Shown here: positions 1 through 64,000 of the stretch, piece by piece
Layout: each line of letters opens with the position of its first letter
How positions within the stretch are numbered: position 1 is the first letter of the stretch
Source: Neolewinella agarilytica
GTDB taxonomy: Bacteria; Bacteroidota; Bacteroidia; Chitinophagales; Saprospiraceae
Length of the DNA stretch: 64,000 bases
Assembly: GCF_900110645.1 (NCBI RefSeq)
Contig: NZ_FOFB01000027.1
Location: forward strand, 1 to 64,000
Direction of reading: 5' to 3'
Notes under the pieces: generated by a model
What the model saw: only the letters and a program-made list of their open reading frames with translations
Database searches by the model: none
Told to the model about the DNA's origin: nothing
Position numbers and translations under genes: made by a program

Positions 1-58
1 TGAGCATGATTTGGAAGTTTGGTCGCTAACAAGTTAGCAACTCTGCTTCACTGCCATT

Positions 59-349
59 TTGAGTAATACTTCACCCTTACATTTGATACACCGCCCAGAC
101 CATAGTATTGATGCCGAAGATAGTAACTGGCCAATTTTTTATGCGCTGAAAAAATCAGATAAAGCTTTTATAATTGTGAAAAGGTATTTACTAAATAGTA
201 AGTATAAGTTCCCCCGATCCTTCGCTAAGGGACGTTGGTTTGGGGAGGCTGGCTGGCTGGTACGTGCGATATTCGATTCGATGGAAGAAGAAGAAATCAA
301 ACTTATTTCAGAAAAGAGGATGAAGTATTTTAATCAATTTATAGAATAA
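59..349 (+). CDS. small hypothetical protein
   Basis: A 96-residue open frame that begins with TTG; an in-frame stop at 35-37 prevents any longer upstream extension and no ATG lies near the N-terminus. The product is charged, with a run of four glutamates near residue 76 and a lysine-rich end, and shows no signal peptide or membrane segment. The DNA is richer in AT than most of the window, as is the next small gene, which suggests an accessory patch. I do not recognise the family. It could also be a remnant of a larger gene. Confidence 0.4.
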   Translation: MSNTSPLHLIHRPDHSIDAEDSNWPIFYALKKSDKAFIIVKRYLLNSKYKFPRSFAKGRWFGEAGWLVRAIFDSMEEEEIKLISEKRMKYFNQFIE

Positions 350-555
350 GCTCATGGGGAGGTTTAATCGAGCAATTTTGTAAATGTCCGGCTAGGATTG
401 TGGCTACTTTGGACTGATATCAAAATCATGATGAATTTATTAAAAAAGAGCAGTATGTGTAGAGTGTTAATAACGATTTTGTTGGCCAGTACGTAGTCGT
501 CGTCTGGGATTACGAAGAAACCCAAAACCGCGTTCTTTTTCGTGAAGACGGAATA

Positions 556-798
556 ATGATCGAAGACCGGGGTTTTCAGATTGACACCTGTACCTGGTTC
601 TATGCTGCAGATCCTCCGACCTTAATTTTCGGAGACGATGCTGGAACTTTTATTTATGGTCCTGCCGGAATCTTTGCTAAAACGTTTGATGTGATAGAGA
701 AGTCAGAAGGATATTATTTACTAGGAGCTGAAGCATTCATTCAGGATTCAATCGGTAGAGAAATTCACGTTGTTGAAAGGTGGGAGATGTTCGACTGA
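556..798 (+). CDS. hypothetical protein, probably lacking its 5' end
   Basis: An 80-residue open frame from an ATG, rich in aromatic and acidic residues, with no recognisable domain. The same frame upstream of the ATG reads like protein for another 31 codons (463-555, including a V-V-V-V-W-D-Y stretch) but offers no ATG, GTG or TTG and is closed by TAG at 460-462 and TGA at 415-417. Either an unusual start codon is used or the gene is decayed at its 5' end. Function unknown. Confidence 0.45.
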   Translation: MIEDRGFQIDTCTWFYAADPPTLIFGDDAGTFIYGPAGIFAKTFDVIEKSEGYYLLGAEAFIQDSIGREIHVVERWEMFD

Positions 799-859
799 GT
801 AAATGTCGGAGTAATAAGTGGTTTTATGGTCGCCTGAAACACCCTACCTTCGCGCCCCC

Positions 860-1933
860 ATGCAAATCATCATCCAATCCCACGCCTCCGTCTCTGCGGC
901 AGGCTCGACGAAAGAAGCCGCGCTGGCCTCCTATCGGGAGGGGCGGGTTTGCTGGTCAATAGACGAGGAAACGGGCTTACCGGTGTATCGGGTAAAAGAC
1001 TTACCACATAGTCATAAAATTCAAGCGTTCGCCGAAGAACGAGGTGTAGACCGAACGACTCTGCTCGCCCTCCACGCCGCCGACCAAGCCGTAGCTGAAG
1101 CTGGTTGGCAAGACAAAGACTTCAGTATCCTGATGGGCTGTTCTCGTGGTCCGACGGGGAATTGGGAGGAAGCTTTTGCTGAATTCACGGAGACCGGTAA
1201 AGCGGGCCCTAAGACTTCCCCGAGCACTACTTTGGGGAGCATCGGCTTCGCGCTGGCGGATTACTTTGGTACCAGTGCACTGGCATCGAGCCTGAGTGTT
1301 ACCTGCTCCTCGGGGATGCACGCCATCCTGCATGGGGTAGCTTTGCTGCGGGCAGGAATGGCCGAGCGGGTGCTGGTAGGCGGCGCGGAGGCGCCGCTGA
1401 CGACCTTCACCCTCCGCCAGATGGAAGCTCTGCGGATATGTGCCCCCATTCCCCCCGCCGGCGAACACGCCTGCCGACCGATGTCTACCCCTGCCTCCGG
1501 CATGGTGGTAGGGGAGGGCGCCGCCTTCCTGGCCCTGAGCCTGGAGGACGATGCTGCGGGTAAACCCGTGATCGAAGGCATTGCCTTCGGCCGCGAGCGG
1601 GCGCGGTCATTGACGGGGATTAGCCGGCAAGGCGCAGCGCTCCATCATTGCATGAGGGAATTGATCGAGGCCAACGGCTACCCTGATCTCATCGTCGCCC
1701 ACGCCCCCGGCACCCGCCGGGGAGATGCGGCGGAGCTGACGGCCATTCAGGCGCTCTCCGAGAACCAGCCGGAGGATCCGCTAGTGACGAGCTTCAAATG
1801 GGCGACGGGCCATACCTTCGGGGCGAGTGGTCCGCTGGCGGTCTGTGGGGCCTTGCTCGTTATGCCGGGTAAAAAGGTGTTGGTAAATGCAACTGGGTTT
1901 GGGGGGAATGGGGTCAGCTTGATGCTGGGGTAA
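860..1933 (+). CDS. beta-ketoacyl synthase-like protein (thiolase fold)
   Basis: A 357-residue protein of the FabB/FabF condensing-enzyme family, which joins acyl and malonyl units on acyl carrier protein. The nucleophile Cys149 sits in a typical T-C-S-S-G motif, and Lys313 and His318 in K-W-A-T-G-H-T match the second catalytic region. The other active-site His, usually in A-H-G-T, is replaced by Pro283 (H-A-P-G-T), so chain extension by the standard mechanism is doubtful. It is shorter than FabF (about 410). The start at 860 was preferred to an in-frame start at 818 because it leads directly into the N-terminal beta strand. A TACCTTCG box lies 8 nt upstream. No acyl carrier protein or pigment gene is adjacent, so the substrate is unknown. 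Confidence 0.8.
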   Translation: MQIIIQSHASVSAAGSTKEAALASYREGRVCWSIDEETGLPVYRVKDLPHSHKIQAFAEERGVDRTTLLALHAADQAVAEAGWQDKDFSILMGCSRGPTGNWEEAFAEFTETGKAGPKTSPSTTLGSIGFALADYFGTSALASSLSVTCSSGMHAILHGVALLRAGMAERVLVGGAEAPLTTFTLRQMEALRICAPIPPAGEHACRPMSTPASGMVVGEGAAFLALSLEDDAAGKPVIEGIAFGRERARSLTGISRQGAALHHCMRELIEANGYPDLIVAHAPGTRRGDAAELTAIQALSENQPEDPLVTSFKWATGHTFGASGPLAVCGALLVMPGKKVLVNATGFGGNGVSLMLG

Positions 1934-2171
1934 AGGTTTATGAGTGGCGCTGCGCGCTTTTGCCGGAACGCTGGAAGGTTCCTGGAATGCCTACCTCGAA
2001 GCGTCCTGGAAGGACCTTCGAGCATAGACACTCCTAAAGGCCCTTCGGGTATAGATGCCCTCATGGATAGTTAGACCCTTCCACTACAGCTGTGCCCCGT
2101 TGCCCCATACTCCCTATATTAAAAACCATCCCGTACCTTTCCTGTCCTATTGATGAACTTAAAAAATTATC

Positions 2172-2636
2172 ATGTCCCCAGACCAAAATTTTGCCGCCCT
2201 CGGCCTGACCCTTCCCCCAGCGCCCAAGCCACTGGGCGTGTACAAGCCCTTCCTGATCGTGGATAAGCTGGTCTACGTCTCCGGTCACGGGACGGTGCAG
2301 GAAGATGGCAGTCTCATCATCGGTCGGGTAGGGGAAGATATGGACATCGAGGCGGGTAAAGCCGCCGCTCAGCAAGTCGGCCTGGCGATACTGGCGACCC
2401 TAAAGGCCAACCTGGGATCTTTTGATCGCATCGAGCGGGTGGTTAAAGTCCTCGGTATGGTCAACGCTACCCTGGATTTTGAACGTCACCCCTACGTGAT
2501 CAACGGCTGCAGCGAATTGTTTGCTAAGGTCTGGGGGCAGGAAAAAGGCGTTGGTGTCCGCTCCGCCGTAGGCATGGCCACGCTGCCCGATAATATCCCG
2601 GTGGAAATTGAAGCTTGTTTTTTGCTGAAAGATTGA
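2172..2636 (+). CDS. RidA family protein (YjgF/UK114 type)
   Basis: 154 residues, of the longer RidA subgroup. RidA enzymes hydrolyse reactive enamine and imine intermediates released by PLP-dependent enzymes. The conserved arginine that binds the carboxylate is present near residue 131 (V-R-S-A-V-G), followed by the P-V-E-I-E-A strand typical of the family C-terminus. Downstream come a PLP-dependent D-amino-acid enzyme and a dipeptidase on the same strand, a sensible context because such lyases release imines. A TACCTTTC box about 30 nt upstream of the start may be the promoter -7 element. Confidence 0.9.
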   Translation: MSPDQNFAALGLTLPPAPKPLGVYKPFLIVDKLVYVSGHGTVQEDGSLIIGRVGEDMDIEAGKAAAQQVGLAILATLKANLGSFDRIERVVKVLGMVNATLDFERHPYVINGCSELFAKVWGQEKGVGVRSAVGMATLPDNIPVEIEACFLLKD

Positions 2637-2638
2637 TG

Positions 2639-2701
2639 TTTGTACCGCCGACTTCAGTCGGCGGATGATCTTAATCCGCCGACTGAAGTCGGCGGTACAA
2701 A
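2639..2701 (+). repeat. REP-like inverted pair (double hairpin)
   Basis: Two 26-base arms, 2641-2666 and 2674-2699, are perfect inverted copies separated by 7 bases. Each arm is itself a palindrome built on CCGCCGACT-TC-AGTCGGCGG, so the element can fold as two small hairpins or one long one, the architecture of BIME/REP pairs. It sits between the RidA and D-threonine aldolase-like genes and would end up in their shared mRNA. A second copy is at 22111-22179 and a diverged one at 40491-40544. Confidence 0.9.
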
Positions 2702-2709
2702 ATACCCAT

Positions 2710-3792
2710 ATGAATTTTTCTCAGCTAGATACCCCCGCCCTCCTCATTGATCGGGATAAGGTCGAACACAACATCCATCTTGCCCTGGAGTACGCCGGTG
2801 CCCCGGACCGCTTCCGCCCCCACGTGAAGACCCATAAAATGCTGGAGGTGGCCCGTATGCAGGTAGCCGCCGGTATTTACAAATTCAAGTGCGCTACCAT
2901 CGCTGAAGCCGAAATGCTGGGGATGGCGGGGGCGAAAGACGTCCTGATCGCCTATCCCTTACAGGGCCCTAAGGTGAATAGGCTACTGGTGCTGACGGAT
3001 AAATATCCCGGGACAATGTTCTCCGCCCTGATCGATAATCCGGCTTCAGCGGAACACTTCAACTGTGTCTTTGCCGAAGCTGGTAAAACCGCCCGCGTTT
3101 ACATCGACCTGAATAACGGACATTTCCGTACGGGCATTTCGGCTGCTTTGGCCTACGATCTGGCGCTGAGCTGTGAGCCGCTTGACCACGTCGAGCTGGT
3201 CGGCCTGCATTGCTACGACGGGCACATTCGGATGTCTTCGCTGGAGGAGCGAACTGCCGCTTCCCGGACAGCCTTTGAGGAAGTGACGGACCTCCGGGAA
3301 CGACTGGCGGAAGCCTTACAGAAAAGACTCCCCATCGTTGCCGGTGGCAGCCCGTCCTTCAGCGTTCACCGGAAGCACCACGAAGTGGAATGCAGCCCGG
3401 GTACCTGGATTTTCTGGGACCAGCGCTACGGCGAAGTGTACCCCGAGCAGGCCTTCCAGAAGGCCGCCATGGTCGCTACCCGGGTGATTTCCAAAACGGA
3501 CGCCCATACTTATTGCCTCGACTTAGGGCACAAGAGCATCGCCAGTGAAATGACCTTTCCCAGAGTCGCTCTGCAAACGCCTCATGAGCTGACGCAGATC
3601 GGTCATAGCGAAGAACACTTGGTGATCAAGACGGTGGAAGCTGATGTTTTCCAGCCCGGAGAGGTGTTGCTTGGTTACCCCTACCACGTTTGCCCTACCG
3701 TGGCACTCTACGAACGCGCCCATGTTTTTAGGGGTGGAGAGCTGGTGGATGAGTGGAAAGTTATCGCTCGTGACCGAAAAATAACGGTATGA
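2710..3792 (+). CDS. D-threonine aldolase / D-serine dehydratase-like PLP enzyme
   Basis: A 360-residue fold-type III PLP enzyme (alanine racemase-like N-terminal barrel plus D-serine dehydratase-like C-terminal domain). The N-terminal D-T-P-A-L-L-I-D signature is present, the Schiff-base lysine is probably Lys40 in R-P-H-V-K-T-H-K, and the metal-binding His326-x-Cys328 pair lies in Y-H-V-C-P. Members cleave D-threonine or related D-3-hydroxy amino acids, or dehydrate D-serine; the sequence alone does not decide which. The ATG at 2710 was chosen because the longer frame from 2665 runs through the palindromic repeat. Its stop overlaps the next start by 4 bp (ATGA), implying translational coupling. 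Confidence 0.88.
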   Translation: MNFSQLDTPALLIDRDKVEHNIHLALEYAGAPDRFRPHVKTHKMLEVARMQVAAGIYKFKCATIAEAEMLGMAGAKDVLIAYPLQGPKVNRLLVLTDKYPGTMFSALIDNPASAEHFNCVFAEAGKTARVYIDLNNGHFRTGISAALAYDLALSCEPLDHVELVGLHCYDGHIRMSSLEERTAASRTAFEEVTDLRERLAEALQKRLPIVAGGSPSFSVHRKHHEVECSPGTWIFWDQRYGEVYPEQAFQKAAMVATRVISKTDAHTYCLDLGHKSIASEMTFPRVALQTPHELTQIGHSEEHLVIKTVEADVFQPGEVLLGYPYHVCPTVALYERAHVFRGGELVDEWKVIARDRKITV

Positions 3793-4862
3793 AGCAACAG
3801 CCCTTAATCATTGATGGTCACCTTGACCTGAGCATGAATGCGATGGAGTGGAACCGCGACCTGCGGCAACCCGTTTCCCGAATTCGCGAGCTGGAAAAAG
3901 GAATGACGGACAAGCCCGATCGAGGTAACTCCACCGTGGCCTTCCCCGAGATGAGAGCCGGCAATGTAGGCCTGTGCTTCGGCACCCTGATCGCCCGCTA
4001 CGCCAAACCGACGCATCCGCTCGGCGGATGGCGCTCCCCCGAACAGGCCTGGGGGATGGTCCAGGCCCAGCTGGCCTGGTACGAAGAAATGGACCGTCAG
4101 GGAGCATTGCGGATGATTAAAAACGAGCCAGACCTGAACGATCATCTTGGCCTTCACGGACAAGAGGATAGCGGCCCGATTGGCTTCCTCCTCTCGCTGG
4201 AAGGGGCGGATTCCATCGTAACCTTTGACCATTTACACCAGCTGCAGGCGCGCGGGCTCCGGGCCACCGGCCCGGCGCACTACGGCCCGGGTACTTATGC
4301 CTTTGGGACCAACAGCGAAGGAAGTATCGGCGAAAAGGGAAAGCAACTGCTGAAGGAAATGGAAAGTCTGGGCATGGCCCTGGACGTGACGCATCTCTGC
4401 GATACCAGCTTTTGGGAAGCGATGGCGTGCTTCCGGGGCGTCGTCTGGGCCAGCCACAGTAACTGCCGGGCGCTGGTGAACCATAACCGGCAGTTTTCCG
4501 ACGAGCAGCTGAAGGCCCTCCTCGAACGAGACGCCGTGATCGGTATGCCACTGGACGCCTGGATGATGGTACCGGGATGGATACGGGGTAAATCTCATCC
4601 GTCCAACACAGTCGTCACCCTACAACAGATGATTGACCACATGGACCACATTTGCCAGCTGGCGGGCAATGCCAATCACGTGGCGATCGGCACGGATCTG
4701 GATGGAGGCTTCGGAACAGAGCAGGGACCGTCGGACCTTGATACCATTGCTGATTTGCAGAAGCTGACGGGGCTACTGGCCGAAAGAGGCTACTCGGCAA
4801 CGGAGGTGGATGCGATCTTCCACGGGAATTGGTTACGGAAGATGCGGGAGGTGCTGCAGTGA
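3789..4862 (+). CDS. membrane dipeptidase family protein (M19, renal dipeptidase-like)
   Basis: 357 residues of the amidohydrolase-fold M19 family, which uses two zinc ions to cleave dipeptides and often accepts a D-amino acid at the C-terminal position. Visible are the metal-binding His11-x-Asp13 near the N-terminus, S-H-S-N-C in mid-protein and G-T-D-L-D-G-G near residue 300. There is no signal peptide, so it is probably cytoplasmic. Overlap with the upstream PLP enzyme suggests one pathway: dipeptide cleavage, D-amino acid breakdown, and removal of the imine by RidA. Confidence 0.88.
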   Translation: MKQQPLIIDGHLDLSMNAMEWNRDLRQPVSRIRELEKGMTDKPDRGNSTVAFPEMRAGNVGLCFGTLIARYAKPTHPLGGWRSPEQAWGMVQAQLAWYEEMDRQGALRMIKNEPDLNDHLGLHGQEDSGPIGFLLSLEGADSIVTFDHLHQLQARGLRATGPAHYGPGTYAFGTNSEGSIGEKGKQLLKEMESLGMALDVTHLCDTSFWEAMACFRGVVWASHSNCRALVNHNRQFSDEQLKALLERDAVIGMPLDAWMMVPGWIRGKSHPSNTVVTLQQMIDHMDHICQLAGNANHVAIGTDLDGGFGTEQGPSDLDTIADLQKLTGLLAERGYSATEVDAIFHGNWLRKMREVLQ

Positions 4863-4866
4863 TGGC

Positions 4867-5994
4867 TTATTTAATGATCACTGGTATTTGTACATTGAAC
4901 GACTGCCGAACCCCGTTCCCGTCCAGTGTGTCAGCAGCACAGACGAGCATCAACGGTTCGCCGTTTTCAACGTACAGCTGGGGGCGCTCAAGGTGGTCCA
5001 CGTCGGTGATGGAGCCATCTTCCCAGAAAATCTGCGTGTCACTAAGGAGAGGTTTTTCGGAAAGCGTCCAGTCTAATCCGTCATCAGAATTGAATAAAGC
5101 CAGTGATCTTCCGGCCTCAGTGAAGATCCCCCTCATATCTTTTACAATGGCACGATAAGCACCCCGGTGGTGCCAGATGAAAGGGTCTTCAGCCGGAAAG
5201 TCATCTCCTTCAATGGTGAATACCTCTACGCCGGCTTGTTTGTAGAACGGTCCGGTTGGGGAATTACTAACGGCCACGCCATGGGCAACCGGACCGCCGA
5301 AAGGCATTCTCTTCTTTTTGGCTACTCCTTTATAGATGAGTAAATAGCTGCCGTCAATGAGCTGGGTGATGGAAGGATTACTGGTCATGAGCGCATCGAT
5401 CGCGTTACTGTCCGGCGATACATCGATCAGTGGCTCATCAAACCTTTCCCAGGGGCCATTGGGGTTATCGGCTACGGCCACTCCAATCCGCTGCAGGTTA
5501 CGGTGGCTCCAGTTCAGATGGGCGTTGGGATTCTCTGCACCGGGGATGGAAGTCACTCGTTGATCCCCCGTATTGCCCATGTAATAGAGATAGTACTTTC
5601 CGTTGTATCTCCTCACCGTAGGATTGTGGGTGCACCAACCGTCCCAATAGTCTGCTCCCCGGCGGGGTAGGGTGACGTCCTGAAAGGTGAAGGGGCCAAA
5701 GGCCGTAGGGGCCGTGGCGTGGGCAATCTCAGAATCGGTGACCCAGGCCCAGCCCAGTCGGCGTGGCCATCGGGAATAATACATATGATAAATGCCTGCA
5801 TCATCTTTCACGACTGAGCCCCCCCAGATGCTCATGGAGTCGTTGCGGAAAATGGATTTCTTGGCCACTTTCCCCAGCGAAACGGTATAGACAGCCGGAG
5901 ATGATGGCGGCGTATTTTGCGCGTGCCTACTCTTGCAGGTAACCAGCAACAGAGAAACAATTGCTAAAAGGAATAGGGCAAAATGTCTGGGCAT
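4867..5994 (-). CDS. GH43-like five-bladed propeller lipoprotein
   Basis: 375 residues beginning with a lipoprotein signal ending L-L-V-T-C (Cys20). The body has repeated W-D/H-N-P and Y-Y-L-Y-Y-M-G type strands expected of the glycoside hydrolase family 43/117 propellers that act on plant or algal sugars. I cannot assign the acidic catalytic triad with certainty, so activity and substrate are open. It is the last gene of a three-gene minus-strand operon, 11 bp after the preceding gene. It converges on the M19 dipeptidase with only 4 bp between stops and no obvious terminator. Confidence 0.72.
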   Translation of the reverse strand: MPRHFALFLLAIVSLLLVTCKSRHAQNTPPSSPAVYTVSLGKVAKKSIFRNDSMSIWGGSVVKDDAGIYHMYYSRWPRRLGWAWVTDSEIAHATAPTAFGPFTFQDVTLPRRGADYWDGWCTHNPTVRRYNGKYYLYYMGNTGDQRVTSIPGAENPNAHLNWSHRNLQRIGVAVADNPNGPWERFDEPLIDVSPDSNAIDALMTSNPSITQLIDGSYLLIYKGVAKKKRMPFGGPVAHGVAVSNSPTGPFYKQAGVEVFTIEGDDFPAEDPFIWHHRGAYRAIVKDMRGIFTEAGRSLALFNSDDGLDWTLSEKPLLSDTQIFWEDGSITDVDHLERPQLYVENGEPLMLVCAADTLDGNGVRQSFNVQIPVIIK

Positions 5995-6005
5995 ATAATT
6001 GTGAT

Positions 6006-7133
6006 TTAGGGAATAAGAAAATCCTGTATCAAATAGGCGTAAATGAAGTCGGGGTTTTGTGCTGCCTCCTCCAGGTTGTCACGGACTTCAGGGGGGAGTT
6101 GCCCACCGCTTTTCGCCAGCTGTTTCAGATAGATGAGTAGCTGATTCCTGCTCATTTCAATCAGGTGATCAGACAAAGGGGGCGCGGCCGCAGGTGCAAG
6201 GGGAAGTTTTTTTAGCAGCAGGGTTTTGCTGCCGTTGTCCAGATCCGGAAACATTTCGTAGAGCGGACCGTAGATATCAGACTGTTGCAGCAGGCTGTCG
6301 GGCAATTTCTTGAGGATATGTTTTCTGACCAGGGGGTTGCCCTCTTCAAAAACGTTCATCACCGGGGCGAAGTCCGCAAAGTCTGCTCCTTCCATTTGCC
6401 GGACGGCGTAGTAGCGGTAAGTGCTCTGGCCGGAGCGAAGAAACTGTCTCGCCAGCGTATCGGAGTAAATGGCAGGAAGGTTCTCCCGGATTTTCCGACT
6501 CGCATCACCGTGTGCGAGGTACCAAAGCCGGTAACAGGAATAAAGAGCCCCGCTGACGATGGAGGCCGTTATCTCCTTTTTCGTCGCACCGCTGATGCCA
6601 TCAATCTCTACCCCGTTATAAGCGATCTTATCCTGACTTACGCCCCTCAGGTCGTAGAGGTCATCGAGCGACTTGCGGTCCAGAATTGAGTTGCGGTCCA
6701 GCAGCAGGCCGTGCAGCTTTTCGTGGTCTTCTGAGAGAAAAGGATCATGGTCGTATTTGGTCAGGGGTTGGTTGGGGTATTCTCCGTAACCAACGTAGTC
6801 GCCCAGCAGGTCCCAATACATCTCCACTAATACGGGCTTACAGATACCATCGATGCAAACCGGCGTATTAATGGCCGCGTAGTAAAGCAGTGGTTCCCCC
6901 TCCGACGAATAAAGCAGATTCATCTGATGAGTAATGGAGGTGTCCGGGTTGAGGAACAGAAACGCTCCTTCACTTTTGCTTACCGTTTCAAGTTTGAAGC
7001 CTGACCGCAGATGCGTTGGCTTATTTACCGGCAGGCCCGCCACCAGCATCCACCATGCCCCCAGCCCCCAGAGTAAAAAAGCGCTTAGGCAGGGCTTTCT
7101 ATACCGTTCCGAAATAGACTCCAACAGATTCAT
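6006..7133 (-). CDS. hypothetical membrane-anchored protein with flavinylation-like motif
   Basis: 375 residues with one N-terminal hydrophobic segment (about 15-34). The central part contains D-G-I-S-G-A-T at 178-184, which fits the D-x-x-S/T-G-A-T site where ApbE attaches FMN in NqrC/RnfG-type proteins. The C-terminal 170 residues are helical and read like degenerate HEAT repeats. Its start overlaps the upstream FAD-oxidoreductase gene by 4 bp, so the two may act together in extracytoplasmic redox chemistry; this is inference. The antisense of one dispersed motif (6181-6200) encodes an alanine/proline-rich stretch near residue 315. Confidence 0.55.
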   Translation of the reverse strand: MNLLESISERYRKPCLSAFLLWGLGAWWMLVAGLPVNKPTHLRSGFKLETVSKSEGAFLFLNPDTSITHQMNLLYSSEGEPLLYYAAINTPVCIDGICKPVLVEMYWDLLGDYVGYGEYPNQPLTKYDHDPFLSEDHEKLHGLLLDRNSILDRKSLDDLYDLRGVSQDKIAYNGVEIDGISGATKKEITASIVSGALYSCYRLWYLAHGDASRKIRENLPAIYSDTLARQFLRSGQSTYRYYAVRQMEGADFADFAPVMNVFEEGNPLVRKHILKKLPDSLLQQSDIYGPLYEMFPDLDNGSKTLLLKKLPLAPAAAPPLSDHLIEMSRNQLLIYLKQLAKSGGQLPPEVRDNLEEAAQNPDFIYAYLIQDFLIP

Positions 7134-8923
7134 CGTTTTTCGGGCAATTGGGTTTCCTGCTGATCTTCAATTAGCTGCATGTACTCTTTTAAATGAACTT
7201 CATAAATGGCCCGGGGGCCAACGCCGTATTTCTTGCACAGAGAAGCTGCGAAGCCAACGGCTGCTCCCATTTGTCCGCAGGTATTCATTACCCTGGGGCC
7301 GCCCAGGCCAATGTGGGAGCAACTGAAGTTGCGCCCCGCCATGAACAGATTACTGATGTTTTTAGAATACAGGCTCCGGTAGGGGATGAAGTAGACCCCG
7401 TTCCTGTAAAACAGAGCTTCGGAGAGAAAGTCCGGGGTGTCTTCCTCAAGCAGATTACGCTGGTAATGGACGTCAACTGCCCGGATCTCCTGCACTACAG
7501 AATCCGGAAAAGGTGTATTGTTTCTTACATCGTTGAAGGTGAAAATATGATCACCCACCAGGCGGCGGCTCTCGCGTTTACCCACGAGGTACCCAACCCA
7601 GTCAATGGCGTAGTTGGCGTTTTCGGGCAGTTTTTTAGCATTAGCATAAGAACCGTAAATGGCTCGTAGCAGATGATCCCGGATTTCTTCTGCATCATCG
7701 ATCTGGTGAAGGTCGTCTCGGGTAAACTCCCAGTACCATTCTCCAGCCACTGCTGCGTGCTCACCGGCTACCGGTGCAGCCCAGGGAACCTCGGGAAAGG
7801 CTACCGGCTTCTCGGCTACCCGGGTCTGAAATAAAATGGAGGAACCCATCACGGCATTATCCGCTTCTTCGGGACTCCAGACTTCACCCCATTTATCCCA
7901 TTCCTCGCCGTAGGTGTCCACACTTTCCCGGCCGTAAGAGAATTCTGCTCCGGCCCAATATCCGATCCACCCGTCGCCGGTGGCATCTACGTAGAGCGGT
8001 GCCGAAAAGCGGATACGCTCGTTTGTTCTGGTATGCCGGGCATCGACGTGCCGGATCTGATTGTCTGCAGAAACCGCGTCATAGGCACGCCAGTTGAGGT
8101 AAAGGTCTATGTTGGGGAAGCTGGCCATATTGTCGTCCCGCTTTTGCTGGTCTTTGATGGCATCCGGATGGCCATTGGGGTATTTCTCAGTGTCGATCAG
8201 TTTTAGCAGGCGGGCAAACTTCCCGTATATCCCCAGGGTGTGTACTCTGATTTCGCTACTGGCATTTCCACCCAACACGGGGCGATCGTGGATAAGGGCG
8301 ACCCGTAAGCCACGCTCTGCGGCGGCCATCGCTGCGGCGCATCCGGAAATACCTCCTCCGGTTACCACCAGGTCATAGGCTTTGTTGGTTTCCGGGGCCT
8401 CGGGGCTTCCGTCTTTTTCTTTGCGCCATTCGGCCAGCGCTTCTCCGCCATCGGGTAGGACCGCTTCGCGGTCCTGGCTGAAGTAGATGGCGTCGCAGCG
8501 GCCATCAAAACCGGTGAGGTCACGTAAACTGATGCGCAATGTTTTGCCCCGGTTTTTTATACTACCGGCATACTCCCACCCCCATCCAGGGCTCAGCCCC
8601 AGTTCATTACTCAGGCTTTTTCCATTGATCTCAATGAGGAAGCGCCCCGGCGCTTCCCAATTTCCCGGAACCCAGTTTTTCGTCCGGGCCCAAACGTGAT
8701 ACAGACCTTTTTCGGAGAGTTTGATTTCCGCAGATGCATCCTGAACGGGCTGACCGGAGCCATGGGCAATTAGATAAGAAGAGCCCATTTGTTCCACGAA
8801 TTGCTGGTCTGTCAGCCATCCCCCGGGAGTAGGGAAAGACTCCGCCTCCAGCAGGAAATCCTGCTGTCCGAAGACGGTAACGGGGAATAATGCCAGTAGG
8901 AATAAAAAGAGGAATTGATTCAT
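7130..8923 (-). CDS. secreted FAD-dependent oxidoreductase
   Basis: 597 residues with a cleavable signal peptide (about 1-20). Residues 25-155 form a beta-rich domain resembling a carbohydrate-binding module; a Rossmann dinucleotide fold follows, with G-G-G-I-S-G at 189-194 and an L-G-G-N-A-S-S-E-I-R block typical of the FAD_oxidored family. Such proteins are common beside glycan-degradation genes in Bacteroidota and Planctomycetes, but their substrates are mostly unknown. It is the first gene of an operon with the flavinylation-motif protein and the GH43-like lipoprotein. Confidence 0.82.
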   Translation of the reverse strand: MNQFLFLFLLALFPVTVFGQQDFLLEAESFPTPGGWLTDQQFVEQMGSSYLIAHGSGQPVQDASAEIKLSEKGLYHVWARTKNWVPGNWEAPGRFLIEINGKSLSNELGLSPGWGWEYAGSIKNRGKTLRISLRDLTGFDGRCDAIYFSQDREAVLPDGGEALAEWRKEKDGSPEAPETNKAYDLVVTGGGISGCAAAMAAAERGLRVALIHDRPVLGGNASSEIRVHTLGIYGKFARLLKLIDTEKYPNGHPDAIKDQQKRDDNMASFPNIDLYLNWRAYDAVSADNQIRHVDARHTRTNERIRFSAPLYVDATGDGWIGYWAGAEFSYGRESVDTYGEEWDKWGEVWSPEEADNAVMGSSILFQTRVAEKPVAFPEVPWAAPVAGEHAAVAGEWYWEFTRDDLHQIDDAEEIRDHLLRAIYGSYANAKKLPENANYAIDWVGYLVGKRESRRLVGDHIFTFNDVRNNTPFPDSVVQEIRAVDVHYQRNLLEEDTPDFLSEALFYRNGVYFIPYRSLYSKNISNLFMAGRNFSCSHIGLGGPRVMNTCGQMGAAVGFAASLCKKYGVGPRAIYEVHLKEYMQLIEDQQETQLPEKR

Positions 8924-9239
8924 GATCGGACAGTTATACGCTTAGTTCTTTAAAAGGGAAACTAAAACTAGGATGTCCTTAAGGCTGTGTGTAGACCTCA
9001 TCGGTTAAATGGTAACACATACCTGTTTTTTCTTCTGTTCGGCGTGTAACCACCCCCGCTCACACAGTAGATCAATTGCACCTGCCCGATAATGTCGGTA
9101 TGTCTGGGCTCCTAATAGTAATCTTGTCTTACTGCTCTTTCAGGCTGGCTTAAGCTAAAGTATTAAGTTGCTTCAACCGCTGATTTTTACCTTACCTTAA
9201 AGTCGGATTTAACCAACATCCTTACTAAGAAAGATCAAC
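8924..9239. other. divergent intergenic region
   Basis: 316 bp between the outward-facing FAD-oxidoreductase and DUF1593 genes, so it must hold both promoters. A TTG near 9168 followed about 20 bases later by TACCTTAA is a weak candidate for the plus-strand promoter. No open frame, terminator or clear operator was seen. A half copy of the dispersed motif (TTGCACCTGC) lies near 9075. Confidence 0.4.
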
Positions 9240-10721
9240 ATGAAATTCAGCCGCTTTGCCACTTATACGGGGATCTTTTCTCTTGAGTATAAAATGATCT
9301 TACTAACGGTATTGTGTATTTCAATCTCACCATTCTGCGAGGTCTCTGCCCAGGAGATAGCCAAAGAACGCCTGATTGTTCTGACCGATATCGAAGCCGA
9401 TCCCGACGATACTCAATCTTTGGTACGTTTATTTCTTTACGCCAATCAATTGGACATTAAGGGCCTCGTGGCCACAACCTCATGCTGGATGACCGCAACG
9501 ATCAATCCCGCTTCCATTCAAAAGGTAATCGATGCCTACGGTAAAGTTCAGCCTAACCTCCTGAAGCATGAACCCGGATACCCGTCTGCGGAGCGTTTGT
9601 CAGCTCTCATTAAGCGTGGCCTGCCAAAATACGGCATGTCTGGCGTGGGCAAAGGAATGGATTCTGAAGGCTCTGATTGGATCATCAAAGTTCTCGAAGA
9701 GGACGACGAGCGCCCACTCTGGATATCCGTCTGGGGTGGCGTTAATACCCTGGCTCAGGCACTGCATAAAATCCGGGAGACGAAAAGTAAAGAAAAGGCT
9801 CAGGAGCTAATTGCCAAACTGCGGGTGTACACCATCTCCGATCAGGACGACAGCGGCATCTGGATCCGGAATAATTTCCCCGACCTCTTCTACATCGTCA
9901 GCCCTGGAGACTACTACGCTGACGCTACCTGGACCGGAATCAACGCCTTCATTAAGGGTAACGATAACGAGGAAATCAGCAATAGCTGGATTGCGGATAA
10001 TATTCAGCAGGGGCACGGCGCCCTTGGCGCCGTTTATCCCGATGTTGCCTGGGGAGTAGAAGGAGATACGCCCGCTTTTTTATCTCTGATTCCTAATGGC
10101 CTCAATCAGGCAGAAAAGCCTGAGTGGGGAGGCTGGGGCGGACGCTACGAACTGTATCAGCCTGACTTCAGCAAGACCCGAAAAGGAGGCTCCATCGTGG
10201 AGATTTCTCCGGAGACGCGCCCCATTTGGACAAATGCAACTGACCATTACGTTCCATACCTTCCTAAGGAATACGGGCGGACGGTCTTGCCGGACACGGC
10301 AAGTTTTACCGGTTATCGGGAGACACTCTGGCGGTGGCGGGATGACTTCCAGAACGACTTTGCGGCGCGAATGGACTGGTGTTACCAATCTTTTGCTGCC
10401 GCCAATCACCCGCCGGTGCCCGTTCTCAGCCATCCGGAGAAGCTGACGGTTACCGCAGGAGAACAGTTTACCCTGGATGCATTCGATTCTACTGACCCGG
10501 ATGGAGACAACCTTAGCTTCCTCTGGTTTCATTATCCGGAAGCCGGAAGCTATAAAGGTGACTTTAGCGTCGGAGCCGCTAATAATGTTCACCTGGTTCA
10601 CCTGACGGCTCCCGAGCTGGAGCAAGAGGCCAGTCTGCATATTATTTTGAAGCTGACGGACAAAGGAGTACCTGCCCTTAGTCGCTATAAGCGGGTCATG
10701 GTGACGGTGAAGCCTAAGTAA
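9240..10721 (+). CDS. DUF1593 nucleoside hydrolase-like secreted protein
   Basis: 493 residues. The N-terminal domain matches the DUF1593 family (inosine-uridine nucleoside hydrolase-like), with an acidic D-I-E-A-D-P-D-D-T motif near residue 50 that would bind calcium in true nucleoside hydrolases, and a W-G-G-V-N-T-L-A-Q segment. The last 90 residues form a beta-sandwich (cadherin/PKD-like, D-S-T-D-P-D-G-D) often fused in this family. A signal peptide is present; Met19 (9294) is an equally good start. The family is frequent beside glycan-degradation genes, where its substrate is unknown. It is divergent from the FAD-oxidoreductase operon. Confidence 0.82.
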   Translation: MKFSRFATYTGIFSLEYKMILLTVLCISISPFCEVSAQEIAKERLIVLTDIEADPDDTQSLVRLFLYANQLDIKGLVATTSCWMTATINPASIQKVIDAYGKVQPNLLKHEPGYPSAERLSALIKRGLPKYGMSGVGKGMDSEGSDWIIKVLEEDDERPLWISVWGGVNTLAQALHKIRETKSKEKAQELIAKLRVYTISDQDDSGIWIRNNFPDLFYIVSPGDYYADATWTGINAFIKGNDNEEISNSWIADNIQQGHGALGAVYPDVAWGVEGDTPAFLSLIPNGLNQAEKPEWGGWGGRYELYQPDFSKTRKGGSIVEISPETRPIWTNATDHYVPYLPKEYGRTVLPDTASFTGYRETLWRWRDDFQNDFAARMDWCYQSFAAANHPPVPVLSHPEKLTVTAGEQFTLDAFDSTDPDGDNLSFLWFHYPEAGSYKGDFSVGAANNVHLVHLTAPELEQEASLHIILKLTDKGVPALSRYKRVMVTVKPK

Positions 10722-10774
10722 GTGCTAAAGCCAAAGGGAATCTTTCCGTTCTGACCACTGTGCAGAGTACAGCC

Positions 10775-11647
10775 CTAACAACCATAGCCCGGCCAAACCA
10801 GCCACCCCCGTGAGGTTGGATGGATCCGGCCGGCCGGCGTATCTCCGGGGATTTGGGCTTTGTATCCACTCCAAAGCGCTTCGGGGAGATTGTCGTTGGG
10901 CAGGCCATTGGGGAACCAGGTGAGACGGGGCTCCCAGTGCGATCCGTCTTTTGTCCGATACATCTCATCTTTAGCGGAAATGACGTAGAGGTAATCTCCT
11001 CCGGTAAGGAGCTGAGCGAAAGCCCATTCGGGTTGCACATCAGACCAGCTGATGCCTTTGTCCGTCAAAATTCCAATACCGTTCTGCCTGGCCACGAAGA
11101 GTCGGTCATTGTGAAGAGACAGGGCATTGATCGGAGTCAGGTCGGTGCTGTGGCGTTTCCAACTATCGCCATTATCATAAGACTGCCAAAGGCCACTGTG
11201 GCTGGCGGCCAGTAGCAGGTCATCATTGAAAATGAAATCGCTTACGGTACTGTTGATGTTAAACATCGCCCGGCGCCAGTAAGCGCCGCCGTCTTTAGAA
11301 ATGTACACGCCATGCTGGTAAGTACCCAGCAGAATAATCTTACCGTGTGCCGACAGTGCAGTAGGAAAAAAATCTTTGCTGCCAAGGGGAAGCCCTTTAC
11401 TGCGGTTTTCCCAGGTACAGCCATCCGCTGTCAGTACGTAGATGCCTTTGGTGTTACTGGCCAGGAAGAGGTCGCCCTGATGATCCATCACGTTGCGAAC
11501 CTGCAGTTTCTCCGGAAGGCCTTCGGCAAAATTATTCCAGTGCTGTCCATTGTCCGTACTTACGTAAAGGATGGGAGGAGGGGCGCTCGCCGCGGGTACA
11601 GGGGCTGTTGAAAACAGCAAAGTGAATAGCAGGGGAAACAGGTACAT
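10775..11647 (-). CDS. Asp-box (BNR) beta-propeller protein, secreted
   Basis: 290 residues with an N-terminal signal peptide and at least four Asp-box loops (S-x-D-x-G-x-x-W variants: STDNGQHW, SKDGGAYW, SYDNGDSW, TKDGSHW) spaced by one blade each, as in sialidase-like and Ycf48/sortilin-like propellers. No catalytic residues can be named, so it may be a binding or scaffold protein. It converges with the DUF1593 gene; the 53-bp gap shows no terminator hairpin. Confidence 0.78.
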   Translation of the reverse strand: MYLFPLLFTLLFSTAPVPAASAPPPILYVSTDNGQHWNNFAEGLPEKLQVRNVMDHQGDLFLASNTKGIYVLTADGCTWENRSKGLPLGSKDFFPTALSAHGKIILLGTYQHGVYISKDGGAYWRRAMFNINSTVSDFIFNDDLLLAASHSGLWQSYDNGDSWKRHSTDLTPINALSLHNDRLFVARQNGIGILTDKGISWSDVQPEWAFAQLLTGGDYLYVISAKDEMYRTKDGSHWEPRLTWFPNGLPNDNLPEALWSGYKAQIPGDTPAGRIHPTSRGWLVWPGYGC

Positions 11648-11731
11648 CGGACAATTATTTGGTTAGCCGCAAGGTAGGATCGGGGCTGCACCAAAGTTAA
11701 TAACGAATGTAAAAGGATGTAAAAGCTGGCT

Positions 11732-11768
11732 GGCCCGGCGTACGCTGCTTCCAGCAGCGATCGGCCAA
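11732..11768 (+). repeat. 37-bp dispersed repeat, copy 1
   Basis: This stretch begins GGCCCGGCGTACGCTG and ends GATCGGCCAA. It recurs at 51560-51596 with only a few substitutions, in the same orientation, in the spacer after atpG. Both copies contain a CTG-TTCC-CAG mini-hairpin and sit in spacers with other repeats. Function unknown. Confidence 0.6.
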
Positions 11769-11852
11769 AGCTGCTTCCAGCCGCGCTACGCAATTACTGC
11801 ACGAACGGAGTACGCTTCGGCGACCAGGCGCAGAGCAGCGCATATAGCGGTA

Positions 11853-12713
11853 TTACCCCAGCAAAATGCGCAAGGCCAGTTCCACATCACCCCGCTCCAG
11901 AGAGTCCTTGGCCAGGGTATGGAGAGATTCCCGACCTTGTGACCTGGCCTGCGCTACGGCAGGGAGCTTAGCGGCTTTGGCGATTTCTGCTTCGGTTGGC
12001 AAGCGCTCGGCGTTGCCGAGCCGACCGAGGTTGTTGCCGGACAAGACAGTGCTGTTCCGGATGTGCGGAGGCAGGGCGTCAACGCCAATGCCCAGGCTGC
12101 GAACCGGCTTGGGAATTTCGAATAGTGATTCCGGGATGGCGCGCACGTAGTCATTGCCCCCCATGCGGCCCACCAGGTCGAGCAGGGTAGGGTCAAAGGT
12201 TCCGCCCGGGGCGAACTCGTCGCGGACGTGAATACAAACCACGCGAGCCAGCACCAGATTGCCGGCCATAGGGCCGTCACCCAATGGAATCACCCGGTCC
12301 ACTACACACTCGAAGGAAACCGGTGATTCCCCCACCCGGGGCGGACGCACAGACTCACTTTGCACCTGCGTCAGCGCCGCCTTCTCAAACTCATTCACCT
12401 CCGGTGGATAAGCGGTCGAGGTAAGCGACATCTGCTCCACCATAGCATGATCAACGATATTAATGACCACCTCCGGCACCGCTAATACGTTATTGAGCGT
12501 ATCCTTGGTCTTCCCATCCCGCCCACTGCGTAGGGGAGAAAAAGCCAGCATCGGCGGATCTCCACTAACCACATTAAAGAAGCTGTAGGGGCTCAGATTT
12601 ACCTTGCCTTCAGCGTCTATCGTAGAGGCAAAGCAGATGGGGCGAGGCGCTACAGCCCCGGCAAGAAAGGAATAAGTCTCACGGGGAGAAAGGTCGGTGG
12701 CGGTCAGGATCAT
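11853..12713 (-). CDS. flavin reductase family protein (FMN-binding split barrel)
   Basis: About 286 residues starting at M-I-L-T-A-T-D-L; an in-frame ATG at 12770 would add 19 residues lacking family features. The A-P-R-P-I-C-F-A-S-T segment and N-L-S-P-Y-S-F-F-N-V are characteristic of the Flavin_Reduct domain, which binds FMN and either reduces it or uses it in small-molecule reactions. The C-terminal 80 residues are an extra helical tail seen in Bacteroidota homologues. It lies 4 kb from the homogentisate genes, where such proteins often occur. One copy of the dispersed motif lies inside it at 12358-12377. Confidence 0.85.
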   Translation of the reverse strand: MILTATDLSPRETYSFLAGAVAPRPICFASTIDAEGKVNLSPYSFFNVVSGDPPMLAFSPLRSGRDGKTKDTLNNVLAVPEVVINIVDHAMVEQMSLTSTAYPPEVNEFEKAALTQVQSESVRPPRVGESPVSFECVVDRVIPLGDGPMAGNLVLARVVCIHVRDEFAPGGTFDPTLLDLVGRMGGNDYVRAIPESLFEIPKPVRSLGIGVDALPPHIRNSTVLSGNNLGRLGNAERLPTEAEIAKAAKLPAVAQARSQGRESLHTLAKDSLERGDVELALRILLG

Positions 12714-13274
12714 ATGATTTGGGCAATACCCGCTCTTCGGAGGGGTTTTAGTGAGCTCAAAGGTAATCAAGCTACTGTGTTTTCACTATCTCTTGACCGT
12801 CAGATGGTTAATCAAAGATGTGCGAGTTGAAAATGAATAACCGTTTTTTTTGTGCCCGGGACGACCCGGACGGAAGACTAAATTTTCGCAAAAACTGGTT
12901 GACCAATTTTGCAGACCCACTTATTTGGGGTAATTTTCCTCCATGAAAAGAGGTTCACATGCAAAAATAAGGGATGAAGAAACATCCTTTCAGGACATAT
13001 CCAATTTTGGGAACCTGAACAATCGTGCCTAAGTCAAAGTAGGTTTAACCATGCTGTTTCTTCGGAATGAAGAATGGTGTCGCACGGTTTACCCATTGAT
13101 TGCAAACTTCCCATTGGTGGTTAGTAGTTAAGGGCGAGCAGTGCTATGAAACTTGAAAACTGCTTCGACTCAGGTATGCTTTCATCAAGACTAAATTTTT
13201 AATCGAGGGAGGGGGACTTTCCCCGCCTGGATTTCATCAAAACAACAATAACTAAACAAGACAAATTACATTTC
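12714..13274. other. divergent intergenic region, AT-rich
   Basis: 561 bp between the flavin reductase (minus) and the SDR (plus). No supported open frame and no strong hairpin. A possible plus-strand promoter is TTG at 13153-13155, 19 bases, then TATGCTTT at 13175-13182, one base away from the Bacteroidota -7 consensus. That would give a 5' leader of roughly 85 nt. Confidence 0.35.
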
Positions 13275-14036
13275 ATGAGTAACAATGGAAAAGTGGCTAT
13301 AGTCACAGGTGCCACTGGCGGTATTGGTTTCGCAGTAGCCAAGAGACTAGGTGAAGACGGATATACTGTCGTACTAAACGGTATTGACGATGAAAAAGGA
13401 GCTGAAAGAATACAGGAGCTCACCGCTGCTGGAATTAAGGCCGAGTACTACGGCTTCGACGTAACGAAAGAAGATGCCGTAACTTCTAACATCAAGGCTA
13501 TTGGTGAAAAGTACGGAAGGATTGACGTGCTGGTAAACAATGCCGGTGGGTTAGGAGGAAGATCCCGCTTTGAAGAAATGACTACGGAGTTTTACCGCTT
13601 TGTGATGGCACTGAATCTTGATTCTGTGTTTTTCGCTTCAAGAGCTGCCATCCCCTTCCTGAAAAAAGGAGATAACCCGACGATCATCAACTACACGTCC
13701 AACGCTGCCTGGAATGCAGGAGGGCCGGGAGCTGGTATTTACGGTACCTCAAAGGCAGGCGTACAGACCATTACCAGAGCTCTCGCCAAGGATTTGGCGG
13801 AGTACGGAATCCGCGTCAATGCGGTATCCCCCGGTACTATCGATACGCCTTTCCACAAGCAAATCAAGTCAACAAAGCCGGAGGTGTTCGCTTCATGGGC
13901 GAACAACATCATGCTCGGCAGACTGGGGCAACCGGACGACGTAGCCGGCGTAGTCTCTTTCCTGGCCAGCAAAGATGCGGCTTTCCTGACGGCAGAGACC
14001 ATTCAGGTCGGTGGCGGACAGGCATTGGGCATCTAA
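13275..14036 (+). CDS. short-chain dehydrogenase/reductase (SDR)
   Basis: 253 residues of the classical SDR family: NAD(P)-binding T-G-A-T-G-G-I-G at 11-18, N-N-A-G-G near residue 90, and the catalytic Tyr-x-x-x-Lys in Y-G-T-S-K-A-G-V near 155-159, with a serine before it supplied by the N-Y-T-S segment. The C-terminal G-G-G-Q-A-L-G-I resembles 3-oxoacyl-ACP reductase and glucose dehydrogenase relatives. The substrate cannot be read from the sequence. It is followed by a terminator and then the Nramp-like gene, so it is probably monocistronic. Confidence 0.88.
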   Translation: MSNNGKVAIVTGATGGIGFAVAKRLGEDGYTVVLNGIDDEKGAERIQELTAAGIKAEYYGFDVTKEDAVTSNIKAIGEKYGRIDVLVNNAGGLGGRSRFEEMTTEFYRFVMALNLDSVFFASRAAIPFLKKGDNPTIINYTSNAAWNAGGPGAGIYGTSKAGVQTITRALAKDLAEYGIRVNAVSPGTIDTPFHKQIKSTKPEVFASWANNIMLGRLGQPDDVAGVVSFLASKDAAFLTAETIQVGGGQALGI

Positions 14037-14101
14037 GCCAATGGCTTAAGACCGAGGTCTTAAGTTGAATAGACTTCCTGCTAAAAACGCGAGAAGTAAT
14101 C

Positions 14102-14146
14102 AGTGGACTAACCAGGTATATTTCCGGGTTAGTCCACTTGTTTTTA
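14102..14146 (+). terminator. Rho-independent terminator after the SDR gene
   Basis: A perfect 12-bp stem (14102-14113 with 14127-14138) around a 13-base loop is followed at once by TGTTTTTA. It lies 66 bp after the SDR stop and 30 bp before the Nramp-like start, separating the two transcription units. Confidence 0.78.
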
Positions 14147-14176
14147 TAAACCAAGCCACGGCAATATTTCCTGATA

Positions 14177-15433
14177 ATGGCAATCACTAAAGATAAAGTA
14201 CTCAAGGGTTTAGCGGCCTTTCTTCCGGGCATTTTCCTGCTGGGGTTTAATATCGGAACCGGAAGTGTAACTGCCATGGCGAAGGCAGGTGCCTCCTACG
14301 GAATGTCCTTACTCTGGACGATTGTCGCTTCCTGTCTGACGACCTATTTTATGATCAACCTCTACAGCCGCTATACCCTGGTGACGGGGGAGACAGCGCT
14401 GCAGGCCTTTCGTAAGCATATTCACCCGGCCGTTGGCATTTTCTTTATCGTGGCACTGACCGCCGGCGTCATGGGCAGTGTGATGGGCGTGATGGGGATT
14501 GTGGCGGACATCTGCTATGAATGGTCCAAAAGCTTTGTTGCGGGCGGGATTTCGCCCGTCGTTTTTGCGGCATTCTTTATATCACTGGTCTACTTTATTT
14601 TCTGGAAAGGGAAGACCCAATTCTTTGAGCGGGCCTTAGCGGTCATTGTGGCCATTATGTCGGTTTGCTTTGTGGCCAACTTCTTTATCCTTATGCCCCC
14701 GCCGGTAGAGATAATAAAGGGCTTGATTCCCAATATGCCACAACTACCCGTTGATGAAGGCCGCGGACCATTTTTAGTGATTGCCTCCCTGGTGGGGACG
14801 ACCGTCTTTTCGGGCCTCTTCATCATCAGAACAACCCTGGTCAAGGAGGCCGGTTGGACGCTGAAGGATAGTAAAGCGCAGCGCAAAGACGCCATCGTCG
14901 CGGTGTCTCTGATGTTCATCATCAGTATGTCCATCATGGCCGCCGCCGCAGGAACGCTCTACCTGGAGGGCATCAGCCTGACCCGAGCTTCCCAGATGAT
15001 CGAATTGCTGGAGCCCCTGGCGGGGCCATTGGCCACCGGAATTTTCGCCTGTGGCATCATTGCCGCGGGCGTGTCTTCTCAGATACCCAACGTCCTGATG
15101 CTCCCCTGGTTGCTCTGCGATTACAACCAGTCCGAGCGGGAAATGACACTGCCCAAGTACCGAATCATGGTTTTCCTGATTTCTTTACTGGGGCTTGTGG
15201 TTCCCATCTTTGATGCCCGGCCGGTATTCGTGATGATCGTCTCCCAGGCCTTTAATGCCGTGATCCTGCCGGCTACGGTGCTGTGCATTTTCTACCTGGG
15301 GAACCGGAAAGACCTGATGGGGGCTTACCGGAATGGTAAGGTCACCAATGGTATCCTGCTCCTGATTTTACTGTTCTCCATCTTTACCTCGGTGGTGGGG
15401 GTGAGAGGGGTTTGGCAGTTGATCGGCGGGTAG
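14177..15433 (+). CDS. Nramp-superfamily transporter, non-canonical
   Basis: 418 residues with about eleven hydrophobic segments in the Nramp (SLC11) pattern. In true Mn/Fe transporters TM1 carries D-P-G-N and TM6 carries M-P-H. Here TM1 reads G-F-N-I-G-T-G-S (24-30), keeping Asn but lacking the Asp, and the TM6 region reads T-T-V-F-S-G-L-F-I-I, lacking the metal-binding Met and His. The substrate may therefore be another cation or an organic solute. It converges on fumarylacetoacetase; a copy of the dispersed motif lies in the short spacer. Confidence 0.75.
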   Translation: MAITKDKVLKGLAAFLPGIFLLGFNIGTGSVTAMAKAGASYGMSLLWTIVASCLTTYFMINLYSRYTLVTGETALQAFRKHIHPAVGIFFIVALTAGVMGSVMGVMGIVADICYEWSKSFVAGGISPVVFAAFFISLVYFIFWKGKTQFFERALAVIVAIMSVCFVANFFILMPPPVEIIKGLIPNMPQLPVDEGRGPFLVIASLVGTTVFSGLFIIRTTLVKEAGWTLKDSKAQRKDAIVAVSLMFIISMSIMAAAAGTLYLEGISLTRASQMIELLEPLAGPLATGIFACGIIAAGVSSQIPNVLMLPWLLCDYNQSEREMTLPKYRIMVFLISLLGLVVPIFDARPVFVMIVSQAFNAVILPATVLCIFYLGNRKDLMGAYRNGKVTNGILLLILLFSIFTSVVGVRGVWQLIGG

Positions 15434-15443
15434 GGCAAAAGCA

Positions 15444-15460
15444 GGCGCGGCCGCAGGTGC
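15444..15460 (-). repeat. copy of the TTGCACCTGCG-N3-GCGCC motif
   Basis: Plus strand reads GGCGC-GGC-CGCAGGTGC, so the motif is on the minus strand. It lies between the stop codons of two convergent genes (Nramp-like and fahA), where it cannot be explained by coding. Confidence 0.6.
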
Positions 15461-15502
15461 GGACTATGCTTAGGGAGCAGTGTAGGCTGTAGGGCGGGCT
15501 AG

Positions 15503-16723
15503 TTATTCTGTTATCTGTCCGCTGACTGCCCCAAAGCCTATCCGGATGTCTCCTTTCTCCCCCCAACCCCGCATCACCACCGTATCCCCATCCTCCAGGA
15601 AAGTGCGAGGGGTACCATCCGCCAGGAGGAAGGGCTTTTTGCCGCCTTCAGAGATCTCGAGTAAGGAGCCGTAGGAAGCTGCATCCTTGCCCGAGATGGT
15701 GCCCGACGCCATCAGGTCGCCCACCCGGACGTTGCAACCATTGACGGTGTGGTGGGCCAGCTGCTGGGCCATGTTCCAGTACATGTAGCCGAAGTTGGAG
15801 TGGGAGACGATAGTCTCCGGGCCGCCTTTAGGGGTGATGCTGACTTCGAGCTTAATGTCGTAGTTGTTGAGGCCTTCGGTTTGCAGGTAGGGGAGTACTT
15901 CAGGGTCCTGCACGGGTCCTGCGATGCGGAAAGGTTCCAGGGCCTCCAGCGGGACGACCCAGGGCGACATTGAGGAAGCGAAGTTTTTACCGAGGAAGGG
16001 GCCGAGGGGGACGTACTCCCACTTCTGGATATCCCTTGCACTCCAGTCGTTGAAGAGAACGAGGCCGAAGATGTAGTCTTCGGCTTCAGCGGTGGAAATC
16101 GGCTCGCCGAGGGTGGAGTCTTTGCCAATGAGGAAGCCCATTTCGAGCTCGAAGTCGAGGTTCTGGGAAGCTCGGAACTCTGGAGTGTCCATGGCCTTGG
16201 TCTTGACCTGGCCTGAGGGGCGGCGGATGGGCGTTCCGCTGACGACAATCGAGCTCGCCCGCCCGTGGTAACCCACGGGCAGATGCCGCCAGTTGGGCAG
16301 CAGCGCATTGTCGGGGTCGCGGTAAAGTTTGCCGACGTTGGTGGCGTGCTCGATGCTGGAGTAGAAGTCGGTGTAATCACCGATCCGGACGGGGAGATGC
16401 ATCGTGGCTGCCAGTCGGTCTTCGAAGAGATCGGGCCGGTTGGTCAGGGGGCCATCTTTGCTCCTTAACCACTCTTGCACCTGCGTCCGCGCCCCGTTTG
16501 TTACCTCCTTTCCGAGCGCCATAAAGGGGTTGAGAACGTCTTCGTAAAACACGCTCGTGTCGAAATCGAAGAGGCCCATCTCGCCAACTTTGGACATATC
16601 CAGAATCTGATCGCCAACGGCGATGCCGACGCGGGGCGATTCGCCGGGCATGGAGAAGATGCCCCAGGGGAGGTTGTGAAGGGTGAAGTCGGAGTTGGGG
16701 GGAATGGGGGACATATTGCTCAC
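15503..16723 (-). CDS. fahA: fumarylacetoacetase
   Basis: 406 residues, close to the usual 415-430. It hydrolyses fumarylacetoacetate to fumarate and acetoacetate, the last step of tyrosine and homogentisate breakdown, using a calcium-assisted Glu/His dyad. Diagnostic segments are D-Y-T-D-F-Y-S-S (with metal-binding Asp), H-A-T-N-V-G, L-P-V-G-Y-H-G-R-A-S-S, the E-L-E-M-G type block (L-E-F/D-F-E-L-E-M-G-F) and N-D-W-S-A-R-D-I-Q. It is followed upstream by homogentisate dioxygenase on the same strand with a repeat-filled 395-bp spacer. The dispersed motif occurs in the coding sequence at 16474-16493. Confidence 0.95.
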   Translation of the reverse strand: MSNMSPIPPNSDFTLHNLPWGIFSMPGESPRVGIAVGDQILDMSKVGEMGLFDFDTSVFYEDVLNPFMALGKEVTNGARTQVQEWLRSKDGPLTNRPDLFEDRLAATMHLPVRIGDYTDFYSSIEHATNVGKLYRDPDNALLPNWRHLPVGYHGRASSIVVSGTPIRRPSGQVKTKAMDTPEFRASQNLDFELEMGFLIGKDSTLGEPISTAEAEDYIFGLVLFNDWSARDIQKWEYVPLGPFLGKNFASSMSPWVVPLEALEPFRIAGPVQDPEVLPYLQTEGLNNYDIKLEVSITPKGGPETIVSHSNFGYMYWNMAQQLAHHTVNGCNVRVGDLMASGTISGKDAASYGSLLEISEGGKKPFLLADGTPRTFLEDGDTVVMRGWGEKGDIRIGFGAVSGQITE

Positions 16724-16739
16724 GCTTTGCGTTCGTGCT

Positions 16740-17113
16740 CCCCGGATTACGTCGCGACTTCGTCGGCGACTTCATCCGGGGCTAAGGATGTTTGACTTCC
16801 CCGGATTACGCCCGAGGCTACGCCTCTTGCTTCATCCGGGGCTAAGGATGTTTGACTTCCCCGGATTACGCCCGAGGCTACGCCTCTTGCTTCATCCGGG
16901 GCCAAGGATGTTTGACTCCTTCGGAGTCGGTGGTTAGATGGCTCCCCTCTCCTCCGGACCTCCGGAGGAAGCCGCGAAACGAAAGGGGTTGGGGGAGAGG
17001 TTTTTTATGGACTTCATCCGGGGCTAAGGATGTTTGACTTCCCCGGATTACGCCCGAGGCTACGCCTCTTGCTTCATCCGGGGCCAAGGATGTTTGACTC
17101 CTTCGGAGTCGGT
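16740..17113. repeat. 60-bp tandem repeat array in the fahA-hmgA spacer
   Basis: Four units starting at about 16740, 16799, 16859 and 17041. Each runs from CCCCGGATTACG through a short variable GAGGCTACGCCTC hairpin to CTTCATCCGGGG and ends AAGGATGTTTGACT. Units 2 and 3 are directly adjacent and almost identical; unit 1 is diverged. CCCCGGAT and ATCCGGGG pair within each unit. Units 3 and 4 end with a GACTCC-TTC-GGAGTC type hairpin. Between units 3 and 4 is a 44-bp block (16944-16987) repeated inverted at 29063-29106. Small open frames here are repeat translations, not genes. Confidence 0.88.
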
Positions 17114-17118
17114 GAGTT

Positions 17119-18273
17119 TTATAACCAGGACTGATGATAATCCCCCGTATCAATCTTCACGGCTTCTTCAGTGATCTGCAGTGGTGCGAAGGTATCAATC
17201 ATCACGGCCAGCTCCTCGGTGCCGGTGTGGCCGATGCTGCCTTCGTATGTACCCGGGTGCGGCCCGTGCGGGATGCCGCCGGGATGAAGGCTGATGTAGC
17301 CCGGGCCAATGCCCGTGCGGCTCATGAAGTCACCGTCGACGTAGTAGAGCATCTCGTCCGAATCAATGTTCGAGTGATTGTAGGGCGCCGGGATGGACTG
17401 CGGGTGGTAATCGTAGAGCCGGGGCACAAAGGAGCAGACGACAAAACTCTTCGTTTCAAAGGTCTGGTGCACCGGTGGCGGCTGATGGACCCGCCCGGTG
17501 ATGGGCTCGAAGTTATGAATGCTGAAACCGTAGGGGAAGTTGTAGCCGTCCCAACCGACGACGTCGAAGGGATGGGAAGCGTAGATCAGGGTATGCAGCA
17601 CACCCTGTTTCTTGATCTTCAGCGTGAATTCTCCGGTTTCATCATGGGTTTCCAGCTCCTGCGGAAGCTTGAGGTCGCGCTCGCAGAAAGGGGAGTGCTC
17701 CAGCAGCTGCCCGAAGTGGTTGCGGTAACGCTTCGGGGTATAAATCGGGTCAGTGGACTCTGCGAAGAGCAGGCGGTTGTCTTCGGTGTCGAAGCTGATC
17801 TGGTAGATCATGCCCCGGGGAATAACGAGATAGTCGCCGTACTCGAAAGGGATGTTACCGACCAGCGTCCGCAGCGTGCCGCTGCCCCGGTGAACGAAGA
17901 GGAGTTCGTCCGCATCCGCATTTTTGTAGAAGTAATCGGTCAGGCTGTGGCGTGGCGCTGCCACGCCGATCTGGATGGTGGAGTTGACGAGCAAGGCCTT
18001 GCGGCTGTCGAGAAAATCATCCTCCGGAGCTACGTCAAAACTGACCAGCTTACGGCTCTTGATCGTTTTGGCGTCCGCAATCTTCGGGCTGACGTCGACG
18101 CTGCTGACAATGTCCCTTACCTGGGTCGGCCGCCGCAGGTGATAGAGTAAGGAAGACATGCCGTCAAAGCCGATCGTGCCGAACAATTGCTCGTGGTAGA
18201 GCGACCCGTCCGGCTTCCGGAATTGAGTGTGCCGTTTGGGCGGAATTTGGCCAAGTTGATGGTAAATGGGCAT
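17119..18273 (-). CDS. hmgA: homogentisate 1,2-dioxygenase
   Basis: 384 residues. This non-haem iron enzyme opens the ring of homogentisate to maleylacetoacetate, two steps before fumarylacetoacetase. Iron-ligand segments are visible in the last third: Y-N-H-S-N-I-D-S-D-E-M-L-Y-Y (His and Glu) and H-P-G-G-I-P-H-G-P-H-P-G. The ATG at 18273 (M-P-I-Y-H-Q) was chosen because the longer frame to 18381 is translated from the heptamer repeat array. With fahA it gives most of a tyrosine-degradation unit; the isomerase and 4-hydroxyphenylpyruvate dioxygenase are not in the window. Confidence 0.93.
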   Translation of the reverse strand: MPIYHQLGQIPPKRHTQFRKPDGSLYHEQLFGTIGFDGMSSLLYHLRRPTQVRDIVSSVDVSPKIADAKTIKSRKLVSFDVAPEDDFLDSRKALLVNSTIQIGVAAPRHSLTDYFYKNADADELLFVHRGSGTLRTLVGNIPFEYGDYLVIPRGMIYQISFDTEDNRLLFAESTDPIYTPKRYRNHFGQLLEHSPFCERDLKLPQELETHDETGEFTLKIKKQGVLHTLIYASHPFDVVGWDGYNFPYGFSIHNFEPITGRVHQPPPVHQTFETKSFVVCSFVPRLYDYHPQSIPAPYNHSNIDSDEMLYYVDGDFMSRTGIGPGYISLHPGGIPHGPHPGTYEGSIGHTGTEELAVMIDTFAPLQITEEAVKIDTGDYHQSWL

Positions 18274-18323
18274 GATGGAAATATTTGTTGCAAATGTAAT
18301 GGTTGTCGGGGCAATGTTGTTGT

Positions 18324-18440
18324 GGGGGGTAGGTTGCAAGTTGCAGGGTGCAGGTTGCAGGTTGCAGGTTGCAAGTTGCAAGTTGCAGGTTGCAGGGTGG
18401 GGAGTTGCAGGGTGCCAGGTTGCAGGTTGCGGCCGGCGAC
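18324..18440. repeat. GGTTGCA heptamer array
   Basis: About fourteen imperfect copies of a 7-bp unit (GGTTGCA, AGTTGCA, GGGTGCA) between the divergent hmgA and lipoprotein genes. A seven-base unit read in any frame gives the repeating C-N-L-Q peptides of spurious open frames here. Related arrays lie at 51514-51537, 52225-52277 and 63591-63645. Confidence 0.88.
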
Positions 18441-18499
18441 TGAAAGTTTGCGGGAGAACTCAGGAAGGCCGTAACTTCCACCCACCCCGAAAAGATACC

Positions 18500-19657
18500 A
18501 TGCTTCGTCCTCTTCTTGCGCTGTTTTTATTGTTACTCCTTTGCGTTGGCTGCGATGATATCCCGCGGACGGGAGGGCAGGTGAACGGTCCTAAGCCTGT
18601 ATTGGTGGGGCCGGCTTTCACGGAATTTAACAGTAATGGGCCGGAGGCCGGTCCTCTGTCTATCAGTGACAACTCCCGCCTGCACAGCTACCACGCGATG
18701 TTGGATCATCCGGATGATTTCGGCTGGGCGGTCAATGAAGATGGTCCGGCATTTGTAACGACAATCGAGCATGACACCGAAGTGTCCTTACACCAGCGTG
18801 GCTACTGTCTTTTTTTGGGCCGGAGCCGGGTGCAGGGGGCGCCTGCTGACGCCGAGCCGGATTTGCTGACGGCCATCGTCTTCGAATGGACGGACCGTTG
18901 GGAACTCAGGATGGCCGCGAATTTCTCTCCGCCGGATTATTACGTAGTGGAGGAACTACTAAAGCCACCGGTAAAGAGCGATCGGCAGGTACTTTTCGGC
19001 AGCCTCTCCCGCCGCCGGACGGGCAATGGCTATCGCCGTCAGGTAGATGTTTTTCTCTTCAACGGCACGCAACTACGGATGGCACTGATGGAATTCGGAG
19101 ATGCCCGAAAGTCAAAGCCCTTGCTGGAGGGAGAAGGCGAGCTGCCACCGATATACGAGGTAGCTAATGAGTACGAGCATTATCTCATCATTGATGGTGA
19201 TTCAACGAAAATCCTCCGGCACCTCAACATGGGCTTCTATGAAGCGGAAGCGGATGAACTCAGCCGGGAATCAAGCATACTGCGGGATTACCTCAACGAC
19301 GTCCGGAAAGAAAGATGGGCCTTAATGATGACGGGATACGGCGAAGAAATTTTTGGATACAACGGAAGCGGCTCCATCAGCCGTGACTCCATGCTGAAAA
19401 TTGACCGGGCCTTTGGCGATAGCCTGCAGGTGCTGCATCTGCGCTCGGGCAACGAACAACGTTCGGGTAGCCAGCAGGGCTACACGCAACGGTCGGGGCT
19501 GGTATACAGCATCGGGCGGCAGAAAGAAAGCGGACGCTTAACGGCTGGTATCTGGGACATTGGCCTGACGGTGGATAACAACAGTAAAATCCGGGAAATT
19601 CGCCGCCGGCTGATTAAACCGCTGCCGGTGGATCCCTTTTTTGCGGGAGTGGAGTAG
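18500..19657 (+). CDS. hypothetical lipoprotein
   Basis: 385 residues starting M-L-R-P-L-L-A with a lipobox L-C-V-G-C (Cys18). A longer frame from 18266 runs through the heptamer array and was rejected. The mature part is soluble, rich in charged residues and aromatic pairs, with predicted beta strands followed by a helical middle (A-E-A-D-E-L-S-R-E-S). No family recognised. It is flanked by repeats on both sides and appears to be a single-gene unit divergent from hmgA. Confidence 0.75.
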   Translation: MLRPLLALFLLLLLCVGCDDIPRTGGQVNGPKPVLVGPAFTEFNSNGPEAGPLSISDNSRLHSYHAMLDHPDDFGWAVNEDGPAFVTTIEHDTEVSLHQRGYCLFLGRSRVQGAPADAEPDLLTAIVFEWTDRWELRMAANFSPPDYYVVEELLKPPVKSDRQVLFGSLSRRRTGNGYRRQVDVFLFNGTQLRMALMEFGDARKSKPLLEGEGELPPIYEVANEYEHYLIIDGDSTKILRHLNMGFYEAEADELSRESSILRDYLNDVRKERWALMMTGYGEEIFGYNGSGSISRDSMLKIDRAFGDSLQVLHLRSGNEQRSGSQQGYTQRSGLVYSIGRQKESGRLTAGIWDIGLTVDNNSKIREIRRRLIKPLPVDPFFAGVE

Positions 19658-19681
19658 GGTAGTGTACGGCTGTTCCTTTTT

Positions 19682-19728
19682 AGCGATGGGTTCCCTTGTC
19701 GGCTTCGCCGACTCCCTCAGCCATCGCT
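19682..19728. repeat. nested inverted repeat
   Basis: Outer arms AGCGATGG (19682-19689) and CCATCGCT (19721-19728) enclose an inner hairpin GTCGGC-TTC-GCCGAC (19698-19712). A further small hairpin GCCCTTTCAGGGC follows at 19738-19750. It lies 24 bp after the lipoprotein stop and could act as an mRNA 3' structure, though no T-tract follows. Confidence 0.6.
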
Positions 19729-19885
19729 ACCATAGACGCCCTTTCAGGGCTGGTGAGTAGGTGGTTTTTGGATGAATAATTTGCCCTCCCGCCCGAAAAT
19801 CCCTCCTAACCTCTCCTCCTCTCTGCGCCCTCCGCGCGCAAAATCCCCGCAGCTGCGAAGCAGCCCCTCAGCAAAACTGACCGCT

Positions 19886-20048
19886 TAGGGCAAACGCATC
19901 AAATCTAAAACTGTAATCCAATAGTTGGTTTTTGTTCTGATCGAACGCAGTGAGCTGTCACTTGCGGTAGCAAATCAAGAATCAAATATCGAGAATCGCC
20001 AATCGCCAATCAAAAACGTAGCAAACGAAGTTTGATGCGTTTGCCCTT
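19886..20048. mobile_element. 163-bp MITE-like element, copy 1
   Basis: Terminal inverted repeats AGGGCAAACGCATCAAA (19887-19903) and TTTGATGCGTTTGCCCT (20031-20047) are perfect over 17 bp. Exact 10-bp direct repeats ACTGACCGCT flank it at 19876-19885 and 20049-20058, as expected for a target-site duplication. The interior has no open frame; it contains an inner arm pair (19925-19934 with 19976-19985) and a central CGCAGTGA/TCACTTGCG hairpin, so the whole element can fold into a branched rod. It ends 55 bp before the TonB receptor start. Copy 2 at 45731-45893 has the same length and about five internal differences. Confidence 0.9.
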
Positions 20049-20103
20049 ACTGACCGCTCAACTTAGTCGTACAGCAACCGCCCAATATCTTACCTTCGCC
20101 CCC

Positions 20104-22161
20104 ATGACAAAGCTCCTCGTAACCCTCCTCTGCACCTGCGTCAGCGCCTTCCTGTTTGCCCAGCAAAGCGACACCTTATTATTGTATGATATCCCGACGA
20201 CGACCGTTACCGCCTACGGTGCCAAGGCCATTGAGCCCATCGCGGCCCCGGTAAGTCGGCTGACGGAAACGGAGCTGGATCGTTACGACAATTCCTCTTT
20301 GCTCACCGGCCTCAACCGACTGCCCGGCGTTCGTTTTGAAGAGCGGGCTACGGCCAGTTACCGGATTGCGATCCGGGGCGCCTCGCTGCGGGCACCCTTT
20401 GGCGTGCGGAACACGCAGGTGTACTGGAATGGTCTTCCGTACGGAGAGCCAGGCGGCGACGTGCCCCTGAATTTTCTGGATGCAGTGAACGTGGATCAAC
20501 TCGAAGTCATCCGTGGTCCGAGCGGCGGATTTTACGGTCCGGGCACCGCTGGCACGCTGCTGCTGAATACGAAACGGCTGACGAATGAGCAGAAAAAAAC
20601 GGCCGTGGAAGCTGGCCTTGCGGCGGGGTCTTACGGCTATTTTCGCGGGGAATTGAAGCTGGAGTCTGCCAATGAATACGGCGGCTACCGCCAGTTTCGG
20701 ATCGGCTATCAACGCACGGACGGCTACCGGGATCATAGCGCGATGGAGCGGACGACGATGCAGTATTCTTCACTACTGGGTAAGAGTAAGGAGGGCAGCG
20801 AGACCCGCCTGCATGCGCTCTACACCAAGCTTGATTATGAGTTACCGGGTGGGTTGAACGCCGGGCAATATGAGGAGAATCCCCGGCAGGCGCGGCCGGG
20901 AAGCGCGGAAACGAACGCTTCCATTCACTACCATAATATGCTCATTGGCGTGACGCACAACCAGCAGCTGGGAGGCTGGCGTTCGGAATTCTCGGCCTAC
21001 GCCACGGGCTTTTATTTTGACCATCCGTTCAACTTCGATTACAAGCGGGAGGCCAACCTGGGCGGAGGAACCCGGGCAGCGTTTACCCGTGATTTTACGG
21101 ATGATTTGGCGCTCACCGCAGGTGCAGAGGCGCGCTTTCAATACCGCAATGGGCAGAACTTCGGCAACGACGCCGGGCAGCCCGCCGACCTGAATTTCTC
21201 CGACGAAATATTTTCGGAGCAAAGCCTGCTGTTCGGCCAGCTCGTGTATAAACCGGGGGCATGGGACTTCACCCTCGGCCTCAGCTCCAGTGCGCTGGAG
21301 TATACCGTCGACCGCACCTTTTCCGCCAACGGCGGAGCGGGCAAAACCAGCTTCTCCGCCAACCGCCCCCTCTCCCTGCGCCTGGCCGCCGGCCGGCAAT
21401 TGGGCAAGGGCCAATACCTCTACGCCAGCCGCGCTGACGGCTTCAGCCCGCCTACGCTCGATGAGTTCCGCACCAACGAGGGGAGCCTTAATGTGGACCT
21501 CGACCCCGAAGTAGGGACCAACTACGAAGTCGGCTACCGCTACGCGCAAGGCAAGGTCAAAGCGGAAGTCACCGCCTTCCACTTCGCCCTCGACGAAGCC
21601 ATCACCAGCTTCACTGATGAGCGCGGCACTCAGCTTTTCCGTAACGCCGGCCAGACCCGCCAGCAGGGCCTCGAAATCGGCGCGGGCTACCGAGCCCTGG
21701 ATGCTACCCAGGGACCGATGAGCCTCAACTTCTACGGCAGCTATACTTACTACAACTTCACTTACCAGGATTTTGAGCAGCGGGGCACCAACTTCAGCGG
21801 CAACAATATCCCCGGCGCCGCGCCGCATACCCTGAACCTGGAAATAAGTGCAGCGCTCACAAGCGGTCCCTACCTCAATGTCTTCCACACCTTTATGGAC
21901 GCGATCCCCCTCAACGACGCCAACGATGTTTTTGCGGAGAGCTTCCAGCTGCTTCGCCTGCAGATTGGCTTCCGGCGCGGCCGCTACGACGTCTTCCTTA
22001 CCGGGGCTAACCTGCTCGACGAGCAGATGAGCTTTGGGAACGATCTGAACCCTCAATTCGGGGGGCGGTACTTTCAGCCCGCGCCGGGGCGGAATTGGCA
22101 GGTTGGGGTGCGGTTTGTACCGCCGACTTCAGTCGGCGGGTATAAAAGATCCGCCGACTGA
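20104..22161 (+). CDS. TonB-dependent outer-membrane receptor
   Basis: 685 residues with signal peptide M-T-K-L-L-V...F-A-Q. The plug domain carries the R-I-A-I-R-G-A-S-L-R and V-I-R-G-P-S-G-G-F-Y-G segments typical of siderophore/vitamin-type receptors, followed by a 22-strand type barrel; a SusC-like N-terminal carboxypeptidase domain is absent. The barrel should end near G-V-R-F; the extra residues P-P-T-S-V-G-G-Y and onwards are encoded by the REP-like repeat, which supplies the stop codon. The start at 20104 replaces an upstream TTG inside the MITE. Two copies of the dispersed motif fall in the gene (20131-20148 in the signal peptide; 21108-21127). The next gene is a lactonase-type lipoprotein. 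Ligand unknown. Confidence 0.92.
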   Translation: MTKLLVTLLCTCVSAFLFAQQSDTLLLYDIPTTTVTAYGAKAIEPIAAPVSRLTETELDRYDNSSLLTGLNRLPGVRFEERATASYRIAIRGASLRAPFGVRNTQVYWNGLPYGEPGGDVPLNFLDAVNVDQLEVIRGPSGGFYGPGTAGTLLLNTKRLTNEQKKTAVEAGLAAGSYGYFRGELKLESANEYGGYRQFRIGYQRTDGYRDHSAMERTTMQYSSLLGKSKEGSETRLHALYTKLDYELPGGLNAGQYEENPRQARPGSAETNASIHYHNMLIGVTHNQQLGGWRSEFSAYATGFYFDHPFNFDYKREANLGGGTRAAFTRDFTDDLALTAGAEARFQYRNGQNFGNDAGQPADLNFSDEIFSEQSLLFGQLVYKPGAWDFTLGLSSSALEYTVDRTFSANGGAGKTSFSANRPLSLRLAAGRQLGKGQYLYASRADGFSPPTLDEFRTNEGSLNVDLDPEVGTNYEVGYRYAQGKVKAEVTAFHFALDEAITSFTDERGTQLFRNAGQTRQQGLEIGAGYRALDATQGPMSLNFYGSYTYYNFTYQDFEQRGTNFSGNNIPGAAPHTLNLEISAALTSGPYLNVFHTFMDAIPLNDANDVFAESFQLLRLQIGFRRGRYDVFLTGANLLDEQMSFGNDLNPQFGGRYFQPAPGRNWQVGVRFVPPTSVGGYKRSAD

Positions 22162-22179
22162 AGTCGGCGGTACAAACCG
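22111..22179 (+). repeat. REP-like inverted pair overlapping a stop codon
   Basis: Arms 22111-22139 and 22151-22179 are perfect 29-bp inverted copies with 11 bases between. The core of each arm is the same CCGCCGACT-TC-AGTCGGCGG palindrome as at 2639-2701. The left arm and half of the right arm are translated as the last residues of the TonB receptor, and the TGA in CCGCCGACTGA ends that gene. The element also separates it from the lactonase gene 12 bp downstream. Confidence 0.9.
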
Positions 22180-22191
22180 TAAATTTACTCC

Positions 22192-23331
22192 ATGAAAAAC
22201 CGCCCCCTCCTTCTCCTCCCGACGCTGTTTCTCCTCGCCTTCTGCCTGGAAACCTGCACTCCCAGTATCTATAGCCGCCTGGTAGCGGAGTCTCAATCCG
22301 CCTACGTAGGCGGCTACACCCGGGATGAAGGCTGGGTAAACGGTAAGGGCAAAGGCGTCTATCGCATTGAGCTGGATAAGAAAGGGCGGATCACCAATCA
22401 GGAAGTGGTGGCGGAGTTGATTAACCCTTCTTTCGTGAAGGAATCAGCTGACGGCCGGTACCTGCTGGCCACCAGCGAACTGTCTCAGCCGAAGGAGCGG
22501 ACGGGCTTCATTCACGTGCTCGACGTGAGGGACGGTTACCGGGAAATCTCTAAACTCCCCAGCGGGGCGCAGGCTCCCTGCCACATCGAGCTGGTCGGCA
22601 ACCAGATCCTGATGTCCAACTATAACGGAGGCGTAGCCAGCGTGTACGTCCAGTCTCCCAACGGAGAGATTACCCTGACGGACGAGTTCAAGGTGCCGGC
22701 GGATTTCGATGCGCGGGACAAGCCGCACCTGCATTCGGCCAATGCTTCTCCGTGGGGCAGCCTCATCGCCATCGCCGATCTTGGTAGCGACCGGATATGG
22801 TTATTCACGCTGGCGGGTGGCAAGCTGACGCCCTACGCCCAGCCCTTCGTTGAGCTGGCCGCCGGGGCCGGGCCCCGGCACGCGACCTGGTCAGCCGACG
22901 GACGCTTCCTCTACGTCATCAATGAACTCAACTCCACCATCAATGTACTGAGCAACGACGCGGCGGAGAAAAAAATGACTGTCCTCCAAACCATCTCCAC
23001 CCTGCCCGAAGGCTGGGAAGGGAAGAACTCTACAGCCGACATCCACCTGAGCCGCAACGGGAACTTCCTCTACGGCTCTAACCGGGGGCACAACAGCATT
23101 GTGATCTACTCCGTAGATAAGGTCACGGGGAAAATAACCTTCGTTGATCACGAATCCACCCGCGGCAAAACACCCCGGAATTTCGCCATTGCCCCTACCG
23201 GCCGCCTTCTGCACGTGGCGAATCAGGACTCGGGCAACATCACCACCTTCACGCTCAACGAAAAGTCTGGCAAGCTGACGTTCACCGGGCAGGACTACCA
23301 GATCGGGACGCCTAGTTGTATTGAGTTTTAG
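22192..23331 (+). CDS. lactonase family seven-bladed propeller, exported
   Basis: 379 residues similar to 6-phosphogluconolactonase (YbhE/Pgl, Lactonase family). Typical segments are A-Y-V-G-G-Y-T-R, P-C-H-I-E-L near residue 125, the H-L-H-S-A-N block near 180, G-A-G-P-R-H-A near 225 and D-I-H-L-S-R-N-G near 285. An N-terminal hydrophobic stretch with cysteines at 18 and 22 indicates export, probably as a lipoprotein, unlike the cytoplasmic pentose-phosphate enzyme, so the substrate is likely another lactone or the propeller has a binding role. It may share the transcript of the TonB receptor. Confidence 0.82.
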   Translation: MKNRPLLLLPTLFLLAFCLETCTPSIYSRLVAESQSAYVGGYTRDEGWVNGKGKGVYRIELDKKGRITNQEVVAELINPSFVKESADGRYLLATSELSQPKERTGFIHVLDVRDGYREISKLPSGAQAPCHIELVGNQILMSNYNGGVASVYVQSPNGEITLTDEFKVPADFDARDKPHLHSANASPWGSLIAIADLGSDRIWLFTLAGGKLTPYAQPFVELAAGAGPRHATWSADGRFLYVINELNSTINVLSNDAAEKKMTVLQTISTLPEGWEGKNSTADIHLSRNGNFLYGSNRGHNSIVIYSVDKVTGKITFVDHESTRGKTPRNFAIAPTGRLLHVANQDSGNITTFTLNEKSGKLTFTGQDYQIGTPSCIEF

Positions 23332-23681
23332 TAGCCCCTTTCAAAAAAAAGGAGATTTACTTCGTGGCTGCTTCGCGGTAGGATTAATGGTGTTTCGATA
23401 GGATTAATAGAATTGATTACAAATTTGGTGGTTAATCTGTGCGATACCGCGCAGCAGTCTCCTTTATCTCCTCCACTCCTCTGCTCTGCGGGAAAACTTC
23501 CGAGCTGCGCAGCAGCTATAGGAAGAATCTGTACCTAAATCTGTGTTAATCCGTGATAATCTGTGGTGTATCCTATCTGCTGCGCAGCAGCCAGTTGCAA
23601 CTATTCCCTCCCGCCGTATAGTTGACCTCAGCGTACCACTGTGTTGACCTCCGTGAACCTCCGTGGTTAAACGTCCTGCTC
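23332..23681. other. spacer with degenerate short-period repeats
   Basis: 350 bp without a supported gene. It contains repeated phrases such as AGGATTAAT (twice near 23380-23410), a run of AATCTGTG/AATCCGTG units near 23527-23570 with a period of about 10, CTCCGTG repeated near 23647-23665, and CTGCGCAGCAG palindromes near 23499 and 23577. No terminator or clear promoter seen. Confidence 0.5.
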
Positions 23682-25082
23682 ATGTCCAAAAAACTCCGCA
23701 CCAAAGACTTAGTCAAACTTGGCTGGCCCAAGCGCGCTGCCGGTCTGGCGATCAACGTGCTGGCCACCCGGTTCAAGCGCGAAAGCGACGAGTGGCGCCA
23801 CGCCACGCTGGGGAACCTGTTGGCGCACCCGGACAACTTCGTCAGCGACCAAAACTGGGGTGGGGTAGCCACCGCCCTCGGCGGGCGAGCCCCGGAGGAA
23901 GCGGGCAGCTACATCACGCCCGAGATACTAAAGTCTCCGGGAGACTTCAGCATCTTCGAGAGCAAAGCCGGCATCGCCCCTAAGGCCGTTCAGCAGCTGT
24001 ACGACGCCATGCGCCTGCCCGTCGCTGCCGCGGGTGCACTGATGCCCGACGCCCACCACGGGTACGGACTGCCCATCGGTGGGGTACTGGCGACCGTTGG
24101 CTCAGTCATTCCCTACGGCGTAGGGGTAGACATTGGTTGCCGGATGTGCCTGTCGGTCTTCGACCTGCCGGGGGAGCTGGCGGACAATGACCAGTCCCGC
24201 CTGGCCAGCATCCTCCAGCGGGAGACCGCCTTCGGGCTGCAGACCCACGACCGGGCCAACGACCACCCCGTGCTGGAAGATGACACCTTCCAGCTACTGA
24301 AAACGGCTAAGGCACTGAAGGGCAAAGCCGCCCGGCAACTCGGCTCCTCCGGCGGCGGAAATCACTTCGTGGAGTTCGGCCAGGTAGAGCTGGAGACCAA
24401 CAACGCTTTCGGCCGGCCGGCGGGCAGCTATCTGGCGCTGCTGTCCCACTCCGGCTCCAGGGGCATGGGCGCTAAACTGGCCCTGCACTACACGGACCTG
24501 GCGATGAAGGAGTGTCGCCTGCCGAAACATCTAAAGAGCCTGGCCTGGCTCGACCTCGCCAAAGACAGCGGCCGCGAATACTGGGCGGCCATGACGCTGG
24601 CCGGCGACTACGCCAGCGCCTGCCACGACGATATTCACCAGCGCATCAGTAAAGCCCTGGCCGAAAAAGCGATGGTCCGCGTCGAGAATCACCATAACTT
24701 CGCCTGGAAGGATCGTCTGCCCGACGGCCGCGACGTCATCGTTCACCGCAAAGGCGCTACGCCCGCCGCGAAGGGCGAGCTGGGCATCATTCCCGGCTCG
24801 ATGGCGGATCCTGGCTTCATCGTTCGGGGGCTGGGGAACCCGGCCTCGCTCAATTCCGCCAGTCACGGTGCCGGTCGGCAGTTGTCTCGCTCGGAGGCGA
24901 AGAACTCCATCACCGGGGCGTCCCTGCGCGATCTGCTGAAGGAGCGCAAAGTCCACCTCATTGGTGGCGGCATTGATGAAGCACCCCATGCCTACAAAGA
25001 CATCCACGAAGTGATGGCCGGCCAGCAGGAGCTGGTGGAGGTGTTGGGGGTGTTTCGGCCGAAGGTGGTAAGGATGGCGTAG
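23682..25082 (+). CDS. rtcB: RtcB family RNA ligase
   Basis: 466 residues. RtcB joins 2',3'-cyclic phosphate (or 3'-phosphate) RNA ends to 5'-OH ends using GTP and manganese, in RNA repair or tRNA healing. All main motifs are present: M-P-D-A-H-H-G-Y-G-L-P-I-G-G, the metal-binding Cys in G-V-D-I-G-C-R-M, G-G-G-N-H-F, H-S-G-S-R-G-M-G, and the H-R-K-G-A-T-P-A motif whose His accepts GMP. The ATG at 23682 begins M-S-K-K-L-R-T; the longer frame from 23622 is made of short repeats. No archease or RtcA gene is adjacent. Confidence 0.95.
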   Translation: MSKKLRTKDLVKLGWPKRAAGLAINVLATRFKRESDEWRHATLGNLLAHPDNFVSDQNWGGVATALGGRAPEEAGSYITPEILKSPGDFSIFESKAGIAPKAVQQLYDAMRLPVAAAGALMPDAHHGYGLPIGGVLATVGSVIPYGVGVDIGCRMCLSVFDLPGELADNDQSRLASILQRETAFGLQTHDRANDHPVLEDDTFQLLKTAKALKGKAARQLGSSGGGNHFVEFGQVELETNNAFGRPAGSYLALLSHSGSRGMGAKLALHYTDLAMKECRLPKHLKSLAWLDLAKDSGREYWAAMTLAGDYASACHDDIHQRISKALAEKAMVRVENHHNFAWKDRLPDGRDVIVHRKGATPAAKGELGIIPGSMADPGFIVRGLGNPASLNSASHGAGRQLSRSEAKNSITGASLRDLLKERKVHLIGGGIDEAPHAYKDIHEVMAGQQELVEVLGVFRPKVVRMA

Positions 25083-25087
25083 TTTTT

Positions 25088-25238
25088 CGGTTGAGGAGCT
25101 CCGCTCCGAAAAGCCAGCTGCGAAGCAGCGTGCCATTAGCAACGGAGTCGGCCCGTGGATGCTGCTTCAAATATTGGATGCGCAGCAGCTTTTTTCTCGG
25201 CTTGCGCCTCGGGTTTTCGGAGCGGAGCTCCTCAACCG
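25088..25238. repeat. long inverted repeat with inner hairpins
   Basis: Perfect 25-bp arms (25088-25112 and 25214-25238) start CGGTTGAGGAGCTCC and enclose 101 bp holding GCTGCGAAGCAGC (25117-25129) and GCGCAGCAGC palindromes. It fills the gap between rtcB and the convergent VOC lipoprotein gene and could end both transcripts as an RNA hairpin, although it lacks flanking T-tracts. Confidence 0.85.
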
Positions 25239-25247
25239 GGGACTACC

Positions 25248-25751
25248 CTAACTCCCCAACTTCTGCACCCCCAGTACCCGCGCATCATTGATCTCCAGCC
25301 AGTAGCCATCGGGGTCTTTGAAGTATACCTGGCGGGCACCATCGGGCCGGCTGTTGGACTCCATCGGTACGCCCTGCCAGCTGAAAAACTGCAGCTTGAT
25401 GTCGCGCAGATGCTGCACGAACTCGTCGAAGCGGTTCACGGAGATGGACAGGTGGACGCCCTTCTGGGTCCGCACCTCGCTGTTGTCTGACTGAATAACG
25501 TGCAGGCTCATGCCGTTGCCGAGGCTGAGCCAGCGGATGTTGTCTTTTTCGGTGCCGTCATAGATTTCCTCCAGGGCCAGCACTTTTTGGTAGAAGGTGA
25601 CGCTTTCGTCCAGATTATCAACGTTGATGGCGTAGTGGTCGAAGCTGGCGCCGTAAAGACCGGTTTCCTGACCGAAGGGGATGGCCTTCGGGGTGCAGGC
25701 AGAGAGAAGCATCAGGCTGATGCTAAGGAGGAAAAAGATTTGTTTTTGCAT
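25248..25751 (-). CDS. VOC (glyoxalase/dioxygenase fold) lipoprotein
   Basis: 167 residues with lipobox L-L-S-A-C (Cys19). The remainder is one vicinal-oxygen-chelate domain with potential metal ligands in F-D-H-Y-A-I-N-V, G-V-H-L-S-I-S-V and Y-W-L-E-I-N-D, and the D-P-D-G-Y-W-L-E signature. Such domains act as glyoxalases, antibiotic-binding proteins or isomerases; export as a lipoprotein is unusual and the role is unknown. A VOC domain works as a pair of modules, so it may dimerise. Confidence 0.85.
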   Translation of the reverse strand: MQKQIFFLLSISLMLLSACTPKAIPFGQETGLYGASFDHYAINVDNLDESVTFYQKVLALEEIYDGTEKDNIRWLSLGNGMSLHVIQSDNSEVRTQKGVHLSISVNRFDEFVQHLRDIKLQFFSWQGVPMESNSRPDGARQVYFKDPDGYWLEINDARVLGVQKLGS

Positions 25752-25878
25752 GACGATGGCTTTGGGGCTAAGGTAATCAGGATTGGGTAGGTGGGGGCTT
25801 GTTTTCCGACTAAAGTCGGTGCTGTGTTACGAAGGTCTACGAGCTCTTCTTTCGTCCTTTGCTCCTTTTACGCTTTCA

Positions 25879-25940
25879 TTGCACCTGCGGTGAGCGCCCC
25901 AAAAAGCCGTGTCATTTGGGCGCTCACCGCAGGTGCAAAG
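25879..25940. repeat. inverted pair of the TTGCACCTGCG...GCGCC motif
   Basis: TTGCACCTGCG-GTGA-GCGCCC (25879-25899) and its reverse complement (25918-25938) form a perfect 21-bp stem around an 18-base loop. It lies upstream of the DUF3667 gene and after the divergent VOC gene start. This is the only copy in the window arranged as a close inverted pair. Confidence 0.85.
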
Positions 25941-26044
25941 AGGAGTCTATAAAAAAGCAGTGTGCCTCCATTCGTCGAAAATTGTTCCTCCGGATTGCCG
26001 CTAAGAGGTGCTGCACCCTATCTTGCTCACAGAAGCCTCCCGTT

Positions 26045-27109
26045 TTGAACGACCCACTGCCACCAGAAGACCACCGAATCTGCACCTGCTGCGGCGAGCC
26101 CATGTGGCCCGCTGATCGCTATTGTGCCGACTGCGGGCAAAAAGCATTCGACGGCCCACCCGGCTTCTGGCAGATGCTGGGCGAGTTCTTCGAAACAGTC
26201 TTCAGCCTCGATAATCGCTTGTTCCGCACCCTGCAAAACCTGCTGTTCCCCGGCCGGCTCACCAACCGCTTTCTGGCCGGAAAGCAACGCCCTTATTTTC
26301 AGCCACTGCGCTTGTTTTTCATCAGTTCTGTCCTGATGGTCGGTGCTTTCACGATCGTAGCCACTGACGCGATTGGGGATAGCCTGGAAAAGGAAATGGA
26401 ACGAAAAAAGGCATCGGCCTACCATGATCTCTATGCGGATAAACTGAAGGTGTATGCCGATAGCCTTCTCGTGTCTTTTCCCAAACTGGCCCACCCTGAA
26501 GTAATGGACAGCCTGGAGAACCTGTTCGGTAGAAACCAATCGGATTCTATGCAGTTAGGATACATGGACTTTTATAGCGACAATGAAATGGAAGTAGGTA
26601 TAATGGTTTCTACTGAAGACGCCAGGTTACTTACTCCCGATGAGCTGGTGAAAAAATACAAGGTCAAAGGATGGCTTAACCAGTACCAACTTAAACAGAT
26701 TGTTCGCCTCGAGAGCCGTTTGAACGTAAATATCATAGCGGCTGCGATGGGGCAGTTGGTGTGGGGCTTAGTTCTGCTTGTGCCAATTGTTACGCTGCTG
26801 CTGAAACTGGTTTATATTCGCCGTAAACGCCTTTACGTTGAGCATTTTATCTTCTCGCTGCACGTCCATTCTTTCTTCTTCTTGCTGATGTTCTTATCGG
26901 CCATCGAGCTTTATTTTTTCAGAACGGTATACCTCTTATTGGGTAGCCTGGTGGTCAGTGCCTTTTACTTTGTGAAGTCCTTAAAGAATGTCTATCAGCA
27001 GGGCTGGTGGAAGACGATCATCAAATCTGTTATCCTGTTTTACGGCTATTTTGTGGCCTTGGTAACCATCCTTACGTTATCCGTAATTGCAGCCATTGCC
27101 CTGTTTTAA
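26045..27109 (+). CDS. DUF3667 family membrane protein with zinc ribbon
   Basis: About 354 residues from a TTG start (then N-D-P-L-P-P-E-D-H); the open frame extends upstream to 25859, but that part covers the inverted repeat and has no domain. Residues 12-35 hold a C-x2-C...C-x2-C-G-Q zinc ribbon, followed by L-L-F-P-G-R-L-T-N-R-F-L and G-K-Q-R-P-Y-F-Q-P-L-R-L-F, the DUF3667 hallmark. One hydrophobic segment follows directly, and three or four more lie in the C-terminal half after a charged extracytoplasmic-looking stretch. Function unknown. The next gene begins 12 bp later. Confidence 0.78.
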   Translation: MNDPLPPEDHRICTCCGEPMWPADRYCADCGQKAFDGPPGFWQMLGEFFETVFSLDNRLFRTLQNLLFPGRLTNRFLAGKQRPYFQPLRLFFISSVLMVGAFTIVATDAIGDSLEKEMERKKASAYHDLYADKLKVYADSLLVSFPKLAHPEVMDSLENLFGRNQSDSMQLGYMDFYSDNEMEVGIMVSTEDARLLTPDELVKKYKVKGWLNQYQLKQIVRLESRLNVNIIAAAMGQLVWGLVLLVPIVTLLLKLVYIRRKRLYVEHFIFSLHVHSFFFLLMFLSAIELYFFRTVYLLLGSLVVSAFYFVKSLKNVYQQGWWKTIIKSVILFYGYFVALVTILTLSVIAAIALF

Positions 27110-27120
27110 ATCCTGAAAGT

Positions 27121-27537
27121 ATGCGTCTCCTTCTCCTTCTTCTACTTTGCCTGCTGTTCAACCTTGGGCTCAACGCTCAGGATAGTAGCGATAAATATGC
27201 GGCGGTAAGCCCCGTACAGACCCAGCTCGACGGCTACAACACCGGCGACATCGACCTCTTCCTGAGTGCCTACGCGGACACCGTGAAAATTTACAGCTTC
27301 CCCAACGAGCTGACCATGGAAGGCAAAGCCACCATGCGGGAACGCTATGGCTCCATGTTCGAACGGATGCCCGACCTGCACTGCCGGCTCATCAACCGCA
27401 CCGTGATGGGCAATCGCGTGCTCGACCACGAAAGCGTGATCTGGGAAAAAGGCAAACCCGCCTCGGAAGTAGTGGCTATCTACCTGGTGGAAGGTGGGCT
27501 GATCACGGAGGTGCGGTTTTTGCGCGGCACCAATTAA
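27121..27537 (+). CDS. SnoaL/NTF2-like secreted protein
   Basis: 138 residues: a signal peptide ending N-L-G-L-N-A-Q, then a single cone-shaped NTF2-like domain (V-Q-T-Q-L-D-G-Y-N-T-G-D-I-D-L-F-L, A-D-T-V-K-I-Y). Family members include polyketide cyclases, steroid isomerases and ligand-binding proteins of unknown role. It lies between DUF3667 and the P1 peptidase with gaps of 11 and 5 bp, so the three are probably one operon. Confidence 0.78.
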   Translation: MRLLLLLLLCLLFNLGLNAQDSSDKYAAVSPVQTQLDGYNTGDIDLFLSAYADTVKIYSFPNELTMEGKATMRERYGSMFERMPDLHCRLINRTVMGNRVLDHESVIWEKGKPASEVVAIYLVEGGLITEVRFLRGTN

Positions 27538-27542
27538 AGCTG

Positions 27543-28664
27543 ATGATGAAATTTATTGCTCCCTTACTGCTATTACTTAATCTTTCCCTCATGGCTCAGT
27601 CTCGCCCACGGGCGTTTGGTATTCCATTTGGCGTCATGCCGACCGGAACACACAACGCCATCACCGACGTCAAGGGCGTCAAAGTTGGGCATTTTACCCT
27701 CATTCAAGGCGACAGCATTCGAACGGGGATCACGGCCATTCTTCCACACGACGGTGACCTGTATCGGGAGAAGGTGCCCGCCGCCATTCACCTCGGAAAC
27801 GGGTACGGCAAATTGGCGGGCTACAGCCAGGTGAGAGAACTCGGTGAGCTGGAAACACCGCTGGTGTTGACCAATACCCTCAACGTCGCTACGGGCATGA
27901 ACGCCCTCATTAGCGATTGTCTCCGCCGACCGGGTAACGAAGAGGTTGGCAGCGTAAACGCCGTCGTGGGCGAAACCAACGACGGTTTCCTCAACGATAT
28001 TCGCGGTCGCCACCTGCAGGAGCAACACGTATTCGAAGCCCTCTCCGCTGCCGCCTCCGGGCCCGTGCAGGAAGGCAACGTTGGGGCCGGAACGGGCACC
28101 TCCTGCTTCGGCTGGAAGGGAGGCATCGGTACCTCAAGCCGGGCCTTACCGACCAGCCTTGGTGGCTATACCGTCGGCGTGCTGGTTCAGACGAATTTCG
28201 GCGGCGTCCTACAGATTGCTGGCGTGCCGGTAGGCCCCGAACTGGGGCAGTACTACTTCAAAGATGAACTGGAATCCCACGCCGATGGCTCCTGTATGAT
28301 CGTGGTGGCTACGGACGCGCCGCTCGGCCCGCGCAACCTCGAGCGACTGGCCAAACGATGTATGCTGGGGCTGGCGCGGACGGGCGGTATCGCCAGCAAT
28401 GGTAGTGGCGATTACGTGGTTGCTTTTTCCACCGCCCCGGAGAACCGAATCACGGGCAAAGACCGAATCCGCTCCGTGCAGGAACTGGCCAATGGCCGTG
28501 TCTCTCCGCTCTTTCTGGCCGCCATCGAAGCCACCGAAGAAGCCATCATCAATTCCCTCTTCGCCGCAGAGACGATGACCGGCAGAGACGGCCATCAGCG
28601 GGAAGCCCTGCCGGTGGAGGAGGTGATGGAGCTGTTGCGGAAGCGAGGGGTGGTGAAGGAATGA
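27543..28664 (+). CDS. P1 family peptidase (DmpA/S58 beta-aminopeptidase-like)
   Basis: 373 residues with a signal peptide ending L-M-A-Q. Family members are Ntn-type hydrolases that cut themselves and use the newly exposed serine to release N-terminal D-, L- or beta-amino acids. The self-cleavage site is visible as Gly249-Ser250 in H-A-D-G-S-C-M-I-V-V-A-T-D-A-P-L, and N-A-V-V-G-E-T-N-D-G-F-L and G-T-G-T-S-C-F-G-W-K-G-G-I-G are conserved blocks. Two adjacent ATGs (27543, 27546) could serve as start. Likely periplasmic. Confidence 0.92.
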   Translation: MMKFIAPLLLLLNLSLMAQSRPRAFGIPFGVMPTGTHNAITDVKGVKVGHFTLIQGDSIRTGITAILPHDGDLYREKVPAAIHLGNGYGKLAGYSQVRELGELETPLVLTNTLNVATGMNALISDCLRRPGNEEVGSVNAVVGETNDGFLNDIRGRHLQEQHVFEALSAAASGPVQEGNVGAGTGTSCFGWKGGIGTSSRALPTSLGGYTVGVLVQTNFGGVLQIAGVPVGPELGQYYFKDELESHADGSCMIVVATDAPLGPRNLERLAKRCMLGLARTGGIASNGSGDYVVAFSTAPENRITGKDRIRSVQELANGRVSPLFLAAIEATEEAIINSLFAAETMTGRDGHQREALPVEEVMELLRKRGVVKE

Positions 28665-28674
28665 TGGTGGGAGG

Positions 28675-29166
28675 AGGAGCTCCAGCTCCGACCGGGCAAG
28701 AGAGCGTAGCGATTTTGCCAAGTACAGTTATGCAATTAAGCTGGCTTAGTACACTTACACGCTCCGGAAGCCTGCGGCCCCGTTCGGGGTCGGAGCTGGT
28801 GTGTATCACGAGATGCACGATTCATTAGAAAAACCTCTCCCCCGGCCCCCAGGGCTAACGCATACTCACCGGACGCTCAAAGGAACTCAGCAATTTCGCC
28901 TCCGGCTCCATGGCTGAGCACACTTCGAGGTCCTGGACTGCCAATTTAGGACCTCGAAGTGTGCATTTTCCGTAGCGGAGCGAAGGATAAAATGTTCCTT
29001 TCCCTTCGGGGCTGCTTCGCGGTGAGGGTCCGGCTTCGAGTATGCGTTAGCCCTGCCCCCGGCCCCTTTCGCTTCGCGGCTTCCTCCGGAGGTCCGGAGG
29101 AGAGGGAAGACGTCTCAGGCGGCTTGACCGTGCATTTCGTGATACACACTCGGAGCTGGAGCTCCT
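28675..29166. repeat. island of four concentric inverted repeats
   Basis: Four arm pairs are nested around one centre: 28675-28691 with 29150-29166 (17 bp, perfect); 28801-28819 with 29129-29147 (19 bp, one mismatch); 28851-28867 with 29038-29054 (17 bp, perfect); 28918-28934 with 28948-28964 (17 bp, perfect). The block at 29063-29106 is an inverted copy of 16944-16987. The island occupies nearly the whole 547-bp spacer between the P1 peptidase and the serine hydrolase; no gene is supported inside it. Confidence 0.88.
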
Positions 29167-29211
29167 CTGCCCCACAAAAGAATTCCCGATATTACCCCAA
29201 ACCTGACCAAC

Positions 29212-30345
29212 ATGAAACACGCTTTCGGACTATTCCTCTTCCTGCTGGCCACCTCCACCTTGTCGGCGCAGTACTATCCGCCGAAACTCAACTGGGAAAC
29301 CCGTACCCCCGCCGAAGTCGGCCTCGACCCCGCTGCCATCGACAGCGCCGTCGCCTTCGCCCTGGCCAACGAATACAGCGGCGCACGTGACCTGCGCCTC
29401 GCCATCCTGAAAAGCTTCAGCCGAGAACCCGACCACGGCCTGCGCGGACCCACCAAAGAGCGGGGTGGCCCCGCTGGCCTCATCCTCAAAGACGGCTACA
29501 TCGTCGCCCAATGGGGCGACATCGACCGGGTAGACATGACCTTCAGCGTCACCAAATCCTACCTCTCCACCACAGCCGGGCTGGCGCTGGACGACGGCCT
29601 CATCCAGTCCGTCAACGATCCGGTCAAAGACTACGTCTGGGACGGCACCTTCTCCGGCGGGCACAACGCCAAAATCACCTGGGAACACCTGCTGCAACAG
29701 ACCTCCGACTGGTCGGGCCAGCTCTTCGGCCTCGACGACTGGGCCGACCGCCCCGACCGCGACGGCAGCTACGACAAATGGCGCTATCGCGAACTGCACG
29801 AGCCCGGCTCCCACTTCAAGTACAACGACGTGCGCGTCAACATCCTCGCCTACAGCCTGCTGCAGGTCTGGCGCAAACCACTGCCCATGGTCCTCAAAGA
29901 GCGCATCATGGACCCCATCGGCGCCAGCAGCACCTGGCGCTGGTTCGGCTACGACGACAGCTGGGTCGATCTGGACGGCGTCAAGATGCAGTCCGTCTCC
30001 GGCGGCGGCCACCACGGCGGCGGCATCTTCATCAACACCACCGACCACGCCCGCCTGGGCCTCCTCTTCGCCCGCCAGGGAAAATGGAACAAGGACCAGC
30101 TCATCTCCCGGGCCTGGACCCAGGCCATCCAGACCCCCGCCGCCGCCAACGCCAGCTACGGCTATATGTGGTGGCTCAACCAGGGGCCCCGCGCCTGGGC
30201 CGGCCTGCCCGACCACCTCTACTACGCCGCCGGCTTCGGCGGCAACTTCATCGTCGTAGACGAGCAGCAAGACCTGGTGATCGTTACCCGATGGCTGGAG
30301 CCCGCCAGGATAGGAGAGTTGGTGGGGTTGGTTTATGGGTTGTAG
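29212..30345 (+). CDS. exported serine hydrolase (class C beta-lactamase-like)
   Basis: 377 residues with signal peptide ending T-L-S-A-Q. The catalytic Ser112-x-x-Lys115 lies in F-S-V-T-K-S-Y and a Y-N-D tyrosine motif (F-K-Y-N-D-V-R-V-N) follows, with H-H-G-G-G-I in the C-terminal half. Family members are esterases, D-aminopeptidases or penicillin-binding-protein-like enzymes. Third codon positions are unusually rich in G and C compared with neighbours, which also opens long false frames on other strands. It stands alone between a repeat island and the restriction locus. Confidence 0.88.
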   Translation: MKHAFGLFLFLLATSTLSAQYYPPKLNWETRTPAEVGLDPAAIDSAVAFALANEYSGARDLRLAILKSFSREPDHGLRGPTKERGGPAGLILKDGYIVAQWGDIDRVDMTFSVTKSYLSTTAGLALDDGLIQSVNDPVKDYVWDGTFSGGHNAKITWEHLLQQTSDWSGQLFGLDDWADRPDRDGSYDKWRYRELHEPGSHFKYNDVRVNILAYSLLQVWRKPLPMVLKERIMDPIGASSTWRWFGYDDSWVDLDGVKMQSVSGGGHHGGGIFINTTDHARLGLLFARQGKWNKDQLISRAWTQAIQTPAAANASYGYMWWLNQGPRAWAGLPDHLYYAAGFGGNFIVVDEQQDLVIVTRWLEPARIGELVGLVYGL

Positions 30346-30500
30346 GGCTTAGAGGAAGCAGTTACTTAGGTAAGTTGTATTGTTGAATTAAAAATTCAAC
30401 TTTGTTTCCGCTAGTAGCCTAAAGCGCTCCATCATTTGATTACTAATAGCTTTGGGCATGTCGTTAAAATAAAAATCTTAGATGAGGTGCCTACTGATAA

Positions 30501-32384
30501 TCAGATCTTCGACTTAATAAACTCAAACATCGGCCGAAAAACTTCAAAATGCTCAGGGGCAATAGCTGGAACAATCTTTTCCGCAAATTTGGTTTTATTT
30601 GCTGATACTTCAAGTAAGGTTCCACCCCCAGGTTGGTCAACGGACTTAAAATATTCCGGTATACCAGGGGCTCCATAAAATAGGTGTTCTATCCCCATCC
30701 TTGAGTTATGAGCAAATGTCGTCTTCGTAGGTTTATCCTTAATTACTTGACGCTCTATCTCAGGAACTTCAGGCACTGGTAGCATCAGCGCATAGCTGTT
30801 TTTTGTGCCAACCTGAGTTGCTAATCCTTTATAAGGATCAGACTCAAGCATAGTTTTGTCGCCAAGAATATGCTTCCACTCGTTATAAGCCTTGTCAAAG
30901 TCAAACATCCCAAAGATGGGCATTCCCTTTGCCTCATTCAACACCCGTTCGTCCTGTAGTAACCTGCGCAAATAATCGCAACTGAACGCATATAGAATGT
31001 GAAAAGGAGGTCGGGTATCATACAGCTTCCGCCATGCGGTTTTCAAAATTTTCGGATCAGTAGAGCCTTCGGTGAAGAACACCGGCTTGTGTTCAACCTG
31101 CACTTCTTTTATGATACTCAGTATCTTTTCATCCTCTCGATACTGGATCATATTTTTAGAAAGCGTGTCGATAGCTTTCTTCTTTTCGATTGGGTGACAT
31201 ACGATCTTTTTCTTCTTAAGGTTGAAGATGTTGATCTTTTTCTCTTGATGTGGGATAAGCGTAATCGCACTATGACTCGTCACCAACACATGGTTGTTAA
31301 CTACCGAATCATCTGCAATCTCAAACACCTGCTTTAAGAAATCAAACTGCCACTCCGGATGTAAAAATGAGTCGGGCTCATCCAGCAGAGTAAGACAATT
31401 CTTACCTCGAAATAACTCTACAACTGTATAGATATAAATCGACTGAAACTGGCCATCACTAAACTGGTCAACGTCTATCTCTGTGCCATCTTTCAGCTTA
31501 ATTGCCAACGAGATATGGTCCAGCATCTCAATGGTCTTGAGATTGTCCAGGTTACTGAACAACTCTTGAGAACTTACTTTTTTGAACTTTTTCTGAAAAT
31601 CTTTTAAATCTAAAAAGAGCTCATAGCGATCCTTATATTCTTCTTTCCCCTGCGGTATGTATCCCTCGTCCCTAATCCGCTCACTTTTACTTTTGGCAAC
31701 GGTGTCTAAATGATCCAGAAAGGTCTGGGTAATCCCCAGCGCTTTCCAATAGCGACTTTCCGGGACAAAAGGATCAACATCATAATCTTTTTGTCGAGCG
31801 TAGCGTGGCCGCTTCAGGACCAGATGAAGTTCTTCTCCTACAGAATCAATCCCAAGTTTATCACAGATGAATTTCCGAGCTTTACACCCTTTGGGCTGTA
31901 GAAGCAGCACTGACAACAAAAGGGACTTATAAGTTTTACCGATTCCAATAAACTCACGGGTATCTCCTTCATTTGCAACCTTTAGCGTTCGCTTAAACTC
32001 AGTCTCATACTCCGCTATCAATCGAGCCACTTTCTCATTATGCCCAGAGTAATATAAGATCACATTATCGGGTAGATCTTCTTTGGCGACCTTCTTGACA
32101 TCTTTTCTCTCTCCATCTTCAGTCTTATAGTAGCGCTCCGCTATCCATTCCCAACCAACGAAGTGGTCACTTCCGTCGATTTCATATTCCAGCTCAAAGT
32201 CAAATCCAACCTGAAAATCTTTCTCATAGAGCTGCCGAAAAATCTCAATCAACGCTTCAAACATATTAGACTTCCCCGTCCCGTTCTTCCCCACGAAAAC
32301 GTCGATGAAGCTACTCCCCGTGAAGTTGAGCGCAAAGTCATTCAGGTTCTTATACTTACTCAGGTATAGGCGTTTCAATCTCAT
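30501..32384 (-). CDS. ABC-type ATPase with TOPRIM-like C-terminus (OLD-like), type I RM-associated
   Basis: 627 residues. N-terminal SMC/ABC ATPase: Walker A G-K-N-G-T-G-K-S (32-39), signature-like F-S-D-G-Q (308-312), Walker B L-T-L-L-D-E-P (331-337) and H-loop His371. The C-terminal half shows TOPRIM-type features: F-T-E-G-S-T-D with Glu439, F-D-F-D with Asp495 and Asp497, and later a G-I-E-H-L-F segment. This order recalls OLD nucleases, GajA and the fused form of PARIS, all anti-phage. The start codon overlaps the hsdS stop by 4 bp, so it is translated with the restriction genes, the place where prrC sits in some hsd operons. The DNA is clearly more AT-rich than hsdR and hsdM. The TOPRIM assignment rests on motifs only. 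Confidence 0.75.
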   Translation of the reverse strand: MRLKRLYLSKYKNLNDFALNFTGSSFIDVFVGKNGTGKSNMFEALIEIFRQLYEKDFQVGFDFELEYEIDGSDHFVGWEWIAERYYKTEDGERKDVKKVAKEDLPDNVILYYSGHNEKVARLIAEYETEFKRTLKVANEGDTREFIGIGKTYKSLLLSVLLLQPKGCKARKFICDKLGIDSVGEELHLVLKRPRYARQKDYDVDPFVPESRYWKALGITQTFLDHLDTVAKSKSERIRDEGYIPQGKEEYKDRYELFLDLKDFQKKFKKVSSQELFSNLDNLKTIEMLDHISLAIKLKDGTEIDVDQFSDGQFQSIYIYTVVELFRGKNCLTLLDEPDSFLHPEWQFDFLKQVFEIADDSVVNNHVLVTSHSAITLIPHQEKKINIFNLKKKKIVCHPIEKKKAIDTLSKNMIQYREDEKILSIIKEVQVEHKPVFFTEGSTDPKILKTAWRKLYDTRPPFHILYAFSCDYLRRLLQDERVLNEAKGMPIFGMFDFDKAYNEWKHILGDKTMLESDPYKGLATQVGTKNSYALMLPVPEVPEIERQVIKDKPTKTTFAHNSRMGIEHLFYGAPGIPEYFKSVDQPGGGTLLEVSANKTKFAEKIVPAIAPEHFEVFRPMFEFIKSKI

Positions 32385-34135
32385 GCTTCCTTATTTTCTG
32401 TAGCCACCAACAACTCCCGGACCGAAGCCCGCAAAAAATCCGCCCCAACATCCTCCCGATGCTCAATCCGCTCTTGTAGCTGATCGCATAGGGCCATCAA
32501 CTCGTCCACGATCTTTACGATGGCGCGTTGCTCGGAGAGGGGAGGGAGGGGAACCTTAAACAGTTTTAGTTTGCCCATACTTAAGCCCTCTCTTGAAACT
32601 CCGACTTGAACATCCATTATGATGGACTGGAAATAATTCGAGGTGACTAATTTGTGAATGTATTGACGGCATTCCAATTCTATCATTCTTACGATTGCTA
32701 CATGTTGACTAACATTAGCAGTGTCAAAGTCATCAGAGATGAGCGTTGACCTCCCAATTGATCCTCCTGTGATATTCAGAAGAATGTCTTTAGGCCGAAC
32801 ATGAGTGTTCTTCATCTTACGATGAATTTCAGGAGTAATAAATACTATTCCATCCATTTTTAGCCCCCAGTTGTAAATGTTTTGTGATCGAAAGAATTTA
32901 ATTCCCGTCTGAGAATAAGCTGTTTTCCCGCCAAGAGGTGTACTACCTGCTCCGAGTTTTTTGGCTAGATTTCCCATTCTACACCACTCCCAACTATCAG
33001 GAACAGCAAAAGGCACCTCCTCCAAATCCACCTCCGGCAACTTCTTATCCTTCCTTATCACCTTCTCCCTTACCAACCTTTCCTTCTCCTCCTTTATCCG
33101 CTCCAACAAAACACTAGCCGGCTCCACCTCCGGGTTCTCCTCTCGCCACCGCGCCGTCAGCTTCCCCTGCACCGCCAGCTCCAGAACCGCCTCCCGCAGC
33201 CGGTCCACCCCGTTTTGCTGGTCGAAGAAAGCCTGGAAGTACGGCCGCAGGGCCGCCCAAGCGCCGGATGAGTCTTCCCCCGTCAGCGCCCGCAGACTGG
33301 CCGTTACGTAGTCTTGCCGCAGGGCTTGGAAACGGGTGGTTTGTTGTTCAAGTTCGTCTACTTCGGCCAGGAGGCGGTTGACGGTGGCGACTATGGCTTT
33401 TTGTTCAGGGAGAGGTGGGAGAGGAAATGCTAATGCTTTTACCGTGCCGGTTCCAAGTTCAGTTTGCTTTGTAGATCCAGATACTTTACCGAGTACGTTG
33501 ATCTGGGTTGAAGGAGCTGCTGTAAATAACCATAGGTAATTAGGTGAGATTAATTCTTTGAAGGGGCGAACTACCGTTACGTGTGAATCCGCCACAACCT
33601 TTTCATAGTCTGTTTCTGGAAATAAGATTGTTCTTCCAACTGTACCGTCACCAGTAGAATTCCAGAGCAAATCATCTACCTGCAAAAAACGTTCATCGGC
33701 ATATTTTTCAAGTGATTCTTCTGTGATAAACCGTGCTCTGTCTAATTCAAACCCATACCACTGAACGCACTTTTGAGATATTACTGGCACAGGTGAAACT
33801 TCAGCGTATTTTGGCGATTTTCCTCGTTGAATATAAGAACAGATTTCTATCAATTGGCAGTGATCCCAAGTGGATGGAATTTTCGATAGATCGTTGGCAA
33901 TTTCCGGAATTGATCTCTCTTTTTTGATCACCTTCTCCTTCACCAACCGAGCCTTCTCCTCCCGAATTCGCTCCAATAAAACACTAGCCGGTTCCACGTC
34001 CGGGTTCTCCCGCCGCCACTCCTCCGTCAGCCGCCCACGGATGGCCAGCTCCAGGATCAGTGCCCGGATTTCCTTGGCGTTTTCGGGGCGGAGGCTGAGG
34101 GTTTTGAAGTATTTGAGGAGGTGTATCATTAGCAA
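32381..34135 (-). CDS. hsdS: type I restriction specificity subunit
   Basis: 584 residues with two target-recognition domains (about 88-250 and 355-545), each reading one half of the bipartite DNA site. Each is preceded by a near-identical conserved helix region: E-N-P-D-V-E-P-A-S-V-L-L-E-R-I at about 42 and E-N-P-E-V-E-P-A-S-V-L-L-E-R-I at about 313, plus P-L-P-P-L-P/S-E-Q at the end of each. This internal duplication is normal for HsdS and permits domain exchange by recombination. The recognition domains are AT-rich, the conserved arms GC-rich. The extra N-terminal and central helices make it longer than the usual 400-450. Confidence 0.92.
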   Translation of the reverse strand: MLMIHLLKYFKTLSLRPENAKEIRALILELAIRGRLTEEWRRENPDVEPASVLLERIREEKARLVKEKVIKKERSIPEIANDLSKIPSTWDHCQLIEICSYIQRGKSPKYAEVSPVPVISQKCVQWYGFELDRARFITEESLEKYADERFLQVDDLLWNSTGDGTVGRTILFPETDYEKVVADSHVTVVRPFKELISPNYLWLFTAAPSTQINVLGKVSGSTKQTELGTGTVKALAFPLPPLPEQKAIVATVNRLLAEVDELEQQTTRFQALRQDYVTASLRALTGEDSSGAWAALRPYFQAFFDQQNGVDRLREAVLELAVQGKLTARWREENPEVEPASVLLERIKEEKERLVREKVIRKDKKLPEVDLEEVPFAVPDSWEWCRMGNLAKKLGAGSTPLGGKTAYSQTGIKFFRSQNIYNWGLKMDGIVFITPEIHRKMKNTHVRPKDILLNITGGSIGRSTLISDDFDTANVSQHVAIVRMIELECRQYIHKLVTSNYFQSIIMDVQVGVSREGLSMGKLKLFKVPLPPLSEQRAIVKIVDELMALCDQLQERIEHREDVGADFLRASVRELLVATENKEA

Positions 34136-34177
34136 GGGATAAAGTGAGTAAGGAGATAAAGGCGCGCAGCGGACGAG

Positions 34178-35611
34178 CTAGGAAAGCGCCTTATCCAGCA
34201 CGGCCATGATCTCCTCCTGAATCTTACCGATTTTCTTCTCGGATTTCTTCAGCTTCTTCAGCAGCTTTTCGGGCGATTCCAGGTTGTCGGCCTCCACGTA
34301 GGGGTTCTTGATGTCCAGGTTGTAATTGCGCTCCCGAATCTCGTCGATGCCGACGCGCCAAGCCTGTTTGGTTTCCTTGCGGTCGGTCCACCAGGCTTTC
34401 TCGGTGTTGAACTCCTCTACCGTGATCGGCTTCGACTTATTGTAGCTTTTATAGCCTTCCGGGTAGGGGTGCTCGTAGTACCAGATTTCCTTCGTCGGCT
34501 TGCCTTTCTCGAAGAACAGCAGATTGGTCTTGATACTGGTGTAGGGCGCGAATACGCCATTAGGCAGGCGGACGATGGTGTGCAGGTTGCACTTCGTCAG
34601 CAACTCTTCTTTCAGGCGGGTTTTGACGCCTTCGCCGAACAGGGTACCGTCGGGCAGGACTACTGCCGCTCGGCCTCCTTTGTCCTTCAGCAGGCGGATG
34701 ATGAGGGCCATGAAAAGATCGGCTGTTTCTTTGGTTCGGAACTTCTGGGGGAAGTTCGTTTCCGTCCCGTCTTCCTCCACGCCGCCGAAGGGTGGGTTGC
34801 TCAAGATGATGTCCACCTTATCCTTCTTGCCCCAGTCGGTGTAAGGGTAACTCAGGTAGTTGTCGCGTTTTATTGCCGGTACGTCGAAGCCGTGTAGCAT
34901 CAGGTTGGTGGTGCAGAGTAGGTGGGGTAGGGGCTTTTTTTCGATGCCGCGTATCCCCGCTTGTAAGGTCTGACGCTGCTTTGGCGTCTTCACTTTTTCG
35001 CGCAGGTGATCGATGGCGCAGGTCAGGAAGCCGCCGGTTCCGCAGGCGGGGTCCAGGATGGATTCGCCGAGCTTGGGGTTGATGATGTCGACCATAAATT
35101 GGGTTACGCCCCTTGGGGTGTAGTATTCCCCCGAGGAGCCGGCCGATTGTAGTTCCTTCAGGATCGTTTCGTAGAGGTCATTGAACAGGTGGCGCTCGCC
35201 CTGGTCGTTGAAGTCAATCTTATTGATCTCATTGATCACCTGCCGGAACAGCGTCCCGTTTTTCATGTAGTTGTAGGTGCCTTCAAACACCGAACGGATG
35301 ATGGCGGCCTGTGGGTTCAGGCTCACGTCGAGCTCCTTCAGGGTGGGAAATAGCTCGTTGTCCACGAATTCCATCAGCTGGTCGCCGGTGAGTCCTTCGT
35401 CGTCAGCCGCCCAGCTTTCCCATTTGAGTTGTTCGGGCAGGGGGCTTTCGTAATTATCGATCGTCACGTCCCATTCCTCCTCCTTATCGGCGAAGATCTT
35501 CATAAAGATCATCCACACCATCTGGGAGATGCGCTGGGCGTCGCCATCTACGCCGGTGTCTTTGCGCATGATGTCGCGAATGCTCTTGATGATGCCGGTG
35601 ATGCTTGCCAT
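34178..35611 (-). CDS. hsdM: type I restriction-modification DNA methyltransferase subunit
   Basis: 477 residues. N6-adenine methyltransferase of the HsdM family with the AdoMet motif D-P-A-C-G-T-G-G-F-L and catalytic N-P-P-F-G-G, after an N-terminal helical HsdM_N domain. A second family block, Y-Y-T-P-R-G-V-T, precedes motif I. Start M-A-S-I-T-G-I-I-K-S at 35611 was preferred to an ATG at 35662, which adds residues without family character. The stop is 42 bp from the hsdS start; upstream lies a perfect palindrome and then hsdR. Confidence 0.94.
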   Translation of the reverse strand: MASITGIIKSIRDIMRKDTGVDGDAQRISQMVWMIFMKIFADKEEEWDVTIDNYESPLPEQLKWESWAADDEGLTGDQLMEFVDNELFPTLKELDVSLNPQAAIIRSVFEGTYNYMKNGTLFRQVINEINKIDFNDQGERHLFNDLYETILKELQSAGSSGEYYTPRGVTQFMVDIINPKLGESILDPACGTGGFLTCAIDHLREKVKTPKQRQTLQAGIRGIEKKPLPHLLCTTNLMLHGFDVPAIKRDNYLSYPYTDWGKKDKVDIILSNPPFGGVEEDGTETNFPQKFRTKETADLFMALIIRLLKDKGGRAAVVLPDGTLFGEGVKTRLKEELLTKCNLHTIVRLPNGVFAPYTSIKTNLLFFEKGKPTKEIWYYEHPYPEGYKSYNKSKPITVEEFNTEKAWWTDRKETKQAWRVGIDEIRERNYNLDIKNPYVEADNLESPEKLLKKLKKSEKKIGKIQEEIMAVLDKALS

Positions 35612-35683
35612 GAGTAAGGGGGTAAAGGGTGAAAGAATTAAGGTGCGCGTACGCGGGTGCAATGATAAGGTTTGAAGAGCAAT

Positions 35684-35734
35684 GGTTGAGACGCTGTGCG
35701 TCGAATCTTAGATTCGACGCACAGCGTCTCAACC
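35684..35734. repeat. perfect 51-bp palindrome between hsdR and hsdM
   Basis: Arms GGTTGAGACGCTGTGCGTCG... (35684-35708) and its exact reverse complement (35710-35734) share a single central base. It starts 8 bp after the hsdR stop and lies 73 bp upstream of the hsdM start. As RNA it would be a very stable hairpin, able to act as a terminator, processing site or protective 3' end that lowers hsdM expression relative to hsdR or separates two transcripts. A diverged dispersed-motif copy sits beside it at 35642-35661. Confidence 0.9.
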
Positions 35735-35741
35735 AAGAATA

Positions 35742-38120
35742 TCAACCCGTCCGGTAAATCTCCCCCTCCAGCTCTTTCACCGCCGCGATGAAATCCTTTT
35801 TCTTCCCAAAGGCACGCACCAACTGAACGGGGGAGCCGAGTTCGTTAAGTGGTTTTACTTTTAACACTGCGCCCTGTTCCAGCGGGCCAACGCCTGCTTC
35901 CTCGTACTTATCGAGCAGCTTATGGATCACCTGCTGAGCGAGTTCACTGTATTTAGCGAAGTAGTTGCTTTTTCTCACATTTCCTGCTCGTTCTTTTCGG
36001 GTCAGCGGCGGCTGGTCGTAGGCAACGTGGCAGATCAGGTCAAAGGGGTCCAGGTCCTGGCCAACGTCTTCGCGCAGGGCTTCGATCAGTACACCCCGGT
36101 CGGCCAGGTCGGCGATCAGGTCGGCCTTTTTCTCGGCATCGTTCCAGTGGCGGATGAAATCGGTGGAGGTGGGGAAGTTGTCTTTCACCCGTTGGCGGGT
36201 GTAGTCTTTCAGGGATTCGGTGATCAGCTTTCCGTCACCGCTCAGGTACTGGACGCGTTCGTGGGCGATGGTCACCCGTACGCCGTTGACGTAGAACTTG
36301 CGTGGAGCTTCCGGATCTTCAAGGATGTCGACGTTGGGCGGTGGTCCGTAGCCGGGCGGCGGCAGGTTCACCTCTGCTCCTTCACCTTCCTCTGCACCTG
36401 CGTCCGCGCCCTCTTCCATAACGTCTGGCGGAACAATTGAATCGTTTGGCCCAGGCTCGTAAATCTGCACGGGGTCACCGTCAAACTCCGGGTCGGCGAA
36501 TAAATTGGTCGCCTTGCGGAAATCCATGATAGTGAAGTACACTTTCCCCTCTGGCTCCCGTAAGCGCGAGCCCCGGCCGATGATCTGCTTGAATTCCGTC
36601 ATCGAACCGATGTTGGTGTCCAGCACGATCAGTTTTACCATCTTGGTGTCTACGCCGGTGGTCAGCATTTTGGAAGTGGTCGCGATGACCGGAAAGGTCT
36701 CTTCCACATCCATAAAGTTATCGAGTTCCTGCTTGCCCACTTCATCGTCTCCGGTAATTTTAACGATGTAGTTGGGGTGTTCGGCGGCCAGGTCGGCGTT
36801 GGCGTTAATGAGGGCCATGCGCATCCGGTTGGCGTGGTCGATGTCCACACAGAATACGATGGTCTTGTCGTAGCGATTGGTGTCTTTCAGGTATTCCGTA
36901 ATGCGACTGGCCACCAGCTGCGTCCGCTCGTCGATGGCCAGGTTACGGTCGTAGTCTTTTAGGTTATAAATGCGGTCGGCGACGGCCTGACCGTACTTGT
37001 CGATCAGCCCCTGGGTAGGTCGCCAGCCGTCGTCGATGGTGGTCGTCACCCGTACAACTTTGTAGGGGGCGAGGAAACCATCTTCGATGCCCTGCTTGAG
37101 GGAATAAGTGTATACCGGTGGGCCAAAGTAGTGAATGTTCGAGACGTCTTTGGTCTCTTTTGGCGTAGCCGTAAGGCCAATCTGGGTAGCACTGCTGAAG
37201 TAGTCCAGTACTTCCCGCCAGGCGGAGGCTTCGGAGGCACTTCCCCGGTGGCACTCATCGATTACCACGAGGTCGAAGAAGTCGCGACTGAATTCTTTGT
37301 AAGCGTTCTTGGATTCATCGTTGCTGGTCAGGCCCTGGTACAGCGCGAAATAGATCTGATAAGACTTATCGATCTTGCGGTGCTTGATGATATGCATGAT
37401 GTCTGAGCCGAAAGGAGAGAAATCACCGGTCTTGGTCTGGTTAAGCAGCACATTGCGATCGGCCAAGAATAGAATGCGCTTCTTCAAACCGCCCTTCCAG
37501 AGTCGCCAGATGATATTGAAGGCGGTGTAAGTTTTACCAGTGCCCGTGGCCATCACCAATAGGATGCGTTCCTGCCCGGTCGAAATGGCCTCAATGGTCC
37601 GGTTAACTGCGTTTTGCTGGTAGTAGCGGGGCGACATGCCGGAGGTGTCCGTATAGTAGGGCAGTTCCACCACCTCGCGCACGCTTTCGTCTTCCAGACC
37701 TTTGTGAGCGAGGTACTTGCTCCACAATTCGGTGGGCGAGGGGAATTCTTCCAATTTAATTTCTCGCTCGGTGCCTGCAGTCATGTCCTTAAAGACAAAC
37801 GAATCGCCGTTGCTCGTGAAAACGAACGGAATCTGGAGCGCTTCGGCGTATTTCATGGCTTGTTGCATTCCGTCCCCAACCGGTCGGTGGTTGGCCTTCG
37901 CCTCAATAATGACCAACGGAATGTTGGGCTTGTAGTAAAGGATGTAGTCGGCTCGCTTTTGCTTTCCTCTTGCGTAGAGTTTGCCCTGAACGATAATGCG
38001 GCCATCGGTAAACGACACTTCCTCCCGCACCTGCTTCCTCAGGTTCCAACCGGCCGCCACTACCGCTGGAGTAATAAATTGAGTGCAGATGTCCCGTTCT
38101 GAGAGTTGTTTTTTGTTCAT
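35742..38120 (-). CDS. hsdR: type I restriction endonuclease, motor subunit
   Basis: 792 residues, EcoEI-like subfamily length. Order: N-terminal PD-(D/E)xK nuclease (D in K-R-A-D-Y-I-L-Y-Y, then V-I-I-E-A-K-A), superfamily 2 helicase with A-T-G-T-G-K-T Walker A near 190 and D-E-C-H-R-G box, S-A-T-Q-I-G-L-T-A-T-P motif III region, and helicase motif VI R-G-S-R-L-R-E; the C-terminal 250 residues bind HsdM/HsdS. It cuts unmodified DNA after translocation. It is the promoter-proximal gene of the operon. The dispersed motif at 36393-36410 falls in a Glu/Ala-rich linker. Confidence 0.94.
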   Translation of the reverse strand: MNKKQLSERDICTQFITPAVVAAGWNLRKQVREEVSFTDGRIIVQGKLYARGKQKRADYILYYKPNIPLVIIEAKANHRPVGDGMQQAMKYAEALQIPFVFTSNGDSFVFKDMTAGTEREIKLEEFPSPTELWSKYLAHKGLEDESVREVVELPYYTDTSGMSPRYYQQNAVNRTIEAISTGQERILLVMATGTGKTYTAFNIIWRLWKGGLKKRILFLADRNVLLNQTKTGDFSPFGSDIMHIIKHRKIDKSYQIYFALYQGLTSNDESKNAYKEFSRDFFDLVVIDECHRGSASEASAWREVLDYFSSATQIGLTATPKETKDVSNIHYFGPPVYTYSLKQGIEDGFLAPYKVVRVTTTIDDGWRPTQGLIDKYGQAVADRIYNLKDYDRNLAIDERTQLVASRITEYLKDTNRYDKTIVFCVDIDHANRMRMALINANADLAAEHPNYIVKITGDDEVGKQELDNFMDVEETFPVIATTSKMLTTGVDTKMVKLIVLDTNIGSMTEFKQIIGRGSRLREPEGKVYFTIMDFRKATNLFADPEFDGDPVQIYEPGPNDSIVPPDVMEEGADAGAEEGEGAEVNLPPPGYGPPPNVDILEDPEAPRKFYVNGVRVTIAHERVQYLSGDGKLITESLKDYTRQRVKDNFPTSTDFIRHWNDAEKKADLIADLADRGVLIEALREDVGQDLDPFDLICHVAYDQPPLTRKERAGNVRKSNYFAKYSELAQQVIHKLLDKYEEAGVGPLEQGAVLKVKPLNELGSPVQLVRAFGKKKDFIAAVKELEGEIYRTG

Positions 38121-38171
38121 GGGGGTAATGGGCCGTTGGTGCGTTGATGAAGAACGAAGTTAGGCTTTGGT

Positions 38172-38179
38172 CAAATGTA
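38172..38179 (-). promoter_or_regulatory. candidate -7 box for hsdR
   Basis: On the minus strand this reads TACATTTG, an exact match to TAnnTTTG, 52 bp before the hsdR start. No TTG is found at the expected distance upstream, so the match may be partly chance. Confidence 0.35.
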
Positions 38180-38351
38180 GGAAATATATGATTAATGCCT
38201 TTGGGTGGAAATGGGCACTTGATACTCTTATGGGTGTTAACTTTGAAGGAAAAGAAAAGCCCTTTGCTGAACAAATAATTAACTCATCATTGCTTTTCAC
38301 CTCAGAGTCATTCCGATTCGAGGATTATGTATGAAATAACCTTCTTATTTA

Positions 38352-38915
38352 ATGGCCGAAAATAACTTAATCTACACCCACGAAGAACACCTCCACCGCT
38401 TCGCTTGCTGGACGGCCGCACGCGCAGCTCAGCGTGGTTGGGGTGGGGGTACTACATTAGCCATCACTACGGCCATAGACAAAATGGGATTTCGTGAAAA
38501 ACTGGAAGACCTTCATCAATCGTCTCCCTCAAAGGAAGAGTTTGATATCTGGCACGCAGACAGGGTAGAGGAACTGACGGAAGCTTTAGCTGGTCAACTA
38601 ACACATCCAGGGAAGAATATTTATGGATGCATTGCTAAAGTTATTGCCATTTATATTAAGACAGTATATGTGTCTCAATACCCGCACTCAGCTCTTAGTA
38701 AAGTTGCTCACCCTCCTATCGATGGGATATTGCTGAAGGAAGTCAAAGACAAAAACCCGGACTATAAATACCCTCCTAAGCTCGGCTTTCACTGGTCGAC
38801 CTTTGATGGGAAAGCCTATCAGAAAGCATTAGATTATCTGCGTTTGGTAAATGGCGATAAAGCTTTTTGGGAAATTGAAGTCTTTTGGAAAGCGGCTACA
38901 CCTGACAGCAAATAG
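38352..38915 (+). CDS. conserved hypothetical protein beside the restriction locus
   Basis: 187 residues, divergent from hsdR. The N-terminus has a H-R-F-A-C-W-T-A-A-R-A-A-Q-R-G segment that I associate with uncharacterised accessory-region proteins; the rest is helical (E-E-L-T-E-A-L-A) and ends with a hydrophilic tail. No signal peptide or membrane segment, and no catalytic motif I can name. AT-rich base composition resembles the restriction-linked ATPase. A role in the defence locus is only suggested by position. Confidence 0.6.
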   Translation: MAENNLIYTHEEHLHRFACWTAARAAQRGWGGGTTLAITTAIDKMGFREKLEDLHQSSPSKEEFDIWHADRVEELTEALAGQLTHPGKNIYGCIAKVIAIYIKTVYVSQYPHSALSKVAHPPIDGILLKEVKDKNPDYKYPPKLGFHWSTFDGKAYQKALDYLRLVNGDKAFWEIEVFWKAATPDSK

Positions 38916-39141
38916 AATGTAGCCTTTTGTTATCTTTATCCACTCTCCCTTTAAGGAATTGTCCCCTAAAGTCCCGTCTCACCTACCTTCTTTTTCTGAG
39001 TATAGTACTCTTCTCTTCCGTGCTTTTAGCCTAAGCAGACTTAGTTGTCAGGTAGGCAAGCTCCGAACCCCAACTAATAGACAAGAGCGATGTCCAGTCC
39101 CCAATCATTTCTGCTTAATTATATCATTTCAATAACTTCAT

Positions 39142-39846
39142 ATGCTCCAAGATATCACCTACGATCAACAATTATCAATCCTCCCACACTACCACCATTA
39201 CCCTGAAATGCTCCCCCTCATCGGTTCGCACTATCGGCAAATGAACAAGCAGGTACTGGTGATCGGCGAAAGCCATTATTTGCGAAAAGACAGTGAAGAA
39301 AAGAGAACCGTAGCGTCTTGGTATGATGGTTCTGCTGCAGCCATGCTCGATGATGAAGACCGGAGCTGGATACATACCCGAGGCACTGCGGGCTCAGGAA
39401 TTAACCAGAGATACGGAAGCAGAGCATTCAGTATTTACCGAAACGTAGAGAACGCGATTAAGGATCTGATAAAAAACGAAGATGTACAGGAAGACAACTA
39501 TCTACGCTACGTTGCTTACTACAATTACTTTCTCCGGCCGGCTAAGACTGGATTAAGTCTGGACTTGACCCCTCAGGACAGGTTGAGGGCATACGAGCAC
39601 ATTGTTGCGCTGGTTGACATTCTGCAGCCTACTCACCTGGCCTTCGTAAGTAAACTGTCTTACAATGCTTTCTGGAAATTTCACGGAGAAAGCCCAAAGT
39701 TTTACCGGAGGGAAATATTTGGCACCGCTCATCCTGGCTGCCCTTGGTGGAACGCTGTTCACAACCATGATTACTGGGGAGAGAAAGACCGAATGACTAG
39801 TCGTGCCTGGTTTTTGCGGCGAGTGGGAAGGCTGTCTCTGGTTTAG
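39142..39846 (+). CDS. hypothetical protein, possible uracil-DNA glycosylase-like fold
   Basis: 234 residues. V-L-V-I-G-E-S-H-Y near residue 40 and G-T-A-H-P-G-C-P-W-W-N near 203 stand where uracil-DNA glycosylase superfamily proteins carry their first catalytic loop (G-E/Q-x-P/H) and last H-P-S loop, and the F-V-S-K-L-S-Y segment would be the strand between. The match is by motif placement only. It could instead be an unrelated nucleotide-binding protein. It lies in the AT-rich patch next to the restriction operon with its own short upstream region. Confidence 0.5.
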   Translation: MLQDITYDQQLSILPHYHHYPEMLPLIGSHYRQMNKQVLVIGESHYLRKDSEEKRTVASWYDGSAAAMLDDEDRSWIHTRGTAGSGINQRYGSRAFSIYRNVENAIKDLIKNEDVQEDNYLRYVAYYNYFLRPAKTGLSLDLTPQDRLRAYEHIVALVDILQPTHLAFVSKLSYNAFWKFHGESPKFYRREIFGTAHPGCPWWNAVHNHDYWGEKDRMTSRAWFLRRVGRLSLV

Positions 39847-39939
39847 GCTTACTATGATAAATTTTTGGTGGTAGCCCCTTATTTCTCTAAAAACAGAAAA
39901 ACCCTTAAATTTACTACCCAACACGTTCTTGACCCTGTT

Positions 39940-40197
39940 ATGATACAATACCTTGTAGCCTACGAAATTATTCACTGCCACGACGGGAAGTTCTCGCGCG
40001 ACATTGCCGTTCGATCGGTTGATTTGATAAAAGACGAGCGTTGTGTGGGCTACCACTATGACCCGGACGATGAGCGGCCGATTGCCTACATGTCGGCTTA
40101 TGAAGTATATATCCGGGTGGGGTTGGCGGACCCAACGGATATGTCTCCGACGGCGGAATTAATCTATTATGCTGAGCCGGTCTGCCCGCTGGGGTAG
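39940..40197 (+). CDS. small hypothetical protein
   Basis: 85 residues from the ATG at 39940 (M-I-Q-Y-L-V-A-Y). The frame is open from 39865, but that part, including TTAAATTTACTACC, looks like a leader. Content is mixed alpha/beta with E-I-I-H-C-H-D-G near the N-terminus; it ends V-C-P-L-G. No family recognised. It follows the preceding gene by 93 bp. Confidence 0.45.
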   Translation: MIQYLVAYEIIHCHDGKFSRDIAVRSVDLIKDERCVGYHYDPDDERPIAYMSAYEVYIRVGLADPTDMSPTAELIYYAEPVCPLG

Positions 40198-40673
40198 GAT
40201 AGGGGGAAGGCTGATGAGCTAAGCCAGGGTTATCTTCCTGATCGTATACATCGCATAGCGATGTCACTGGCCCCTGCCCGGTAGCGAAGGTTTTTCGGAG
40301 CCGTTGGGCGTTCGGTAATGACTATGCTTTAAATCCTCTGGCCCATTGCACGGCCTTGTTGCGGTCTAAACGGCATTAGGCAGGGGTGACATGAGCGCGG
40401 ACGCGTGGCTATATTCGGTAATGTAATTAATCCACTGCTTTAGGCATGGATTATCGGGAATACAATCATCTTATTCCCTAAAAAAGAAATACTACCGAAC
40501 TTCAGTCAGCGGATACTGGTATCCACTGACTGAAGCTGGTAGTACGTCTTGCTTCTTTACTGTTATTAATTGTTCTTCTTTATCGCCTGAATCGCTTAGC
40601 GATTTTAATCGTCCGTTCTCCGTGGGGCGGAGGTTGGGGCAGTGCGACAAAGTCTAAGGTAACGAGCAGGCGC
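40198..40673. other. spacer with REP-like remnant
   Basis: 476 bp with no supported gene. Apart from the diverged REP-like hairpin at 40491-40544 it holds GTTCGGTAATG/TTCGGTAATGTAA repeats near 40309 and 40413 and a GAGCGCGGACGCGTGG stretch near 40391 that resembles half of the dispersed motif. It separates the small hypothetical gene from the convergent SDR. Confidence 0.5.
40491..40544. repeat. diverged REP-like hairpin
   Basis: Arms ACTACCGAACTTCAGTCAGC... and its imperfect reverse complement ending GACTGAAGCTGGTAGTA pair with a few mismatches around GATACTGGTATC. The ACTTCAGTC / GACTGAAG core matches the REP-like pairs at 2639 and 22111, but the GGCGG ends are lost. Probably an older copy. 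Confidence 0.65.
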
Positions 40674-41396
40674 TTACTTGCTCGGCGGCCGGCTGGGCCG
40701 CACCTCCACCTTACTCGGCAGCGTCCGCGCCGGCATTTTGAGGAGATCGACGACCATCTGCCCGATGTCTTCGGGCTGGATCTTCCAGTCGTCGGCGGGG
40801 TTGGGGGTGTGTCCGTTAAAGAAAGTCGCTACGCTGCCGGGCATGATGGTGGAGACTTTGACGCCCTGCTCGCGGAGATCCATCATCACCGCCTGGGTAA
40901 ATCCGACGAGGCCGAACTTCGAGGCGTTATAGGCGGAGCCTTTGGGGAAAAAGTTGGTGCCGGCCAGGCTGGCAATAGTAATAAGGTAGCCTTCGTGCTT
41001 CGTGAGTTGCTCGAGGGAAGCCTTCACGGAGTAGAAAACGCCGGTCAGGTTGATGTCGATGGTCTCCTGCCACTGTTCGGGGGTGAGCTCCTGAATGGGG
41101 GCGAAGTGGCCAACGCCGGCGTTGGCGATGACGAAGTCAACCGAGCCGAAAGCCTCCACGCCGGCGGAGACGGCGGCTTGCTGGCTGTCGAGGTTGCGCA
41201 CGTCTGCTTCCACCCCGAGGGCTTTGCCGGCGTGGCCGGCAGCGTTGAGCTTTTCTGCAGCTTCTTCGGCCGCTTGCTGGCTTCTGCTGGTAATGACGGC
41301 ATTAGCGCCGGCTTTCATCAGTTCTTCGGCTACGGCGTAGCCAATTCCTTTCGTGCCGCCGGTGATGTAGGCGGTCTTATTCTGTAGATCGTTCAT
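40674..41396 (-). CDS. SDR family oxidoreductase
   Basis: 240 residues. T-G-G-T-K-G-I-G cofactor motif at 11-18, N-A-G-V-G near 92, S-L-A-G-T followed by the Tyr-x-x-x-Lys of Y-N-A-S-K-F-G near 155. Sequence style is that of 3-oxoacyl-ACP reductase (FabG)-like enzymes with NADP preference possible from the S-R-S after strand 2. Physiological substrate unknown. It is divergent from the first sulfatase, whose upstream region is short. Confidence 0.88.
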   Translation of the reverse strand: MNDLQNKTAYITGGTKGIGYAVAEELMKAGANAVITSRSQQAAEEAAEKLNAAGHAGKALGVEADVRNLDSQQAAVSAGVEAFGSVDFVIANAGVGHFAPIQELTPEQWQETIDINLTGVFYSVKASLEQLTKHEGYLITIASLAGTNFFPKGSAYNASKFGLVGFTQAVMMDLREQGVKVSTIMPGSVATFFNGHTPNPADDWKIQPEDIGQMVVDLLKMPARTLPSKVEVRPSRPPSK

Positions 41397-41570
41397 GCGG
41401 GGGGAACGCTGCCGGGGGGCGGGTTGTTTGAGGAACGGTCACTTTGGCGGCAGGAATTAACGATGCGTTTATTGCTCCGTTTTTCATTTTCTTTTGGGCT
41501 GGCATCTTATCTTGTCTCATCCTTATTCGCCGCAGAGTTTTGGCGACACCTTAACCGTAAAAAAATATTT

Positions 41571-43016
41571 GTGAAGAATTTCCCCACCATCGCCTTCTGT
41601 TTCTTCTGTCTCTTATGCCTGACCGGCTGCGCCGGCCCGCAAACGGCTGCTGCGCCGGAAGCGGATGACCGGCCGAATGTCGTTTTCTTCCTGGCCGATG
41701 ATCAGGACATTTACGACTACGGCGTGTACGGCAACGAGTGGGTGCATACGCCGGCAGTAGACCGGCTGGCGCGCGAGGGGATGCGCTTCGTCAATGCCTT
41801 TACGCCGCAGGCCATTTGTGCCCCGAGCCGCTCGGCTACGTTTACCGGCCGTTACCCCCTCAAGAACGGTTGCTTCATGAATCACAGCCGCACGAAAGAC
41901 ATCCGGAGTGTGACGGATTATATGTCGGACCTGGGCTACGAGGTAGTGCTGGCCGGCAAGAGCCATGTACAGCCCGCTAAAGTGTACGACTGGGATCTTA
42001 GCTGGGAAACCGTGCCCGTGGAGGGGAAGCCCCGTAAGCATATCCCTCTGGACAGCATCGAGGCCTATTTCGCCCGGGCAGACCGGCCGTTCTGTATGTT
42101 CATCACCTCCATGTATCCTCACGGAAAGTGGTTTGATGTGCCCGCCCGACCGGCGGACTCCCTGCTCTGGCACCCGCACAACGAACACAAACGCTCCGAC
42201 GAAGTATACCGCAAGCAAAGGTCCGGTTACTACCGCAGTATTGAGGAGGACAATGCCCAGCTGGAGTCCGTTCTCGACCTGGTGGACCGTTACCAGTCGG
42301 AAAACACCCTGTTCGTTTATGCTTCTGATCATGGGGTGACGGGCAAGTTCTCCCTCTACGACCGGGGGCTGAATGTGCCGCTGGTGGTCCGCTGGCCGGG
42401 AGTGATCGAGGCGGGGCGGGTATCCGACGTACTGGTCAATTTTGTGGACGTCCTCCCGACCCTGGTCGATCTGGCGGGCGGAGAGCCTGACCCGGATTTT
42501 GACGGCGTGAGCTTCCTGCCCGTCCTGAAGGGCAGCGAGCAGGAGATTCACGAGTATGTCTACGGTGTCCGGACGAGCCAGAACATCATGGCGGCAGCCG
42601 TGTTCCCGTCCCGGATGGTACGTAGCAAGGAGTACAAGTACATCCGCAACTTCAACTCAATGGAGGTCGTGGAGCAGAATATGCAAGGCAAGCCTTACCT
42701 CAACGAATTTATCCGGATGGGTGCGCAAAAGTTCGCCGGTGTACCCTTTGAGGAGTTGTATCACGTGACGGAAGACCCCTTTGAGGAGGTGAACCTGGCC
42801 AAAGACCCCGCCCATCAGGAACTCCGGGAAACCCTGAGTCAGGAGATGTTTGCCTGGATGAAAGAGCAGGGGGACATCCTGCGGGAGGAAGCCGGCTGGA
42901 TGCCCATCATCTGTGCTGAGCGGTTTCAGCTCGACAAGGAGGAGACCTTCCGGGCCGTACCCGATCATCTGGAAGGAACGATCACTTCCGCCGATTGCCT
43001 CCCACTGGAGTACTAA
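41571..43016 (+). CDS. S1 family sulfatase, lipoprotein
   Basis: 481 residues from a GTG start that opens a perfect lipoprotein signal (L-C-L-T-G-C, Cys20); the frame from 41424 would put a second hydrophobic stretch in front and is less likely. Metal-binding Asp43-Asp44 in L-A-D-D-Q-D and the formylglycine signature C-A-P-S-R at Cys83 are intact, so the enzyme can be matured by FGE or anSME and remove sulfate esters from glycans or small molecules. A late A-S-D-H-G-V segment supplies the usual Asp-His metal pair. Surface location and a second sulfatase 0.9 kb away point to sulfated polysaccharide use. Confidence 0.9.
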   Translation: MKNFPTIAFCFFCLLCLTGCAGPQTAAAPEADDRPNVVFFLADDQDIYDYGVYGNEWVHTPAVDRLAREGMRFVNAFTPQAICAPSRSATFTGRYPLKNGCFMNHSRTKDIRSVTDYMSDLGYEVVLAGKSHVQPAKVYDWDLSWETVPVEGKPRKHIPLDSIEAYFARADRPFCMFITSMYPHGKWFDVPARPADSLLWHPHNEHKRSDEVYRKQRSGYYRSIEEDNAQLESVLDLVDRYQSENTLFVYASDHGVTGKFSLYDRGLNVPLVVRWPGVIEAGRVSDVLVNFVDVLPTLVDLAGGEPDPDFDGVSFLPVLKGSEQEIHEYVYGVRTSQNIMAAAVFPSRMVRSKEYKYIRNFNSMEVVEQNMQGKPYLNEFIRMGAQKFAGVPFEELYHVTEDPFEEVNLAKDPAHQELRETLSQEMFAWMKEQGDILREEAGWMPIICAERFQLDKEETFRAVPDHLEGTITSADCLPLEY

Positions 43017-43900
43017 GGAAAGATCGCTGGCAACGAGCACGGCCCTCATGGCTGTGTTCAACAATAATCGGATACGACTTTATACTGTCTTGAGAGAGTG
43101 TTGTAAAAGACTATTAAAAGATAACGTTCAATTCGGGCGTGAGTAGATTTGTCCCAGACACACCGTAAATGCTTTCTCCTTGTTTTTACTAAAAAAGTGG
43201 CTCGTGCCTTCCTGTTTTCCAGACACCGCCACCGACGAAGCCATCCGCGAAACGCACCCTTCCTGCCATCGTGCTCCATTTTGAGTTCTGCTTATCATTT
43301 TAAGTTATTGGGAGCAACGGGGCAAACTGTTGACAACGCACTTGTTTTCAACGTGCTGTCAAAAGCTAAAAATGGTGCACTGCCCACAAGATTTGTACTC
43401 TCAGAAACCCAGGTTTTGCATTGTATTCGCACGAAAGCAGCGTAGGATGAAACCCAAAGCCCGTTGCTTTTCGGAGGACGGCCCTTGTCACTGGCCGGTA
43501 GAACGGAGCAACATGAGTCATCCCTAATTTTCGGAATAGATGACGGTGTTTTCTGGCAAAAAATAGGATTTTTAGCGATCAGCGGACAGCATTCAGGCAA
43601 AACGGCTCTGAATGCTGTCCGCTGATCGCTTTTTTATACCGACCGAACCAGGTTCCATCCGAGAAAACACAGAAAAGGCTGCCCAAACTCCGGGATGAGC
43701 CATGTTTGTTGCGTTCTACCGATAAGCCAGTGACACAGGCCAGGGGTTTGGCTACTTTTGCCCTTCAAAAGTAGGCCGCCGGCAGGCATGTAAGACAGGA
43801 AGCTTAACGGAGGATAATGAATAAATCATGTCTACAATCCAAAATCGTAGCGAACCATTAATCTAATCAACCAACCCTGCACCCGCGCACCGTCGCCCTG
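43017..43900. other. 884-bp spacer between the sulfatase genes
   Basis: No convincing gene; the longest open frame (43149-43445, 98 codons) has a composition unlike protein. Contents are a long imperfect inverted repeat with a hairpin inside (listed separately) and a degenerate copy of the dispersed motif near 43877 (CTGCACCCGCG). A GCACTTGTTTTCAACGTGC hairpin-like element lies near 43339-43357. Confidence 0.55.
43480..43741. repeat. long imperfect inverted repeat enclosing a perfect hairpin
   Basis: Outer arms 43480-43524 and 43692-43741 pair over about 45 bases with gaps; shared segments include GTCACTGGC, GGTAGAACG and CATCCC. Inside, 43574-43596 and 43608-43630 form a perfect 23-bp stem with an 11-base loop followed by TTTTT (43631-43635), which looks like a strong terminator on the plus strand for the first sulfatase, although it is about 560 bp past that gene. 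Confidence 0.82.
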
Positions 43901-45337
43901 CTACTGCTTCGCGCCAATCGGCAGCCGCGCGGCCAGTTCTTCCACCAGGGGCAGATAGGCTTCTTTCTCCGCCAGATTATTGATCTCCAGCGAATCCGTC
44001 TGGTGGTCAAACAGGGTGCGGGCATAGCGATTGCCCTCGTCATCATACCATTCGGTGTAGGAGTAGCGGCTGGTGGTAATATTGTCGGCTTCTTTCCAGC
44101 GGGTAAGCACGTGGTCGGTCCAGTCCCGTTCGGGTTCCTCCATCAGCGGCAGCAGGCTTTTACCCTGCAGCTGTTCCGGTTTTTCGAGTCCGGCCAGATC
44201 GCAGAGGGTGGGGAAGATGTCAACGTATTCCACCATGGCCGCCGGCCGTCCGGAGCGGAAGCCCGGAGCGGAAAAGATGAGTGGCACGCGCAGGGAAGTA
44301 TTGAAAGTGGTGTGCTTGCACCACATGGCGTGGTCGCCGAGGTTCCAGCCATGATCGCCCCAGAAAACGATGATGGTATTATCAGCTTCTCCGCTGGCCT
44401 CCAGGGCGTCGAGCACACGCCCCAGCTGCGCGTCCATATAACTGACGCTTGCGTAGTAGCCCTGAATCAGGTTCCTGGCGTACGCTTCGGGCAGTATTCT
44501 GTCTTTGGGTACGCCGGTGTAGGTGCGCAGCTCCCCGAAATTATGGTGGATGGCGTCCGGCGTTCCTTCGGCCCGGTAATAAGTGGCCGGCAAGGATATA
44601 TCGGCTTCGTCGTAGAAGGCCCAGTATTTCTCGGGCGCGTTGAAGGGCAGGTGGGGCTTCATGAAGCCGACGGCCAGGAAGAAAGGCTGGTCTTTGGGGG
44701 CCAGTTCCTCTATTTTACGGATGGCCTCGCTGGCTATTTTACCGTCCCAGTAAGCGGTGTCGGCCACCTGCCCGCGTTCGAAGGCGGGGCCCAGGCCGTC
44801 CTGATTTTTCGCTTTTACAACTGCCATGTTATCCGGCATCTGGTAGTCGCGTCCTGCTCCATTGCCTACTCCCGGTTTCCAGTTGGCTTCGCTGTAGTCT
44901 TCGGCCCGGTCACTGGCGTGGTGCAGTACTTTGCCAACGGCGGCGGCATAGTAACCATTAGCTTTGAAGTGGCCGTGTAGGCTGATGGCATCGGGGGCAT
45001 CCTGGTTTATGGAGGCTCTGAAATCCCAGAACCGGTCGCGTAACGGTCGCAGCCCCGTCATGATGCTGGCGCGCGAGGCGCCGCAGACCGGCACGTTGCA
45101 GTAGGCGTTCGTGAAAGCGCTTCCCATGGCCGCCAGCCGGTCGGCGTTGGGGGAGTGGACCACGTGCCTGCCGAAGGAGGCGAGCTCGGGGCGCAGATCG
45201 TCCACGGCAATAAACAGCACATTGGGCTGCCTGTCGGCCTGCGCCATTTTTTCTTCATTGGGCGCGGGGCCGCAGGTGCAGAAGAAGGTTAAAAGAGCAA
45301 GGGCGGTAATACTTCGGATGATCGGTGAGTGTTGCAT
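43901..45337 (-). CDS. S1 family sulfatase, iduronate-2-sulfatase-like
   Basis: 478 residues. Hydrophobic N-terminus with F-F-C-T-C-G suggests a lipoprotein, although the lipobox is not ideal. Metal-binding V-D-D-L-R-P at 45-50 and the formylglycine motif C-G-A-S-R (Cys85), the C-x-A-x-R variant rather than C-x-P-x-R; P-H-L-P-F, G-D-H-G-W-N-L-G-D-H and Y-V-D-I-F-P-T-L segments match iduronate-2-sulfatase-like members. The dispersed motif at 45261-45280 encodes part of the signal peptide (C-T-C-G-P-A-P). Confidence 0.88.
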   Translation of the reverse strand: MQHSPIIRSITALALLTFFCTCGPAPNEEKMAQADRQPNVLFIAVDDLRPELASFGRHVVHSPNADRLAAMGSAFTNAYCNVPVCGASRASIMTGLRPLRDRFWDFRASINQDAPDAISLHGHFKANGYYAAAVGKVLHHASDRAEDYSEANWKPGVGNGAGRDYQMPDNMAVVKAKNQDGLGPAFERGQVADTAYWDGKIASEAIRKIEELAPKDQPFFLAVGFMKPHLPFNAPEKYWAFYDEADISLPATYYRAEGTPDAIHHNFGELRTYTGVPKDRILPEAYARNLIQGYYASVSYMDAQLGRVLDALEASGEADNTIIVFWGDHGWNLGDHAMWCKHTTFNTSLRVPLIFSAPGFRSGRPAAMVEYVDIFPTLCDLAGLEKPEQLQGKSLLPLMEEPERDWTDHVLTRWKEADNITTSRYSYTEWYDDEGNRYARTLFDHQTDSLEINNLAEKEAYLPLVEELAARLPIGAKQ

Positions 45338-45504
45338 CTGGCTAAATTAAACAGACAGCCGCTGAGAGCTGTCCGGTGGTTACCTGCCTGGCTCTTTTAC
45401 CGAACATCCGGTAGTGGCATTACATTATAAGGTGTGTAAGGATGGAGGTGAGCCCCCCATAAAGCCAGTGTTTACGGGGTTTTGAAAGAAAAAAAGAATA
45501 AAAA

Positions 45505-45625
45505 GTAACCAACCTTGTGACCTTTTCTGTACCCCTCCGTCAGAAGAGCATTGGAATAAAGAGTGTAATTTAGTGTGTGAAATTGCCGTCCTCCCCGACT
45601 ATTGCGGGGGGGACGGCCTTTTTTA
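45505..45625 (+). ncRNA. candidate small RNA: ECF-like promoter followed by a terminator
   Basis: GTGACC (45517-45522), 15 bases, CGTC (45538-45541) resembles Bacteroidota ECF-sigma promoters; a second GTAACC lies at 45505. About 45 bases downstream is a strong terminator: GCCGTCCTCCCC (45585-45596) pairs with GGGGG-GACGGC (up to 45617), followed by a T-rich run to 45624. No open frame fits between. A transcript of roughly 75-80 nt is predicted. It could also be the remains of a lost ECF sigma gene. Confidence 0.35.
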
Positions 45626-45730
45626 TGGCCGTTGCCCGATTGGCCCTTACAGAAAGGCACTTTTGTGCTCCTTCAGCGCTCCGGGAGCAATAGCCTTACC
45701 CTTTAATGGCCAGACCGATTAAAAAAGCCT

Positions 45731-45893
45731 CAGGGCAAACGCATCAAATCTAAAACTGTAATCTAATAGTTGATTCTTGTTTCGATCGAACGCAGTGAGC
45801 TGTCACTTGCGGTAGCAAATCAAGAATCAAATATCGAGAATCGCCAATCGCCAATCAAAAACGTAGCAAACGAAGTTTGATGCGTTTGCCCTG
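45731..45893. mobile_element. 163-bp MITE-like element, copy 2
   Basis: Terminal repeats CAGGGCAAACGCATCAAA and TTTGATGCGTTTGCCCTG are perfect over 18 bp. Exact 10-bp direct repeats AAAAAAGCCT flank it at 45721-45730 and 45894-45903 and differ completely from those around copy 1. The inner arms TTGATTCTTG (45770-45779) and CAAGAATCAA (45821-45830) pair perfectly here. The right end is only about 9 bp from the predicted upstream element of the ATP synthase promoter. Confidence 0.92.
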
Positions 45894-45911
45894 AAAAAAG
45901 CCTTAGTGTAG

Positions 45912-45943
45912 TTAGTATAATAAGATGGGGTAGTGTACCTTTG
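45912..45943 (+). promoter_or_regulatory. candidate promoter of the ATP synthase operon
   Basis: TACCTTTG at 45936-45943 is an exact TAnnTTTG match, with TTAG at 45912-45915 in place of TTG about 21 bases before. A start site near 45950 would give a leader of about 30 nt before atpB at 45979. The inserted element lies immediately upstream. Confidence 0.5.
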
Positions 45944-45978
45944 CGGCTTAATTGGGAAGGCCCCGAAAGTTTCTATCT

Positions 45979-47316
45979 ATGAAATTGCTCCTGCGCGTAA
46001 TGCTTCTGTTGGTTTTTTGCGGTGTTAACACTGCTCTTAGTGCCCAACATGATGATCATGATTCTGGAGATCATTCCAGTCACGATGGCCACGGTCATGC
46101 TACGGAAGTTCACGAAGGCTGTGCTCACGATGATTCCTACGATCCGGCCAGCGTGATCCTGCATCACATTGCGGACGCCAACTACTTCGAGATAATTCAC
46201 GGCGTCAATCTTCCCCTCCCTCTTTTCCTTTACGCTCCCGGCCACGGTCTTACGACCGGCCTGAGCAGCATGCTTGGCGACGATCACCACCTGAAAGCCG
46301 TTGATGGCTACGTGATGAACCACGGCCGCGTGAACCGCCTGGCGGACAGCGCCGGTGACGCGATGCTCAGCGGAGAATACGACGTGGAGTGTATCCTGCA
46401 CAAGACCGAGGTCAATGAAGCCGGTAAGGAGAAAGACACTTACTACGCCAAGATCAACGGTCAGGAATACCTGCTCAACGCTGCTTCCGTAGGGGACGGC
46501 GGCCTGCTCGGCGGTGGTATCACTAACTTTTACGACTTCAGCATTACGAAGAACGTCTTCACGATGTTGCTGGCTGCGCTGCTGCTGATCCTGCTCTGGA
46601 CGGCCGTTGCCCGCGGCTACAAGCGTAATGAAGGACAGGCACCCAGTGGCATTCAGTCCCTGATGGAGCCTTTCTTTGTTTTCCTGCGCGACGAGATCAG
46701 CATCCCGATGATCGGTGAAAAGCACTACGAGAAGTTTCAGCCCTTCATTCTGACGGTCTTCTTCTTTATCCTTTTCTGTAACCTCTTCGGTCTGATTCCC
46801 TTCATTCCGGGAAGCGCCAACGTAACGGGCAACATTGCGGTAACGATGGCCCTGGCCGTTATTGCTGCTATTGTGGCTTACGTACACGGCAATGCACACT
46901 TCTGGGGCCACGTACTCTGGATGCCCGGTGTACCGGTCTTCGTAAAGCCGCTGCTTACGGTAGTGGAGGTACTTGGCCTGGTCATTAAGCCATTCTCCCT
47001 GATGGTGCGTCTTTTCGCTAACATCACGGCGGGTCACATTATCATCCTGTCACTGGTCAGCCTGATCTTCATCTTCGGTAATAACGGAGAGAGCGTATTC
47101 GGAGCTGCTGCCGGTGGTGTGGTGGGCGTTGCCTTTACCCTCTTCATGAACTGTATCGAATTGCTGGTAGCATTCGTTCAACCCTTCATTTTTGCTATTC
47201 TGACGGCCAGCTACATTGGCGCAGCAGTTGAAGAGCACGAACATGAGCACGGGCATGAAGGAAGCCACGACGTAGAGTACGAAAACCTCAACGACAGTAA
47301 CCCGGCTTACGCATAA
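45979..47316 (+). CDS. atpB: ATP synthase F0 subunit a, with His-rich extensions
   Basis: 445 residues, far longer than E. coli subunit a (271). A signal peptide (1-23) and about 190 extra N-terminal residues come first, beginning with a His/Asp-rich stretch (eight His within 24-52). The core has five to six membrane segments with the essential stator arginine in F-S-L-M-V-R-L-F-A-N, which passes protons to the c ring. A second His/Glu-rich tail follows the last helix (E-H-E-H-E-H-G-H). Signal-bearing, extended AtpB proteins are usual in Bacteroidota; the His clusters are notable. Start 45979 was chosen over 45952 because it begins the signal peptide. Confidence 0.94.
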   Translation: MKLLLRVMLLLVFCGVNTALSAQHDDHDSGDHSSHDGHGHATEVHEGCAHDDSYDPASVILHHIADANYFEIIHGVNLPLPLFLYAPGHGLTTGLSSMLGDDHHLKAVDGYVMNHGRVNRLADSAGDAMLSGEYDVECILHKTEVNEAGKEKDTYYAKINGQEYLLNAASVGDGGLLGGGITNFYDFSITKNVFTMLLAALLLILLWTAVARGYKRNEGQAPSGIQSLMEPFFVFLRDEISIPMIGEKHYEKFQPFILTVFFFILFCNLFGLIPFIPGSANVTGNIAVTMALAVIAAIVAYVHGNAHFWGHVLWMPGVPVFVKPLLTVVEVLGLVIKPFSLMVRLFANITAGHIIILSLVSLIFIFGNNGESVFGAAAGGVVGVAFTLFMNCIELLVAFVQPFIFAILTASYIGAAVEEHEHEHGHEGSHDVEYENLNDSNPAYA

Positions 47317-47592
<276 letters not shown>

Positions 47593-47620
47593 TAGTTACT
47601 TCTGTCTCAGACAGCACAGC

Positions 47621-47657
47621 GGCCGGAACCGAACCGCGATTGGCGGCGGTTCCGGCC
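47621..47657 (+). promoter_or_regulatory. intercistronic hairpin after atpE
   Basis: GGCCGGAACCG (47621-47631) and CGGTTCCGGCC (47647-47657) form a perfect 11-bp stem in the 140-bp gap between atpE and atpF. Such a structure can stabilise or end part of the atpBE message, which would favour the high c-subunit copy number. No long T-tract follows, so read-through into atpF is expected. Confidence 0.65.
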
Positions 47658-47732
47658 CATTTTAAAGAAAGAAAACGGCCCCTGCGGGCTGAGCAGTATT
47701 AAGCCTCCGGGCAACCAAAATTTACCCGAACG

Positions 47733-48245
47733 ATGTCCATGCTTTATTTAGCTGACTTCAGCGTTATCAAACCAGACTTCGGTCTGATTTTCTGGACGGT
47801 ACTCATCTTCCTGGTCCTTTATTTCGTCCTGGCCCGGTTGGCCTTCAAGCCCATTCAAAAGGCCTTGAAGAAGCGGGATACCGAAATTCAGGATTCCATC
47901 GACGAGGCCAAGCGCGTCCAGGCTCAGATGGCCCAGTTGAAGGACGACAACGCCAAGCTTCTTGCTGAAGCCCGTGAAGAAAGCACGCGCATCATCGCTG
48001 AAGCCGAAGCCTACGCCAAGAAGCGTAAGGAAGAGGCCGTTAACGAAGCCAAGGAAGCTGCCCAAAAGGTATCTGCTGATGCTCAGCGGGACATCGCCAA
48101 CATGCGCGACTCCGCCATGGCGGACCTTAAGAAGGAAGTAGGTACGATGGCATTGGACATTGCTGAGAAGGTACTCCAGAAGGACCTCAAGAGCGACGTC
48201 AATCAGACCAGCCTCGTTAACGAATTGGTGAACAACCTTAACTAA
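47733..48245 (+). CDS. atpF: ATP synthase F0 subunit b
   Basis: 170 residues. One N-terminal membrane helix (about 17-36) followed by a long charged helix (K-R-D-T-E-I-Q-D-S-I-D-E-A-K-R and onwards) that dimerises as the peripheral stalk and binds delta. A second possible start is Met3. The gap to atpH is 8 bp. Confidence 0.94.
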   Translation: MSMLYLADFSVIKPDFGLIFWTVLIFLVLYFVLARLAFKPIQKALKKRDTEIQDSIDEAKRVQAQMAQLKDDNAKLLAEAREESTRIIAEAEAYAKKRKEEAVNEAKEAAQKVSADAQRDIANMRDSAMADLKKEVGTMALDIAEKVLQKDLKSDVNQTSLVNELVNNLN

Positions 48246-48253
48246 GCAAGCGC

Positions 48254-48796
48254 ATGACCAATCAGCAAGTAGCGGATCGCTACGCTAAATCATTGTTGGA
48301 CCTGGCCGTTGAGACCAATAAACTGGACGCCATCCGTAAGGATGTCGATGAGTTGATTGCAATGGGCGGTAACCGTGATTTGGCGTTGTTGCTCCAGAGC
48401 CCGGTGGTCAACGCCACCAAGAAAAAAGCCGTCATGACCGAACTCCTCGGTCAGGTTGGTGCCGATGAGCTGACGAAGAGCTTCGTCAATGTCCTCATCA
48501 CCAAAGGCCGGGAAGGCGACCTGCTCGGTATTATGTCTGCCTTCGACGGGCAGTACAATAAGATGAAGAAGGTTACTTCGGTTTACGTAACCAGCGCTAC
48601 GACGCTGTCTGCGGAGTCCCTCGCTGCTATCCGGCAGCAACTCGTTGCCGCCGGTAAGACGGAGGCCAACGTGGAGATCTTCACCCGGGTAGACCCGAAA
48701 CTGATGGGCGGCTTCGTCCTTGAGTTTGACGGTAAAGTGTACGACGCCAGCGTTGCGCACAAGCTTAACCAAATCCGTAAAGAATTGGCTAAGTAA
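48254..48796 (+). CDS. atpH: ATP synthase F1 subunit delta
   Basis: 180 residues of the OSCP/delta family, linking the top of F1 to the b stalk. N-terminal six-helix domain begins V-A-D-R-Y-A-K-S-L-L-D-L-A; the C-terminal part has the conserved D-P-K-L-M-G-G-F-V-L-E-F-D-G-K-V-Y-D-A-S block. Gaps are 8 bp to atpF and 61 bp to atpA. Confidence 0.95.
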   Translation: MTNQQVADRYAKSLLDLAVETNKLDAIRKDVDELIAMGGNRDLALLLQSPVVNATKKKAVMTELLGQVGADELTKSFVNVLITKGREGDLLGIMSAFDGQYNKMKKVTSVYVTSATTLSAESLAAIRQQLVAAGKTEANVEIFTRVDPKLMGGFVLEFDGKVYDASVAHKLNQIRKELAK

Positions 48797-48857
48797 GGCT
48801 CTTCAGAGTCCATCAAAGAAATAAAGATTAGCTAAGCATTTTTAAAGTATAGTAATC

Positions 48858-50441
<1,584 letters not shown>

Positions 50442-50444
50442 TAG

Positions 50445-50541
50445 GATAGTATGGTAGTAGTGCTCGTATGATAGTAATCATGCCAGCACTACTACCAGAC
50501 TACTATCATTACTATCATACTCTAATTACTATCATACTCTA
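50445..50541 (+). repeat. ATAGTA/TACTAT repeat spacer between atpA and atpG
   Basis: The 104-bp gap contains two direct copies of ATTACTATCATACTCTA, the inverse GTATGATAGTAAT (50467-50479), and GGTAGTAGTGCT (50451-50462) pairing with AGCACTACTACC (50486-50497). Several alternative hairpins are possible in the operon mRNA. Similar TACCAGACTAC phrases occur near 57055-57105. Confidence 0.75.
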
Positions 50542-50545
50542 AGAC

Positions 50546-51451
50546 ATGGCTAACTTAAAAGAAGTACGCGAGAGAATCGGTTCGGTGAAAAACACTAAAC
50601 AGATTACCTCTGCCATGAAGATGGTTTCTGCTGCGAAGATGTCCCGTGCCGCACAGCGGATTACGGAGATGCGCCCCTACGCAATGAAGCTTAGCGAAAT
50701 GCTGACTAACATCCTGTCCAACCTGGAAGGAGATGGCTCTACGGTATTCAACGTTGAGCGTCCGCTGAACAAGGCTTGTATAGTAGTGGTTACCTCCAGC
50801 CGTGGTCTGGCCGGTGCTTTCAACACAAACGTGATCAAAGCTGCCGAAGCAAGCATTCAGAATGAACTGAAAGGCTTCAAGGAACTGGAAGTGATCTGCA
50901 TCGGTAAGAAAGGCGCGGAATACTTCCGCCGGACCTACGGAGACAATGCTGCAGTAACCGTGAACACGGAGTACCAGGAGCTATTGTCTGATCTTTCTTT
51001 CGAAGTAACGAAAGAAGTGCCGGAGAAAATCATGAACCGCTTCAAAGCTGGTGTTTACGACCGCGTTTTTGTAGCCTACGCTCGCTTCCGCAACGCAGCG
51101 GTGCAGTTTGCTACTTCAGAGCAGTTCCTGCCGGTGGTGGATGATAAGAAGACGGAAGATTCCGCTACTGCCAAGTCAAAAATAAAGGCTGACTACATCT
51201 TCGAGCCCAGTAAAGAAGCTTTGCTGGAGCAGTTGGTCCCTACCATTCTCCAGACGAAGTTCCAGTCTTTCCTCCTCGATACCAATGCTTCCGAGCACGG
51301 TGCCCGGATGACGGCCATGGATAAGGCTACGGAAAATGCCGAGGAACTGCTGAAAGAACTCAAGATTAGCTACAACAAGGCTCGTCAGGAAGCGATTACC
51401 ACGGAAATCCTGGAGATCGTTTCTGGTGCAGCAGCCCTGGAAGCCAGCTAG
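50546..51451 (+). CDS. atpG: ATP synthase F1 subunit gamma
   Basis: 301 residues. Central rotor stalk; N-terminal helix reads L-K-E-V-R-E-R-I-G-S-V-K-N-T-K-Q-I-T-S-A-M-K-M-V, and the C-terminal helix contains A-R-M-T-A-M-D-K-A-T-E-N-A-E. It is the last gene of the operon here; the beta and epsilon genes (atpD, atpC) are absent, as is usual in this phylum, where they lie elsewhere. Confidence 0.96.
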   Translation: MANLKEVRERIGSVKNTKQITSAMKMVSAAKMSRAAQRITEMRPYAMKLSEMLTNILSNLEGDGSTVFNVERPLNKACIVVVTSSRGLAGAFNTNVIKAAEASIQNELKGFKELEVICIGKKGAEYFRRTYGDNAAVTVNTEYQELLSDLSFEVTKEVPEKIMNRFKAGVYDRVFVAYARFRNAAVQFATSEQFLPVVDDKKTEDSATAKSKIKADYIFEPSKEALLEQLVPTILQTKFQSFLLDTNASEHGARMTAMDKATENAEELLKELKISYNKARQEAITTEILEIVSGAAALEAS

Positions 51452-51473
51452 GGTAACAGCAACAACGAAAATC

Positions 51474-51513
51474 AACACCCCGTTCCTCTGTTTGAGGGGC
51501 GGGGTGTTTTTTT
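51474..51513 (+). terminator. Rho-independent terminator of the ATP synthase operon
   Basis: AACACCCCG (51474-51482) pairs with CGGGGTGTT (51500-51508), with a further CCTC/GAGG pairing in the loop, and a run of T follows to 51513. It is 22 bp after the atpG stop. Confidence 0.88.
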
Positions 51514-51600
51514 GGTTGCAGGTTGCGGGTTGCAGGGCGCGGACGCAGGTGCAATGTAAGGCCCGGCGTAAGCTGTTTCCAGCAGCGACCGGCCAATGCG
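51514..51600. repeat. composite of three dispersed repeat types
   Basis: Directly after the terminator come a short GGTTGCA heptamer run (51514-51534), one copy of the dispersed motif on the minus strand (GGCGC-GGA-CGCAGGTGCAA, 51536-51554) and the second copy of the 37-bp repeat (51560-51596). Three unrelated repeat families stacked in one spacer suggest that such spacers accept insertions freely. Confidence 0.75.
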
Positions 51601-51687
51601 TGCTCCGCACGCGCTACTAAAGTATTAAATAGCGCGACTGAAAGTCCGCTTTGGTAGGTCACACGCGGAGCGTAGCGTACGCCAAAT

Positions 51688-51720
51688 TTGCATGTTAATA
51701 GCAATATAGCTATATTTGCA
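51688..51720 (+). promoter_or_regulatory. promoter with overlapping palindromic operator (ArsR-type)
   Basis: TTG (51688-51690), 20 bases, TATATTTG (51711-51718) is a full Bacteroidota promoter. The palindrome GCAATATAGCTATATTTGC (51701-51719) covers the -7 box, a placement expected for a repressor operator; the ArsR-family gene 0.7 kb downstream is the natural candidate. The leader to the ATG at 51740 would be about 15 nt. Confidence 0.72.
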
Positions 51721-51739
51721 TTATCAAAATAATTCAGCT

Positions 51740-52219
51740 ATGCTTTTGAGCGAACTCAAGTCCTTTCTTTCTGCCCGCGACAACTTCCTGATCCGCCTGC
51801 CGGACGGCAATGCCGTGGAGAGTCACTTCCACGTTACCGAGGTAGGGGAGGTGACGAAGCATTTCATCGACTGCGGCGGCAAAGTCCGCCGGGAGCGCGT
51901 AGCCAGCCTGCAACTGTGGAGCGCGGATGACTACAATCACCGCCTCGAGCCCGGTAAGCTGGTCAAGATCGTCGGGATCGCCGAGCGGGAGCTCGGGCTG
52001 GGAGATTTACCCATCGAGGTGGAGTACCAGGGCACGGAGACCATCCAGAAGTTTAACCTGGAAGCCGTTGACGGTGAGCTTCGTCTGCAGTCTAAGACCA
52101 CCGCCTGCCTGGCGCTGGAAGAATGCGGCTTTCCCGTCGCTGCTAAAAAAGTGGTCTCCCTGGCGGGCTCCATCTCGAAGGGCGGAGGAGCTTGTACACC
52201 GGGGGGCGGGTGTTGTTAG
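51740..52219 (+). CDS. DUF6428-type protein, Cys-rich tail
   Basis: 159 residues. The family is uncharacterised and often found next to arsR genes. Most of the protein is mixed alpha/beta (L-L-S-E-L-K-S-F-L... L-P-D-G-N-A-V-E-S-H-F-H-V-T-E-V-G). The end, G-G-A-C-T-P-G-G-G-C-C, has three cysteines in a flexible tail, with two more at T-A-C-L-A-L-E-E-C, suitable for binding arsenite or a thiophilic metal. The ATG at 51740 fits the promoter; an upstream TTG at 51716 would lie inside it. Followed by arsR after a repeat-filled 203-bp gap. Confidence 0.72.
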   Translation: MLLSELKSFLSARDNFLIRLPDGNAVESHFHVTEVGEVTKHFIDCGGKVRRERVASLQLWSADDYNHRLEPGKLVKIVGIAERELGLGDLPIEVEYQGTETIQKFNLEAVDGELRLQSKTTACLALEECGFPVAAKKVVSLAGSISKGGGACTPGGGCC

Positions 52220-52224
52220 GGGGG

Positions 52225-52422
52225 GCAGGTTGCAGGTTGGAAGTTGCAGGTTGGAAGTTGCAAGTTGCAAGTTGCAAAATAATGCCCTTTCCTTCCCTTT
52301 TCCCTTTATTCTCTCATTCTCTCATTCCCTCATTCCCTCATTCCCCCATTCTCTAATTCTCTCATTCCCTCATTCTCTCATTCCCTCATTCCCCCATTCT
52401 CTCATTCCCTCATTCCCTTCCC
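52225..52422. repeat. heptamer array followed by an octamer array upstream of arsR
   Basis: 52225-52277 is a run of GGTTGCA/AGTTGCA units. From about 52312 to 52420 an octamer CTCATTCC (with CTCATTCT, CCCATTCT, CTAATTCT variants) repeats about thirteen times and stops just before the arsR ATG. The array takes the place where a promoter or leader would be expected and contains no TAnnTTTG box. Confidence 0.85.
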
Positions 52423-52755
52423 ATGGGCGTCACCAAATCAGACATCTACACTGACCGCCAGAACCGGTTGGCCGCAATTTTCAAAGCTATCGGGCATCCT
52501 GCCCGCGTGGCAATTCTGGAGCAATTGCTTACGGCGGAGTGCTGCATCTGTCGGGATTTTACCGATGAGATTGCTTTGTCTCAGCCAACGGTTTCCCGTC
52601 ACCTGAAGGAGTTGAAGTTGGCTGGCCTCATCTCCGGAACGGTAGAAGGTACCAGTGTAAGCTACTGCATTAACCCCGAGCGTTGGGCGGAAGTGAAGGA
52701 AATTATTGACATCCTCTTTAAGGTTGAGGGGAGCCAGGGGAAATCCTGCTGCTGA
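52423..52755 (+). CDS. ArsR family winged-helix metalloregulator
   Basis: 110 residues. Winged-helix domain with recognition helix in L-S-Q-P-T-V-S-R-H-L-K-E-L-K (52-65) and wing G-T-V-E-G-T-S-V-S-Y-C. Cys40, Cys41 and Cys43 (E-C-C-I-C) lie at the start of the DNA-binding helix region, with Cys82 and a terminal Cys109-Cys110; this set suits As(III) or another thiophilic inducer. It probably represses the DUF6428 promoter. No arsenite pump or arsenate reductase is in the window. The gene shares a strand with M23 peptidase 46 bp downstream. Confidence 0.88.
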   Translation: MGVTKSDIYTDRQNRLAAIFKAIGHPARVAILEQLLTAECCICRDFTDEIALSQPTVSRHLKELKLAGLISGTVEGTSVSYCINPERWAEVKEIIDILFKVEGSQGKSCC

Positions 52756-52801
52756 CGGCCTGACGTCTATGCTAAAACTAAGCGTAAGACGTTATTCAGC
52801 T

Positions 52802-53605
52802 ATGCGCTTTTTACTCTTTTTAGCCTCCTTCCTCACCAGCCAGTTTCTGTTGGCTCAGGTAGACGTCAGGGTTTATTACACCGAAACTACTGACGGTTTC
52901 GAGATTTACATTGATAACCATGAGCATGCACCGGTAACGGTCGCGCTTGAGTATGAAGTGTTGAACCTGAGACTGGACGTTAGTGACCGTCGGAAGGTAG
53001 TCGTTCCGGCTAATCACAAAGCCTACCGGGCTGGCCGGCTCAGGGTCATCAATCCACGCAAGGCTTATCGCTTCAGCTATTCCTATGAAACCAATCTGGG
53101 CGACCACGGGAAGTCTGCCTATGACAGAGATTACCTCTACCGATTACCCTTTGCGGAAGGCAAAAGCGTATTGGTCAGCCAGGGCTACAACGGAGAGTTT
53201 TCGCATAAAGACGTGTTGGCCCTTGACTTCAACGTGCCGGTAGGCACGCCCGTGCACGCCGCCCGGGGCGGCGTGGTGGTCACCGTCACGGAGCGACACG
53301 ACCGAAACTGCACCTCCGCCAAATGCATGGATTTTAATAACCTCATCATCCTCCGCCATTCCGACGGAACCTTTGCCGAATACGTTCACCTGCGCAAAGA
53401 CGGCGCTTTTGTGGACCCCGGAGATACTGTGGTGCAGGGGCAACTCATTGGCGAGAGTGGTAATACGGGCTTTTCGGACGGCCCGCATCTGCATTTCGCG
53501 GTCTTTCAGCCCAAAATGGAAGGGAGAACCTACCTGCCAACCCGTTTTATGGTGGAGAAGTACCCGGCGGGGACGGAGCTGAAGGTTGGTATGACCTACC
53601 GATAG
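52802..53605 (+). CDS. M23 family metallopeptidase, exported
   Basis: 267 residues with signal peptide ending F-L-L-A-Q (start at 52802; an ATG at 52769 would lengthen it by 11). A beta-rich N-terminal domain (about 20-130) is followed by a LytM domain with H-K-D-V-L-A-L-D-F (His-x-x-x-x-x-Asp) and P-H-L-H-F-A-V (His-x-His), the zinc ligands of M23 endopeptidases that cut peptidoglycan cross-bridges. The C-D residues C-T-S-A-K-C-M-D between them form a possible disulfide. Likely periplasmic cell-wall remodelling. Confidence 0.88.
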   Translation: MRFLLFLASFLTSQFLLAQVDVRVYYTETTDGFEIYIDNHEHAPVTVALEYEVLNLRLDVSDRRKVVVPANHKAYRAGRLRVINPRKAYRFSYSYETNLGDHGKSAYDRDYLYRLPFAEGKSVLVSQGYNGEFSHKDVLALDFNVPVGTPVHAARGGVVVTVTERHDRNCTSAKCMDFNNLIILRHSDGTFAEYVHLRKDGAFVDPGDTVVQGQLIGESGNTGFSDGPHLHFAVFQPKMEGRTYLPTRFMVEKYPAGTELKVGMTYR

Positions 53606-53667
53606 GGTTTACCGCAGGTAGTGCCCGGAGGTGCATAGCCAATCCCATTGCTTTTAAGAACTTTTCA

Positions 53668-53687
53668 TGGCACCTGCGGTCGCGCCC
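53668..53687 (+). repeat. copy of the TTGCACCTGCG-N3-GCGCC motif
   Basis: TGGCACCTGCG-GTC-GCGCCC in the spacer between the M23 peptidase and the LytTR gene. It differs from the consensus in the second base only. Confidence 0.6.
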
Positions 53688-53773
53688 TATTTTGATTGGT
53701 CTGGCAGAAAATTTAGAAGAGCGGGTAACCTATTTGGGATGGCTCAAATGAAGGAGGTACTAAACTACCTCAA

Positions 53774-54055
53774 ATGAAATTCCTACCTTCTTCTATCCTC
53801 TTTTTGAAAGCCGATCATGTTTACACCCAAATTTTCCTTTCCGACGGGCGTAAAATCCTTCACCGGGGCTCTCTTTCCGAATTCCTCCAGAATCTGAACG
53901 TCAACCAGTTCGTGAGAACACACCGCAGTTATATCGTCAACCTCCGGCGGGTTGACGGCTATAGCGATGAGAAGATCCATATTGGGAAGCACGTCGTTCC
54001 GATTAGTCGCAGCCGGAAAAAGGAAATCGTACAGCGTTTATCCTGCTCTGAGTGA
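53774..54055 (+). CDS. stand-alone LytTR DNA-binding domain protein
   Basis: 93 residues consisting of little more than one LytTR domain: I-L-F-L-K-A-D-H-V-Y-T-Q-I, then F-V-R-T-H-R-S-Y-I-V-N-L, V-P-I-S-R-S-R-K-K-E. LytTR proteins bind direct repeats upstream of target genes, usually as the output of AlgR/AgrA-type receivers, which is absent here, so the activity control is unknown. A 12-codon frame (53739-53777, M-A-Q-M-K-E-V-L-N-Y-L-K) ends on the start codon in an ATGA overlap and could couple translation. CTCAAATGAA occurs at both starts. Confidence 0.85.
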   Translation: MKFLPSSILFLKADHVYTQIFLSDGRKILHRGSLSEFLQNLNVNQFVRTHRSYIVNLRRVDGYSDEKIHIGKHVVPISRSRKKEIVQRLSCSE

Positions 54056-54139
54056 GAGTTGCGTACCGAGACCCTCAGTTAGAGCATGTTTGGATAAGTT
54101 AATTGACCGATTGCTCGTCTTGTGATACACACCTGCATT

Positions 54140-54168
54140 TTGACTTGCGGCCTAATTTCATATTTTGT
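54140..54168 (+). promoter_or_regulatory. weak candidate promoter of the GH16 gene
   Basis: TTG at 54140-54142, 18 bases, then TATTTTGT at 54161-54168, two changes from the -7 consensus, just before the GH16 start at 54189. Confidence 0.35.
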
Positions 54169-54188
54169 GGATGGTTAAACTATCGATC

Positions 54189-56015
54189 ATGCACAAATTA
54201 TTTCTGGCAGCCATGCTGCTTACGCTGAGCTCCCTGTCTGCTCAGTGCCCAAATCTGATCTGGTCGGATGAATTCAACGGCAGCTCCCTTAATGAGGAAG
54301 ACTGGAACATCCAGATTGGAGATGGCTGCGACCTGGGAATCTGTGATTGGGGAAACAGCGAACAGCAATGGTACGCCCGGGAGAACCTGGTGGTGGAAAA
54401 CGGCATCTTGAAGATCAACGCCCGCCGGGAAAACATTGGTGGGAAATCCTACACCTCCGGGCGGATTACGACCAAGGGCAAACAGGACTTCAGATACGGT
54501 TACTACGAAGCCCGGATCAAAGTTCCCGCCGGAGGTGGCCTGTGGCCCGCTTTCTGGATGCTGTCTACCGATGAGGTATACGGCGGCTGGCCCGCCAGCG
54601 GAGAAATTGACATTATGGAATGGATCGGTAACGAGCCGGAGGTGCTTTTTGGTACACTTCACTACGGGCAGGATTTCCCCAACAACTCCAGTACGGGAGA
54701 TCAGCTGCTGCTGACTGACAAGGCTTGGTCAGATGATTATCACATTTATGCCATTGACTGGCAGGAGGACTACATCAGCTGGTTCGTTGACGGGCACCGC
54801 TACGGTATCAAACGGCCTGGAAATCTGAGCCCGGAGCGCTGGCCCTTCGATCAGGACTTTCACTTTCTCCTCAATCTGGCCCTGGGGGGAACTTTCGGTG
54901 GCGCGCTGAGCAGCACCGCCATTCCGGCCACCATGGAAATCGACTATCTACGGGTATACGACCTGCCACCGCCCAGCCTTCGCGGTCCGGTAGAAGTAGA
55001 AACAGATGCCACTAATGCTGCTTACGTCGTTGACGGTCTTCCGGATGGAGCCAGCATTGAATGGGGCTTGCCTGACGGAGCGGTAATTACGGATGACAGC
55101 TCGCCAAACGGTATTATTGTCGACTTTGGAGAGACGGGAGGGCGAGTTACCGCTACCATCACGGGAGGCTGTGAAGACCGGGTCCTGGGGATCGAGGTTT
55201 ACGTTCCTCCAACTTTTGCCCTGACCAAAGAATTCAGCTTCGAAAACTTTGATCAGGAAGCTCAGGCTGTTTTTGAGTTCTCTACGGGCTCCCTCACTGA
55301 AGTGAATAACCCTGCCGCCAACAGTGTCAATAACTCCGCTCTGGTAGGGAAGTACGACCGGGATGGGGGAAGTGAATTTGACGTCATTGTCTATGATGTA
55401 TCCAGCATCGGAGATGTTGCTGGTTACGTGGAAGGAACCCGCGCTTTTTCGCTCGACGTTTACACCGATGCGCTGCCCGGGCAGGAAATTATCCTTCAAC
55501 TGGAAACGCCCGCTGCCCTGCCCGAAAACTATCCCACCGGGAGGCACAGCCGCTACCGCGCCCAAACGGCTAAACAAGGAGAATGGCACCGACTCAGCTT
55601 TACACTTTTGGACGAACCCGATGGTGGAGCCAGCGATCGGGGTGTCAGAAAGATGGTTATTCTCTTCAATCCCGGCCGGTTTAACAACAACACTTACTAC
55701 TATGATAACCTGGACGGATACTCCGACAACCCGAACGGCCTGACGGGAGCGGGGCAATTGAATATTCCGCTGAGTCTGTCCCCTAATCCGGTAAGTGAGG
55801 TGGCTTTCCTTGACTTTAGCTTACAGGAGCGGTCCACGGTCTACGTTCGGCTGTTAGACGGCAGGGGTAAGGAGATCATGGAACTACCAGCATTTGGTGG
55901 TCTTACGGGCGATAACCGCCTGCTGTTACCAGTTACTGAGCTGCCGTCTGGAGTGTACTTCGTTCAGCTGCGGATTGCCAATAAATCGCAATTGATCAGG
56001 ATGATCAAACCGTAA
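54189..56015 (+). CDS. secreted GH16 endo-beta-1,3-glucanase-like enzyme with T9SS sorting domain
   Basis: 608 residues. Signal peptide ends S-L-S-A-Q. GH16 jelly-roll catalytic domain spans about 20-267, with G-E-I-D-I-M-E giving nucleophile Glu139 and acid/base Glu144, and W-P-A-F-W-M-L just before, typical of laminarinases. A PKD-like stretch and a carbohydrate-binding-like beta domain follow (about 275-530). The last 75 residues, from L-S-P-N-P-V to Q-L-I-R-M-I-K-P, are a type A type IX secretion C-terminal domain, so the enzyme is exported across the outer membrane. Met9 of the open frame (54189) begins the signal peptide. Confidence 0.93.
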   Translation: MHKLFLAAMLLTLSSLSAQCPNLIWSDEFNGSSLNEEDWNIQIGDGCDLGICDWGNSEQQWYARENLVVENGILKINARRENIGGKSYTSGRITTKGKQDFRYGYYEARIKVPAGGGLWPAFWMLSTDEVYGGWPASGEIDIMEWIGNEPEVLFGTLHYGQDFPNNSSTGDQLLLTDKAWSDDYHIYAIDWQEDYISWFVDGHRYGIKRPGNLSPERWPFDQDFHFLLNLALGGTFGGALSSTAIPATMEIDYLRVYDLPPPSLRGPVEVETDATNAAYVVDGLPDGASIEWGLPDGAVITDDSSPNGIIVDFGETGGRVTATITGGCEDRVLGIEVYVPPTFALTKEFSFENFDQEAQAVFEFSTGSLTEVNNPAANSVNNSALVGKYDRDGGSEFDVIVYDVSSIGDVAGYVEGTRAFSLDVYTDALPGQEIILQLETPAALPENYPTGRHSRYRAQTAKQGEWHRLSFTLLDEPDGGASDRGVRKMVILFNPGRFNNNTYYYDNLDGYSDNPNGLTGAGQLNIPLSLSPNPVSEVAFLDFSLQERSTVYVRLLDGRGKEIMELPAFGGLTGDNRLLLPVTELPSGVYFVQLRIANKSQLIRMIKP

Positions 56016-56143
56016 GGTCCATCTTTAAAAGGAAGGTGTTACTACTTGATTCATCCGACAATTTGACGTTGAGCGAGCGAAAAATGCAACGAACAGGGGG
56101 GGCACTTGTTGGCTATTACAATTGACTAACCCAACACAAAACG

Positions 56144-56614
56144 ATGAATACATCTGCTTCAGCACTTTTCTCGGCCATACGCGATAATAAACTGATGGAA
56201 GCTAAAGCACTAATAGAAGCTAATCAGGATCTACTGAAGGCGCGAGATGAGAGAGGGACCTCTCCACTGATTCTGGCTAGCTATTCAGGGCTACTGCCAA
56301 TGACGAAACTGTTGGTAGAGGCCGGTGCAGACATTAATGCCAGTGGTACGACCGGGACTGCGCTCATGGGAGTTTGCTTCAAAGGACATGCAGATATTGC
56401 CCGCTACCTTATCAATGCTGGCGCAGATCTGGAAGCCTCTTTACCTAACGGAAGTACGGCCTTACATTTTGCGGCCATGTTTAACCAGGCAGAGATTGTT
56501 GAGTTATTAGTAGCGGCGGGCGCAGACGCAGGTGCAAAGGACGTTGACGGGCTTGCGGCAGCGGATCACGCTAAAAAGCGAGGCTTTATGGAATTAGCGG
56601 AGCGCTTGGGGTAG
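56144..56614 (+). CDS. ankyrin repeat protein
   Basis: 156 residues, nearly all ankyrin repeats: about four 33-residue units with G-x-T/S-P/A-L and L-L/I-x-A-G-A-D motifs (residues 36-150). Probably cytoplasmic and protein-binding. The phrase A-A-G-A-D-A-G-A-K-D is encoded across a copy of the dispersed motif (56518-56538). No partner gene is evident nearby. Confidence 0.88.
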   Translation: MNTSASALFSAIRDNKLMEAKALIEANQDLLKARDERGTSPLILASYSGLLPMTKLLVEAGADINASGTTGTALMGVCFKGHADIARYLINAGADLEASLPNGSTALHFAAMFNQAEIVELLVAAGADAGAKDVDGLAAADHAKKRGFMELAERLG

Positions 56615-57102
56615 TGGTTGTTGTGGTCTGGTTGGCTGCTGCACGCTGGAGGCCTTTGGGGGCTTCAATAACTGCGAAAGCTGAAGACTGAAGGAGCTAC
56701 ATACTGGCCGCTTTATAACGAGATTTAGAGTAGAAAGTAGAATTTTTGTAGCATTGTTTTCCGAAGGAGGAAAGGAGTGGGAGGAGAAGGAAGAGAGACT
56801 TTCTTATTGACCAAATCCAGTACCTTATAATTAAGAGGCTTTAGCTGTAAAGCATACTATTGGGAAGGTTTCTTGTCGATCAATAAGTAATGCATAAGAG
56901 AGGCTTAAATAAGTAAGGAAACCTTCTAAACAGATGCGATTTGATAACCACATCGTGAAAATGGCGGAAGTGATTCCTTATCATTTAGGACAGAACAGAG
57001 TTGACATGCGTTTTAGTTGCTGTTTAACCCCTACCACCTCCAACATGCGGTAGCCTACCAGCCTACCAGACTACCGAACTACCAGACTACCGAACTATCA
57101 TA
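56615..57102. other. AT-rich spacer with inverted and direct short repeats
   Basis: 488 bp without a supported gene. A loose inverted pair GAAGGTTTC (near 56863) and GAAACCTTC (near 56918) frames a 50-bp AT-rich stretch. From 57045 the sequence repeats TACCAGACTACCGAAC with small variation up to the rmuC stop. No terminator with T-tract was identified. Confidence 0.5.
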
Positions 57103-58437
57103 CTACTCCTCCTCCTCTTCCTTCAACAAGTCCGTCCCCATCCGTTTTTTCGTTTTAGCGCCCAGCTGCCGCAGGCGCTCCGCCCGGCCAACCAGCGTTT
57201 TACCGTAAATACCTCCGGAGGAGAGTTTCTTCAGGGCAGTGCCGTAGGCGGATTGTGCCAGATCAAGCTGGCGGCCGATCTTTTTCATTTCTTCCGTAAA
57301 GGCGACGAAGCCGTCATAAAGCAGGCCACTCTGCCGGGCAATTTCCAGTACGTTTTTCTTCTGGTTATCCTGTTTCCAGATGAAGCTGACGGTGCGCAGG
57401 GTGGCGAGCAGTGTAGAGGGAGTTACCAATACGATGTTTCGCTCCAAAGCCTCCAGAAAGATGCCCTGGTCCGTCTGCAGGGCCAGGCCAAAGGCGGGCT
57501 CGATGGGAACGAACAGGAGCAGGTAATCGGGGCTGCTGATCTGATAAAGGCGCGTGTAGTTTTTGCCGGCCAGGTCACTGATGTGTTGCCGAAGGGACCG
57601 CAGATGAGCGGCGGCGTGCGTGCGTCGCTCGGGATCGTCTTCTGACAGGGCGCAGAACCGGTCGTAAGCCGTAAGCGATACCTTGGAGTCAATGACGAGG
57701 TGTTTCCCTTCGGGAAGATTGATAATGAAATCAGGGCGTTTCATCTTGTCTTCTTCGTCGCGGAAGGTACCCTGTGCGTTAAAGTGGATCCCTTTTTGCA
57801 AACCGCTGGCTTCGAGCAGGGTGAGTAGTTGCCATTCGCCCCAGTCGCCCTGCGTTTTGCTGTTGCCACGAAGGGCGCCGGCCAGATTGTTGGCTTCCGT
57901 ACTGATTTGCTGGTTAAGTTGTTGCAGGTGTTTAATCTCCTGGCGCAGGGAGACGCGGTCTTTGGTTTCCTCCAGAAAACGCCGCTCGATCTGTTGCTCG
58001 AAGCCCTGGATTCGCTCCCGGAGGGGAGCGAGGATGCCCGTCAATTGCTCCGCATTCCTGGCGGTGAAATGCTGGCTTTTCTCGTGGAGTAGCCGGTTGG
58101 CAGTTTGCTCAAACTGAGCGAGGCTAACTTCCTGTAAGCGTTGCATTTCAGCGGCCTGACCATTGATTTTTTCACCGAGATGACGCAGGTCCGCCTGCGT
58201 TGTGGCCAACTCTTGTCCCAGCCGGATTTCGGCGGCGGTTTTCTCCTGCAGGTTCTCGTAGTGCAGGTCAGATTCCTGCCGTAGCTGATCGTGAATTTCA
58301 CGGCGGATGTAATCACGCTCTACGTCCGTGAGGGGCAGGTGACTGCTGCGAATTCTCAGTTGCAGGACCAGCCAGCTGAGCAGGGCTCCGATCAGGAAGG
58401 CCAGGAGAATAAGGATGGTCAGTAGAGAGTTCGTCAT
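57103..58437 (-). CDS. rmuC: DNA recombination protein RmuC
   Basis: 444 residues. An N-terminal membrane anchor (about 4-24) is followed by a long coiled coil to about 170 and the RmuC nuclease-like domain, with L-Q-L/G-N-S-K-T-Q-G-D-W-G-E and P-D-F-I-I-N-L-P-E-G-K-H-L-V-I-D-S-K, the last giving acidic and lysine residues of a PD-(D/E)xK-like site. RmuC proteins limit inversions at short inverted repeats in E. coli, of interest in a genome so rich in palindromes. Start 58437 or 58443; the frame from 58548 covers repeat DNA. Confidence 0.93.
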   Translation of the reverse strand: MTNSLLTILILLAFLIGALLSWLVLQLRIRSSHLPLTDVERDYIRREIHDQLRQESDLHYENLQEKTAAEIRLGQELATTQADLRHLGEKINGQAAEMQRLQEVSLAQFEQTANRLLHEKSQHFTARNAEQLTGILAPLRERIQGFEQQIERRFLEETKDRVSLRQEIKHLQQLNQQISTEANNLAGALRGNSKTQGDWGEWQLLTLLEASGLQKGIHFNAQGTFRDEEDKMKRPDFIINLPEGKHLVIDSKVSLTAYDRFCALSEDDPERRTHAAAHLRSLRQHISDLAGKNYTRLYQISSPDYLLLFVPIEPAFGLALQTDQGIFLEALERNIVLVTPSTLLATLRTVSFIWKQDNQKKNVLEIARQSGLLYDGFVAFTEEMKKIGRQLDLAQSAYGTALKKLSSGGIYGKTLVGRAERLRQLGAKTKKRMGTDLLKEEEEE

Positions 58438-58476
58438 AGGCATCGGGCGTTTCCGGCTCTTCGGTAAGCGCAGGAG

Positions 58477-58572
58477 GGCGCAGCCGCAGGTGCAAGGGAG
58501 AGGATAGCGGCAATGCGGCCTGGCTATTGACCAGCCTTGCTTTTCCACCTATCTTTGCACCTGCGACAGCGC
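58477..58572. repeat. inverted pair of the dispersed motif flanking a spacer
   Basis: GGCGC-AGC-CGCAGGTGCAAG (58477-58496) and CTTTGCACCTGCG-ACA-GCGC (58553-58572) face each other across 56 bp, just upstream of rmuC and inside the divergent promoter region. The right copy overlaps the -7 box of the promoter at 58527-58557. Confidence 0.7.
58527..58557 (+). promoter_or_regulatory. promoter upstream of the GH3_C-like/serine hydrolase gene
   Basis: TTG (58527-58529), 20 bases, TATCTTTG (58550-58557), a full match to the Bacteroidota consensus. The start codon at 58715 would be preceded by an untranslated leader of about 150 nt in which no known riboswitch was recognised. Confidence 0.55.
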
Positions 58573-58714
58573 AAAATACACTTTTTGTTGGTAAAACATA
58601 AATTGTGAAACGTAAACAGTAAGGTTTTCTTTACAACAAGACCAAAACTATAGTCGTTGTTTTTGTTGAACGCTATCTATACACCGGCCCATTTTTGAAT
58701 TAGCCCCGAACTGA

Positions 58715-60679
58715 ATGAAATTTTATTTGTCGACTTTTTTACTGGCAGGCTTTCTCCTGAGCTCCCAGCCCGTGCAGGCAGGGAGTTGGGCCGAAGACAT
58801 CATCGACTGGTTCTCCGGGTTTTTCTCCTCGGAGGAAACATCTACTACAACCTACAGCCAGGCTGAAATGGATAGCCTTAGCGTTACGCCAACCGGTTTG
58901 CTACTCAATATTGTCCCTGAATCAGATACACTGCCCGTTGAATTCTCCTGGCCCTACGAAAGCCTCACCGTATCGACTGACCTGGAACGTCATAACCGCC
59001 TTCTGAGAGAAACGGTAGTGCTCACGAATCCCACCGGTAAACTGCCCCTGGCGGGTACTCCCGCCATCCGGGTCCTGTACCGTTCTGATCAGCGCCCCGC
59101 TCGTTTTCTTGATCTTGCCCGCCGCTTCGCTGACGTGCAGGAAGTTGCTTATGACGAGCTGGTCGCTCAGGTTTTACCCTCAGCGCCTGAACTTCCAACC
59201 ATCGTTATGGCTGATGATCCGATTGGCCTGTCTTCGGCTAATGCCGATTGGTATTCCGGGCTGTACCCGCTTGGGCTGAGCAACGTTACGATGATTCATT
59301 TCGGTGACCCGGCGCTGCTGACCGGGCTGCCGGAGAAGTGGACGTTGATCAATAGTCCCCTTCGCTGTAAAGAAAGCGAGGCCTTTCTGGCGCAGGCTGT
59401 TTTCGGTGCAGAACTCTTAGACGGGCGTTTGTCTGAATCTACTGCCGTCTTCCCCGCTGGGACGGGCTATCGTCTGGATGCCATTACCAATGGCTTTGCT
59501 TTACCGGAACTGCTCGGGATTGACCGGGAAAAGTTTGACCATATCGATTATCAGATTAACCGGGGCATCCGCTATCGCGCCATGCCGGGAGCGGAATTGC
59601 TGGTGATGAAAGACGGTAAGGTTGTCTACGAAAAAGCCTACGGCCACCATACTTACCGGCGACAGAAGGTCAACACGGGCGACTTATACGACTTGGCCTC
59701 CATCACTAAAGCGGCAGCGACTTCTTTCGCCGTCATGAAGCTTTATGATGAAGGTAAAATTGCGCTGGACGCAAGAGTGAAAGACTATCTGCCGGAGTTT
59801 AAACGAAGAACGATTGGCCGGTATAAAATCGAGCAATTGCTCTCTCATCATTCGGGCTTACAGTCTGACCTTCCGCTAAACGGTTTGATTGGCCGTCAGT
59901 TTGTGGCGGATTCCATCCGCGAAGATTTTCAACTAGCCATTGGCCCCGACCGCTGGTTAGACACAAAGGTGCCGGGGCTGGTCCGTAAAGGCCTGAGCGG
60001 AAAAATTGATTATACCCGACGGTTAATGTATCGCTACAGCGACCTGAACTACTACCTGCTGCAGCTCATCGTTGAGGAAATAGCTGAGGAACCCATGGAA
60101 GAGCTGCTGGAACGTGAGTTTTACGCTCCGATGAGACTTGGCCGACTGACGTTCAACCCCGCAGCCAATGGTGTACCGTCTAATGTTGTGGTTCCTACCG
60201 TTGTTGACACATGGATGCGCGGCGGTTTACTCCGTGGCTACGTTCACGATGAGGGAGCGGCGCTGCTGGGTGGTGTAGCCGGTCATGCCGGCTTGTTCGG
60301 CAACGCCCATGACCTGGCCCGCCTGTTTCAGCTGCTGAACGACGGCGGAACCTTCGAAGGGGAACAACTGCTGACCCCTGAGACGGTGGACCTGTTCACC
60401 AGCCGGGGGCGTTATAATTACCGGGCATTGGGCTTTGATCGCCTGGCCGGAGGCTGGGGCAACGTCATTTCTGCCGGTGCTTCCAACAAAACATTCGGGC
60501 ACCTTGGCTTCTCCGGCACTTCCGTGTGGGCGGATCCGGAAAACGGCCTGGTTTTCGTACTGCTAACCAATCGCGTTCATCCTGACCCGAAGAATGAACG
60601 CTTCATGAGTATGAACATTCGCGGAAAGGTGTACCGGGGCATCTACCGCGCGCTGAATAGCTGGGAACTGGATAGTTAA
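58715..60679 (+). CDS. exported serine hydrolase with GH3 C-terminal-like domain
   Basis: 654 residues with signal peptide (1-22). Residues about 60-260 resemble the C-terminal domain of family 3 glycosidases (M-I-H-F-G-D-P-A, L-A-Q-A-V-F-G-A-E-L-L-D-G-R-L-S, F-P-A-G-T-G-Y), but the catalytic GH3 barrel is absent. From about 280 it is a class C beta-lactamase-like serine hydrolase: Ser329-x-x-Lys332 in A-S-I-T-K, Y-S-D-L motif near 443, and H-L-G-F-S-G-T near 595. Bacteroidota commonly encode NagZ-type GH3 proteins fused to this hydrolase; this looks like a version that lost the barrel. Role probably in cell-wall turnover. Confidence 0.82.
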   Translation: MKFYLSTFLLAGFLLSSQPVQAGSWAEDIIDWFSGFFSSEETSTTTYSQAEMDSLSVTPTGLLLNIVPESDTLPVEFSWPYESLTVSTDLERHNRLLRETVVLTNPTGKLPLAGTPAIRVLYRSDQRPARFLDLARRFADVQEVAYDELVAQVLPSAPELPTIVMADDPIGLSSANADWYSGLYPLGLSNVTMIHFGDPALLTGLPEKWTLINSPLRCKESEAFLAQAVFGAELLDGRLSESTAVFPAGTGYRLDAITNGFALPELLGIDREKFDHIDYQINRGIRYRAMPGAELLVMKDGKVVYEKAYGHHTYRRQKVNTGDLYDLASITKAAATSFAVMKLYDEGKIALDARVKDYLPEFKRRTIGRYKIEQLLSHHSGLQSDLPLNGLIGRQFVADSIREDFQLAIGPDRWLDTKVPGLVRKGLSGKIDYTRRLMYRYSDLNYYLLQLIVEEIAEEPMEELLEREFYAPMRLGRLTFNPAANGVPSNVVVPTVVDTWMRGGLLRGYVHDEGAALLGGVAGHAGLFGNAHDLARLFQLLNDGGTFEGEQLLTPETVDLFTSRGRYNYRALGFDRLAGGWGNVISAGASNKTFGHLGFSGTSVWADPENGLVFVLLTNRVHPDPKNERFMSMNIRGKVYRGIYRALNSWELDS

Positions 60680-60746
60680 GCGTACAACATCCACTTCAAC
60701 TCAGGGTGTTTATCCATCTGCCCGGCAGCATTCGACCTTTGTGGGT

Positions 60747-60794
60747 AAAAACAACAGTAGCGACCAGGAAAGCCTGGTCGCTACTGTTGTTTTT
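60747..60794. terminator. bidirectional terminator
   Basis: A perfect 22-bp stem (60747-60768 with 60773-60794) around AAAG begins AAAAACAACAG and ends CTGTTGTTTTT, so each strand has a T-tract after the stem. It serves the convergent serine hydrolase and amidohydrolase genes. Confidence 0.9.
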
Positions 60795-60871
60795 ATATCA
60801 AGCCCTTGATTTCTCCTTAACCAAAACAGGTTAGAGAGAGAAAGTTTCAGGCGGGAAAATTGGCTAAGTCC

Positions 60872-62179
60872 TTAGTTTTTGATTCCCGGACTGCGATCCA
60901 AAAACTCATCATACAGCAAGGAGTGCCGGCTATTCATGGGAATTTCCCAACCGCTGATGAAGACCTGTTCAATCTGCGTTTTGGTTTCCAGGGGGTCACC
61001 GTCACAGATGAAAAGGTTGGCGTCTTTGCCAACCTCCAGGGAGCCAAGGCGATCTTCGAGGCCCATGATCTGTGCGGGCACAATGGTAATGGCCTTCAGG
61101 GCTTCTTCCCGGCCCATACCGTAGGCGGCTGCGAAGCCGGCGTGGAAGGGCAGGTCGCGTACATTTTCCGTGTCGTTGGAACGAATGGCCACCGTAACGC
61201 CGGCTTTAGCCATAAGGCCGGCATTGGCGTAGGGCCGGTCGTAGCGATCAGACTGCCTGGTGGGCATACCAATCACCGGGCCGGTAATGACGGGGATCTT
61301 CGCTGCAGCGATGGAATCCGCCACCCGCCAACCTTCGGAAACGCCGGTCAGTACGGCCTTTACACCGGTTTTCTTAATCCACTTCAGGGCAGATAAAATA
61401 TCGGCAGACCGGTTGACCTCAATAAAGAGCGGAAGCTTCCCTTCCACTACGGGAATCATACCCTCCAGGGTTGGGTTGTATTCCTGCATGATGGAAGCGT
61501 CGGTAGCTTTTGCAGCCTTGATTTTGGCGAAGAGCTTCGTCTCGTCCCACAGCTTCGTAATTTCCTTGAAAGTCTTTTCCTCAGCTTTCTTCCGGTCTTC
61601 TTCGGAGCGGCGATCGCGGCGGCCACGGGCTGCGGATGAGGGGAAGTTCATCCGCATGGCCTTGAAGCCGGCGTACATCTCATCCGGGGAGTACCCCACC
61701 AGGTTGATGAGAGCTGCCTTTCCGGGAATTAAGCCTCCTTCGGGCATGGCGATCACGGTCGTTACGCCACTCACCCGCGTTACCGGAATGGCGACGGAGC
61801 TGGGGTTAACGGCAGTAAGCGCTTCCAGAAATGGCTTTATGTCGCCGCCTTCGCGGGCGTCCTGGGTCAGAGACACAGAACTGACTTCAATCAGGCCGAG
61901 GTTAGTGCCGCCATCGATGAAACCAGGGTAAACAAATTTACCGGTACAGTCAATTTCCTTGGCACCGGTAGCAGATAGGCCGGAACCGATATCTGCAATC
62001 TTACCGTCTTTGATCAGTAAGTCTCCCTTTACGGAGCCTTTAGTAACGGTTTCAATGGTAGCATTCTTCAGCAGGAAGCTGCCTTTGGTGGCTTTGCCCA
62101 CTACCTGGGCGGAGAGGCTGGCGGTGGTCATCAGTAAGACGACCAGGACCAGCATAAATGGTTGGATTGTTAAACGCAT
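60872..62179 (-). CDS. amidohydrolase-like protein lacking the HxH motif
   Basis: 435 residues with signal peptide M-R-L-T-I-Q-P...S-L-S-A-Q. N-terminal composite beta sandwich (L-L-I-K-D-G-K-I-A-D-I-G) and barrel follow the amidohydrolase plan, but where metal-dependent members have D-x-H-x-H this protein reads P-G-F-I-D-G-G-T-N-L, so the first two metal ligands are missing; the C-terminal A-N-L-F-I-C-D-G-D-P block is retained. Probably catalytically altered or a partner of the intact paralogue 11 bp upstream. Start 62179 begins the signal peptide. Confidence 0.85.
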   Translation of the reverse strand: MRLTIQPFMLVLVVLLMTTASLSAQVVGKATKGSFLLKNATIETVTKGSVKGDLLIKDGKIADIGSGLSATGAKEIDCTGKFVYPGFIDGGTNLGLIEVSSVSLTQDAREGGDIKPFLEALTAVNPSSVAIPVTRVSGVTTVIAMPEGGLIPGKAALINLVGYSPDEMYAGFKAMRMNFPSSAARGRRDRRSEEDRKKAEEKTFKEITKLWDETKLFAKIKAAKATDASIMQEYNPTLEGMIPVVEGKLPLFIEVNRSADILSALKWIKKTGVKAVLTGVSEGWRVADSIAAAKIPVITGPVIGMPTRQSDRYDRPYANAGLMAKAGVTVAIRSNDTENVRDLPFHAGFAAAYGMGREEALKAITIVPAQIMGLEDRLGSLEVGKDANLFICDGDPLETKTQIEQVFISGWEIPMNSRHSLLYDEFLDRSPGIKN

Positions 62180-62189
62180 GGTGCTGGTT

Positions 62190-63542
62190 TTAGTGGTTGT
62201 GGAATAGGGCTTCACCGGTGCCTTCCATGCAGCGGTGGTCTTCGTCATAGTTAAGCATCATCATGTCAACCTTCTCGGGGTCGGGAGCCAGACGTTGATC
62301 ATTACCGTCTTCTTTAATGTCGAAGCGGACAATGCCGTCAACGATGGTCATTTGTGGAATAGCGTAGACAGATAATGGATGAGCGTTGAAGATGGCGACG
62401 TCTCCATCTTTTCCTTTCTCCAGTGATCCCACCCGGTCATCAATACCAAGCTGAATGGCGGGGTTAAGGGTAATGAGGCGCAGGGCTTCATTATCGGTCA
62501 ACTTGCCATAGCGCTGGGTCTTACCGGCCTGGTGGAAGAGGTGCCGGATGTAGTCGCCGGAATCCGAGTTGATGGACGTAACCACACCGTTCTTCGTCAG
62601 GATGGCAGCATTGTAGGCTGTAGAGTAGTATACCTCGAACTTGTAGGCCCACCAGTCCGCAAAAACGGACGCGCCAGCGCCGAATTCTGCCAGCTCGGGA
62701 GCAACTTTAAAGCCTTCATTAACGTGCTGGAAAACGAGTCTTTTGATGCCGAAGTCCTTACAGACGTTCATCAGCATCAGGATTTCATCGGCCCGGTAGG
62801 AGTGACAATGAATGATGATGTCTCCTTTCAGGATGTCGCCCAGGGCTTCCAGGCGGCGGTCATACATGGGAGGCACGGCAGATGGGTCGGAGGCTTTGTT
62901 TTTATTGTAAGCCTCCTGCGCCGCCAGGTATTGCTGTGCTTCGGAGAAGCCACGACGGAAGACATGCTCGATGCCCATCCGGGTGCGGGACATCAGCCCG
63001 CCACCTTCACCGTGAACCCGCATGGGGTTTTCTCCCAGAGCGAACTTAATGGTACGCGGAGCGCCTTCCATCTTCAGGTCGTTCGGGTTAAAGGTGCCGT
63101 AACGTAGTTTGATCGTCTCACACTGACCACCAATGGCGTTGGCTGAGCCGTGCATGGCGTGCGTGGCGGTTACTCCGCCGGCAAGAGCCCGGTAGATTCC
63201 GACGTCGAGGGGGTCGAGCACGTCGCCCGTCCGTACCTCAGCGGTAATCGGGTGGGTGGCCTCGTTCACCGCATCGAGTGCGATGTGAGAGTGAGCGTCG
63301 ATGATGCCCGGCATCACGAACTGTCCGGTAGCATCCACCGTCTTCGCCCCGGAAGGGGTCTTCAGGTTTTTACCGATGCGGGTGATGATGCCATCTTCAA
63401 TCACGACATCAGCATTCTCCAGAATGCCATTGGTAACCGTCAGTACGGTTCCGTTTTTTATGTGGATGCTGCCTTTTTCTACCTGGGCAGAGAGCGCGCT
63501 CACGGCCAGTAGTAAAAACAGCATCAGGCTATGCTTGTACAT
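62190..63542 (-). CDS. amidohydrolase, exported
   Basis: 450 residues with signal peptide ending A-L-S-A-Q. The metal motif D-A-H-S-H-I-A-L is present near residue 90, with a second histidine pair in H-C-H-S-Y-R-A-D-E (about 262) and the final G-D-V-A-I-F-N-A-H-P-L-S-V-Y block, as in imidazolonepropionase- or prolidase-like amidohydrolases. Substrate not deducible. The start at 63542 precedes the signal peptide directly. It is the probable active member of a pair with the downstream degenerate paralogue. Confidence 0.88.
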   Translation of the reverse strand: MYKHSLMLFLLLAVSALSAQVEKGSIHIKNGTVLTVTNGILENADVVIEDGIITRIGKNLKTPSGAKTVDATGQFVMPGIIDAHSHIALDAVNEATHPITAEVRTGDVLDPLDVGIYRALAGGVTATHAMHGSANAIGGQCETIKLRYGTFNPNDLKMEGAPRTIKFALGENPMRVHGEGGGLMSRTRMGIEHVFRRGFSEAQQYLAAQEAYNKNKASDPSAVPPMYDRRLEALGDILKGDIIIHCHSYRADEILMLMNVCKDFGIKRLVFQHVNEGFKVAPELAEFGAGASVFADWWAYKFEVYYSTAYNAAILTKNGVVTSINSDSGDYIRHLFHQAGKTQRYGKLTDNEALRLITLNPAIQLGIDDRVGSLEKGKDGDVAIFNAHPLSVYAIPQMTIVDGIVRFDIKEDGNDQRLAPDPEKVDMMMLNYDEDHRCMEGTGEALFHNH

Positions 63543-63590
63543 TGATTTATATATTTGGTTCCTGGCCATCAGGCCGGGGGAGGTTTTGAT

Positions 63591-63645
63591 AGTTGCAGGT
63601 TGCAGGGTGCAAGTTTCAGGGTGCAGGTTGCAAGTTGCAGGGTGG
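63591..63645. repeat. GGTTGCA heptamer array
   Basis: About seven imperfect heptamers (GGTTGCA, GGGTGCA, AGTTGCA, with one GTTTCA) between the amidohydrolase start and the upstream gene on the same strand. Confidence 0.85.
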
Positions 63646-63665
63646 GGGGAGACTGGTTTTGCGTC

Positions 63666-64000
63666 CTATTTTTTGGGTTCCCGACTTCCTTCTACGTCGA
63701 AGGAACCGAAACTGCCGGCGGACATACTGCCTTCGAGGCTGTCGCCATCGATGGTTAGGTCAAAGGATACCGTGACGGTTTGTCCGCCACCTTCAGTGGT
63801 ATAGCTGAAGGTAAGATTGTCTCCTTCAAGGCTCATGTTACTGATGTCGTTGGTGCCCATGCCACTAACGAGTTTACCACTCAGACTTCCGTCCTCATCG
63901 GTGATCGTCAGGGTAGGGGTGGCCATCTGCTCCATCGGGACGTCGATTTCGAGGTTCCACTCACCAGCGGCCATTACTTTGGCGTCCGGATCCCCTGGTT
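63666..64000 (-). CDS. 3' end of an exported-enzyme gene (amidohydrolase-type C-terminal domain), partial
   Basis: The frame is open to the window edge; the ATG at 63974 is probably internal because readable codons (P-G-D-P-D-A-K-V) precede it. About 110 residues are visible, a beta-rich domain (E-W-N-L-E-I-D-V-P, T-L-T-I-T-D-E-D-G-S-L-S-G-K-L) that in related Bacteroidota genes forms the tail of amidohydrolases and other secreted proteins. With the next two genes on this strand it may form a three-gene amidohydrolase operon. Ends G-S-R-E-P-K-K. Confidence 0.7.
   Translation of the reverse strand, partial: PGDPDAKVMAAGEWNLEIDVPMEQMATPTLTITDEDGSLSGKLVSGMGTNDISNMSLEGDNLTFSYTTEGGGQTVTVSFDLTIDGDSLEGSMSAGSFGSFDVEGSREPKK

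Follow-up and report, generated by a model that had tools for sequence, protein, structure and literature searches.

Short bacterial MITEs with ends like those of insertion sequences (ISs) are the closest described systems, and our comparisons draw on portions of the published accounts. In Porphyromonas gingivalis, BrickBuilt, MITE239 and MITE464 resemble the element described here in being short and non-coding, with inverted ends that match resident IS elements, and BrickBuilt and MITE464 share its internal short repeats; however, their ends are of the IS5 family and their duplications, in the portion consulted, are varied or non-canonical, whereas here the ends are ISAs1-like and the duplications 9-10 bp (PMC4596501). 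MITEPye1 of Paracoccus yeei likewise owes its IS-family assignment to its ends and duplications, but the family is IS1182 (PMC11578231). Anabaena sp. 90 carries many MITEs as well as an ISAs1-family element, ISAsp2, and in the portion of that paper covered here its authors saw no evident similarity between the MITEs and the ends of resident ISs (PMC3542288). Very short scattered hairpin modules, as in REPINs and small dispersed repeats (PMC3116915, in part), resemble 21- and 24-bp modules found in our element, whose mobility is a candidate property only. Three MITEs of Aeromonas are reported without their families in the portion consulted of one account, and an ISAs1 MITE could be among them (PMC5756416).

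The element occurs twice in the window, the whole 64,000-nucleotide stretch of Neolewinella agarilytica DNA analysed here. It is a real, recent, multi-copy MITE with ISAs1 ends. It is a transposed, non-coding, non-autonomous element, very probably moved by an ISAs1 transposase acting in trans. A preliminary description of the window knew of no named Bacteroidota MITE with these ends. We did not meet this MITE in the literature searched either, but its kind is already known. Queries combining ISAs1 with MITE-type words returned no description of an ISAs1-derived MITE in the portions of the sources covered, and a search on Saprospiraceae yielded nothing. Our data name the family behind a MITE with 10-bp duplications in this group and show that small elements with unrelated interiors carry ISAs1-type ends in several genomes; the general understanding of MITEs is unchanged.

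Copies in the window and across the genome

Both copies lie where the preliminary description had placed them, with the same length and each between its own exact 10-bp direct repeat (Table 1). The terminal inverted repeats, earlier given as 17-18 bp, span 17 perfect bp in copy 1, with the outermost T..T unpaired, and 18 bp in copy 2. The count of about five internal differences holds for the interior (positions 34, 43, 46, 52 and 53), to which the first and last bases (1 and 163) have to be added, making 7 differences in 163 positions.

Table 1. Coordinates of the MITE copies, their flanks and neighbouring features in the window
Feature	Position	Strand	Remarks
MITE copy 1	19886..20048	+	163 bp including unpaired terminal T/T; AGGG..CCCT core of 161 bp
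Target duplication of copy 1, left: ACTGACCGCT	19876..19885	.	Exact, 10 bp
Target duplication of copy 1, right: ACTGACCGCT	20049..20058	.	Exact, 10 bp
Terminal inverted repeat of copy 1: AGGGCAAACGCATCAAA, common to ISAs1 elements	19887..19903	+	
Second terminal inverted repeat of copy 1	20031..20047	-	
Hairpin CGAACGCAGTGAGC..GCGGTAGC, resembling a repeat dispersed in congeners	19942..19971	+	
Six heptads AATCNNN, one of them TATCNNN	19973..20014	+	Site of 21-/24-bp modules in 185/206-bp copies elsewhere
TonB-dependent receptor gene, 3' of copy 1	20104..22161	+	Pfam PF00593, PF07715; ORF
Second MITE subfamily, 204-bp core, ends CAGGGCTAACGCATAC	28850..29055	+	
Flanking direct repeat of 204-bp MITE, left: CCCCCGGCCCC	28839..28849	.	
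Flanking direct repeat of 204-bp MITE, right	29056..29066	.	
MITE copy 2	45731..45893	+	163 bp
Target duplication of copy 2, left: AAAAAAGCCT	45721..45730	.	Exact, 10 bp
Target duplication of copy 2, right: AAAAAAGCCT	45894..45903	.	Exact, 10 bp
ATP synthase A chain gene (atpB), upstream region holds copy 2	45979..47316	+	Pfam PF00119, E 7.7e-53; ORF

The genome-wide search for further copies that had been proposed was run with copy 1 as query (E <= 0.001) against the own assembly (G000; 6.22 Mb in 74 contigs), and gave at least 34 matches, 40 of the 62 first-look candidates having been scored. At least 11 of them are intact AGGG..CCCT copies, namely eight of 161 bp, one of 185 bp and two of 206 bp; two others are full-length but worn (C27:229301 and C26:33266), and the rest are contig-edge halves or partial. 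A script that looks for an exact flanking repeat, tolerating one terminal base on either side, found a duplication of at least 9 bp in nine of the 11 intact copies. A tenth (L036) has a 9-bp duplication, GTCTTAAAG, lying one base further out and recognized by eye; none was found at the remaining copy (L037). Not one of 110 control pairs of mismatched left and right flanks from the same 11 copies reaches 8 bp, so the duplications are not due to chance. Apart from them the flanks of the 11 copies are mutually unrelated. The two separate insertion events first claimed for the window have thus become 11 intact copies with unrelated flanks and private duplications, and a flank shared by, or conserved over a longer stretch in, all copies, which the preliminary description had named as evidence against transposition, does not occur. 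Short, devoid of a transposase gene, bounded by terminal inverted repeats and present in multiple copies with private target duplications, the element has the properties of a MITE. Among the eight 161-bp copies, three at different places are identical, two more are one base away from these and 8 of 161 positions separate the most divergent pair; the identity of copies at separate places indicates that the element moved recently.

In the window each copy precedes a gene, with 55 bp (copy 1) and 85 bp (copy 2) to the start codon. When the empty sites of the 11 intact copies were rebuilt within the fetched loci, the longest ORFs running across them measured 534 aa (copy 1), 122 aa (L032), 98, 90, 72, 62 and 26 aa, with none in four. 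The 534-aa ORF extends the TonB-receptor frame upstream of its likely start at 20104. Not every copy need be intergenic.

Element-free sites upstream of atpB

The preliminary description had proposed to look for empty sites carrying a single copy of each 10-mer, and for copy 2 the comparison bears the prediction out. A 901-bp query was searched against 21 genomes of the genus including the own, and all 21 match it somewhere, many through the MITE interior or coding sequence only. The DNA immediately upstream of atpB is covered in six congener stretches (G007, G018, G014, G004, G005 and G015), and in an alignment the element is absent from all six. The window's right-hand AAAAAAGCCT precedes the anchor TACCTTTGCGG by 42 bp; in five of the six congeners a lone AAAAAAGCCT-like 10-mer stands at that same distance, with one mismatch in G018, G014 and G004 (AAAAAACCCT) and in G015 (AAAAAAGGCT), and with two in G007 (AAAAAACCTT). 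G005 has a three-mismatch match only. To the left of the site the species share no conserved sequence, and the empty-site comparison therefore rests on a single 10-mer. The MITE-end motif, allowing three mismatches, was not found within 400 bp upstream in five of the six; G007 has a 13-mer with three mismatches to it, 107 bp before the anchor and 65 bp from the empty site, which we take to be chance or a relic. The copy at atpB raises the question of a promoter, and TACCTTTG resembles what we take to be a Bacteroidota promoter -7 box.

Ends of the ISAs1 family and the partner transposase

The exact 18-mer CAGGGCAAACGCATCAAA occurs in at least 115 stretches of a public genome collection, against about 7 matches expected for a random 18-mer in a collection of that size by our own arithmetic. 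Record titles among the matches listed include Bacteroidota groups, Chloroflexi, cyanobacteria, Synergistaceae and others, and many of the named ones are labelled Saprospiraceae. We sorted the 115 listed stretches in a fixed order of categories: an ISAs1 transposase match lies no more than 250 bp from the motif in 10, a paired inverted end no more than 700 bp away (MITE-sized) in 28, the motif falls at an edge in 37, and the other 40 belong to none of these categories.

Full-length elements with these ends exist. A congener (G011) holds two intact ISAs1 elements (L252 and L257) with a 1151-bp core, AGGGCAAACGCATCAAA at both ends and the duplications TACTTCTCTT and GCACCGAAT, respectively; the ISAs1 family transposase model NF033564 matches L257 at 8.9e-98 and both places at 7.6e-98 in a genome search. 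Further ISAs1 elements are L246 (1185 bp, duplication ACTAATTGAC, NF033564 1.6e-117), L186 (1176 bp, NF033564 3.1e-123), L222 (1184 bp, duplication GCCTATGGCG), L121 (1162 bp, its transposase match split over frames), and L226 and L165, which have a broken or shortened reading frame. Pfam finds DDE_Tnp_1_assoc and DDE_Tnp_1 in both L186 and L257. The script detected a duplication of at least 9 bp at four of ten long ISAs1 elements (L252, L257, L246 and L222) and none at the other six (L262, L249, L253, L186, L226 and L165). Between the MITE and L252, L257 and L121, 17-20 bp match at both ends, and over all six ISAs1 elements compared the match is 15-21 bp. ISAs1 fragments also adjoin AGGGCTAACGCATAC, an end of the second, 204-bp subfamily, in G014 (L260 and L265) and G007 (L256), of which only L260 passes the model cut-off.

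Elements of the ISAs1 family reportedly duplicate 8-10 bp of target (ISfinder), a range with which the 9-10 bp of the MITE copies agrees; a literature search on the length of ISAs1 duplications yielded nothing. From these sequence comparisons we conclude that the MITE ends belong to the ISAs1 family (NCBIfam NF033564; Pfam PF13808 and PF01609). Several members share the terminal AGGGCAAACGCATCAAA, and the inverted repeats and, where seen, the 9-10-bp duplication are common to both, but the MITE has no gene and no detected sequence in common with the family inside its ends. The transposase family, which the preliminary description had left open while proposing to look for a full-length IS sharing the ends, can thus be given as ISAs1: such elements, with the same terminus and 9-10-bp duplications, are present in a congener and elsewhere.

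The partner is another matter in the genome itself. The lack of a transposase in the window, noted from the start, extends to the whole own assembly, in which NF033564 has no match; IS4_3 transposase has none there either. Yet the assembly contains 64 exact matches to AGGGCWAACGCATM, against none for the reversed pattern. At least two end motifs are present in eight of the 21 genus genomes (G000, G002, G004, G005, G009, G011, G014 and G019), and an ISAs1 match is absent from six of these eight. The bodies of multi-copy ISs are missing from the own assembly. The 11 end-motif copies read at contig edges (C20, C24, C34, C41, C48, C60, C61 and C65; C15, C33 and C40) run into two other elements and not into ISAs1, although the neighbour is reduced to four bases at C24, and so give no sign of a hidden ISAs1. 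Three own PF01609 genes were considered as partners and set aside, as no end motif occurs in the flanking stretches retrieved, at up to 4 mismatches in 15, save one 4-mismatch match in L080. Because the own assembly lacks an ISAs1 transposase match, we infer the ISAs1 partner from relatives, and the MITE appears orphaned in its own genome. For the same lack of a match, its copies are probably now immobile or reliant on a partner that was lost or not assembled. When movement occurred, a DDE-type ISAs1 transposase supplied in trans would have bound the CAGGGCAAACGCATCAAA ends, moved the element and joined it to a target cut with a stagger of 9-10 bases, the repair of which would leave the 9-10-bp duplication.

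Other accounts of how the copies arose fare less well. That they spread by recombination, or represent a conserved regulatory element with its own flanks and never transposed, would suit their place upstream of genes in the window and interior hairpins of a sort common to other dispersed repeats; unrelated flanks with private 9-10-bp duplications refute it as the origin of the copies, and the element-free orthologous sites for copy 2 also speak against it, leaving it scarcely credible. A transposase of the IS4 family (Tn5-type) as the mover is very improbable, although one congener element has almost the same ends. This element (L248 in G005, C117:73040-74934) has a 1895-bp core with AGGGCTAACGCATCA at both ends, and its 467-aa protein matches NF033590 at 3.4e-51 (174.5 bits, cut-off 160) and Tn5 transposase chains at about 1e-9 to 1e-8, with no Pfam match. 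But its ends equal AGGGCAAACGCATCA save for a T at the sixth base and diverge beyond it, the element has no exact duplication in its flanks, none of 11 other loci read by eye among 30 fetched of that family has the motif at both element ends, and the own genome has no match to that transposase. As an observation in its own right, L248 shows two transposase families, ISAs1 and Tn5-type IS4, with nearly the same termini.

Movement by ISAs1, the reading we prefer, is compatible with more than one origin of the interior. MITEs usually arise by internal deletion of an IS, and the true parent could have had unusual subterminal DNA; we nevertheless consider it rather unlikely that this MITE arose from an ISAs1 copy in that way, since only its terminal 15-21 bp match the six ISAs1 elements and no alignment extends inward from there. 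The interior instead resembles a congener repeat that lacks these ends in the stretches read: a search of the genus returned many matches to the hairpin and heptad part alone, and no MITE ends lie beside the interior-like repeat in five congener loci of 250-450 bp each (G013, G016, G010, G020 and G006). It looks like a captured dispersed hairpin and heptad repeat, enclosed by ISAs1 ends.

Hairpin modules, nested elements and a second subfamily

The longer copies differ from the 161-bp form by small modules. Those of 185 and 206 bp have a 24-bp module, CCCCGAAGGGCTCAGCGAAGCTAA, inside the heptads, and the 206-bp form has in addition a 21-bp module, GCACGAAGTACTGCGAAGCAA. With the modules removed, two of the three (L039 and L040) equal the commonest 161-bp copy and the third (L041) is one base off. 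The genome has 30 occurrences of the 19-bp core of the 21-bp module, allowing up to 3 mismatches, and 13 of the 20-bp core of the 24-bp module, each against 2 for the backward control. Five of the 30 sites of the 19-bp core belong to MITE copies, whole or cut in half by a contig edge (C20, C21, C24, C34 and C37), and several module-core loci lie in AATCNNN heptad arrays, among the 16 of 30 and 4 of 13 whose settings were printed. Two sequence backgrounds in the own genome occur both with and without modules. A module-free congener copy (G019, L378) hinted at module gain, but L379, a diverged copy in G009, contains both, and the modules may have been either gained or lost. Small dispersed repeats, very short hairpin modules scattered in genomes, are reportedly known from cyanobacteria. 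The 21- and 24-bp modules may be very small mobile units that enter or leave AATCNNN arrays, including one inside a MITE with ISAs1 ends, and then serve as the target of an unrelated site-specific IS. Such a nesting of three mobile layers is a speculative reading that we regard as unlikely.

The 19-bp hairpin GCACGAAGTACTGCGMAGC, is found about 30 times in G000 (L291-L320). The 16 loci printed show it in no fewer than three contexts: AATCNNN heptads, a GCGGCCAGCTCAGA..AAAAAGTTTAAACGGGTTC repeat (four loci) and ATCCCGA..TAATTTTGACCCG (two loci).

In several MITE copies the 24-bp module is interrupted at one and the same point, after GCGAAG, by an unrelated IS, here IS-A. Read by eye, paired contig edges have a duplication in common across it: GCTACTGCC for C61/C20, CCTCTTCTC for C48/C24 and 8 of 9 bases for C65/C34. 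IS-A also follows AGCAGCGAAG at C49 and C22, and its other end is at C69. The contig-edge copies at C20, C24, C34, C48, C60, C61, C65 and C41 were considered as ends of a parent element and rejected, as the inner IS-A occurs without MITE ends at C49, C69, C22 and in the congener G005. IS-A is thus a different IS nested in the MITE and not its parent. Its body is absent from the assembly, and searches did not find its family. IS-A loci comprise contig edges of G000 (L001/L045, L042, L020, L023, L044, L011, L004 and L087), L081, L082 and L083, and L068 in G005. C49 and C69 look like two parts of a single gene, presumably SdpI-like, interrupted by IS-A. A further candidate parent, IS-B (C15, C40 and C33; L086, L085 and L097 of G000), proved on reading to be a second element, nested in the 204-bp MITE. 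For annotators, the MITE helps explain repeats and some assembly breaks in this genome.

The 204-bp subfamily is represented by eight intact copies read in the genome, seven of 204 bp and one of 210 bp; others in which one end is altered or lost (C24:204716, C27:587962 and C34:253496) were not counted. By script, six of the eight have an exact duplication of at least 11 bp. Five of the eight, however, have one type of G+C-rich flank in common (GGGGCCGGGGG), which makes their repeats weaker evidence. The shared flank suggests that GGGGCCGGGGG-type sequence is a preferred target of the 204-bp MITE that is itself repeated.

Related genomes hold other MITE families with ISAs1-type ends and unrelated interiors (L364-L370 in G023, L376-L377 in G002 and L375 in G014). 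The window has short tandem or dispersed repeats besides (16770-17114, 18301-18409, 52197-52442 and 63574-63655), among them a 103-bp repeat in three copies, GTTGCAG heptads and an array of the 8-bp unit ATTCCCTC.
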